A program made the position numbers and the translations under genes. Shown here piece by piece: positions 1-38,714 of a DNA stretch of 38,714 bases. Every line of letters begins with the position of its first letter. The first letter of the stretch is position 1. The stretch comes from Candidatus Poseidoniaceae archaeon (GTDB taxonomy: Archaea > Thermoplasmatota > Poseidoniia > Poseidoniales > Poseidoniaceae): assembly GCA_949538025.1 (NCBI GenBank), contig CATISI010000210.1:1-38714 (forward strand), written 5' to 3'. Under the pieces are notes generated by a model. That model was not told where the DNA came from. It ran no database searches and worked only from the letters and a program-made list of their open reading frames with translations.

Positions 1-15
1 ATAGCAGGGATTGAC

Positions 16-2181
16 ATGAAAGACTCAATGACCGGTTTCGATGTTCGGGCAGTTTCGCTCGAATTGGATGCATGGTCAGGAGCCTATGTCAAGAAAGCCT
101 ACATGCCTCACTATGAGCAAATCGTTCTTCGAATCAATCCAAAGGAGGCTGATCAATTTGACTTGGTTATTGTTCGTGGACAACGTGTCTACACCTCGAA
201 ACGGGATCGCCCAATGCCGATGACACCTCCATCGTTTGCTATGGTACTGAGAAAGCATCTCAAGAATGCTCGATTAACCAAGGTCGAACAATTGGGCTTT
301 GACCGTGTCCTCATGTTCCGTTTCGACACAAAAAACGGCCAACGCTCGCTCAGCGTTGAATTGTTTCGTAACGGGAATGTTATCCTCATGGATGAAAACG
401 ATGTGATTATCCAACCTTTGACCCATGCGAGTTATTCAGGACGGACCATCAAGAAAGGAGAGACGTACATCCCCCCACCTGCTGCGATTGACCCGCATAC
501 CTTAACACTTGAATCTCTGGAAGAAGCCTTTGCTGAATCTGATAGAGACCTTGTTTCGACCTTAGGAGGAAAGATCAATCTTGGAGGCATCTATGCGAAT
601 GCCGTATGTGAACATGCAGGCCTTGAACCGAACAGTTCGACGGAAGACGCAGTTGCTGCCACCATTCTCAACTCACTGAAACACTTCCTCGGGCAACTCA
701 ATACGAGCCAAACCGGGCATCTCATCCTCAAACCAACGGAAGAGTACAGTGAGGATGCGTTGAAAGCCATCGCAGCTATGCAAACACTCGATGCAAAGTC
801 GAGTACGACGTTACGTGAAACGGCGACTGAGGCGACCCCTCTTCTCTTACCATCGCATGCAGGAAAAATCGCCTATTCTTGTTCAAATCTCTGTTCTGCC
901 ATCGATGCATGGAAAGGGCATCATGATGCGAACGCCCTTGCTCGAAGGGAACAAGAAAAGTTGGATGCTGCTGCACCTGGGCGTGGTCACTCAACAGAAG
1001 TCGAGAAGTTGGAACGGCGCATGAAACAACAAGAGCAAGCACTTGAAGGGTTTGCCAAAAAGATTGAGAAGCAGCAAGCCATTGGTCACGCTATTCAAGA
1101 GCATTGGACGCACGTTGAGACCATTCTACAACAAGCACGAGAAGCCGTTCAAACACAAGGCTGGAAGCCTGTCCTCAAAGGATTGAAAGAGAACCCTTGG
1201 GTGGATTCAGGGAATGCTGCAGATAGAACCATGATGGTTCGTTTGCCTGATGAAAGTGGTCAACCAGGACAAGCGTTCACGTTGCATCTGGATGATTCTG
1301 TCCATCAAAATGCACAACGGTACTTTGAGGCTGCTCGAAAACAGAAGGACAAAACGACCGGTGCAAAAACTGCCCTCGAGGACACGAAGACTTCGTTTAA
1401 ACGGGCGCAAAAGAAAGAAGCGAAGCAAAAAGCCAGTGGGCGGATGCAAACGGTGCGTCGATCGAAACGGCTCTGGTTTGAACAACATCGCTGGAGCATG
1501 ATTTCTGGAGGTCATCTACTCGTTGGTGGGCGTGATGCAAAAGGAAACGATTCGATCGTCAAAAAGCATCTCTCTGGAGGGGACATGTACCTCCACGCCG
1601 ACATCCATGGTGCACCAAGTTGTAGTCTAAGAGCATCCCAAGGTTTTGCTCTCGTTGAGGAACCGTATGGTCCACTTCCTCCGGGCGTTCCATCCTACAA
1701 ACTCATCGACAAGCTCGGAGATGAACGAATCAACGATGGGAAATTGGAGGAGGCCGCAACCCTCGCCCTCTGTTGGAGCCGTGCATGGAACGGTGGAGGC
1801 GCCCATGGAACGGTGTTTGCTGTCAAACCGGCCCAAGTTTCGAAATCAGCGCAGACGGGCGAATACGTCGGAAAAGGTGCATTTATCGTTCGTGGTCAAC
1901 GTCAATGGTTCAAGGATTTGGATGTTCAAATGGGCGTTGGCTTGGTCGCCATCAACGGTGTACCATTGCTCATGAGTGGTACAGTTTCCTCCATAAAGCA
2001 ACGCTGTGAGCGCTATGCAATTCTCTCGCCGGGTCAGACAAAAAAAGAGCAGCTTGCGAATCGAATCTACAAGGCAACTGGCCTTCGAACCGATGATGTA
2101 CTCTCTGTGCTTCCTGGATCTTCGGATGTACTCGAGGACGTTGGTATCTTCACACCATATCAGTCTAGGGAAGAGGAATAA
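16..2181 (+). CDS. rqcH: RqcH/NEMF-family ribosome quality-control protein
   Basis: This 721-residue protein belongs to the NFACT/RqcH/NEMF family. Members bind the peptidyl-tRNA-obstructed large ribosomal subunit and, in bacteria, direct alanine tailing of stalled nascent chains. An NFACT-N domain fills about the first 180 residues and carries the conserved Asp-Arg pair (D96-R97, in GFDRVL). A helical and coiled-coil middle follows (about 310-480, rich in Lys/Gln/Glu). The C-terminal NFACT-R (DUF814) domain covers about 485-600, with the HLSGGDMYLHADIHGAPS stretch. The length fits archaeal members. The start MKDSMTGFDVRAV looks like the family N-terminus, but the frame stays open to the window edge, so an earlier start cannot be excluded. 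The gene converges on the thiolase with a 6-base gap. Family assignment is firm; the archaeal tailing activity is inferred. Confidence 0.93.
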   Translation: MKDSMTGFDVRAVSLELDAWSGAYVKKAYMPHYEQIVLRINPKEADQFDLVIVRGQRVYTSKRDRPMPMTPPSFAMVLRKHLKNARLTKVEQLGFDRVLMFRFDTKNGQRSLSVELFRNGNVILMDENDVIIQPLTHASYSGRTIKKGETYIPPPAAIDPHTLTLESLEEAFAESDRDLVSTLGGKINLGGIYANAVCEHAGLEPNSSTEDAVAATILNSLKHFLGQLNTSQTGHLILKPTEEYSEDALKAIAAMQTLDAKSSTTLRETATEATPLLLPSHAGKIAYSCSNLCSAIDAWKGHHDANALARREQEKLDAAAPGRGHSTEVEKLERRMKQQEQALEGFAKKIEKQQAIGHAIQEHWTHVETILQQAREAVQTQGWKPVLKGLKENPWVDSGNAADRTMMVRLPDESGQPGQAFTLHLDDSVHQNAQRYFEAARKQKDKTTGAKTALEDTKTSFKRAQKKEAKQKASGRMQTVRRSKRLWFEQHRWSMISGGHLLVGGRDAKGNDSIVKKHLSGGDMYLHADIHGAPSCSLRASQGFALVEEPYGPLPPGVPSYKLIDKLGDERINDGKLEEAATLALCWSRAWNGGGAHGTVFAVKPAQVSKSAQTGEYVGKGAFIVRGQRQWFKDLDVQMGVGLVAINGVPLLMSGTVSSIKQRCERYAILSPGQTKKEQLANRIYKATGLRTDDVLSVLPGSSDVLEDVGIFTPYQSREEE

Positions 2182-2187
2182 TTGGGT

Positions 2188-3378
2188 TCATCGGCGAACG
2201 TACATGGCGACAGCGTTGCCGCCACCAAGACAGAGGGTTACAATTCCTGATTTGGCATCGAGACGACGCATGGCGCCAAGCATTGTAATCAAACATCGAG
2301 TTCCGCTTGACCCAAGTGGGTGACCGATACTCACCGCTCCGCCATGGAGATTGAAACGGTCATGAGGTATTCCTACCTCTTGAGCGACAGCACAAGATGC
2401 AGATGCAAACGCCTCATTGTGCTCATAGACATCAACATCCATGACGTCGAGATTGTTGCGCACAAGGAGATTCTTGACCGCTGGAATAGGAGCACTCATG
2501 ACTCGCTCTGGTTCAACACCAGCTGTACAATAATCTTCAATCGTCGCAATAATCTCCCAACCTTGTTCCCTGGCAAATGCTTCGCTCGACACGAGTACTG
2601 CGCTTGCACCATCGTTCAACGTGCTTGCATTGCCAGCCGTAACAATGCCTTCCTTATCGAAGACTGTACGGAGTTTGGCAAGACCATCCACCGTAGTATC
2701 GGAACGGACACCTTCATCCCGCTCAAGGACGATAGGATCGCCATGTCTTTGTGGAATTGATAGGGGGAACGTTTCCCAATCGAACCAACCCTCATCCCAT
2801 GCTTTGGATGCTTTGAGATGGCTTTGTGCTGCGAATTCATCAGCTTGTTGTCGATCGATTGAGCACTCTTTTGCAACGACTTCACCGGTGTTGCCCATGT
2901 GCATGTTGTTGTAAACATCCCAGAGCCCATCGTGAATCATGGAATCAATGAGTTTTGAATCGCCCATTTTCTTGCCATTCCGTTGCCCCTTGAGGACCTG
3001 GGGTGCATTGGACATGCTTTCCATGCCCCCTGCGATGACGACGTTGTGCTCTCCGAGACGAACACTCGTTGCGGCCTGCATAACGGCTCGCAAAGAGGAC
3101 CCGCAGACCATGTTGATGGTCACACACGATGTTGTCACCGGTAAGCCTGCTCCAAGAGCAACTTGGCGAGCCGGCGCCTGACCAACTCCTGCTTGCAAAA
3201 CCTGTCCCATGAGGACTTCGTCGACGACTCCAGACGAGGGGTCAAATCCAACACGCTGGCATAATTCTTTGACTGCAGCAACGCCGAGATCGACCGAAGA
3301 AAGAGAAGACAGTGAGCCCATGAACCGGCCGATGGGCGTTCTTGCGACTCCACAAATGACCGCCTTGTTTATTGCCAT
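2188..3378 (-). CDS. Acetyl-CoA acetyltransferase (thiolase)
   Basis: This is a 396-residue thiolase of the usual length. It condenses two acetyl-CoA, or cleaves 3-ketoacyl-CoA, in the cytosol. The nucleophilic cysteine is C92 (NMVCGSSL). NEAFA is present in the C-terminal half, the GHPLG motif contains H353, and the second catalytic cysteine is C383 (TLCLGGG). All three catalytic residues are intact, as in bacterial-type biosynthetic thiolases. No HMG-CoA synthase or DUF35 gene lies next to it, which is the usual archaeal mevalonate arrangement. The choice between mevalonate supply and fatty-acid or ketone metabolism is therefore open. It is divergent from the RNase PH gene, with 92 bases between the starts. 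Confidence 0.93.
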   Translation of the reverse strand: MAINKAVICGVARTPIGRFMGSLSSLSSVDLGVAAVKELCQRVGFDPSSGVVDEVLMGQVLQAGVGQAPARQVALGAGLPVTTSCVTINMVCGSSLRAVMQAATSVRLGEHNVVIAGGMESMSNAPQVLKGQRNGKKMGDSKLIDSMIHDGLWDVYNNMHMGNTGEVVAKECSIDRQQADEFAAQSHLKASKAWDEGWFDWETFPLSIPQRHGDPIVLERDEGVRSDTTVDGLAKLRTVFDKEGIVTAGNASTLNDGASAVLVSSEAFAREQGWEIIATIEDYCTAGVEPERVMSAPIPAVKNLLVRNNLDVMDVDVYEHNEAFASASCAVAQEVGIPHDRFNLHGGAVSIGHPLGSSGTRCLITMLGAMRRLDAKSGIVTLCLGGGNAVAMYVRR

Positions 3379-3470
3379 GATAATCCCATTCTGAGAGGCC
3401 TCTTGAACATACGCATGCTTACGTTTCTCGCTAACAAAAGAGTTGATGAACTCGACCTCTTGGGGGCATC

Positions 3471-4295
3471 ATGGCCAAATTCAAGACCGAACTGACTACG
3501 TCCAGAAACGCTGATGAAATGCGAAGTGTCGAAGTCGAAATTGACTTCACCAGCAACGCACTCGCCTCGATTCTTTACCGCCAAGGTGAAACCGTTGTTC
3601 TTGCATGCTGCACGAAAGAGGCACGTCTACCCGGTTGGTTCCCAAGAGATTCAACCAAGGGCTGGGTTCACGCTGAATACTCGCTACTGCCTGGATCAAC
3701 AGATTCACGATTCCGAAGAGAGCGTCGTGGTGCTAAGGGACGCACACAGGAAATTGAACGGCTTGTTGCTCGCTCACTCCGAGCTGCAGTCAATCTCGAG
3801 GAGCTCGGTCCCATTGCGCTGAACGTCGACTGTGACATTCTCAATGCGGATGGAGGCACTCGATGTGCCTCGATTACGGCTGCAAATCTCGCACTCCGAC
3901 TCGGCGTACGACGCCTCATCGCTGCCGGTATTTGCTTACCAAAGAACATGCGACCAACTGAGGAACAACGCCGCTCAGGATGGAGCCCTCCTGTTCTCTC
4001 TGAAGAAGAGCAAATAGCGCATGAAATGCGCGTCATGGAACACGATGTTGCAGCAATCTCCGTTGGCTTGATCGACGGCAAATCGTATCTTGATCTCGAT
4101 TACAATCTTGATTCAAATGCTGATGTCGACATGAACGTGGTCAAGGTAAGTAACGGTGCATTCGTTGAAGTTCAGGGTACTGGAGAAGAATCAACCTACC
4201 AGCGCGAAGAACTCGATGCCCTCCTTGATATGGCCGATATTGGATTTGAGTCTCTTTTCGAGATGCAAAAAACCATTCTTCACGGCCAGCAATAA
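3471..4295 (+). CDS. rph: RNase PH, bacterial type (3'-to-5' phosphorolytic tRNA-trimming exoribonuclease)
   Basis: This 274-residue protein matches bacterial RNase PH along its length. It shares an N-terminal strand pattern ending in RQGETVVLACCT, the KGWVHAEYSLLPGST segment and RTQEIERLVARSLRAAV. It also shares the substrate-binding stretch DCDILNADGGTRCASITAA and the C-terminal LDLDYNLDSNADVDMNVV and FVEVQGTGEE motifs. It is slightly longer than typical bacterial enzymes (about 240), because of an extra loop around residues 160-190. Archaea normally carry the exosome subunit Rrp41 instead; the DLDY...DSxADVDMNVV signature favours true RNase PH. RNase PH removes nucleotides after the tRNA 3' CCA using phosphate. 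A tRNA gene lies 43 bases downstream, which fits that role. Confidence 0.85.
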   Translation: MAKFKTELTTSRNADEMRSVEVEIDFTSNALASILYRQGETVVLACCTKEARLPGWFPRDSTKGWVHAEYSLLPGSTDSRFRRERRGAKGRTQEIERLVARSLRAAVNLEELGPIALNVDCDILNADGGTRCASITAANLALRLGVRRLIAAGICLPKNMRPTEEQRRSGWSPPVLSEEEQIAHEMRVMEHDVAAISVGLIDGKSYLDLDYNLDSNADVDMNVVKVSNGAFVEVQGTGEESTYQREELDALLDMADIGFESLFEMQKTILHGQQ

Positions 4296-4338
4296 GTAGC
4301 GAAGGCTTGAAATCATGGGCTTCATCGCATGCATGCAA

Positions 4339-4414
4339 GGGTTGGTAGCTTAGTTGGGAGAGCGCGGCACTGAAGATGCCGAGGTCGCCGGTTCAAGTCC
4401 GGCCTAACCCACCA
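4339..4414 (+). tRNA. tRNA-Phe (anticodon GAA), CCA encoded
   Basis: The sequence folds as a complete cloverleaf. The acceptor stem pairs 4339-4345 with 4404-4410 (one G-T pair). The D arm lies at about 4348-4363. The anticodon stem CGGCA/TGCCG encloses loop CTGAAGA with anticodon GAA at 4372-4374. The T arm GCCGG/CCGGC encloses TTCAAGT. The discriminator is A4411, followed by an encoded CCA (4412-4414). No intron is present. It lies between the RNase PH gene and the 693-residue membrane protein gene on the same strand. Confidence 0.96.
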
Positions 4415-4460
4415 TAATTGCATCAATGGGTTCATTTGCTACCGCAGATGTAGTCTTTTC

Positions 4461-6542
4461 ATGGGCGACGCTGCAATTGGGGACGAACTGCCAAAAGAGC
4501 AGTACGACTCCGATACCAAGAGCGACCCATTGCTCAAAGAATTGAACAACATTCGCAGACGCCGGACCGATGGCGACAACCGAAGCATGTTTACCAAAAA
4601 GGAAAACCCAGTCCTCTTGATGGGTATTGCTTACGGAATTCTGTACGGAGCGCTGATTCTGTCCATGTCATCTGGTCTATTGGGTCAATCAACATCACTC
4701 GACCACTCTGCCTCAACGACGTTCCTCGATATAGGGGATGAGTGTGTTGAAATCGATGATGAACCATGGATTCTGATCTTCCCGGACGAAGACGATGAGC
4801 GGTTTTCATTGAATGCTTACAACCTTCCTGCGGGCGTGGCTGTTCTTGAGTACAACATCGAAGAAAAAGACGCTGCTGAGACCACTCCTAGCACACAAGT
4901 TGAACGTATGCTCGATGATGAGGTCAATCGCGTGCATGCCAAAGCCGATTACAGCATGCTTGAGGAAGGCGATTATGTTGTCACGCTCTCCGTCGCGCTC
5001 TACAACAATTCGGACGATGCGAAAAATAAGACAAACGTCACGGAAGCCTTGTCAAAGTCGCTCGAGTTTGAACTCGAAATTGGTACCAAAGGAGGCATAC
5101 TTCCATTCCTTGGAGGGGAAGAACACCGAGAAGTACGCGTTACAGACTCAGGCGCTCGCTCCTGCTGGTCCCTCCAAGAGTTGGGCAATTGGGGGTACAT
5201 CCTCCTCGTCGCTGAACTCGGCGGTGGAAGGGAAACCGCTATGCTCGCTGGAGGTGCTGCTGGCATCCCTGCATGGTGGATGGCATTCAACTCGCTCTCA
5301 TTGTCGGTCTTTTCGTTGTTAATTGCTTATCCAATTATGTACAAAGTCTATCACCAAGAAGCTGATGACATTCTCTCTCGAAACCACATCATTCGACTTG
5401 TTGATGACATCATCTCTCGATGTGAACGTCGGCTTGGCATTGATGTAGATCACGATTTGGCCAAGGTGGAACCAAGAGAACTCTCTGTGGACATCATGGT
5501 ACCTTACAAGAACACAGAGAACACCTTGTCGGACAGCAAGAGCATTCGCGACGAGATCTTGAAAGAGGTTCTCGAAGAATTTGCATTGTTCCGTGTATTC
5601 AAGCCTGTTCAGTTGACTGTACGAGCGATTGGTGCTGGCCAAGCCATTGATTTCGATTCAGGCGTAGGTGTTGGTGTCGGAGACCGCGAAGATGAAGCAC
5701 CACCTGAGAATTACACTTCGTTCTTCGAAGAACTTCACTCGCTCTCAAGAATCGAGGATGAGGTACGAGATTCGCTCGACCTGTACTTCGTGCGAGATAA
5801 GACGCTCGATTTACAGAATGCCGTGATCACCAGCGACGACCGCATTGTGTTTGTTTCAATCATCTTCAAACCAACAACCCGCCTTGCGTTCTTCCGGTTC
5901 AAGCGTCAAGCCTCCGAAGTGGAGGACGAATTGAGGAAATACATCTCAGAGAGAAACCAAGACATTCTCACCACACAGGAATTGATTGTCAAGGCACGAA
6001 ATCAAGTTTCGACCCTTGCAGATCGTTCAGGCGCTGGTCGCGTTGAGCGAAAAGGGGACAAAGACGAGCGGATTGCTGCTGTCGCTCGGCAAGATGGATT
6101 TGGTGGACGAATGTTGCAAACTAAACTGCTTGGTGACATTCTTTCAACGGTCGAGTACACGGCCAACGAGAAGCGCGAAATGATCAACAAATGGGGATTC
6201 TGGGGACTTATTGTCTTCGTGTGGATTCCGTTCATGGCTTCCGGTGTATTGGTCGGAGCCATGCTTGGCCTTCTGTCGCGCATGAAGTTCATGCGCGTAC
6301 TCATTGCAACGATGATTGGAGGGTTCATCGCATCGATTACATGGGCCTACACTGCGGAAGGTATCATCAAAATCATGCACAAATACAAGCTTGAAGCAGT
6401 CATTCCAATCATGATTATCGTCTTCGTCCTCGGTGCAATTCTTCACATTCGTTCGACTAAGATACGTCGACAGACGGAGTTGTTTGAAGACACTCTCTTG
6501 GACAACTTCCACAACGATATCAAAGAAAAGTACGGTTCTTGA
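4461..6542 (+). CDS. Membrane protein with C-terminal small-multidrug-export-like domain
   Basis: This 693-residue integral membrane protein has a charged cytosolic N-terminus and a first membrane helix at about 50-73. An acidic region presumed external (about 80-260) follows, then a helix at about 268-295. A large soluble segment (about 300-570) is rich in Glu/Asp/Arg and ends in a Lys/Arg-rich stretch. Three C-terminal hydrophobic segments lie at about 576-604, 612-636 and 645-665. The C-terminal 90 residues, with GLIVFVWIPFMASGVLVGAMLG, resemble the putative small multidrug export family (COG2426/PF06695), which usually stands alone at about 150 residues. The first 570 residues are not recognised. 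Transport by this fusion is speculative. The mog gene follows 9 bases later, so cotranscription is likely. Confidence 0.7.
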   Translation: MGDAAIGDELPKEQYDSDTKSDPLLKELNNIRRRRTDGDNRSMFTKKENPVLLMGIAYGILYGALILSMSSGLLGQSTSLDHSASTTFLDIGDECVEIDDEPWILIFPDEDDERFSLNAYNLPAGVAVLEYNIEEKDAAETTPSTQVERMLDDEVNRVHAKADYSMLEEGDYVVTLSVALYNNSDDAKNKTNVTEALSKSLEFELEIGTKGGILPFLGGEEHREVRVTDSGARSCWSLQELGNWGYILLVAELGGGRETAMLAGGAAGIPAWWMAFNSLSLSVFSLLIAYPIMYKVYHQEADDILSRNHIIRLVDDIISRCERRLGIDVDHDLAKVEPRELSVDIMVPYKNTENTLSDSKSIRDEILKEVLEEFALFRVFKPVQLTVRAIGAGQAIDFDSGVGVGVGDREDEAPPENYTSFFEELHSLSRIEDEVRDSLDLYFVRDKTLDLQNAVITSDDRIVFVSIIFKPTTRLAFFRFKRQASEVEDELRKYISERNQDILTTQELIVKARNQVSTLADRSGAGRVERKGDKDERIAAVARQDGFGGRMLQTKLLGDILSTVEYTANEKREMINKWGFWGLIVFVWIPFMASGVLVGAMLGLLSRMKFMRVLIATMIGGFIASITWAYTAEGIIKIMHKYKLEAVIPIMIIVFVLGAILHIRSTKIRRQTELFEDTLLDNFHNDIKEKYGS

Positions 6543-6551
6543 GGCCTTTTT

Positions 6552-7136
6552 ATGGACGCATTTACCTCAATTGATGGTCATTCGGATTCAGTAGGAGAGA
6601 AAGCGGTTATCGGTATTCTCGTTGCTTCGGATCGAGCATCTTCCAATGAATACCAAGATGAAGGCGGTCCGGCTATCCTCCAATTCCTGAACGAGGCGAT
6701 TCAATCACCATTGGACGTACACTACCGATGCATTCCTGATGCAAAGGAACGTATTGAATCCACCATGATTGAACTCGCTGATGAGGTTGGCTGTCATGTC
6801 ATCGTTACGACGGGAGGCACAGGGCCTGCAGAGCGCGATGTGACACCAGAGGCGACGGAGCGTGTTGTAGAGCGAATCATGCCCGGATTTGGAGAACAGA
6901 TGCGAGCCATTTCGTTGCAATATACACCTACTGCAATCTTGTCTCGGCAAACCGCAGGCGTTCGAGGTTCATGTCTTATTTTCAATCTTCCAGGACGACC
7001 AAAATCGATTCGGGAGACCATTGATGAAATCTGGAAAGCCGTTCCGTACTGCGTGGATTTGATAGGAGGTCCCTACATCGATTGCAACGACAAAGTGTGC
7101 AATGCTTTCCGTCCAAAAAACGCAAGGCGTCGATGA
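6552..7136 (+). CDS. MoaB/MogA-family molybdopterin adenylyltransferase
   Basis: This 194-residue protein has the MPT-binding fold used in molybdenum cofactor synthesis. MoaB/MogA proteins adenylate molybdopterin before metal insertion. Visible motifs are an N-terminal GILVASDRAS strand, the signature TTGGTGPAERDVTPEAT, MPGFGEQMR, and the C-terminal FNLPGRPKSI loop. The length is close to MogA (about 195). It is probably cotranscribed with the preceding membrane protein and the following dihydroorotase gene. No other Mo-cofactor gene is in the window, so the choice between MogA and MoaB is not settled. Confidence 0.9.
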   Translation: MDAFTSIDGHSDSVGEKAVIGILVASDRASSNEYQDEGGPAILQFLNEAIQSPLDVHYRCIPDAKERIESTMIELADEVGCHVIVTTGGTGPAERDVTPEATERVVERIMPGFGEQMRAISLQYTPTAILSRQTAGVRGSCLIFNLPGRPKSIRETIDEIWKAVPYCVDLIGGPYIDCNDKVCNAFRPKNARRR

Positions 7137-7178
7137 GAGCATTCATTGACTTGTTTCACAAGGAAGAACCGATTGAAG

Positions 7179-8579
7179 ATGTCTAACCTCCTGATTCAGA
7201 ACGCTACAATGATTTTACCTGAAACAACTGTTGTTGGTGATTTACTCATCGAAAATGGAATTATCTCAGCCATTCAACCAGGAGGAGGTTTGGTTGCAAA
7301 CGATGACGTTCGTACCATTGATGCGACAGGACTTCATCTCCTACCAGGCTTGATCGACCCACAAGTCCATTTCAGAGATCCTGGGCAACCTGAGAAGGAA
7401 GACCTCTACACCGGATCATGTGCCGCTGCTAGTGGAGGAATCACTTCCTTCCTCGACATGCCCAACAACGTACCTAGCCAAACAACGCTTCAATCGATGC
7501 ATGAAAAAATTGCCACTGGGAATCGACGATGTGTCACAAACTTTGGCTTCTTCATCGGTGCAACAGAATCAAACGTTGACGAATTGAAGAAAGCAGTTGG
7601 AACGCCCGAATCGCCAATCGCTATACCTGGAATCTGTGGAATCAAGATTTTCATGGGCTCATCAACGGGTGATTTACTGGTCAACGATTCCGATGCATTG
7701 CATGAAATTTTTACCAATACAGCTGGTCTTATTGCAGTTCATGCTGAAGATGAGACGCGTATGATCGAGCGAAAGAAGATGATCGAAGGCCGAACCGATA
7801 TGGCTGCTCATGCTGAATGGCGTGATGACGAGACGGCAATAATCGCTACAAAACGTGCAGTAGCCTACGCTCAAGCAACCGGTCACCGCTTGCACGTTCT
7901 CCACCTGACATCGGGTATCGAGGCCGACTGGCTGAATGGTATCACATCATTGCATGGAAACGGAGAAGATGCGCACATCACAACCGAAGTATTACCACAG
8001 CACTTGACCTACGATGAGCGTGATGTGGAGCGTCTTGGAACACGATTGAAGATGAATCCACCTATCCGTTATCAAAAAGACAAGCAGACGCTATGGAATC
8101 GACTCCATGATGGAACCATCGCATGCATCGCCACAGATCACGCTCCACACACCCTCGAGACCAAGGCAAAGGGATTCCCTGCTGCTCCAAGTGGAATGCC
8201 CGGTGTTGAGACATCACTTCCAATCATGTTAACACACGCATCAAAAGGCGCATGTACCATCGAACAAGTTGTCAAGTGGATGTCCCTCAACGTTGCCGAG
8301 TGCTATGGTATGATTGGGAAGGGCCGTCTTGAAGAAGGATACGATGGCGATATTACCCTTGTCGATATGACGACAGAACGCGTGGTCGATGATGCCAATA
8401 CCTGGACCACGGTTGGCTGGAGTCCATTCCATGGAATGAAGCTTGTCGGATGGCCAACCCTGACCGTCGTTGGAGGCGTTGCGGTGTTTGAACGGAACGA
8501 TACAACAGGGCCGAAAGGTTCGATTCTGGTCAAAGAAGGTGAAACTGGTTCGCCTTTGCTGATGACCCCATGGAATTAA
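7179..8579 (+). CDS. pyrC: Dihydroorotase (class I, AllB/PyrC-like)
   Basis: This is an amidohydrolase-family dihydroorotase of 466 residues, the third step of pyrimidine synthesis (carbamoyl-aspartate to dihydroorotate). The ATG at 7179 gives the family N-terminus MSNLLIQNATMILPE; the frame stays open to an earlier ATG at 7146. Metal-site elements are DPQVHFRDPG (H64, with Q62 in place of the first histidine), a carboxylatable lysine K156 in GIKIFMGSSTG, H188 in AVHAED, H242 in VLHLTS and the ATDHAPHT aspartate segment. As I recall, Bacteroidetes-type enzymes share the QVHFREPG form, so this is probably an active bacterial-like variant. Hydantoinase or allantoinase activity is the alternative. 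Confidence 0.88.
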   Translation: MSNLLIQNATMILPETTVVGDLLIENGIISAIQPGGGLVANDDVRTIDATGLHLLPGLIDPQVHFRDPGQPEKEDLYTGSCAAASGGITSFLDMPNNVPSQTTLQSMHEKIATGNRRCVTNFGFFIGATESNVDELKKAVGTPESPIAIPGICGIKIFMGSSTGDLLVNDSDALHEIFTNTAGLIAVHAEDETRMIERKKMIEGRTDMAAHAEWRDDETAIIATKRAVAYAQATGHRLHVLHLTSGIEADWLNGITSLHGNGEDAHITTEVLPQHLTYDERDVERLGTRLKMNPPIRYQKDKQTLWNRLHDGTIACIATDHAPHTLETKAKGFPAAPSGMPGVETSLPIMLTHASKGACTIEQVVKWMSLNVAECYGMIGKGRLEEGYDGDITLVDMTTERVVDDANTWTTVGWSPFHGMKLVGWPTLTVVGGVAVFERNDTTGPKGSILVKEGETGSPLLMTPWN

Positions 8580-8587
8580 ACAAAATA

Positions 8588-8632
8588 GAGAAATTTTGTA
8601 ACCGTAATTAAATACTCGATGAAAAATTTCTC
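8588..8632 (+). promoter_or_regulatory. Inverted repeat flanking a TATA-like box
   Basis: A perfect 10-base inverted repeat has arms GAGAAATTTT (8588-8597) and AAAATTTCTC (8623-8632). The 25-base spacer holds a TATA-like element, TAATTAAATA (8605-8614). With a TSS about 26 bases past the TATA centre, transcription would start near 8636-8640, directly before ATG 8643. The arms would then bracket the core promoter, as operators do. A terminator role for the dihydroorotase gene is an alternative. Confidence 0.5.
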
Positions 8633-8642
8633 ACTGGGAAAC

Positions 8643-8951
8643 ATGAGTAGCATGGAAGAACAATTAGGACAAGGATACCAACAAATGATGATTGGATTGA
8701 TTATTTTCATCTCAGGTGCAATCTGGGGCGGAATGGTCGCTACCGATGGCATGGTCGCAGAAGACATCTACTGGCCAGCAGTAATGATGCTGTCCGGAGC
8801 GATGATCACATTGCTTGGCACAACTTTTGGGACCGGACATGAGGATGATCGTAGCAACGACTTGAACGATGCCATCATGGAATTGACCGAGCGGATCAAC
8901 AAGCTCGTTGGTTCATCAAGTTCGGATGATGCGTCCGATGAATCAGAGTGA
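8643..8951 (+). CDS. Small two-helix membrane protein with acidic C-terminus
   Basis: This protein of about 102 residues has unknown function. Two hydrophobic helices lie at about 15-33 and 43-62. A hydrophilic tail of about 40 residues follows, with a likely amphipathic helix (DLNDAIMELTERINKLV) and a Ser/Asp/Glu-rich end. The frame opens at ATG 8619, but that start would overlap the promoter and one arm of the inverted repeat, so 8643 (or 8652) fits a leaderless transcript better. Its 3' end overlaps the convergent M32 carboxypeptidase gene by 9 bases. I do not recognise a family; small membrane regulators or subunits often look like this. Confidence 0.65.
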   Translation: MSSMEEQLGQGYQQMMIGLIIFISGAIWGGMVATDGMVAEDIYWPAVMMLSGAMITLLGTTFGTGHEDDRSNDLNDAIMELTERINKLVGSSSSDDASDESE

Positions 8952-10439
8952 GTAAATCGCACCGTACTTTTCCTCAACGTACCGTAGGAAAGGTTCGCTC
9001 GAAGGAGGAGATCCTGTCGCCTCTTCAATCAAATCAGCAGGGAGAAGAGCACTTCCTCGCTTGTGAACTCGCTCTCGCAACCATGCGAGCATCGAGGACC
9101 AATCGCCTGATGCAATCGATTCTTGAATCGAGCCGAGATCGTCGCTCATCGCTTCCAGCAATTGTGCAGCATACAGATTTCCGAGAGTGTAGGTTGGGAA
9201 GTAGCCAAAGGCAGCCATCGACCAATGAATATCCTGCAAGCAACCCAAGTCGTCGGAGGGGACAGTGAGTCCGAACCAATCAGAAATCATCGAATTCCAA
9301 AGTTCAGGAAGTTGCTCGAGCGGGTAGTTCTCATTGAAGATTTTCTTTTCAATCTCATACCGCAACATGACGTGAAGATTGTACGTAACTTCATCGGCTT
9401 CAACGCGAATGAAACCAGGCTCAACTGCGTTTGCAATACGATTAAGCGTGGAAGAATCCCATGATGGAGCATCTGGGAATGATTCTTGGAATTCGTCCAT
9501 AACAACGTTCCAGAATTCTGGTGTTCGGCCGATTTGGTTCTCCCACAATCGAGATTGGGATTCGTGTACACCGAGTGAGACAGCATCACCACGTGGCGTA
9601 AATCGGTGATTGTCATCCAATCCTTGCTCGTAGAGAGCATGCCCTGTTTCGTGCATAACTGCATAGAGGCATGAGAATGGGTCGAGTTCATCGTAGCGGG
9701 TTGTAAAACGCGTATCTCCTGGCCAAATTCCAGCAGAGAATGGATGCGTTGAAGCATCCATGCGGCCTGCTGCAAAGTCGAAGCCCATTCGTTCGCTGAC
9801 TTTGCTGCAGAATGCTTCTTGCTTCTCCACTGGGAACGTCAATCCTTCTGGTAATGTTGGGTCAGGGTTTGATTGCTTGGCTACAAGAATCCGCTTGAGC
9901 AGTGGAACGAGCCGGCCACGCAGGCCCTCAAACAGTGGGTCGTAATCCTCGACGGTCATACCAGATTCGTATTCATCGAGAAGTGCATCGTAAGGTGTCT
10001 TCTCATAACCGTACGCATCGATTTTCTTACGAGTCAAATCCACAAGGGTTCGCAAATGTGGCAAAAAGGCGGCAAAATCAGCATCCTTTCGCGCATTTTG
10101 CCACGCAACCAACGCTTCACTTCGAGCTTGTGCAAATTCTGAAACAAACTCTGCAGAAAGTTTGGTTGCTTTATCGTAACGCTTCCTGAATTCCCGTACG
10201 TTGGCTCGCTCGCTCTCATCAAGATCGTTACGGTCTTCAAGCCGTCCAAGCAACTCGCCCATTTCAGAATCTGTAACTTTTTCATGAGCCAAAGCAGCAA
10301 GCCAAGCCATGATTTCACCTCGCGATTTCGCTCCTTTCTCTGGCATGAGGGTTTCTTGATCCCATCCAAGATGTCCTTGGATGCTTCCGATTCGATGGAT
10401 GTCTTGTACACGGTTCAAGAAGGAGGTTTTGTCGCTCAT
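8943..10439 (-). CDS. M32 family carboxypeptidase (Taq type)
   Basis: This 498-residue cytosolic metallocarboxypeptidase is close to the length of Thermus carboxypeptidase Taq (about 510). Family motifs appear in order: HPF (from residue 232), GDTRFTTRYDELDPF (241-255), the zinc motif HETGH (263-267) followed by ALYEQG, and GVHESQSRLWENQIGR, which supplies the third zinc ligand region. M32 enzymes remove most C-terminal residues except proline and acidic ones in a metal-dependent reaction. The start at 10439 leaves 96 bases to the divergent aminopeptidase gene. Two unrelated peptidases sharing one divergent promoter region suggest a peptide-recycling locus. All catalytic residues appear intact. 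Confidence 0.94.
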   Translation of the reverse strand: MSDKTSFLNRVQDIHRIGSIQGHLGWDQETLMPEKGAKSRGEIMAWLAALAHEKVTDSEMGELLGRLEDRNDLDESERANVREFRKRYDKATKLSAEFVSEFAQARSEALVAWQNARKDADFAAFLPHLRTLVDLTRKKIDAYGYEKTPYDALLDEYESGMTVEDYDPLFEGLRGRLVPLLKRILVAKQSNPDPTLPEGLTFPVEKQEAFCSKVSERMGFDFAAGRMDASTHPFSAGIWPGDTRFTTRYDELDPFSCLYAVMHETGHALYEQGLDDNHRFTPRGDAVSLGVHESQSRLWENQIGRTPEFWNVVMDEFQESFPDAPSWDSSTLNRIANAVEPGFIRVEADEVTYNLHVMLRYEIEKKIFNENYPLEQLPELWNSMISDWFGLTVPSDDLGCLQDIHWSMAAFGYFPTYTLGNLYAAQLLEAMSDDLGSIQESIASGDWSSMLAWLRERVHKRGSALLPADLIEEATGSPPSSEPFLRYVEEKYGAIYSL

Positions 10440-10535
10440 GTTTGCCGCTCAACATCGGTTCCTCATCAACACTCGTATCGTGCTCTTTGCTCGATTGTAG
10501 CCACACATTCAATATGGAGGAGTGTATGGGATACC

Positions 10536-11666
10536 ATGGTCCTTCCCTTTCGTCGAAAAGACAAGGGTGAGAAGGTGACTGCGAACGATGAAGACGAGGA
10601 CATCAATGCCCTTCTCAGTGCAGAATCGTTCGAGAACACACAACCAACGGAGCGCCTTCCGGAACCAACGACTGATGAAGAACGGCTGCATGCCATCTCA
10701 GACATGGTTATTCAAACATGCATGGACATTCGTCGTGGAGAAAACGTCCTCATCGTCTGTGACCCGACGACAGCTGAAATCGGTCAGTCGTTGCACATTG
10801 CAACACAGAAACGCTCCGATCGAGTTCTCCTTATCGTCATGCCGAAATCTCGCCACCATGGAGAAGAACCACCATCGCCTGTAGCATCATTGATGCGGCA
10901 ACAACAGGTCGTTATCGCAGCGACCAAGTATTCGCTTACCCACACGAGAGCTGCACGTCAAGCATTGAAAGATGGTGCTCGAATTGCTACAATGCCAGGC
11001 ATGACCTTTGAATTGTATACAGAAGGTGGGATGACAGCGGATTTCCAAGATGTCAAGCGCCGAATTTCCAACATTGCCAACTTCCTAAGGCGACGACGAA
11101 TCATCAACGTCAAATCTGAATCTGGAACTGATGTTACCTTTGAAGTAAATTGGCGTGATTGGAAACTCGATGATAATGGGATATGCAATCGTCCACGAAT
11201 GTTGACAAATCTTCCTGCTGGGAAGGTGTTCATTCTACCAAAAGAAGGAACCATGAATGGAACCATCGTTATCGATGGTTCTTGGGATTCGACACTGATT
11301 GATGAGCCTGTGGAGTTCATCGTGGAAGATGGAACCGTTGTCGATGTCAAAGGTGGAACCCTTGCTGCAACGATTCGTCAATCGTACGGCGAAGTTGCGA
11401 AGAAGCTCAAAGCAAAAGACCGGGAAAGTGTCTGGACAGTGGCCGAATTCGGGTTTGGAATGAATCCAAGTGCTCGACTTGTAGGAAACGTTCTCGAAGA
11501 TGAGAAGCGTATGGGTAGTTGCTACTTCTCGATTGGAGACAACACTGGCCTTGGTGGAACTTCAAATGCGGGGATTCACATTTCTGGCGTCCTCGCAAAA
11601 CCAAGCGTTTGGTTGGACGACTCGTGTTTGACCGAAAGTGGTGAATTCATCGCTGATCAGAATTAA
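10536..11666 (+). CDS. M29-like aminopeptidase (thermophilic metalloprotease family)
   Basis: This 376-residue protein resembles archaeal leucyl aminopeptidases of the M29/PF02073 group. A linker-like charged N-terminus comes first, then an alpha/beta domain (RRGENVLIVCDPTTAEIGQS, about 65-85). The C-terminal metal-binding region contains AEFGFGMNPSARLVGNVLEDEK and GSCYFSIGDNTGLGG, as in family members where Glu and His residues bind two metals. Several canonical histidines near the end are less obvious here (GIHISGV is present). The frame stays open upstream to 10284 but would then overlap the M32 gene; ATG 10536 starts just before the first conserved part. Its stop codon overlaps the stop of the convergent EF-hand gene by two bases. 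Confidence 0.78.
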   Translation: MVLPFRRKDKGEKVTANDEDEDINALLSAESFENTQPTERLPEPTTDEERLHAISDMVIQTCMDIRRGENVLIVCDPTTAEIGQSLHIATQKRSDRVLLIVMPKSRHHGEEPPSPVASLMRQQQVVIAATKYSLTHTRAARQALKDGARIATMPGMTFELYTEGGMTADFQDVKRRISNIANFLRRRRIINVKSESGTDVTFEVNWRDWKLDDNGICNRPRMLTNLPAGKVFILPKEGTMNGTIVIDGSWDSTLIDEPVEFIVEDGTVVDVKGGTLAATIRQSYGEVAKKLKAKDRESVWTVAEFGFGMNPSARLVGNVLEDEKRMGSCYFSIGDNTGLGGTSNAGIHISGVLAKPSVWLDDSCLTESGEFIADQN

Positions 11667-13180
11667 CGATGTGCACTCATGTTCATGTTCCCACAAATTG
11701 GACAGAAGCGCCAATTCGGGTCGAGACCAATCCCACATCCACGACAGTGAATTCCTGAACGAATCGTTGGTTGGATGTTCATGGCCGGTTGTTGAGGCAT
11801 CATTGGTTGTTGCATTGGTTGACGCATCGGTTGCTGTTGAGGAAGCGGTTGTTGCCAACCCATTTGTGGGGCAGCAACGCCCGGGGAGGTTGGTTGTTGC
11901 CGAACAGGTTGTTGTTGTGTAGGTTGCTGTTGTGCAGGCTGCTGAGACTGAATCGGTCTGCGAACTGGAGCAACTGGGCGGGGAAGTGATGACATCTTTT
12001 GAGCGGCTTCAGATGATACGAATTCGGAAAGAGAAACTTCTCCATCGCCGTCTGTATCTGCTGCAGTGTGCAACTCTTCGGCTTCCTCGATGGTGACGTT
12101 CGCCGCAACTGCGAGTTCTTCGACTGAGAGACTACCCGAATCATCAACATCTGCAGCGATGAAGCGTTCAGCATCGCTGACCCATTCCTCTTCTACTTGT
12201 TCTTCAGCAACGGGTTCAGGTTCGCTCACAACAGGTTCAAAGGGTTCAGGAAGGACTTCTTCAGCGGGTTCTGAAACAACTTCTGGCTCTGGTACAAGTT
12301 GGGAGCCGAATGCACCTGCAAAGGCATCCCGTGCTGCATGATCAACCTCGACTTCGTTCTTGAATCCTGTTTCCTCAAGTGGTTCCTCTTGGCTTGGAAG
12401 TGGGACGGAGTCGACAGCTGGAAGAGGTACGGACTCCGTTGGCAGAGGCACTGATTCAACCTCAGGTTCCGGGGCCGCAACCGCTGGTGTTGGTACAGAT
12501 TCTGAATCGGTTTGAGGTTCTGGTTCAACTGGAGCAGGTTCAGGTTCTCTTCGCTCGATGATTGTGCCCATCTCGATTTCAGCAGGTTGTGCCTGTTCGC
12601 CTGCAAAGAGCGGCATTGGGAGTGCATGTCCTGCAACATCGAGTGAAGATTTGAGTTCTTCAGCCATCGTCTGCATCTTCTCCAGATTGTCTGAAGGCGC
12701 TGCCATGATGGATTCGATTGATTGCAAGTATCGTTCGACCTCTACGTTTCCACCCGTTGCATAGGCAATGGCTAGGATTTTTAGGAACTGCATTGGGTCA
12801 AACAAAGGCGTGAGTGTTTGGAGAACATCCCCTGTAGCGAGAGGATGTGCTGTATTCGCTGCACCTGTCGAATCGGGTTGACCAGCAAATTGGAGCAAGG
12901 GGTCAGGAAGTGTCATAAGATTCAGATGTCCAAAAATCAAGAAGTAAATCTCACCGCCCTCACACTGCAACCGTTCGCTTGCAGCTTCAAAATCAAATTC
13001 GCCTGGACGAAGAATGATGTCAGCCAAATGCTCAAGTGCCTTTGATAACGCCTGTTTCGAATCCATCGACATCATTTGTTGAAGGACATCTGACGAATCG
13101 ACAACACCGAAGTAAGCCGCTGCATCATCTACCTCGATACCATCAGGAAGAGTTGCTCCTTCAGGTACACCTTCCGACAT
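11663..13180 (-). CDS. Cytosolic EF-hand, Gln/Pro-rich, zinc-ribbon protein
   Basis: This 505-residue protein has no recognised family and no signal peptide or membrane helix. An N-terminal helical domain (about 1-190) is followed by a Pro/Glu/Val-rich linker (about 205-335). A pair of EF-hand loops follows: DVDDSGSLSVEE at about 344-355 and DTDGDGEVSLSE at about 375-386. A Gln/Pro/Met-rich stretch (about 410-470) leads to a C-terminal zinc ribbon with CxxC pairs C479/C482 and C493/C496. The start ATG 13180 is chosen because AGGAGGAA lies just upstream; an in-frame ATG at 13204 precedes that site. The gene lies 57 bases downstream of the giant surface-protein gene on the same strand. The pair is plausibly cotranscribed, so this may be its intracellular calcium-responsive partner (inference). 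Confidence 0.8.
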   Translation of the reverse strand: MSEGVPEGATLPDGIEVDDAAAYFGVVDSSDVLQQMMSMDSKQALSKALEHLADIILRPGEFDFEAASERLQCEGGEIYFLIFGHLNLMTLPDPLLQFAGQPDSTGAANTAHPLATGDVLQTLTPLFDPMQFLKILAIAYATGGNVEVERYLQSIESIMAAPSDNLEKMQTMAEELKSSLDVAGHALPMPLFAGEQAQPAEIEMGTIIERREPEPAPVEPEPQTDSESVPTPAVAAPEPEVESVPLPTESVPLPAVDSVPLPSQEEPLEETGFKNEVEVDHAARDAFAGAFGSQLVPEPEVVSEPAEEVLPEPFEPVVSEPEPVAEEQVEEEWVSDAERFIAADVDDSGSLSVEELAVAANVTIEEAEELHTAADTDGDGEVSLSEFVSSEAAQKMSSLPRPVAPVRRPIQSQQPAQQQPTQQQPVRQQPTSPGVAAPQMGWQQPLPQQQPMRQPMQQPMMPQQPAMNIQPTIRSGIHCRGCGIGLDPNWRFCPICGNMNMSAHR

Positions 13181-13185
13181 TTCTC

Positions 13186-13193
13186 TTCCTCCT
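13186..13193 (-). promoter_or_regulatory. Shine-Dalgarno site of the EF-hand protein gene
   Basis: On the minus strand AGGAGGAA lies 5 bases before ATG 13180. It decides the start against the in-frame ATG at 13204, which would place this motif inside the coding region. Confidence 0.65.
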
Positions 13194-13237
13194 ATTTTCG
13201 CCAATCGCGTGTTGTTTTTGAGGTTGCTGTTAATCCT

Positions 13238-16200
13238 CTATTGTTGGTTTCGAGCCATATCGTAGATGGCTCTGGATTGTTGAGCGGACCAACCTGTGCC
13301 TTGAAGTTGCATCAAGAGGGTGCGCTCTTGCTCACCCTCACCGAGTTCACCGACCACCCATTCAACAGCAGCATCACGATCGTCTGCTTGCCATTCTTCG
13401 AAAAGAGACATGTCAACTTCAATTCGTGCACGTCGAACCTTCTTTTGTGGGCCTGTAGCCTCACTTGGTTCGGCTTCATCTGCCTTGGAAACAGGCGTTC
13501 TGCGAGCAGGTTTGGATGCAGGAGCGGGTTGTGTCTTTCCAGGCGATCCTCGACCGGGTGGACCGGACGATGGGGCTCGTGACCCTCCTGGTGGGCCTCG
13601 CTTGGGCCCAGATGGGCCTCTCGATGGAGGTGGGCCTCCAGAAGGACCTCCGGTAGAAGGTTGACTTTGAGGTGCAGGCGTCGAGCGGCTTGGCATCGGT
13701 TTGCTTTGGAACGAGGAGAAGAAATCGTCGTCATCGTCGTCATCATCGAAGAAATCGTCGTCATCGTCGTCATCATCAAAGTCATAACCACGGTTTCGAA
13801 GTCGCACAATCATCATAGTCAGGAGAAGTAAGACTACAATTCCACCAAGAATGCCACCAATGAACACAATTCCACCAAGAGCGCCATCGAAGACAGGAAT
13901 GATCCCAAGAAGATTGTTATCTCCATCGTCGGTTTTTGAAGCTGGCAGTGGACAACCATCTTCGTAGCCATCAGGTCCTTTCGGTTGTTCTGGACAATTG
14001 TCAAGCAAATCGCTGATCCCATCCTGATCGGTGTCTCGCTCACTCTTTGAGCAGCCTTCATCATCGACGTTTGTTGTTGGAGAATCTGGACACTTATCGG
14101 GTGTTGATGCGCCTTCAACGAAAATACCAGGCCATTCCGAATCTCTTGAAGCGTTCCAAGTGGGATCGCCCCAGTTGTCACCATATCCATCTCCGTCAGA
14201 ATCATTCCATTGTGTGGCGTCACCTGGGAATTTGTCGCGGCCAAATTCATCTGCCCAACCATCACCATCGTCAAGGCATCCAATCTCGAGAACATCGAGA
14301 GACGAAGAACCATTCACAGTAGGACAGAAGTCTGATTGGTTTGCACCTGGAACATACGTTCCTGCAAAACGTGGATTGATTGAGGAATTCATGGATACAT
14401 CAGGATAATTGTCTCCAAAACCATCTCCATCAATATCTGACCACTGAGTCTCATCCAATGGAAACGCATCGCCTTGTTGGTTAATTCTCAATCCTGTTTC
14501 CGGGTCGATATCGAAAGTGTATGCTCCAAAGTATCCATCCCCATCGATGTCCAGTTCCAGCAATCCTTCAACAAAACAACCCCTCGGAGTTACTGGTAGC
14601 CCCGGCTCAGTGTCTGGACATCCGTCGTTGTTGTTGGTGACTCCATCACCGTCATCATCCAACTGATTCGGAGCGCAACCGTTGGAATCAATGTTTCCTG
14701 GATTAACGATCCAAAAGATGTCCGTATCAGGACAGAGATCAACTGAGTTGTTTACTCCATCGTCATCGGAATCAAATGCATTTTGTAGTTCAGAGCATCC
14801 GTTTTCGTCTACTACGAAATTGATTTGAGTGTCTGGGCACAAATCATCTCCGTTGCTGACTCCATCTGAGTCATCATCAATTTGAAATTCTGAGCAACCA
14901 TTCCCATCAACAGTTTCGAACACCGGAGTTTCTGGACACAAATCTATGCCATCAAAAACGCCGTCTCCGTCCTCATCATCAGCACTCACAAGTGGACAAC
15001 CTTTGCCGTCTGTTCCGTCTTCAACACCAAACTGGAACGGACATTCATCAGCGTTGTTGCCTGTGGAATTATCACCAAATCCATCTCCATCGTAATCGAG
15101 GAATTGTGTCGGATCGAGTGGAAAATCATCATCTGTATTAGCCCAACCATCGTTATCACTGTCAGGACAGCCGGGAGTTGGGTTCATCGATGTTCCATAC
15201 ACGCCGGGACAACCATCGAGGACAAGTCCTTGGCCATTGGTTCCATTGTACGAAGAAGTCCAACGGTCAGGATAACCATCGCTATCGTTGTCGTCAGCTG
15301 CAGCAATGTTGTACGGGAAGAAATCAGGATTGGTTGCGCCGATGGTTCCGTTGTCTCCGTACCCGTCACCGTCCGTATCGGCCCACTGAGTTGGGTCATC
15401 TGGCCACTTGTCAGCGCCTTGGTCAATACCCCAATTGATTCCGCCGATGTTGTTTGCGTCACTCGCTCCATCGCCATCTGAATCAGGACAACCGTTGCGA
15501 TCACGGTAGGATGTTCCGTAGTCCCATGGACAATAGTCACCAGTTAACGTATCGGACTCGTTGTCACCGTATCCATCACCATCGAAGTCCTTGTATTGCC
15601 TTGGATTGTAAGGGAATTTATCACCTGGACTGGTTTCAACAGCACCAGATGGACCAAAGATAGCATCACAACAGTCAACACCGTAGTTGTCACCGATACC
15701 GTCTCCATCTGTATCTTTTGCTTGCTTCCAATTCTGTTGGAAACGGTCCCCATTCACCCAGGTGCCATCGTTGTTCGACCAGCCGTCCTCGTCGTAATCT
15801 GGACATCCGAATCGGTCATAGACAGAACGGCCTTTGTTGGTGTCGCACGAGTCGATGTCGTCTGCGAAGCCGTCTTGCTCATAGTCATCACATCCTTGCA
15901 AGAAGAAGTACGATATTCCTGAAGCAGCAGGACAATCGTCGGATAGTGGGCCTGTTGGGTTATCACCAAATCCATCCATGTCAGCATCTTCCCATTGTTC
16001 CCCAAGGTTCGGCATTGCATCAATGCGATCGAAGACGAGGTCACGGTCAGCATCTGCATAGAGTCGCAACATTTCGACATCCAGATCGAGCGTATCATAG
16101 TAACCGATTACGATTGTGCCGTTCGAATCAACAGAACTGGAGAAGTTGGTGTTTGTGAACACATTCTTCATTTCGTGCGAAGACCAAATGGAACGGTCCT

Positions 16201-19200
16201 CGCTTCGTCCATCCAGATGAAGGGTGTTGATGCGCAATGTGTTCGTTGTTGGCGTTGTTGTCATCAGTAGGACACCTGGTCCATTCGATACGAGACTCCA
16301 TGCCCCGCCAGCCTGTGAAAACAGTTGGCCACCGAAAGAGGACCAATGACCACTGCTGTTTCGTTCATACAAGGAATCCGTTGCGGATTGAACTGCAAAG
16401 ATGAGGGAAGAGCCATGCTGCGTACAGGAAAGATCGTTCCCAGTTGAGTGGCTGAGTTGTTGCATGGAAACGTTGGACCATGCCTCGGTTGTCGCATTTC
16501 GCTCGTGCACAACCAAAACACCGTTCGAGTCGAGTGAGAGAAGGGCAACGGTATGGTTTGTATCGATGCACATAGCCAATTGTGATGCTCCATCACTGAA
16601 GTTCGTGAGTGAAGTTGAAACATCGTTATCGATGTCAAGAATCTGCAGTTCGTGAACACCCGAGTTGTTGACGGTTGTTGCGACCAGTGTAGGGCCCGAT
16701 GGGACCTGCAGTGTAACGTGCTCGACACCCACTGCATCTCCACTCTCAAGTTCTGTGGCTGTTGACCACGTGCTTCCTGACTTGGTCACTCGCTCGAGTC
16801 GGTCAAGGTTCGAATCACGGTAAAGGATGTGCATGTCAGCGCCATCGAACCACAAGGATGGTGAAGACGAAAGGTTTGCGTTCGAGAAAATCTCACTGTG
16901 AGACCATCCCGATTCGGCCTCTGTGGAATAGTACATTTTCTCGATGGTTGGGTGAGAATACACCATGTGTAAATCACCATTGGCATCAATGGTAGATGCA
17001 GGATAGGTACCAAAGTCGTTGAATGTACGAACCTCTTGATGCAAGGAGGTCCACGATGTGGTCGTGTGATGTGTGTATCCAATCGCATTGTCGAGAACGA
17101 CCAATTTGGGTTGCCCAGAAGCAGAAACATCGAACTGGAATTGGAATGGCAAAGAATCTGTGGCTAATGTCTCCGTGACCCACGAGCCACCCGGAGAACC
17201 GTCATCGACATGCTCAAGATGAATCAAGGAATGAGATGATGAAGCATTGAGGGAGAACATCATGGCAGTCTCACCACGGTTTGATGTGGTCAGTTTGAGT
17301 CCTGACATTTTACCTTGGAACGTGAATTGGCTCGTATCGAAATCCTGCTTGCTCGCAGTGATCATGTCCACGCCATAGTCCGTGCCTCGAGTTGCATTTC
17401 GCGTCGAATACACGAATTCAATTGCACCGTCTGCATTCGAATCAAAGCCTCCTAGCGTAACAAGTCCAAGGTGATCGGTCGGACTTCCCGTTCGTATGGT
17501 TTCAACAGCTGTTGCAAAACCATCTGCTGACCCAAGATACAGATTGATTTGACCGGATGGGGTGAAACTTGTCCCTGAACCAATGAACGTGTCGGCATAA
17601 CCATCGTCGTTCACATCACCAGCAGGAGCAAACATCCAACCGAAGCGCTCGTTGCCCTCGCCTTGACTGGTCCAGTCAGGGATTTCGGAGAAGTTCTCCG
17701 AAGTGTTGCCCATGAACATGTGGACTGTACCGCTGTACAAAGGGGCTCCAGTTGGAGAGAATTCTTGAACAAGCAATTCATCCATTCCATCGTTGTTGAT
17801 GTCATCGATAATTTCAACAACCGTTCCAAACAATTGTCCTGAAGCCAAGCGTTGAATGCTTTTATCGGAACTTGATGAGAGTCCATCAACTGACCCATAA
17901 AACACCTCGATGGCTGAGAAGCCAACCGGCGAGTCTTCGGTTCCTGAATTTGAAACGACAACATCGCCGTAACCATCACCATTGAGGTCACCTCCGCTTG
18001 ACATCGAACGTCCAAAGAACGGGCCTGAGGTATTTGCAGTAATGTTGTGCGACAACGACAGTCCATCCGAGGAACCTTCAAACACAGACAATCGCCCTGT
18101 TGAGGTCTCGTCGCTCCAGTTGCCTTGGAGTGCGATGACATCATCATAGCCGTCACCATTGAGGTCATCAAGGAGAGAAACATCTGTGCCAAGCATTTCT
18201 TCGTGGTTTCCAGTTGTATTCCAAACAAGGTCAAACTGTGTTTGATTCCACTCATACATCGAGACACGCCCATGGTTCTGTTCACCAATTCTGCTTGTAT
18301 TATCAAAACCGGGCGATGAGAGGACAAGCTGTGTCATTCCATTTCCGAGGAACGACCCGATTACGATAGCGCTACCAAACAATTCAGATGTCTGGATGCC
18401 GCTCAGTACAACAGGTGCTGAGGAATCAAAACTTTCGTCTCCACCAAAGAGGACGGTAACACGACCGTTGTTGACCAAGCCACTGTCGGATGCAGTCGGC
18501 TGGGTAAATACGACATCATCGAATCCATCTTCGTTGAAATCGCCATATCCTGCAGCACCCTCTTTGACATCCGGATAGAGTTGATGGACATTCATGGATT
18601 CGCTCGAAAGTCGTCCAGTGGACTGGTCTTCGAGACTTTTGAAAATCGATAGTCCAGTTTGCGTGGAATCGAACGATGTCGTCGCAACTTGAGCAAGCCC
18701 GTTTAAATCGAGATCAAGCCCAATCGCTGAATGGACGCTGGAATCTCGAGCGAGAATCTGTTCCGTGCGTAGGTCTCCATCCACTTGCAGACGAACGGCT
18801 TCACCTGAACGAGTGTAAGCGATGTTTGCGACGCCATTTTGATCCATCTTCAATTCAATTTCATCACCAACTGGGCCAATGTCAAGAAGACTGTGATACC
18901 AACGCAATCCACTGTTGTTGACTTGCCATAATTCTCCAGAAGAGGTTCGAACAACGGCGAATTCATTGCCGTCTTCAGTGAGTCGAAGCGTCATTGATTC
19001 AGGGAATAGGTCTTCTACAATGGTCCGCTTAAGCCACGTATCCGTTGTGTAGACTTGTCCCTGAAAGGCCATACGAGCCATCTTGAGGTTGGCCCCGTCT
19101 CCAAACAAAGCCAATGGGCGGTAGGATTCATCGGCAACAACAGAACACCCAATGAGCCCGTGTGTGGTACTAACCGTATCGATGAGTGAATGTGAAAAAA

Positions 19201-19588
19201 CGCCTGCGGCCGTGTGGATGCCCATACGTACTTCACCGAGGTCATTCATCCAGCAGAGGTAACTCGAACCGTTTTCTGCTAGGTAGACGCTAGGTGTACT
19301 CAAGTTGCTCATCGTTCCTTCAACGAGAACGTCGCTCATCCACATATCGATGGATGAATCCGAGCGAACCAACAATTCGGACATACCTTCCACATCGATG
19401 GTTTGACCAGCAAGATTGTGCCCGTGCTCGAGGTTGCTTGGAAGTGTCAAATCGACAAGGTTCATTTCGTATAGAACTGCCTCTTCAGTCGCCGTTTGGA
19501 TACCGAGTGGAGCCATCAATTGGACCAACAGAAGTAGGACGAGTCCAAACGAAAGGACCGATTTACAAAGCGTCCGCTCCCTGCGCAT
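13238..19588 (-). CDS. Giant membrane-anchored surface protein: FG-GAP and thrombospondin-3-like repeats, poly-Asp cytoplasmic tail
   Basis: This 2116-residue protein has an N-terminal signal peptide (about 1-33, hydrophobic core SFGLVLLLLVQLMAPLG). FG-GAP/integrin-like repeats with calcium loops (for example DFNEDGFDDV) fill about 340-735. A second propeller-like beta-rich region covers about 740-1170. Aspartate-rich thrombospondin type 3-like repeats span about 1180-1870. A membrane helix follows at about 1900-1928. The cytoplasmic side carries basic residues, two D8FF units (about 1937-1956), a Pro/Gly/Ser-rich linker (about 1960-2040) and a C-terminal helical domain (about 2045-2116). The layout implies a calcium-stiffened stalk with a propeller head outside and a signalling or anchoring tail inside. 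The family resembles large Marine Group II surface proteins; the ligand is unknown. A TATA-like box and a palindrome precede the start. Confidence 0.88.
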   Translation of the reverse strand: MRRERTLCKSVLSFGLVLLLLVQLMAPLGIQTATEEAVLYEMNLVDLTLPSNLEHGHNLAGQTIDVEGMSELLVRSDSSIDMWMSDVLVEGTMSNLSTPSVYLAENGSSYLCWMNDLGEVRMGIHTAAGVFSHSLIDTVSTTHGLIGCSVVADESYRPLALFGDGANLKMARMAFQGQVYTTDTWLKRTIVEDLFPESMTLRLTEDGNEFAVVRTSSGELWQVNNSGLRWYHSLLDIGPVGDEIELKMDQNGVANIAYTRSGEAVRLQVDGDLRTEQILARDSSVHSAIGLDLDLNGLAQVATTSFDSTQTGLSIFKSLEDQSTGRLSSESMNVHQLYPDVKEGAAGYGDFNEDGFDDVVFTQPTASDSGLVNNGRVTVLFGGDESFDSSAPVVLSGIQTSELFGSAIVIGSFLGNGMTQLVLSSPGFDNTSRIGEQNHGRVSMYEWNQTQFDLVWNTTGNHEEMLGTDVSLLDDLNGDGYDDVIALQGNWSDETSTGRLSVFEGSSDGLSLSHNITANTSGPFFGRSMSSGGDLNGDGYGDVVVSNSGTEDSPVGFSAIEVFYGSVDGLSSSSDKSIQRLASGQLFGTVVEIIDDINNDGMDELLVQEFSPTGAPLYSGTVHMFMGNTSENFSEIPDWTSQGEGNERFGWMFAPAGDVNDDGYADTFIGSGTSFTPSGQINLYLGSADGFATAVETIRTGSPTDHLGLVTLGGFDSNADGAIEFVYSTRNATRGTDYGVDMITASKQDFDTSQFTFQGKMSGLKLTTSNRGETAMMFSLNASSSHSLIHLEHVDDGSPGGSWVTETLATDSLPFQFQFDVSASGQPKLVVLDNAIGYTHHTTTSWTSLHQEVRTFNDFGTYPASTIDANGDLHMVYSHPTIEKMYYSTEAESGWSHSEIFSNANLSSSPSLWFDGADMHILYRDSNLDRLERVTKSGSTWSTATELESGDAVGVEHVTLQVPSGPTLVATTVNNSGVHELQILDIDNDVSTSLTNFSDGASQLAMCIDTNHTVALLSLDSNGVLVVHERNATTEAWSNVSMQQLSHSTGNDLSCTQHGSSLIFAVQSATDSLYERNSSGHWSSFGGQLFSQAGGAWSLVSNGPGVLLMTTTPTTNTLRINTLHLDGRSEDRSIWSSHEMKNVFTNTNFSSSVDSNGTIVIGYYDTLDLDVEMLRLYADADRDLVFDRIDAMPNLGEQWEDADMDGFGDNPTGPLSDDCPAASGISYFFLQGCDDYEQDGFADDIDSCDTNKGRSVYDRFGCPDYDEDGWSNNDGTWVNGDRFQQNWKQAKDTDGDGIGDNYGVDCCDAIFGPSGAVETSPGDKFPYNPRQYKDFDGDGYGDNESDTLTGDYCPWDYGTSYRDRNGCPDSDGDGASDANNIGGINWGIDQGADKWPDDPTQWADTDGDGYGDNGTIGATNPDFFPYNIAAADDNDSDGYPDRWTSSYNGTNGQGLVLDGCPGVYGTSMNPTPGCPDSDNDGWANTDDDFPLDPTQFLDYDGDGFGDNSTGNNADECPFQFGVEDGTDGKGCPLVSADDEDGDGVFDGIDLCPETPVFETVDGNGCSEFQIDDDSDGVSNGDDLCPDTQINFVVDENGCSELQNAFDSDDDGVNNSVDLCPDTDIFWIVNPGNIDSNGCAPNQLDDDGDGVTNNNDGCPDTEPGLPVTPRGCFVEGLLELDIDGDGYFGAYTFDIDPETGLRINQQGDAFPLDETQWSDIDGDGFGDNYPDVSMNSSINPRFAGTYVPGANQSDFCPTVNGSSSLDVLEIGCLDDGDGWADEFGRDKFPGDATQWNDSDGDGYGDNWGDPTWNASRDSEWPGIFVEGASTPDKCPDSPTTNVDDEGCSKSERDTDQDGISDLLDNCPEQPKGPDGYEDGCPLPASKTDDGDNNLLGIIPVFDGALGGIVFIGGILGGIVVLLLLTMMIVRLRNRGYDFDDDDDDDDFFDDDDDDDDFFSSFQSKPMPSRSTPAPQSQPSTGGPSGGPPPSRGPSGPKRGPPGGSRAPSSGPPGRGSPGKTQPAPASKPARRTPVSKADEAEPSEATGPQKKVRRARIEVDMSLFEEWQADDRDAAVEWVVGELGEGEQERTLLMQLQGTGWSAQQSRAIYDMARNQQ
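13718..13777 (-). repeat. Two perfect 30-base tandem repeats encoding D8FF twice
   Basis: Positions 13718-13747 and 13748-13777 are identical 30-base units on the plus strand. Read on the minus strand each encodes eight aspartates and two phenylalanines, directly inside the membrane helix of the giant surface protein. Exact identity, including synonymous GAT/GAC choice, points to recent duplication by slippage or unequal crossover. Confidence 0.9.
13975..16045 (-). repeat. Thrombospondin-3-like calcium-binding repeat region
   Basis: About 690 codons of the giant protein consist of repeats built on DxDGDGxGDN. At least six copies of a longer module of the form DxFPxDPTQWxDxDGDGYGDN occur, mixed with classical CPDT...DxDxDGVxN units. 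Copies are diverged in DNA sequence, so they are old and not a simple tandem array. Cysteines recur once or twice per unit, as in thrombospondin type 3 repeats, where they form disulfides. Confidence 0.85.
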
Positions 19589-19595
19589 AAATACC

Positions 19596-19616
19596 TTAGA
19601 ACACTCAACGTTCTAA
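19596..19616. promoter_or_regulatory. 21-base palindrome, candidate operator of the giant surface-protein gene
   Basis: TTAGAAC (19596-19602) and GTTCTAA (19610-19616) form a perfect 7-base inverted repeat with a 7-base spacer. It lies 8 bases upstream of ATG 19588. If the minus-strand TATA-like box at 19637-19643 is used, the TSS falls near 19614, inside the palindrome. That would suit a dimeric repressor. It could also form a short hairpin in the leader. Confidence 0.5.
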
Positions 19617-19636
19617 ACCATTGTCTGCATTCGACT

Positions 19637-19643
19637 CATATTT
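19637..19643 (-). promoter_or_regulatory. TATA-like box of the giant surface-protein gene
   Basis: AAATATG on the minus strand is centred 52 bases upstream of ATG 19588. This predicts a short leader of about 26 bases that begins within the palindrome at 19596-19616. The call rests on sequence and spacing only. Confidence 0.4.
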
Positions 19644-19696
19644 GATTCATTCAAAGCGACCCATGAGGTCAAGAATGGCTTCAAAGTAGGAGTCTC

Positions 19697-20320
19697 ATGT
19701 CGAAGGTGCTCATCGTTGCAAATGGTGAATGGCCAAAGCAAATTGATGTTGCACATCGTGCTGAAACTTATCGAGTGGTCATCGCACTCGACGGTGCTGC
19801 AAACCGATTAATCGAAAGTAACACGACTCCGGATGTCCTTTTGGGCGATCTTGACAGCGTTTCTGAATCGGTTCTTCAGCATTGCAAGGTATGTGGCGTT
19901 ACCATCGTGCATACACCTGACCAACAGAGCAGTGATATCTCCAAAGGATTGGAATGGGTTCAGAGAACATATCCAGATTCGGAAGTTGATATCATTGGCG
20001 TTGAAATTGGACGCTATGACCATCACCTTGCTGCTTACTCGGCTTTGTTTGAGTGCAACAGTGATGCAAGGATTCTTCTCGATGGTTGGCATGCTCACCG
20101 AGTCTCGCAAACGCCAACCAAGATCGAGACGAAGCCAAGTTCGGTCATCAGTTTGATCCCGTTTGGAGAAGTTACTGGCACGACCATCACAGGTTGCCAG
20201 TTTTCGCTCGATTATGAAACGTTGACCACTGGAACAAGAGGTATCTCCAACATAGCCACTGGACCCTCAATCACCGTTTCGGTAGAATCAGGAGATTTGC
20301 TACTGCTCATCATGAGGTGA
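19697..20320 (+). CDS. Thiamine pyrophosphokinase
   Basis: This 207-residue protein matches thiamine pyrophosphokinase, which converts thiamine to the cofactor thiamine diphosphate using ATP. Motifs are DGAANRL (32-38), GDLDS (50-54), TPDQ (73-76) followed by D80 and K83 (SSDISKGLEW), and GRYDHH (about 109-114). The C-terminal half has the beta-strand-rich thiamine-binding pattern. The length is typical. AGGAG at 19688-19692, 4 bases before the ATG, supports this start. It is the only plus-strand gene between 11667 and 28532, inserted between the two calcium-repeat surface-protein loci. Its 3' end overlaps the DUF4105 gene by 21 bases (convergent). Confidence 0.93.
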   Translation: MSKVLIVANGEWPKQIDVAHRAETYRVVIALDGAANRLIESNTTPDVLLGDLDSVSESVLQHCKVCGVTIVHTPDQQSSDISKGLEWVQRTYPDSEVDIIGVEIGRYDHHLAAYSALFECNSDARILLDGWHAHRVSQTPTKIETKPSSVISLIPFGEVTGTTITGCQFSLDYETLTTGTRGISNIATGPSITVSVESGDLLLLIMR

Positions 20321-21175
20321 TGGCGGTAATGCGCCTCGAATGAAGGCACTGTAATCGCTTTCACCATCCCAATCTTGGGCATATCGGTCGATTCTTGCTT
20401 TCTCCATCGTCGCCTCTAGTCCGCCCCAATCCTCGATCAGGTTCAATTTCAACGCAGCCTTGGGTGTGTATCCTGGCAGGAAATTGCGCCAAAGAAACGG
20501 AATACGGCCAGGAGTAACAGCGTTCACGGCATTGACGATGGATGTGTTGCACGTCTTGAACAGAGTATGATAGAATTCAGGCCGTGTTGCAAGCTGATTC
20601 AATCGATGCGTCATTTGAACGATCATCTGTCGTTCCTTATCGGGTGGTGTAATGACACGATACATTGAGACTATGTTGTTGCGTCCATGCGTTCGGAGTT
20701 GGGTCACATCGCGTTCAAAGCCAACGAGGAGATAGAGTTCATACGAGCGCCATAATCCAGTCCATGGATGGTACCTCTTGCCACGCTCACGTCGAGTTTC
20801 AAACGAGAAAGAAAGACAGGTCCCATCGAAGAATTCGAACGTCAGATAAGTATGCGACATACCTCGAAAGGCGTGGAATTGGTCAACAACGAACCATATG
20901 TGCTTGACCTTGGTTGAATCAACCGTGACTTCATCAGCCCACTTTTCATCTCGATCTCTCGTCGTTCGCCAATGAAAGTCACGAACGTTTCGGAACGTGA
21001 TCATCGAATCGTTGAATACTGCACTGGTTGTATATTCACAATCTGCGGCCCAGTCTGCATGCAACTTGGGTTGTCGAGGGCGAACACGCGTCCACCAAAT
21101 CCGAACGCCGTTGAGGATGAGCAGTCCAATGAAAGCGCCCAAACCAAGGAGAAGATACTGTAGCCAGTCTGCCAT
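20300..21175 (-). CDS. DUF4105 / Lnb-like membrane-anchored protein
   Basis: This 291-residue protein starts at ATG 21175, five bases after the stop of the preceding gene. An N-terminal membrane helix (about 4-28) leads to a domain that resembles DUF4105 (PF13387, Lnb N-terminal periplasmic domain). Recognised stretches are SHTYLTFEFFDG with H108, FETRRERGKRY, LWRSYELYLLVGFERDVTQLRT, RPEFYHTLFKTCNTS with C209, and LPGYTPK. Conserved His and Cys resemble a papain/NlpC-like catalytic pair. The Bacteroides relative Lnb N-acylates lipoproteins; carrying that activity to an archaeon is inference. It is the last gene of a six-gene minus-strand run that includes two secreted proteins. Confidence 0.78.
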   Translation of the reverse strand: MADWLQYLLLGLGAFIGLLILNGVRIWWTRVRPRQPKLHADWAADCEYTTSAVFNDSMITFRNVRDFHWRTTRDRDEKWADEVTVDSTKVKHIWFVVDQFHAFRGMSHTYLTFEFFDGTCLSFSFETRRERGKRYHPWTGLWRSYELYLLVGFERDVTQLRTHGRNNIVSMYRVITPPDKERQMIVQMTHRLNQLATRPEFYHTLFKTCNTSIVNAVNAVTPGRIPFLWRNFLPGYTPKAALKLNLIEDWGGLEATMEKARIDRYAQDWDGESDYSAFIRGALPPSPHDEQ

Positions 21176-21179
21176 CGTT

Positions 21180-22466
21180 TCACCAACGTTGCCAAATGTT
21201 GTAGGCTGAATCCCACCAATCGAGTGAACCGTCTGGATGTTTTCTCCAGAGTTGACCCTCATCGTCGAGGACGGTCGGCAAGCCTTGAGGATCTGGAGAG
21301 CCATCGTTGAGGATTTGAGGCGCTGGGCCAAGTTCAGGCAAGGTCAGCAACTCATCGTCTTCTCGTATTCGAACAAGCAGGACAAATACGACGATTGCAA
21401 CAATGAAACCGAGAACTGCAATCGTATACCAACCAACTTCCTCGGTTGGTGTTTCATCCCCGAACGATTGGCTCGGCAGAGCTTCCTGCTCTTGTGGAGT
21501 AAGTTCAGCAGCTGGGAGACGAACGATGTTCACGGCTTGGGTGCTGGCGATGTTCTCTAGGTTGGTCACTTTGAGAACCACAAGATGGACGCCTGCTGGA
21601 AGTGCCGAGCAATCGTACACTGGTCCATTAGTCATCGCCGATGCTGTCGAGACGTCCCATTCCTTGGTGTAAGGCGTGAAATCCTCGTTGGAATTTGTTG
21701 GTTGTACGGCAATCAGACACGATCGGTCCGTGGATAAACCGTCACCGGTGACCACGAGTTCAAAAGTAGGTGCAGGTCGATTTTCAATCGTTAGATTCAA
21801 CGACGCTTCAGCCGTTTGACCAAGTTCGTTACGATAGGTTTCACGAAGTGAGTACTGGCCTGCTGGCCAAGAAGAGCAATCGATGCTTGTTGCATTATCG
21901 AGTACAATGAACGGTGCACCGGTGAAGGTTAGGGTCCCAAATGCACCGTATCGCGGCCCTGTTTCATCCATAAACAACCGGTTGATTTCACAATTCGAAC
22001 CCGTTTGCAAATTGCTCTGGCCAGTGAACTGGAGAGAAATCATCGGCGTCTGGAGAGCAGGGACCATCTCGTAACTCGGCAGAGATATTGTTGATATCTC
22101 AACGCCGTTCATATCGTAAAACCCGAGAGCAAGGTCATGAGAACCTCGTGACCAAGCATCGTAGGTAAGACTCACATTCGACTGACCAACAATCTCGATG
22201 GTTGTTGATTCAACGACTTCTCTATCGTTGTGTGTAGCGATAAGACGAACGTCAACAATGGTCGATTCAGTCGTTGAGTTGAGGATAACAACAACCCGTA
22301 CAGCATCGATGTCACCATCTTGGTTCAAATCAAGTGTATCGTTGCGAAGTGCAACCATTGTAATTCCCGCCTCCTCAAGCCCAAGGTCCGCTTCTGCACT
22401 GACCTGCCCAACACTGAGCATAGGTACAACAAACAGCAGAACCAAGACCATGGCTATCCTACGCAT
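21180..22466 (-). CDS. Membrane-anchored extracellular protein with two Ig-like modules and cytoplasmic LPEL/WW-rich tail
   Basis: This 428-residue protein of unknown function starts at ATG 22466, preceded by GGAGGTG. It has a signal peptide (about 1-24). A beta-rich domain begins with an aspartate-rich calcium-like loop (DLNQDGDIDAVRV). Two similar modules follow, each with a cysteine pair and the phrase DCSxxPAGxxxL. The C-terminal membrane helix lies at about 345-367. The 61-residue inner tail carries LPELGPAP and ends in a Trp-rich stretch (LWRKHPDGSLDWWD). It overlaps the upstream calcium-repeat gene by 8 bases, so the two are translationally linked and probably act together at the cell surface. 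Confidence 0.78.
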   Translation of the reverse strand: MRRIAMVLVLLFVVPMLSVGQVSAEADLGLEEAGITMVALRNDTLDLNQDGDIDAVRVVVILNSTTESTIVDVRLIATHNDREVVESTTIEIVGQSNVSLTYDAWSRGSHDLALGFYDMNGVEISTISLPSYEMVPALQTPMISLQFTGQSNLQTGSNCEINRLFMDETGPRYGAFGTLTFTGAPFIVLDNATSIDCSSWPAGQYSLRETYRNELGQTAEASLNLTIENRPAPTFELVVTGDGLSTDRSCLIAVQPTNSNEDFTPYTKEWDVSTASAMTNGPVYDCSALPAGVHLVVLKVTNLENIASTQAVNIVRLPAAELTPQEQEALPSQSFGDETPTEEVGWYTIAVLGFIVAIVVFVLLVRIREDDELLTLPELGPAPQILNDGSPDPQGLPTVLDDEGQLWRKHPDGSLDWWDSAYNIWQRW

Positions 22467-24993
22467 CGTTTTCACCTCCTGGCGGAGGAGGGAGTGGTAT
22501 TGCCAGTTCAGGTAATGCCATCTCAGTAGAATTGGACGATGCAAGAGGTTCAGACGTATCATGCAATGCAAGAAGATCTTCTGTCAAGGTTTTCTCGTCT
22601 TCAGAACGCATCGTTCGAACAACAAGTGCTGCCGATGCTCCGAGAATGAACGAAACACCGACGATGAGATAGGTCAACCACGATGCTGCAGGGTCCTCAC
22701 CCATGATGGCAAGAGCAGCATTCCATTCTCCGTACTCGTTCGACCAACCATCGCCGTTGTTGTCCTCGCAACCTTGTACGTCTCGCGTCGACGTTCCAAA
22801 CACTTCAGGACAGTCATCTCGTAGAGCACCGAGGGGTACATCACCAAATCCATCACCATCGCTGTCTTTCCATTGCAGGGCTTCTGTCGGGAATGCGTCC
22901 GCTGAACCATACGGATGAGCATCCCATCCATCGGTTGGGTCAGACCAACCATCACCATCTGTATCTCGGCAACCCAATCGATCGAGGATCGAAGTTCCGC
23001 GGATGCTTGGACATGCATCTGCCTCATTTCCATCGACTTCGTCACCGTAGCCATCACCGTCTGTATCTCGCCATTGTGTTGGTTCGTGAATGAACGCATC
23101 ACCCAGATTCGACCAACCGTCACCATCTGTATCAGGGCAACCCCAGCGGTCGCCTCCTGAACTTGGACCAACAGATGTTCCAGGTTGGGATGGACAAACA
23201 TCAGCGGTAGTGCCTGATGGGTTGTCCCCTCGGCCATCACCATCACGGTCATGCCATTGAGTTGTATCCTCTGGCCAAGCATCCGCTGTACCACCCGGAC
23301 TGGCGAGCCAGTACGGTGTGGGGTCTGACCAACCATCTTCATCAAAATCTGGGCAGCCCCATCGGTCAAATGTCGATAGCCCAAAGGTGGTCTTGCATCC
23401 ATCACCACGGTAGGCAAGGCGCCATGCTTGACCATCGAAATATTCCATGTTATCTCCAAACCCGTCATTGTCGGTATCGTGCCATTGTGAAGCATCGTTC
23501 TGGAAGGCATCAGCAAACCCTTGCGGGTGCGCAATCCAATCATCGGTTGGATCGGAATATCCATCCTTGTCGACATCTCGACAACCGAGTCTGTCGAAAC
23601 GTGATATCCAGCCACTTTCAACTTCCTCAGCGTTGGAGTTCATACAGACATCGCCTTCAAAACCAGTAAGATTGTCACCATATCCGTCACCGTCAGTATC
23701 TCGATACTGGCTCGGTATCATCGGGAAATCATCGATTTGTGTGGCTCCATAGGTTTGATTATCGCCCCAACCATCAAAATCAGTATCTCGAAATTGGGTC
23801 GGGTTATCTGGGAAATCATCGATAAGATTGGCACCTTCTGATTGGTTGTCACCGTACCCATCAAAGTCACGATCACGCCATTGCGTTGGCTCGAGTGGGA
23901 ACGCATCGGCACCATCGGCTGCGGTCCAGTTCTCACTGGGGTCGGACCATGCATCCCCGTCCGCATCAGGGCAACCGTATCGATCGGCGAAAGAGATACC
24001 AAGGATGAACGGGCATGCATCGGGTTGGTGCGCCGTTTCAAGCCATTGGCCGATTCCCCACTCCAAGTGGGTTTGGTTCCACATAGGATCGTCCCAGTTG
24101 TCGCCGTAACCGTCTCCATCTGTATCTTGCCACTGTGTTACCTCAAGCGGGAACGCATCAGCTAAACCATTTGGGTGCGCATACCATGGTTCAAGCCCAT
24201 TAAGTCCGCCGGGGTCTGCATCGGAATAGGAATCTCCGTCAGAATCTATGCAACCATATCGGTCAGAAGTTGAATATCCACGGTTGTCTGGACAGTGGTC
24301 TGGTTGGTTACCGAGAATGTTATCGCCGTAACCATCGAAATCACGATCACGCCATTGTGTTGCATCGTTTTCGAAAGCATCCGCACCGTTCTGTACGTCC
24401 CATCCTGCGTCGGTATCAGACCAACCGTCTGAATCGGTATCGATGCAGCCCTGTCGGTCGTTTGTTGACGTACCGACGATTAAATCACATTCATCATCAG
24501 AGTCAACAAAGCCATCCTCATCGGTGTCTCGGTCGGTCTTGTCTATGGAGGCGAGAAGCGTGTAATCAAAGCCGTCGTTGCACCAAGAATCTTTTCCTTT
24601 GATTTTGACGTAGACGTACCCTGCTTGTGACATGGTCTTCGACAACGTTCCAGATGGGTTGTCGTCGCTTCGTCCCATGGTTGCAACTTGAGAACCTGAT
24701 TCATCGTGCATCGAGTAATCACCTTCCCAACCATCGCCAGGACACCACCAAGCTGCGTTGCTCATTGAACCTGAAAAGGCGATACTAACGATGTCTCCTT
24801 TGTATGCATAGATACGCCACCAATCCGTTCCATCGTTGGGCGAGCACCCATCTGGATCGCACACATAACCGTTGGACGAAACGCCATCGGTGAGCAAATT
24901 TGAGGAGGCCTGTGTATCATCGGCATGAACCGATGGCACCATGGAAAGCACCATGAGAGCAAACATGCCAATAGCGATGCTACGCCCGAGCAT
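22459..24993 (-). CDS. Secreted calcium-repeat protein with single C-terminal membrane anchor
   Basis: This protein of about 844 residues (GTG 25008 would add five) has a signal peptide ending near VHADD. An N-terminal domain (about 30-145), rich in Cys, Trp and Gly, recalls pre-peptidase C-terminal type beta domains. About 600 residues of aspartate-rich repeats follow. Nine TQW-type units (such as EPTQWRDRDFDGYGDN) alternate with eight Cys-type units (such as RYGCPDADGDAWSD). A membrane helix lies at about 770-795, and a 49-residue cytoplasmic tail contains ALPELAIPLPPPP. The repeat style is shared with the giant protein. It is probably a calcium-stabilised surface stalk. It lies 22 bases downstream of the TIGR01777-type gene on the same strand. 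Confidence 0.82.
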   Translation of the reverse strand: MLGRSIAIGMFALMVLSMVPSVHADDTQASSNLLTDGVSSNGYVCDPDGCSPNDGTDWWRIYAYKGDIVSIAFSGSMSNAAWWCPGDGWEGDYSMHDESGSQVATMGRSDDNPSGTLSKTMSQAGYVYVKIKGKDSWCNDGFDYTLLASIDKTDRDTDEDGFVDSDDECDLIVGTSTNDRQGCIDTDSDGWSDTDAGWDVQNGADAFENDATQWRDRDFDGYGDNILGNQPDHCPDNRGYSTSDRYGCIDSDGDSYSDADPGGLNGLEPWYAHPNGLADAFPLEVTQWQDTDGDGYGDNWDDPMWNQTHLEWGIGQWLETAHQPDACPFILGISFADRYGCPDADGDAWSDPSENWTAADGADAFPLEPTQWRDRDFDGYGDNQSEGANLIDDFPDNPTQFRDTDFDGWGDNQTYGATQIDDFPMIPSQYRDTDGDGYGDNLTGFEGDVCMNSNAEEVESGWISRFDRLGCRDVDKDGYSDPTDDWIAHPQGFADAFQNDASQWHDTDNDGFGDNMEYFDGQAWRLAYRGDGCKTTFGLSTFDRWGCPDFDEDGWSDPTPYWLASPGGTADAWPEDTTQWHDRDGDGRGDNPSGTTADVCPSQPGTSVGPSSGGDRWGCPDTDGDGWSNLGDAFIHEPTQWRDTDGDGYGDEVDGNEADACPSIRGTSILDRLGCRDTDGDGWSDPTDGWDAHPYGSADAFPTEALQWKDSDGDGFGDVPLGALRDDCPEVFGTSTRDVQGCEDNNGDGWSNEYGEWNAALAIMGEDPAASWLTYLIVGVSFILGASAALVVRTMRSEDEKTLTEDLLALHDTSEPLASSNSTEMALPELAIPLPPPPGGENDA
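22473..22479 (-). promoter_or_regulatory. Strong Shine-Dalgarno site inside the end of the upstream gene
   Basis: Minus-strand GGAGGTG sits 6 bases before ATG 22466, within the last codons of the calcium-repeat gene that ends at 22459. It fixes the start of the Ig-like protein and suggests translational coupling. Confidence 0.75.
22725..24540 (-). repeat. Alternating TQW-type and Cys-type aspartate-rich repeats
   Basis: Nine copies of a module ending in QWxDxDGDGYGDN and eight copies of RxGCxDxDGDGWSD alternate with a period of roughly 60-75 residues. DNA copies are diverged, so the array is long established. Each Asp-rich loop resembles the calcium loops of thrombospondin type 3 repeats. 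Confidence 0.85.
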
Positions 24994-25015
24994 GTTTGGC
25001 CATAACACATGCGGG

Positions 25016-26425
25016 TTAAGAAGAACGCGACGATGAGTTGAATCGCCCTAACGCATCACGTAGGGCCGATTCAAGGGATTCATGTTCGAATCGATATCCT
25101 GATTCTAACAAACGCTTCGGATGTACTTTTTGCCCATCCAATATCAGAGATTTCCCCATCTCACCAAATAGGATTTTCATAGTGAAACCGGGGACAGGAG
25201 CGAATGCGGGTCGGCGAAGGACCTTGCCGAGTGTCTTGGCAAATTCCTTCTGTGTCACTTGGTTAGGAGCCGTCAGATTGTAGACACCTTCCGCATCCTC
25301 TTGATTCATGAGGTGGTGTATAGCATAGATTTGATCATCGAGGGAAATCCAAGACTGCCACTGCTTACCGCCTCCAATCGGGCCAAGTGCGCCCATCTTG
25401 GCAATTGGAAGAATCTGTTTGAGCATACCACCGGCAGCTGTTGTAACGATGCCTGTTCGCATGATAATGGTACGGATTCCAGCACTCGATGCAGGAATTG
25501 TGGCGTCCTCCCATTGCTTGCAAATTTTGGCAAGGAAACCATCACCAATGATGCTTGTTTCGTCCAATTCCTCATTGCCTCTGTTATCGTAAAAGCCTAC
25601 TGCAGAAGCGCACATGAACACACCCGGAGGCGATTCAAGTGCAGCGAGGGCCTTCGAGAGATTTTCTGTTGGAACAGAACGGCTTTGAGCAATCAAATTC
25701 TTTCTCTTCTTGCTCCATCGCTTGTCACCAATTCCTGCGCCAGCTAAGTGAACAACGATGTCGAAGCCTTCCAGAGAACCTTCAAGGATTTCTCCGGTTT
25801 GATCGTTCCATCGGACGATGTTGTCTGGATTCTGATCTGCATGCAACTTCGTTGAAGGTCGGAGAAGACGATGGACATCATGTCCATCCGTTTCAAGGAA
25901 AGCACCTAGTTGAGTTCCAATCAATCCGGTCGAACCACTGATGAGGATACGGCGCCGAGGAGCATCCTTGAACATCTGCTGACGAGTGAGGTCTGCAAGA
26001 ATCCTTCGAGTTCGATGTTTGAACATCGTCCGAACACGAGGCATGACCATGATTGGAGCACCAATTCTTGAGAAGAAATGAAACGGTAGTTTCCAATCGA
26101 TCTTGTCCTCAATGGTCATCTCGTGATCTCCACCATCAACAAACTTGTGAACGTGATTCCAACGTGCAAAAGGCCCTTTGATGGAATCGTCACAGAATTG
26201 CTCGCCTTCGATGTAGCTGTGGTGTTTGGCAACCCATCGTTGTGGCACGATACCAATGCTCATTCGAAATTCAGTGACTGCACCATCGGTAATTCCTCCG
26301 ACTTGTACCGGGCGAATGCCTTCCCAATCTGGCATAATGCGGCGTACTGCACCTGGACGTGCGTGCCAGTTCCATACAGTCTGTCGAGAAAATGGAAACG
26401 TCGCATTGTGTTCAAAAATCGGCAT
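25016..26425 (-). CDS. TIGR01777-type SDR epimerase-like protein with N-terminal SRPBCC-like domain
   Basis: This 469-residue protein has two parts. About 1-150 resembles a START/SRPBCC ligand-binding domain (PFSRQTVWNWHARPGAVRRI, GPFARWNHVHKF). From about 158 it is an atypical short-chain dehydrogenase of the TIGR01777/YfcH group, with the nucleotide-binding motif SGSTGLIGTQLGAFL, HLAGAGIGDKRWSKKRK and a C-terminal DUF1731-like segment ending near FGEMGKSLILDGQKV. This fusion is known in bacteria, where its substrate is undefined. ATG 26425 follows AGGTG; a GTG at 26434 is also possible. It lies directly downstream of the photolyase gene, in line with reported links of this family to light and oxidative stress loci. 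Confidence 0.85.
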   Translation of the reverse strand: MPIFEHNATFPFSRQTVWNWHARPGAVRRIMPDWEGIRPVQVGGITDGAVTEFRMSIGIVPQRWVAKHHSYIEGEQFCDDSIKGPFARWNHVHKFVDGGDHEMTIEDKIDWKLPFHFFSRIGAPIMVMPRVRTMFKHRTRRILADLTRQQMFKDAPRRRILISGSTGLIGTQLGAFLETDGHDVHRLLRPSTKLHADQNPDNIVRWNDQTGEILEGSLEGFDIVVHLAGAGIGDKRWSKKRKNLIAQSRSVPTENLSKALAALESPPGVFMCASAVGFYDNRGNEELDETSIIGDGFLAKICKQWEDATIPASSAGIRTIIMRTGIVTTAAGGMLKQILPIAKMGALGPIGGGKQWQSWISLDDQIYAIHHLMNQEDAEGVYNLTAPNQVTQKEFAKTLGKVLRRPAFAPVPGFTMKILFGEMGKSLILDGQKVHPKRLLESGYRFEHESLESALRDALGRFNSSSRSS

Positions 26426-26440
26426 GCGCTTCACCTAATG

Positions 26441-27931
26441 TTAGGAATCAGCGTATTTTCTTATATAATCCTCAGTTTTGAACTTGCGCTGAGTTGAAGC
26501 TGATGTCATGTAACGTACTTTTCCAAACACGGCCCGTTCAAACCAACCACGGTCGAATCGCCCGAAAATCCAGAAAATACCTGTGTAGGAATTCGGATCA
26601 CGGCCATCAAGTGCCCATCGGTCGTTCAACCGAATCAACCAATCGCATGCAGTTTCAGGGTCAGGGCACCATTCCAGAACTTTCTTGCCCCAGAGCATTC
26701 GGAGGTAGTTGTGGATAATGCCTTCCTTACGAAGTTGATGTTGAGCCGCATTCCAAAGCGGGTCGTGCGTTTCGCCTCGCTCGAGTTGCTCGAAGGTGTA
26801 GATGTATGGTCGCTCGTCGTCGGCGTGTTCTTGGAGGGTATTTTTTGCCCATTCCGGTAGCGTCTCGTAGGACGTGTGGTCGGGATGTTCAAAGCAATAA
26901 ACGAACCCGAGTTCTCGCCATGTGATAACTTGGTCGAGGAATGCCTCAGCGCCCTCGCTCATACCCCACCATCCTGCACGGCGGCCGTTATGTGGCGGGG
27001 GGATTTTCATAGGATTCCAGTCCTCAAAATTGAGCACTTCATGAACAATTTCAAACGACGAAATGTGTCCGAAATGGAGCCAAGGTGATAATCCACTTCC
27101 ACCACTGCGTTCAGGATGGTTGCGGTCAATGTGGTAGGTATCAAGACGCTGTTCAATAAATTTCTTCAGTTCGGTACGCGCAGTGAGGGAACCTCCTCGA
27201 CGGTTATCGACCGGTAAGACTTCATGATCGATATCGAGGACTGCAAGTGCCTCCCTGCCCTCACGCGAGGCTTCGGAAACTCGCCAAATGAACTCAAGAG
27301 GCGTTGTTGGAACATCTGCATCTCTGAAGCACTGAGTAGCGATGTGGGAACCACTGCCGACGTCTGATAGGTTCTTTAGAGGATTCGATGATGGTGGTGT
27401 TGAAACAAAATTCAGGACGTTTTGATGGATGTAGCGCCTGAAAGAGTGGGCCGTAGAGAAGGATCGTTCAGGAGCCCGAAGTGGGATGATTCCGTTACTA
27501 TCAACACATTGAACTGAGCAATCTGCGAGATTCTTTGCACGTCGAGCGACGTCCCGAGGCATATACGTCGGGAAGTCGTCGATGACGACAGCAACAGCAT
27601 CTCTCGAAAAGGACTGCAAGAGACCTCCAGCTTGTGCTTTCTTCGTTTCGACGTATGGAATATATGTGACGGGGCTTCCTTCGAACAACTTTCTGTTGTC
27701 AATCATTCCTTGGAGGACAAACGTATGAATTCGGTCGTTCGCCCAATGGTGCCCGAGTGCGAGGCACTCAACGACGATGAGGGGGACGTTGTGTTTGTTG
27801 GCAAGTTCGATGGCGTGGTCAAGTGCGTAATTCCACCGTGCTCGCCTGGCACTTGTCATCCAATAGACAATGTGTGAGCCGTCCGGATTGACCGGCTTGT
27901 CATTGGCATCGATGCGTCGGTCGTCAATCAC
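26441..27931 (-). CDS. phr: Class II deoxyribodipyrimidine photolyase
   Basis: This 496-residue DNA photolyase repairs UV-induced cyclobutane pyrimidine dimers with reduced FAD and blue light. It has the N-terminal alpha/beta antenna domain (HIVYWMTSARRARWNYALDH, about 20-40) and the class II C-terminal FAD domain. Class II hallmarks are GLSPWLHFGHIS, WRELGFVYCFE, NYLRMLWGKKVLEW and DRWALDGRDPNSYTGIFW. The length is typical (about 450-500). Its start overlaps the NUDIX stop by 4 bases (ATGA), so the two are cotranscribed. The gene points to life in sunlit water. Class II rather than class I is clear from the WGKKVLEW and DRWALDGRDP segments. Confidence 0.95.
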   Translation of the reverse strand: MIDDRRIDANDKPVNPDGSHIVYWMTSARRARWNYALDHAIELANKHNVPLIVVECLALGHHWANDRIHTFVLQGMIDNRKLFEGSPVTYIPYVETKKAQAGGLLQSFSRDAVAVVIDDFPTYMPRDVARRAKNLADCSVQCVDSNGIIPLRAPERSFSTAHSFRRYIHQNVLNFVSTPPSSNPLKNLSDVGSGSHIATQCFRDADVPTTPLEFIWRVSEASREGREALAVLDIDHEVLPVDNRRGGSLTARTELKKFIEQRLDTYHIDRNHPERSGGSGLSPWLHFGHISSFEIVHEVLNFEDWNPMKIPPPHNGRRAGWWGMSEGAEAFLDQVITWRELGFVYCFEHPDHTSYETLPEWAKNTLQEHADDERPYIYTFEQLERGETHDPLWNAAQHQLRKEGIIHNYLRMLWGKKVLEWCPDPETACDWLIRLNDRWALDGRDPNSYTGIFWIFGRFDRGWFERAVFGKVRYMTSASTQRKFKTEDYIRKYADS

Positions 27932-28425
27932 TGGACCACCTCTTCGGAGAGCGTCATGCGGCCATCGCTGAAGACCAACTGATAGGGTCTCTTTGATTCG
28001 GTACTGAGATCGATGAGTGGAAGTGATGAGTCTTTAAGAGCGACCTCAGCAAATCCTCGCATTGCAGCAGAAACCCATTCAATGCTATCGAATTCTTCTG
28101 CTGTAAAAAATCGTAAATCTGAGATTTCATCTTCTTGTGGCTTCGCATCGAAATTGCTCGCCGAAATTTTGTAGCATAGGAAGAGGCCGACACCTTGTCT
28201 GGTCTGCGTTGTCCTTAATCCAATAAAACCCGAGACGTCTCCTGTGATGTTTGTTTCTTCGTGAAGTTCACGCAGTACTGCGTTTTCGATGGATTCGTTG
28301 GATTCAACGTGTCCTTTTGGGAGACCCCAACATCCAGCATAGGTTCCTTTGGCTTCTTGCACCAAAAGGATGCAGGAATCTGTGACTACAGCAGCAGCCA
28401 CGCCGATGTCAAAGTCTCCAGCCAC
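27928..28425 (-). CDS. NUDIX hydrolase
   Basis: This 165-residue protein has a perfect Nudix box: G38, E44, R52-E53, E56-E57 and I60 (in GHVESNESIENAV followed by LRELHEETNI). NUDIX enzymes hydrolyse nucleoside diphosphates linked to other groups, such as oxidised dNTPs or dinucleoside polyphosphates; the substrate cannot be read here. The start is GTG 28425, supported by a TATA-like box centred 26 bases upstream, which makes the transcript leaderless. It is the first gene of the minus-strand run through the photolyase gene, which makes a nucleotide-sanitation role plausible. Confidence 0.9.
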   Translation of the reverse strand: MAGDFDIGVAAAVVTDSCILLVQEAKGTYAGCWGLPKGHVESNESIENAVLRELHEETNITGDVSGFIGLRTTQTRQGVGLFLCYKISASNFDAKPQEDEISDLRFFTAEEFDSIEWVSAAMRGFAEVALKDSSLPLIDLSTESKRPYQLVFSDGRMTLSEEVVQ

Positions 28426-28447
28426 GGGTAGATTTGAGCGGGCCCAG

Positions 28448-28453
28448 TATTTG
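28448..28453 (-). promoter_or_regulatory. TATA-like box for the NUDIX-photolyase run
   Basis: Minus-strand CAAATA is centred about 26 bases upstream of the GTG start at 28425, the spacing of a leaderless archaeal promoter. It shares a 107-base divergent region with the ribA promoter. Confidence 0.5.
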
Positions 28454-28502
28454 AAGAACCGTTTACAAAATCGTCACAAGAACAGTTGTTAAGAAACAGT
28501 CC

Positions 28503-28509
28503 TTTATAC
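28503..28509 (+). promoter_or_regulatory. TATA box of ribA (leaderless promoter)
   Basis: TTTATAC is centred 27 bases before ATG 28533, so the predicted TSS coincides with the start codon. This supports both the start choice and transcription of the long plus-strand gene run from here. Confidence 0.65.
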
Positions 28510-28532
28510 ATAGAACGTCGTTATCATGAATT

Positions 28533-29144
28533 ATGAAGGCAACAGCGGCCAAGAATTACACAGCAGTTCCAGCAGATGCAAGACTGCCGACAAAGTACGG
28601 AGAGTTTCGAATACGATCCTATGTTGACCCGCGCGACGGTGCTGAACATGCAGCCATTTACTATGGCGACATGAACGAACAAGCTCCTCCCTTGGTCCGC
28701 GTACACTCAGAATGCCTAACCGGAGATGCGCTTGGTAGCCTAAGATGCGATTGCGGACCACAACTCCAGCACGCCCTCAAGACCATCCAAAAGGCTGGTC
28801 GCGGTATTGTTCTGTACCTCCGCCAAGAAGGTCGAGGCATTGGCCTGTTCGCAAAAATGCAGGCATACAACCTTCAGGACCGAGGGCTAGACACCCTTGA
28901 TGCAAACCTAGCGCTAAATCTTCCTGCCGATGGTCGCGATTACAAAATAGCTGCACACATGCTCAACGATATTGGCATCGACAGTATTCGGCTGATGACC
29001 AACAACCCAGATAAAGTCGAGCAACTCAGTCAACACGGAATCAACGTCGTTGATCGGGTCGAGCACAAGGCCGGAATCTGTACCGAGAATATAGAATACT
29101 TGCAAACTAAAGTGGCGCGAATGCGTCATATTTTGCCATTTTGA
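28533..29144 (+). CDS. ribA: GTP cyclohydrolase II
   Basis: This 203-residue protein is a bacterial-type GTP cyclohydrolase II, the first step of riboflavin synthesis (GTP to diaminohydroxyphosphoribosylaminopyrimidine). The zinc cysteines C61, C72 and C74 lie in SECLTGDALGSLRCDCG. The GTP-binding and catalytic stretch YLRQEGRGIGL follows at about 95-105. Then come GLDTLDANLALNLPADGRDY and RLMTNNPDKVEQL. The length matches stand-alone RibA (about 196). Many archaea use the unrelated enzyme ArfA here. Riboflavin supplies FAD, the cofactor of the divergent photolyase gene and of CrtI downstream, which gives this placement metabolic sense. Confidence 0.95.
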   Translation: MKATAAKNYTAVPADARLPTKYGEFRIRSYVDPRDGAEHAAIYYGDMNEQAPPLVRVHSECLTGDALGSLRCDCGPQLQHALKTIQKAGRGIVLYLRQEGRGIGLFAKMQAYNLQDRGLDTLDANLALNLPADGRDYKIAAHMLNDIGIDSIRLMTNNPDKVEQLSQHGINVVDRVEHKAGICTENIEYLQTKVARMRHILPF

Positions 29145-29149
29145 GGTCG

Positions 29150-29680
29150 ATGCACATGGGGGAAGTCATATTGACGGCGGACCGCCTCACACAAGCGGAG
29201 GCGAAGCGGGTGAGCAAAGATTTGATTGGTGAACTTGCTCCTGAATTCTCGCTAACAGACGATGCGGGCAACGAATTTCAAAGCTCGAGCTTGGATGGTT
29301 CGTGGAGAATTCTGTTCTTCTACGCCAAGGACGGCTCCCCGACCTGCAAACGCGGGTGTTTGACCTTCAAAGAACAACACGACTTGTTTGTTTCAGCGGG
29401 ATGTCAAGTCATTGGAATTGGCGAAGGAACAAGCGAATCACATGCCAAATTTAAGAAGGAACTTGGTGGGCTTCCGTTCCCACTTCTTGCAGATCCCGAC
29501 CGTGCAGTTGCAGACAAATTCCTCGTACCTGTTCACCTCGGAATGTTCCCTGCAAAATCGAGTTTCCTCATTGGACCAGATAACCGGATTCATCACGTCT
29601 ACGACTGGCTCTTCCGCCCCCGTCGTCACGTCGCTCGAATTCTCAAGAGCCTCTCAACCGTCACCGGAGGGTCCGACTGA
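29150..29680 (+). CDS. Peroxiredoxin (BCP/AhpC-TSA family)
   Basis: This thiol peroxidase of 176 residues has the thioredoxin fold. The conserved region is FFYAKDGSPTCKRGCLTF, where C66 aligns with the peroxidatic cysteine of BCP (TPGC) and C70 may be the resolving one. ADPDRAVADKF and FLIGPDNRIHHVYDW follow, as in this family. The spacing C-x3-C is one residue shorter than the usual BCP C-x4-C. The frame opens at TTG 29141, inside the end of ribA; ATG 29150 is preferred, and ATG 29156 is possible. It detoxifies peroxides in the cytosol. Its stop overlaps the next start (TGATG), so it is cotranscribed with the regulator. Confidence 0.87.
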   Translation: MHMGEVILTADRLTQAEAKRVSKDLIGELAPEFSLTDDAGNEFQSSSLDGSWRILFFYAKDGSPTCKRGCLTFKEQHDLFVSAGCQVIGIGEGTSESHAKFKKELGGLPFPLLADPDRAVADKFLVPVHLGMFPAKSSFLIGPDNRIHHVYDWLFRPRRHVARILKSLSTVTGGSD

Positions 29681-31077
29681 TGTGGGACAGTCTTCTTAAC
29701 GAGGCTGGCCTAACGGAGCGAGAAGTTCGCTCCATCATGGTGCTCGGCAACAATCCAAACATGCGAGCAAGCGAACTCGCCAAAGAACTACAAACCACTC
29801 GACTCGATGCATACAACAGCCTATCCCGCTTGCAAGAGATGGGCATCGTTACCGCTACCGCAGACCGCCCGATGTTGTTCTCGAGCCTTCGAGTCGACGA
29901 GGCTCTGCAACACATCATCGAGATGCGACGACGCCAACTGGACAACCTCGAGGAGGGTTTTAATGAACTCTCAAAAGGCATCAGTGAAGCGAACGCTTCC
30001 TATGAGGCAAATCGACGCCAAAGAGACGAGCCACGGTTCGCTGTGTTGAAGGAGCGAAGCCACATCTATCGACGTCTGGAACGAATGGCAGAAGAAGCCG
30101 AAGAACGACTTGTGCTCCTGCTCGGACGCTACGGTATTCTGCACCTTTGCCGAAGTGAAGCACTCGAGACCGTCAACATGGTCGCAGAAAAAGGCGTTGT
30201 TGTACAGGTCATTGCTCAACTCGATCGACGAACAACTCGATTTTTCCAGAAACTCCACGATTCCATCGAAATCAAGCACTCTGACGATCTCGACTCTCAA
30301 GGATTCTTGCAAGATTGTACCCACGTTGTTCAATTCTTGAACATCGAGGAAAACCCGGTTGGGCGAGGCAAGGAAGATGCAGCGTTGGTTATCGAAAGTG
30401 AGCCCTTCGCCAAAGCACAAGAAAATCTCATCGATACAATTTGGGAAGATGCCGTTCAGTTCGAAGTTGCTGAGGCTCGATTCTCCAAAGGTCGAATCCA
30501 TGATCCGCTCCGACTAACCATTGGCGAAGGCTCCTTCCTCGACTCACTCGTTGGCGCATTGGGCGTGGACGACCTGCCCGAACACGACACACCGTTCGAC
30601 CCAGATGCTTTCCTTGCGGCAGGTACTGAAGTCAATCAAGCACGACAAGAGCTTACCAAGGGTCGACTATCGAATCTGAAAATTCTCGGTATTGATCTCT
30701 CACGTATGCTTCGTCAAGTAGGAAACCGTGTTGGTCATGAACTCGCATTTTCACTTCGATCTATCGAGAATCACGTCGAATTCCTGGATGAAATGATGGA
30801 TTGGTGGGAGTTTGCTGGCCTTGGTCGACTCGAGTATGGCATTGACCCAGTATTCCACGTACAGGTTGGCCTAGACCATCCACCGAGTGAGGATCCAGAC
30901 GTCCTCCCGATGTGGGAACTCGACGATGGTATCATTGAAGGTGCTTTGATGACACGCTTCCCGAAAGATGGGAACGTCAACGTCCGACGATACGACGGGA
31001 CAGGTCAGCCAGATGACCTTTGGCGCTATCACATCATCATGAACAATGAAGAACAGCCAGCAGAACCATCGTCATAA
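29680..31077 (+). CDS. TrmB-like transcriptional regulator
   Basis: This 465-residue protein has an N-terminal winged helix-turn-helix (about 8-70; GLTEREVRSIMVLGNNPNMR then ASELAKELQTTRLDAYNSLS) typical of the archaeal TrmB family. A coiled coil (about 70-125) leads to a phospholipase-D-like ligand or dimerisation domain (about 130-265). The C-terminal 200 residues are not recognised and are longer than in simple TrmB proteins. TrmB regulators bind sugars or other small ligands and repress or activate nearby operons. It overlaps the peroxiredoxin stop by one base and abuts the DUF1295 gene, so it likely controls this redox and carotenoid cluster (inference). Confidence 0.8.
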   Translation: MWDSLLNEAGLTEREVRSIMVLGNNPNMRASELAKELQTTRLDAYNSLSRLQEMGIVTATADRPMLFSSLRVDEALQHIIEMRRRQLDNLEEGFNELSKGISEANASYEANRRQRDEPRFAVLKERSHIYRRLERMAEEAEERLVLLLGRYGILHLCRSEALETVNMVAEKGVVVQVIAQLDRRTTRFFQKLHDSIEIKHSDDLDSQGFLQDCTHVVQFLNIEENPVGRGKEDAALVIESEPFAKAQENLIDTIWEDAVQFEVAEARFSKGRIHDPLRLTIGEGSFLDSLVGALGVDDLPEHDTPFDPDAFLAAGTEVNQARQELTKGRLSNLKILGIDLSRMLRQVGNRVGHELAFSLRSIENHVEFLDEMMDWWEFAGLGRLEYGIDPVFHVQVGLDHPPSEDPDVLPMWELDDGIIEGALMTRFPKDGNVNVRRYDGTGQPDDLWRYHIIMNNEEQPAEPSS

Positions 31078-31886
31078 TGGGCCCAAACGAAACCACCGTC
31101 TTGGTTGTCTTTGCTTACGTTACAACTGCATGGCTAAAGACCGTTTCATCTGGTAATGTTACTGTAATGGATGTTCTTTGGGGGATGGGTTTTGTCATCA
31201 TCGCTTGGACCCGGTTTTTGTGGTCGAACACTATCAACATTGCAGCAATTGCATGTCTCGTGTGCGTCACACTATGGGGGCTAAGGCTCGGTTTTGTTCT
31301 GCATAAGCGAACCAAAAATCGGGGAGAAGATCCTCGCTACGTACGGATGCGTGAAACTGCTGGACGGCACTGGTGGTGGATCAGTTTTCTACAAGTCTTC
31401 GTCCTCCAAGGCCTTCTTCTTCTCATCATCGCCTTACCCATTTTCCTACTCATTCCAGGACCTCCTGATTCCGTGGATTGGACAGCGGAAAAAATCATCT
31501 TATCATTGGTTTGCTTGATTGGTTTTTTGATTGGGTTGCTACTTGAACACAAAGCCGACATGGAGCTGAAGCGATTTCGAGAACTCCATGGACCTGGGCA
31601 TCTCAAAACCGATGGGATGTTTTCAGTCACGCGCCACCCCAACCATCTCGGGGAGGCTATTCTCTGGTGGTCCGTCGGTGTATTCGCGGTCGTCGTTGGA
31701 GGCAGCAATGCATTGGTTGCCCTGATTGGGCCAGCAATCCTTACACTTCTCCTACGTTATGTGAGCGGCGTCAAGATGTCCGAGGTCGACTTACAGGAAC
31801 GTAATGGTTACCAAGAATGGGTGACGAAGACTCCTGCGATGTTCGCAAACCCCATACGTGCACTCTTGAAGAAAAACGCCGATTGA
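31077..31886 (+). CDS. DUF1295 / steroid 5-alpha-reductase-like membrane protein
   Basis: This 269-residue multi-helix membrane protein has about six to seven hydrophobic segments. The C-terminal signature GMFSVTRHPNHLGEAILWW, followed by GPAILTLLLRYVSGVKMSE and ERNGYQEWVTKTPAMF, is characteristic of DUF1295, related to steroid 5-alpha reductases and isoprenylcysteine methyltransferases. RHPN(H/Y) is part of the NADPH or cofactor binding region in the superfamily. A role in reducing an isoprenoid double bond would suit the carotenoid and quinone context, but the substrate is unknown. Its start overlaps the TrmB stop by one base. Confidence 0.82.
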   Translation: MGPNETTVLVVFAYVTTAWLKTVSSGNVTVMDVLWGMGFVIIAWTRFLWSNTINIAAIACLVCVTLWGLRLGFVLHKRTKNRGEDPRYVRMRETAGRHWWWISFLQVFVLQGLLLLIIALPIFLLIPGPPDSVDWTAEKIILSLVCLIGFLIGLLLEHKADMELKRFRELHGPGHLKTDGMFSVTRHPNHLGEAILWWSVGVFAVVVGGSNALVALIGPAILTLLLRYVSGVKMSEVDLQERNGYQEWVTKTPAMFANPIRALLKKNAD

Positions 31887-31911
31887 TAAATGGAAGGGGG
31901 ATTTTCTATCT

Positions 31912-33201
31912 ATGCGCCTCCTGACATTTGTCCGGTTTATTCGTATGATTACGAAGGATGGGCCTGCTGATTTGAACAAAATTCAGGACATGGGTCTTCT
32001 CGCTGTCAAACTTACCCAAATCTTTGCACTTCGACCAGATCTTCTTTCGGAAGAGAAGTGCCGACAACTGCAATCTCTATATCAACGAGCAAATTCCATA
32101 CCTAAAGAAGACTCAATGAAACTGATTGCAGACCGAGCGCCATCCGGTTTCCTCGATGCCTTCGAATCGTTTGAAGAGGAACCGTTCGCAGCGGCAAGCA
32201 TTGGCCAAGTTCACCGTGGTGTGTTGAAAGATGGTAGTGAAGTGGTTGTCAAAATCATCAAATCCGATTTTGAGAAATCCTTCCGCAAGGATGTTGCTCG
32301 AATGCGACGATGGCTTCGCATCGGCCTCTTTTTGAATCCACGATTGCGGAAGGTGGGAAATCCTGTTGGGTTGCTTCAACACGTCGAAGATTACACACTG
32401 AGGGAGCTCGATCTCCGAAATGAAATCCAAGGGGCTGAATTACTTCAAACCAAAGCAAAAGAAGTTGCGCATCAGTTTCCTATGCCGTTGTTGAAGTTCC
32501 CGAAGGTTTGGCCAGAGTTATCCAATCGCCACGTGCTGGTTATGGAGCACATCAAAGCACCAACACTCGAATCGCGTTTGGCCAACAAAGACCTTTCATG
32601 GGAAGATTTGTTGCAGCTTTTCCGCATCCACGGAGCCTACATGTTCGGCATCGGAACCTTCCACGGTGATCTTCACCCTGGCAACGCCATGGTCGATAGC
32701 GATGGAATGTTCACGTTCATTGATACAGGAGCAATTTCACATGCACCAGAAAGCGTTCGTTCAGCATTGTTTGGTTTCTTTTACTATCTTGCAAAAGGAG
32801 AACTTGAGGATGCATTCGAAGCCATGTTGACCATGGCTGATACGCCTCCGACGGGCGACGCAAAAGAACGTTACATGCGTGAAATGTATGAAACATACGA
32901 CGGCTTTGTTGGAAAATCGGTAAGTGAAGTCAGCCTCACTCAACAGATGATGAAAACGGTACGAATTGCGGTCCTGGCTGGGTGCCGATTCGGTGAGGAA
33001 GCCTTCCCAATCATCAGGTCTCTGATGTACATGGACGGCATGGTTTTACGGGGGCATCCTGAAGTCGATCTTATCTCGTCGATGGGCCCTTACCTTGATG
33101 AGTTTGCATCGATCGTCGAGTTACCATACACAGGAGACTCAAGTTCTCAAAAGACATCAACGGCGGCCTTTTGGGAAGGGAATTTGAAGCCCACCGACTA
33201 G
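31912..33201 (+). CDS. UbiB/ADCK (ABC1) family atypical kinase-like protein
   Basis: This 429-residue protein is of the UbiB/COQ8/ADCK family, ATPases that help isoprenoid-quinone and other prenyl-lipid synthesis at membranes. The nucleotide site is recognisable: Ala-rich loop AAASIGQVH (93-101), beta-3 lysine K114 (VVVKIIK), catalytic segment HGDLHPGN (D253, N258) and metal aspartate D271 (FIDTGA, replacing the usual DFG). The family KxGQ motif reads KLTQ (33-36), with Thr for Gly. The typical C-terminal membrane helices are not evident, so peripheral attachment is likely. It sits between DUF1295 and crtI, which suits a prenyl-lipid role. Confidence 0.88.
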   Translation: MRLLTFVRFIRMITKDGPADLNKIQDMGLLAVKLTQIFALRPDLLSEEKCRQLQSLYQRANSIPKEDSMKLIADRAPSGFLDAFESFEEEPFAAASIGQVHRGVLKDGSEVVVKIIKSDFEKSFRKDVARMRRWLRIGLFLNPRLRKVGNPVGLLQHVEDYTLRELDLRNEIQGAELLQTKAKEVAHQFPMPLLKFPKVWPELSNRHVLVMEHIKAPTLESRLANKDLSWEDLLQLFRIHGAYMFGIGTFHGDLHPGNAMVDSDGMFTFIDTGAISHAPESVRSALFGFFYYLAKGELEDAFEAMLTMADTPPTGDAKERYMREMYETYDGFVGKSVSEVSLTQQMMKTVRIAVLAGCRFGEEAFPIIRSLMYMDGMVLRGHPEVDLISSMGPYLDEFASIVELPYTGDSSSQKTSTAAFWEGNLKPTD

Positions 33202-33216
33202 TGGCGTAAAACGTCG

Positions 33217-33225
33217 ATTTATAAG
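33217..33225 (+). promoter_or_regulatory. TATA box of crtI (leaderless promoter)
   Basis: ATTTATAAG is centred about 26 bases before ATG 33247, so the TSS should fall on the start codon. It is one of the clearest promoter signals in the window. It gives the carotenoid genes (crtI to glycosyltransferase) a start separate from the upstream run. Confidence 0.7.
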
Positions 33226-33246
33226 CCGCATCTCGGTAGTAGAAAT

Positions 33247-34854
33247 ATGACTACCCTCAATGCACCAACCGCCATCATCGTAGGCTCAGGACCCGGGGGT
33301 CTTGCCTCCGCACTTCTACTCGCTCATTCTGGTGTCAAAGTCACCGTACTCGAAAAGGCCGATGCAGTCGGTGGACGCACTAGACTCTTCACAAAAGACG
33401 GCTACACATTTGACCGTGGACCAACTTTCTTCCATTACCCAGAGGTCATCGAAGAAATTTTTCAAGCCATTGGTCGCGATGCCCACAAGGAACTTGGGCT
33501 GATGCCGTTGGACCCAATGTATCGTCTCGTCTTTGGCGCAGGTGGCCACATCGATGCAACAAGCAACCTTGAAGAAATGACTGAACGTATTCGAGAACTT
33601 GCTGGCGATAAGAACGCTGACGGATTCAAAAACTACGTCAAGCAGAATCGTAAGAAACTGGACCTCAGCAAAAAGTGCTTGCAAACCCCTTGGAGAAGCC
33701 CGTTGGACATTCTATCTAAACGTGCCATGCGGGTTGCTTCCGTCCTCAAGCCTTGGGCCAGCGTTGCTGGCGATCTTGGTAAGCACTTCGACGATGAGCG
33801 CATCAGACTGGCTATGTCATTCCAAACCAAGTATCTGGGAATGAGCCCATTCCATGCACCATCGCTGTTTACCATTCTCGCTTTCCTTGAGTATGAGCAC
33901 GGAATCTTCCACGCCAAAGGAGGCTTAGGAAGCATCACGGCCCGAATGGGCGAAATCGCTGAAGAGATGGGTGTCGATATCCGACTTAGCACTCCAGTCA
34001 AGTCCCTCATCTATGAAGGCAAGACCGTCACCGGCGTTCGAATTGACGGTGGCGACATAATGGCGGACAGAGTGGTCGTCAACGCTGATTTTGCTCATGC
34101 CATGACTACCCTTGTACCCAACGAAAAGCGAAAGAAGTGGTCAGACAAAAAGCTGGAAAAGAAAGGGTACTCCTGCTCGACGTTCATGCTTTACCTCGGT
34201 GTAGACAAACAATACGATCTGCCGCATCATCAGATTTATGCATCTTCTGAATACGAAAACAACCTCAAGGACATCACAAACCATCGGCTTACTTGGGACG
34301 ACCCCTCCGTTTACGTGCAAAATGCTTCAATCACCGATGATTCGCTTGCTCCTGAAGGCCACTCAACTGTTTATGTTCTCGTGCCTGTACCAAACCAACA
34401 CGAAAGCATCGTTTGGGATGATATCAAAGCAGATTTCAGAGAAATCGTTGTTAAGCAACTTTCGAAACTGGGCTACGATGATATCGGCGACCACATCGTC
34501 TCAGAGACCGTGATTACACCAGATGACTGGGGCGCATCTGACATCTACCGTGGTGCAGTTTTCAATCTTACACACGATCTCAAGCAAATGTTGTGGCGAC
34601 GCCCACACAACCGATTTGAAGAAGCCAACAACCTCTACATTGTTGGCGGTGGAACTCATCCAGGCAGTGGCCTCCCTACCATTTTTGAAAGCGCCCGCAT
34701 CAGCAGCAAATTGGTACTTGATGACCTAGGAATCGACCCTGATTGGAACGGTGTCGATACGTGGTTTGAAGGAATTCGACGTTCACCCCGTGGACGCAAA
34801 GCTCAGCGAAGAGTGACGGCAGCGAAAGAAACTGGCACGCCGACCAACGCTTGA
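33247..34854 (+). CDS. crtI: Phytoene desaturase (CrtI type)
   Basis: This 535-residue FAD-dependent desaturase introduces double bonds into phytoene on the way to lycopene. The N-terminal dinucleotide fold is clear (VGSGPGGLASALLLAHSG, then LEKADAVGGRT). So is the C-terminal bacterial-type desaturase signature NLYIVGGGTHPGSGLPTIFE. The length is slightly above CrtI norms (about 490-510); the extra length is at the basic C-terminus. The number of desaturations cannot be predicted. The leaderless promoter upstream and the same-strand lipoprotein, ABA4-like and crtB genes downstream form a carotenoid cluster. A related carotenoid ketolase, desaturase or isomerase is the main alternative. Confidence 0.92.
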   Translation: MTTLNAPTAIIVGSGPGGLASALLLAHSGVKVTVLEKADAVGGRTRLFTKDGYTFDRGPTFFHYPEVIEEIFQAIGRDAHKELGLMPLDPMYRLVFGAGGHIDATSNLEEMTERIRELAGDKNADGFKNYVKQNRKKLDLSKKCLQTPWRSPLDILSKRAMRVASVLKPWASVAGDLGKHFDDERIRLAMSFQTKYLGMSPFHAPSLFTILAFLEYEHGIFHAKGGLGSITARMGEIAEEMGVDIRLSTPVKSLIYEGKTVTGVRIDGGDIMADRVVVNADFAHAMTTLVPNEKRKKWSDKKLEKKGYSCSTFMLYLGVDKQYDLPHHQIYASSEYENNLKDITNHRLTWDDPSVYVQNASITDDSLAPEGHSTVYVLVPVPNQHESIVWDDIKADFREIVVKQLSKLGYDDIGDHIVSETVITPDDWGASDIYRGAVFNLTHDLKQMLWRRPHNRFEEANNLYIVGGGTHPGSGLPTIFESARISSKLVLDDLGIDPDWNGVDTWFEGIRRSPRGRKAQRRVTAAKETGTPTNA

Positions 34855-34863
34855 GGGAACAAC

Positions 34864-35427
34864 GTGCGTTTCGTTGCCCTCATTGTCCTTTTATTCCTAT
34901 CGGGCTGCCTCGAATCAACGATTGAAGATGGTCGGGTTTTCACCGTTGAAACACTCGATCGACCAGAAGATGCTGGTCCGATGTATTCCATGAAAGATAA
35001 CCTCAGTGAAGGGCCCGTGTTGGTTCTCTTCATCGGTGTTGGCTGCATCGGCTGCAAGGACTGGACTGATGACTTGCGTGAGCATCACAACGACTGGATG
35101 ACACAAGATCCACCTCTGCAAATTGTCTCCGTCGAGCGGTATCTCAATTTCGAAACAAAGGAAGATGTCGCAGAAGAATTCGGTTTCTTAGACAGCAACC
35201 ACTACACGCCATGGCCGATTGTTCTGCCAACCGATGATGACTCCATCCAAAGAATTGAAGACCAAGCCAATTTGAGCCAATCCATTTTCGAATACTACGG
35301 CCTTCCTGGTACACCTGCATTGTTCCTCATCGATCAAAACGGTGTCATCCAATGGGAAAGTGACACCTACTATCCGAACGAGAACTCCATTGACGAGATT
35401 GAAAAGGCGTACAACAAGGTGATTTGA
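34864..35427 (+). CDS. Thioredoxin-like lipoprotein (TlpA/redoxin type)
   Basis: This 187-residue exported protein starts with GTG 34864 and a short signal peptide ending in lipobox LSGC (C15), so it is probably lipid-anchored on the outside. The thioredoxin-like domain has a GCIGC active site (C61/C64) after strand PVLVLFIGVG. The cis-proline loop GLPGTPALFLI lies at about residue 140, and the usual strand DQNGVIQW follows. The spacing to crtI is 9 bases, and its stop overlaps the next start. It could supply thiols to, or maintain, extracytoplasmic proteins. Its place between two carotenoid genes is unexplained. Confidence 0.85.
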   Translation: MRFVALIVLLFLSGCLESTIEDGRVFTVETLDRPEDAGPMYSMKDNLSEGPVLVLFIGVGCIGCKDWTDDLREHHNDWMTQDPPLQIVSVERYLNFETKEDVAEEFGFLDSNHYTPWPIVLPTDDDSIQRIEDQANLSQSIFEYYGLPGTPALFLIDQNGVIQWESDTYYPNENSIDEIEKAYNKVI

Positions 35428-35879
35428 TGGTTGAAACAATGCTCCTAGTCGCCTTCTTTACTGCATCCATGTGGGTTGGCCCATTCTGGATGCTGATGCT
35501 CCTACAGCCACATGCTGAGCGAACAAAGAAGTGGATGAATGGACCATGGTTTGTTCTTGGACCGTTGGTCGCATATCTCATTGTTCTTGCTATGAATCTC
35601 GGTGCACTGAGTGATATGATCGGAGATGGTACACTGAGCGGTCTTATTTCCGGACTTGCTGATGTCCTTGGAACAGACGACGGTGCTGTCCTTGCATGGA
35701 CACACTTCGTGATTGGTGACATCATTGTAACTCGATGGATTTGGAAGCGTAGTGTTGAGACAGAAATCAACAAAACGGCTGCACAAGTCGCAATCCTGTT
35801 TGGCGTGATGCTCATGCCAGTTGGACTCGCAATCCATTTTATCACGATGCAGACGTACAAGCGCAACAACACGCATTGA
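35427..35879 (+). CDS. ABA4-like (DUF4281) membrane protein
   Basis: This integral membrane protein of 150 residues has four hydrophobic segments. It matches the ABA DEFICIENT 4-like family (DUF4281). PFWMLMLLQPHAERTKKWM lies near residues 19-37. The family core WTHFVIGDIIVTRWIWK, corresponding to the plant W-H-x-x-x-x-D-x-x-x-x-R-W pattern, follows near 90-107. Plant ABA4 is needed to make neoxanthin from violaxanthin. The archaeal role is unknown, but this gene lies between crtI and crtB, so an end-group modification of a carotenoid is a fair hypothesis. The start ATG 35427 overlaps the preceding stop (TGATG). Confidence 0.78.
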   Translation: MVETMLLVAFFTASMWVGPFWMLMLLQPHAERTKKWMNGPWFVLGPLVAYLIVLAMNLGALSDMIGDGTLSGLISGLADVLGTDDGAVLAWTHFVIGDIIVTRWIWKRSVETEINKTAAQVAILFGVMLMPVGLAIHFITMQTYKRNNTH

Positions 35880-35904
35880 TAACTGAAAGAATTGGGGTTA
35901 AAAC

Positions 35905-36897
35905 ATGAACAAGACGGACTTGATTGAAAACGCATTCCTTGAATGTGAAGAAATCTGCCGCCGTGCCTCCTCCACCTTCTATGCAAGTTTCTCCGCATTA
36001 CCGTACCAAAAGCGACGTGCTGTCCACGCAGTCTATGCATTATGCCGCTACCTTGACGATATAGCTGACGGTGATTCTCGACCGGTCGTTCAAGAATCCG
36101 AAGCCCTCAACAAACTTGTCAATGAGCGTGATGAACTTCTCCAGAGCATTCATCAAACAGCAATGAACAACGCTCCTGAGGAGCACCGATACCGATTGAT
36201 GGCACTTGTTGATGCGAAGGAACGACTCAATCGATTGTTTGCTGGAGATGAATCTGCAACTCAAAACGAAGCAATTTTCATTGCCATCAATGAGGTTTTC
36301 AAGCAGTTCCCAGTTCGCCTCACAGATTTTGAAACAATCATCGAAGGAATGGAAGATGATTTGTTCGAAGTACGTCACAAAACCTGGGACGAAGTTCGCG
36401 CGTACTGCTACAAGGTCGCTTCAGCAGTTGGGCTCGTCTTGATTGAAATCTATGGATGCGAAGATGCTGGAGCACGGATCCATGCCATCGACATGGGAAT
36501 TCAATTACAATTGATCAACATCCTTCGTGACGTCTCAGAAGATTATCGCAGTGGCAGAATTTATCTTCCAATCAATGCATTGAGCGAATACAACATCGAG
36601 ATTTCCGAGCTCGGTAACACTGAATTTGGGACCAACCACCGCTGGAAGTCATTCGTTCAAGAATACATTGAAATCGTTCAACGACACCAAGAATCGGCTC
36701 AACATCTGTTTGAGTATCTTGATTCAAAGTCTCGATTGCAGCCACAACTCATGTGCGAAGCATACGATGCGATCTTCTACGAAATTGTTCGACGTTCAGG
36801 GGACGTGTTTAGCAAGCGCCCTTCCTTATCCAAGTGGAGAAAGATTCGTCTTGCTGCAAAACTTTCGCTTCGCCGGCTTCGTGCTCGATGGTCCTAA
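35905..36897 (+). CDS. crtB: Phytoene synthase
   Basis: This 330-residue squalene/phytoene synthase condenses two geranylgeranyl diphosphates to phytoene, the first committed carotenoid step. Both Mg-diphosphate motifs are intact: DDIAD (51-55) in CRYLDDIADGDS and RDVSED (208-213) in LQLINILRDVSEDY. The usual YCYKVASAVG segment lies at about 167-176. CrtB rather than squalene synthase is favoured by the adjacent crtI. The gene follows the ABA4-like gene by 25 bases and is followed by a glycosyltransferase gene. Confidence 0.95.
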   Translation: MNKTDLIENAFLECEEICRRASSTFYASFSALPYQKRRAVHAVYALCRYLDDIADGDSRPVVQESEALNKLVNERDELLQSIHQTAMNNAPEEHRYRLMALVDAKERLNRLFAGDESATQNEAIFIAINEVFKQFPVRLTDFETIIEGMEDDLFEVRHKTWDEVRAYCYKVASAVGLVLIEIYGCEDAGARIHAIDMGIQLQLINILRDVSEDYRSGRIYLPINALSEYNIEISELGNTEFGTNHRWKSFVQEYIEIVQRHQESAQHLFEYLDSKSRLQPQLMCEAYDAIFYEIVRRSGDVFSKRPSLSKWRKIRLAAKLSLRRLRARWS

Positions 36898-36932
36898 TCG
36901 TTTGACCGTTGAGGCAATGCATTGAAACCCTA

Positions 36933-37724
36933 ATGGCCGGTGGTTGTATCATGGACGAGGTCTTACCAGTCTCCGTCACAGTTCTCCTTCCTACCCGGAA
37001 TGAAGAGGAAGCACTCGGTGCAACCGTCGATGCCATCCCTCGCGATTGGTGCGAATCACTGGAAATCATGATCGTTGACGGTTCCTCATCGGATCGAACC
37101 AGAGAAATCGCTCTTGAGAAGGATGTCCGCGTTCATCTCGAACCACGAAAAGGCTACGGTCGAGCCTATCGCACTGGATTCGTTGTTGCTTCAAACGACA
37201 TCGTTGTCACCATGGATGCGGATTGTACATATCCAGCTGAGTTGATTCCTGAATTGGTCAAGCGACTTGTGGATGATAACCTCGATTTCATCACGTGTGA
37301 TCGCCTCAGCATGGCTGAAGATGGATCGATGTCTGGTCTTCACGGATTTGGAAACTGGGTTCTCTCATTCACCGCACGACTTCTCTTCGGTTATGGAATC
37401 AAAGATTCTCAATCGGGCATGTGGGTGTTCAGAAAATCGATTTTTGAGAATCAAAAGATGCGTCCAACCAATGACGGAATGCCTCTATCTGAAGAAATCA
37501 AAATCCTTGCACGCAAGCATCTTGATCGGAAAAAGGCGATCGAAATCTCCGTCCCATACCGTGAGCGTGTTGGAGAAGCTGAAATTCATACATGGGGCGA
37601 TGGTTGGAAGAACCTTCGATTTCTCTACGCGAAGCGATTTGGCCTGCACAGGACAAGAACAGAATGGGGTCCACTTGAAGACAATCCAGACAGTTTGAAT
37701 GGTACGTTACCCGAACAGCAATGA
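36933..37724 (+). CDS. Family 2 glycosyltransferase (dolichol-phosphate-mannose-synthase-like)
   Basis: This protein of about 263 residues has a GT-A fold, with no C-terminal membrane helices. The N-terminal SVTVLLPTRNEEEALGATV, the metal-binding DAD (VVTMDADCTYP) and the acceptor-side phrase KDSQSGMWVFRKSIFE match GT2 enzymes of the DPM1-like branch. ATG 36933 is used; ATG 36951 (MDEVLP) is equally likely. These enzymes move a sugar from a nucleotide to a lipid carrier or other acceptor. Next to crtB, it might glycosylate a carotenoid or supply polyprenyl-phosphate sugars for surface-protein glycosylation. The evidence does not decide which. Confidence 0.86.
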   Translation: MAGGCIMDEVLPVSVTVLLPTRNEEEALGATVDAIPRDWCESLEIMIVDGSSSDRTREIALEKDVRVHLEPRKGYGRAYRTGFVVASNDIVVTMDADCTYPAELIPELVKRLVDDNLDFITCDRLSMAEDGSMSGLHGFGNWVLSFTARLLFGYGIKDSQSGMWVFRKSIFENQKMRPTNDGMPLSEEIKILARKHLDRKKAIEISVPYRERVGEAEIHTWGDGWKNLRFLYAKRFGLHRTRTEWGPLEDNPDSLNGTLPEQQ

Positions 37725-37729
37725 TCGGC

Positions 37730-38662
37730 CTATCTTTTCAAACTTCCAAGGCGAGAATCAATTGCAACACGCTGTTGAATCAGTAAAGCAAGGGGTACAA
37801 GTACCCACAATGCAAGCCAGAAATACACCATCTCAGAAATGTAAGAAGGCGTTTCTGTACGCATATCTCCAGTTATGACAATGTATGAACCAGCATCAGG
37901 GCTTGTAGGCTCAGGAATGGTTGCTTCAACGGCTGAGCGATTCGCAGGACGGACCATTCCGATATCGTAGCCGGTCACTTCAAAATCCAGCGTAAATCCA
38001 TCCAAGCCTAGGTTAGACGTTGAAGAAAATTCAGCATGAGCAAGAAATGCTACATTGTCTCGACTATCAGTAAAATCTTGAGGGTTATCAGCAACGGTAG
38101 CAAACCATGATGCAGGCAGGATAAAGAGAATCAGAACCAGAACACTGAGGACGCTTGTAAGCGAAGCAAAGGAGACAAAACGTCGAACGATAGTTCGTTT
38201 AATCCCACTTACCTGTTTGGTTAAGTCAATGCAGATCAAAACGAAAAGAATCGCAGCAAGGCCAATACTTACGTGAATAACTGTGAATGTCATCGATTTC
38301 ACAGTATCTGGAGAAGGTGAAGAAAAGGCCTCATCGAGATTATCATCATACTCTTCGATTTCTTGCTCCGACAAAGCGGCTCGATCATCTCGCTCATCCT
38401 GCCAGTGACTCAGACGAAGAGGTCCAAACAATTCGATGCTGATGTCATCCTGGTCGTTCTGCATATCGATCGTGATGTTCGCTGAAACCCCCTCAAGCGA
38501 AAGAGGTCCTTCTTCAACGGTTGTTGAAAGGGTTCCAATAAACCAAGAATCCTCTTCAAGAGCAGACTTCAGTGAGAGCAAAATCACAATCTGAAGGATA
38601 AGCGTCAGGCTGGCGATAACTCGCCAGCGGGCAATGGGTTCGTGACCCGTTGCTTCACTCAT
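37730..38662 (-). CDS. Four-helix membrane protein of unknown function
   Basis: This 310-residue protein has an N-terminal membrane helix (about 14-32). An acidic region presumed external (about 35-115) follows, then two helices (about 125-150 and 163-188). A second beta-rich external segment covers about 190-275, and a last helix (about 280-300) precedes a short basic tail. I do not recognise a family. Its start ATGA overlaps the stop of an upstream gene that runs off the window, so it is a downstream member of another minus-strand operon. It converges on the glycosyltransferase gene, 5 bases apart. Confidence 0.7.
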   Translation of the reverse strand: MSEATGHEPIARWRVIASLTLILQIVILLSLKSALEEDSWFIGTLSTTVEEGPLSLEGVSANITIDMQNDQDDISIELFGPLRLSHWQDERDDRAALSEQEIEEYDDNLDEAFSSPSPDTVKSMTFTVIHVSIGLAAILFVLICIDLTKQVSGIKRTIVRRFVSFASLTSVLSVLVLILFILPASWFATVADNPQDFTDSRDNVAFLAHAEFSSTSNLGLDGFTLDFEVTGYDIGMVRPANRSAVEATIPEPTSPDAGSYIVITGDMRTETPSYISEMVYFWLALWVLVPLALLIQQRVAIDSRLGSLKR

Positions 38663-38714
38663 TCTTCGTCCTTCGAACGGATTGATACAAACATTCCTGC
38701 AAGTGCAATCATAG
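38659..38714 (-). CDS. C-terminal end of a further minus-strand gene (partial)
   Basis: A reading frame enters from the right edge and stops with TGA at 38661-38659, overlapping the next ATG by 4 bases. The visible end reads MIALAGMFVSIRSKDEE: the end of a hydrophobic segment followed by a charged tail, as at the C-terminus of a membrane protein. Only 17 codons are seen; the call rests mainly on the ATGA overlap typical of this genome. Confidence 0.45.
   Translation of the reverse strand, partial: MIALAGMFVSIRSKDEE

Follow-up and report, generated by a model that had tools for sequence, protein, structure and literature searches.

A giant Poseidoniales surface protein combining an integrin-type propeller, a TSP3-like stalk and a conserved, predicted cytoplasmic module

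A single gene in the analysed window (38,714 nt) from a Candidatus Poseidoniaceae MAG encodes a giant protein that, on balance, is best explained as a single-pass surface adhesin or receptor whose tail is docked to an inner protein or scaffold. The open frame spans exactly 13238..19588 on the minus strand, to which all features described below also belong, and starts with an ATG at 19588 (2116 aa plus stop). An earlier, sequence-only reading had proposed a giant multi-domain surface protein over this same interval; the open frame and the domain analysis bear this out, the placement on the minus strand being a correction. From N- to C-terminus the protein comprises a signal peptide (residues ~1-33; 19490..19588; MRRERTLCKSVLSFGLVLLLLVQLMAPLGIQTA, with a hydrophobic segment at 12-30), three beta-propellers and a TSP3-like stalk; a single membrane helix comes next, then an acidic and aromatic segment, a linker of Pro, Gly and Arg, and lastly a 69-aa domain. 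In the proposed mechanism the three propellers, the middle one integrin-alpha-like, would make up a binding head at the far end of a stalk stiffened by calcium, with the helix as anchor, and the acidic/aromatic block, the linker and a three-helix module would dock the giant to a scaffold or protein inside the cell. This may hold the giant in place mechanically, position it or gather it into clusters, and the same portable module would serve other surface enzymes too. The order of the domains, the conservation and portability of the tail and the gene linkage come from sequence or prediction, whereas topology, ligand binding by the head, docking by the tail and partnership with the neighbouring gene product are inferred. 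Marine Group II archaea are reported to be the most abundant planktonic archaea of ocean surface waters and have no cultured representatives (PMC6461757). None of the papers searched described a giant of this type from the group.

Structure prediction of the head, suggested as a check in the sequence-only reading, was carried out with AF2 and returned three all-beta, propeller-like domains with a mean pLDDT of 83.7, their relative placement being uncertain in the model (pTM 0.68). That reading had described FG-GAP repeats and a second propeller-like region; the FG-GAP assignment stands, and the count is revised to three. The N-terminal propeller (residues ~63-333; 18590..19402; pLDDT ~90) matched no Pfam family and has orthologues in 100 of 195 sampled genomes of the class at E<1e-15. 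The middle propeller (residues ~334-735; 17384..18589) is of integrin type, with Pfam matches to FG-GAP_3 (3.4e-8) and FG-GAP (1e-6), both over cut-off, and a Foldseek match to 9dia_A (TMt 0.68). A profile built from 17 orthologous heads matched integrin alpha-5 at 7e-27, and the DxDxDG-type residues of this propeller are invariant among 17 sequences. The third domain (residues ~736-1180; 16049..17383) is likewise all-beta in the AF2 model. The longest Foldseek alignments were to the three-propeller proteins DDB1, SF3B3 and CPSF160, with low TM-scores.

The stalk (residues ~1191-1885; 13934..16018) is 695 aa long, 19% of them Asp, has 26 Cys and 17 Dx[DN]x[DN]G loops, and scored 22.0 bits against Pfam TSP_3, under the cut-off of 25; NCBIfam MtsC gave a weak match (22.5 bits, where the cut-off is 350). 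These calcium-type loops, followed by one helix, agree with the ~690 residues of TSP3-like repeats and the membrane helix anticipated earlier, and together with the Pfam FG-GAP matches they uphold the claim that one chain unites a propeller of integrin type with a TSP3-like stalk. The giant is single-copy and near-universal within one family; intact ORFs of relatives measure ~2080-2150 aa, and across genera the size stays within ~2000-2250 aa. This narrow range and the calcium-type repeats would suit an envelope structural protein, such as an S-layer-like lattice, a spacer or a fibre, with the tail as a passive anchor. Such a role is quite unlikely, as the head contains an integrin-type propeller and a passive anchor would need no conserved folded domain. 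The stalks of close relatives are also mosaic among one another, which fits a spacer but not precise lattice contact.

The membrane helix (residues ~1902-1928; 13805..13885), identified by hydropathy, is kept in every orthologue whose 3′ part is present. Most orthologues have 0-1 Lys/Arg ahead of the helix and 2-4 behind it, and N-glycosylation sequons occur at 1.76 per 100 aa in the outer part and not at all in the tail. Judged from this charge bias and sequon distribution, the tail is most likely cytoplasmic, in agreement with the cytoplasmic part of ~185 residues predicted earlier. With 185-190 residues after the helix, including a folded domain, the arrangement is unlike PGF-CTERM/MYXO-CTERM tags, which consist of a motif, a helix and a few basic residues before the chain ends. 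The tail opens with a basic stop-transfer sequence, RLRNRG, and two acidic D8FF units (residues 1929-1957; 13718..13804); a degenerate form of the pattern gave two matches where none was expected, confirming the two units noted in the sequence-only reading. Orthologues retain an acidic stretch containing FF, W or FY rather than the exact D8FF. A Pro/Gly/Ser/Arg linker of net positive charge follows (residues 1958-2047; 13448..13717).

The C-terminal domain (residues 2048-2116; 13241..13447), which begins QKKVRRAR, was also modelled as previously suggested, and AF2 confidently predicted a three-helix bundle (pLDDT 90.8) bearing the motif LQ.xGW..xQS[RK]..I. It had no credible match in Pfam, none below E 0.7 among PDB sequences and none with E<1 in Foldseek, and the possibility that the tail is a known adaptor fold was therefore rejected. 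Pfam matches of the tail to DUF6724 and TFIIF_alpha lay under cut-off and were taken as composition effects. The domain represents a newly recognised family of small, predicted inner domains. It had been called conserved-looking, and it was found in 102 of the 195 class genomes, all in the order Poseidoniales. Within a genus it is 77-94% identical and among the best-conserved parts of the giant; dN/dS did not exceed ~0.07 in five of nine pairs, with noisy values of up to 0.46 in the others, suggesting that the domain is usually under purifying selection. Homologues lacking the tail, which would have refuted the earlier reading, were sought across all 195 genomes. Six of the 100 genomes with the head gave no tail match, and all six are incomplete in assembly: five genes run off contig ends, and in G131 the frame is interrupted beside unresolved bases. 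A tail-less natural variant was accordingly rejected, since none of the 100 has a complete, resolved 3′ end without the tail. A link to the archaellum was also discarded, as genus g17 has the giant without archaellin (PF01917) and g14 and g21 show the reverse.

In genus g12 the same C-terminal module is also found on a membrane subtilase and on a TSP3 hydrolase-like protein, and it is therefore regarded as a portable inner module. Being small, strictly C-terminal and swapped among unrelated ectodomains, in a lineage whose other surface proteins bear other short C-terminal modules, it might instead be a sorting, folding or processing tag rather than a docking or signalling domain. We consider this quite unlikely, given that in most genomes a single protein carries the module, that its main host is always the same giant, and that simple tags do not look like a folded bundle set behind ~60-130 aa of linker. 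Tails as such are not peculiar to the giant. It had been assumed that archaeal surface giants mostly end at or just after the anchor, making this tail exceptional; for this lineage the premise is wrong, as the other TSP3-type surface proteins of the same genome, where their 3′ end is intact, continue for 37-185 aa past the helix, several of them ending in a common Trp-rich module (the survey covered proteins similar to the stalk or to that module).

Directly downstream of the giant and on the same strand lies a gene (11663..13180) for a predicted cytosolic protein composed of an N-terminal domain (12581..13180), an acidic Pro/Glu linker, an EF-hand pair (12017..12169; Pfam EF-hand_7 6e-7, EF-hand_5 1.7e-7), a Gln/Pro linker and a C-terminal zinc ribbon (11690..11752; Pfam DZR and Zn_Ribbon_1, sub-threshold) with a CxGC...CPxCG pattern in orthologues. 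No family or structure match was found for its N-terminal domain, and an NCBIfam match to XopAW was set aside because it covered the EF-hand region only (30 bits against 120). The two genes adjoin in this arrangement in all 97 genomes that have both; five of the 195 have the tail only, four the neighbour only and 89 neither, a correlation that linkage of the genes and common descent make look stronger than it is. The two genes need not occur together: genus g4 has cleanly lost the giant and retains the neighbour, there missing its EF-hands, and g12 retains the module with no detectable neighbour. The idea that the neighbour evolved faster in g4 once the giant was gone was rejected, root-to-tip distances being no larger. 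Gene linkage makes the EF-hand/Zn-ribbon protein the leading candidate for an inner partner.

Such a neighbour, always beside the giant and having a zinc ribbon and, in most genomes examined, EF-hands, together with a tail in which a flexible linker leads to a distinct domain, could also indicate a transmembrane signalling receptor that relays ligand or calcium state through the helix and tail to the EF-hand/Zn-ribbon protein and so alters internal activity. This seems unlikely. Neither protein has a signalling enzyme domain by Pfam or NCBIfam (kinase, HAMP, HisKA, MCP-type and enzyme domains are all missing from the tail), and the G051 neighbour lacks EF-hands although the giant is present. 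The same module on the subtilase and hydrolase-like protein further points to docking or positioning rather than to ligand-specific signalling. Of the two functions first proposed, sensing or attachment to an inner partner, attachment has a candidate gene and is the better fit.

Taken together, retention of the domain by nearly all relatives and its sharing with surface enzymes suggest that Poseidoniales cells dock their surface proteins on the inner side through a module dedicated to this purpose. More speculatively, exchangeable tail modules (GW..QS, Trp-rich and GWTxxQW) might tie giants and enzymes to an inner scaffold that includes the EF-hand/Zn-ribbon protein, an outside-in linkage with the logic of integrin adhesion but built from unrelated inner parts. 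The giant bears on particle attachment and surface organisation in Marine Group II cells. It offers a clear layout from outside to inside, a new family of predicted cytoplasmic domains and a specific candidate partner, each open to testing with recombinant fragments and with no need for a culture.

Among known systems, integrin alpha, whose alpha-5 form was the best profile match to the head, likewise has an FG-GAP beta-propeller with calcium loops, a large ectodomain, one helix and a cytoplasmic tail; the resemblance is in fold and is confined to a single domain. The giant differs in having two extra propellers and a far longer tail with a folded domain. In place of KxGFFxR it has RLRNRGYDF(D)8FF after the helix, and in place of thigh and calf, for which there was no Pfam match, a third propeller and TSP3-like repeats. 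Integrin-type propellers are known in bacterial proteins, their function and cellular location being given as unknown (PMC3192720); to the shared propeller the giant adds a membrane anchor, a predicted domain in the cytoplasm and a linked gene for a cytosolic protein. Thrombospondin and prokaryotic TSP3-repeat adhesins such as MtsC have in common with the giant a stalk of calcium-type DxDxDG repeats but not the propeller head, membrane helix or cytoplasmic domain, and the giant's stalk falls under the Pfam TSP_3 cut-off. Thrombospondin is moreover secreted, with a lectin-like domain after its type 3 repeats, where the giant has no such Pfam match but a helix and tail. Thrombospondin genes are reported to be widespread among Poseidoniales (PMC6461757), and the other TSP3 surface proteins of the order share the giant's signal peptide, TSP3-like stalk, helix and short cytoplasmic module, differing in the terminal module (Trp-rich or GWTxxQW type) and in tails that are mostly shorter.

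The giant gene lies on the minus strand of the window, running from 19588 to 13238, in a MAG of 1.88 Mb. Assignment to Marine Group II by the sequence-only reading holds, since named GTDB relatives are titled, among others, Candidatus Poseidoniaceae archaeon or Poseidonia sp. The encoded protein consists of a signal peptide (residues 1-33), an N-terminal propeller (~63-333), an integrin-type FG-GAP propeller (~334-735), a third propeller-like domain (~736-1180), a TSP3-like stalk (1191-1885), a membrane helix (~1902-1928), RLRNRG followed by two D8FF units (1929-1957), a Pro/Gly/Arg linker (1958-2047) and a C-terminal domain (2048-2116). In nearly all orthologues 0-1 Lys/Arg residues precede the membrane helix and 2-4 follow it; sequons occur at 1.76 per 100 residues in the ectodomain and are absent from the tail, which is predicted to be cytoplasmic. 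Net charge ranges from -6 to -22 in the acidic block and is positive in the linker. The C-terminal 69 residues are predicted to form a three-helix bundle (pLDDT 90.8) with nine positions invariant over 20 sequences (F16, L45, L48, Q49, G52, W53, Q57, S58 and I61, in domain numbering), and no credible match to this domain was found in Pfam, PDB sequences or PDB folds.

The tail domain is present as a single copy in the window's genome and was found in 102 of the 195 class genomes sampled (two matches being marginal); among 194 genomes sampled across the phylum it was confined to the same order. A GTDB-wide pattern scan identified 151 relatives, and the titles of the 80 listed fit Poseidoniales or unspecified Euryarchaeota/Thermoplasmatota with one exception. 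This contig (L069), deposited as 'uncultured Rhodobiaceae bacterium', equals in length a contig of the same archaeal genus, G006:C37 (24281 bases), and gives a near-identical match; it looks to be the same contig and to be mislabelled. The head was detected in 100 of the 195 class genomes at E<1e-15, together with the tail in 94. In the remaining six the gene is incomplete, being cut by contig ends in G017, G091, G150, G193 and G205 and having its reading frame interrupted next to unresolved bases in G131. Since no complete head-bearing gene without the tail occurred among the 100 head-positive genomes, close relatives give no grounds for setting aside the sequence-only reading's proposal of a cytoplasmic signalling or anchoring tail.

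Following the giant on the same strand, the gene at 11663-13180 encodes a protein with neither signal peptide nor helix, in which an N-terminal domain that matched no known family is accompanied by paired EF-hands and, at the C-terminus, a zinc ribbon. This neighbour is present in 101/195 class genomes. Wherever it occurs together with the tail domain (97/97 genomes) it is the gene immediately downstream, in the same orientation, a median of 83 bases separating the end of the tail match from the start of the neighbour match. Fisher's test on co-occurrence gave 2e-43, a value inflated by linkage and shared ancestry and not a probability of interaction. The wider block, made up of 849-aa TSP3-like protein, 463-aa protein, Lnb_N protein, thiamin pyrophosphokinase, giant, neighbour and M29-like peptidase, is largely syntenic around giant and neighbour in both families, and its upstream part at 20300-25008 (Lnb_N-domain protein, 463-aa protein with a Trp-rich tail, 849-aa TSP3-like membrane protein) is likewise kept with the giant in both.

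Two genera depart from this arrangement. In g4 the giant is missing between the pyrophosphokinase and the neighbour, and the four neighbour proteins seen there have no EF-hand match and retain the zinc-ribbon cysteines. In g12, of family f2, neither neighbour nor head was detected in the three module-bearing genomes; there, two different proteins carry the module a short distance after their helix: a subtilase that also has CARDB and NEW3 domains, and a TSP3/hydrolase-like protein. The module is thus portable, and neither the acidic block nor the long linker nor this neighbour is needed for its use. Most probably the distal head serves as an adhesin or receptor carried on a calcium-stiffened stalk, with the tail docking the giant to an inner component. 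The tail could alternatively transmit a ligand-specific signal; docking or positioning is likelier, because the module is portable to surface enzymes. As one inner partner of the tail, the neighbour is the leading candidate, though not an exclusive one. The analysis shows the sequence, the predicted folds, their conservation, the gene linkage and the module's portability; topology, binding of a ligand, docking and the identity of the partner are inferred.

Cytoplasmic modules also occur on other surface proteins of the window's genome. A Trp-rich C-terminal module of ~34 aa, DGxxW...DG..WYYR......WxxW, terminates many single-helix surface proteins and has no Pfam family; a profile search found six strong and several weaker copies, for example at 21180-22571 (C-terminus 21183-21275) and on contigs L149, L151, L152, L155 and L161. 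A further type, LPxGWTMxQWxxYGxxYL or SQGYTPEQATMYTKQYF, is found on TSP3 surface proteins of L157, L158 and L154. The 3083-aa surface protein at L149:2344-11592 (plus strand) has a tail that begins like that of the giant (helix, WDDDFDDEDE, GPSGPAP repeats) and ends in a Trp-rich module, which differs from the giant's.

The stalk contains 17 Dx[DN]x[DN]G loops, 26 cysteines and 19% Asp; its Pfam TSP_3 score of 22 is below the cut-off of 25, so 'TSP3-like' is the appropriate wording. Nucleotide identity to the near relative G006 (L039) is mostly 83-94% across the giant gene and only 58-76% at stalk residues ~1500-1830 (window ~14100-15100). Lower-identity stretches also occur in the stalk and FG-GAP region of the pair G013/G014. 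These drops in identity suggest an exchange of segments, including those of the stalk, between relatives.

Prokaryotic surface proteins often carry FG-GAP and TSP3 domains. Thrombospondin genes have been reported to be widespread in Poseidoniales and have been tied to adhesion (PMC6461757). The novelty lies in the giant being conserved as an orthologous unit, in its new tail domain, in the portability of that domain and in the linked neighbour. The AF2 model of the head, from a 17-sequence alignment, is nearly all-beta (mean pLDDT 83.7), and the longest Foldseek alignments were to three-propeller proteins such as DDB1, with low TM-scores; a three-propeller head is thus suggested by secondary structure and Foldseek matches rather than by full superposition. 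A profile built from 17 orthologous heads matched integrin alpha-5 in PDB at 7e-27, and Foldseek aligned the middle head domain with integrin alpha-5 (TM by target 0.68).
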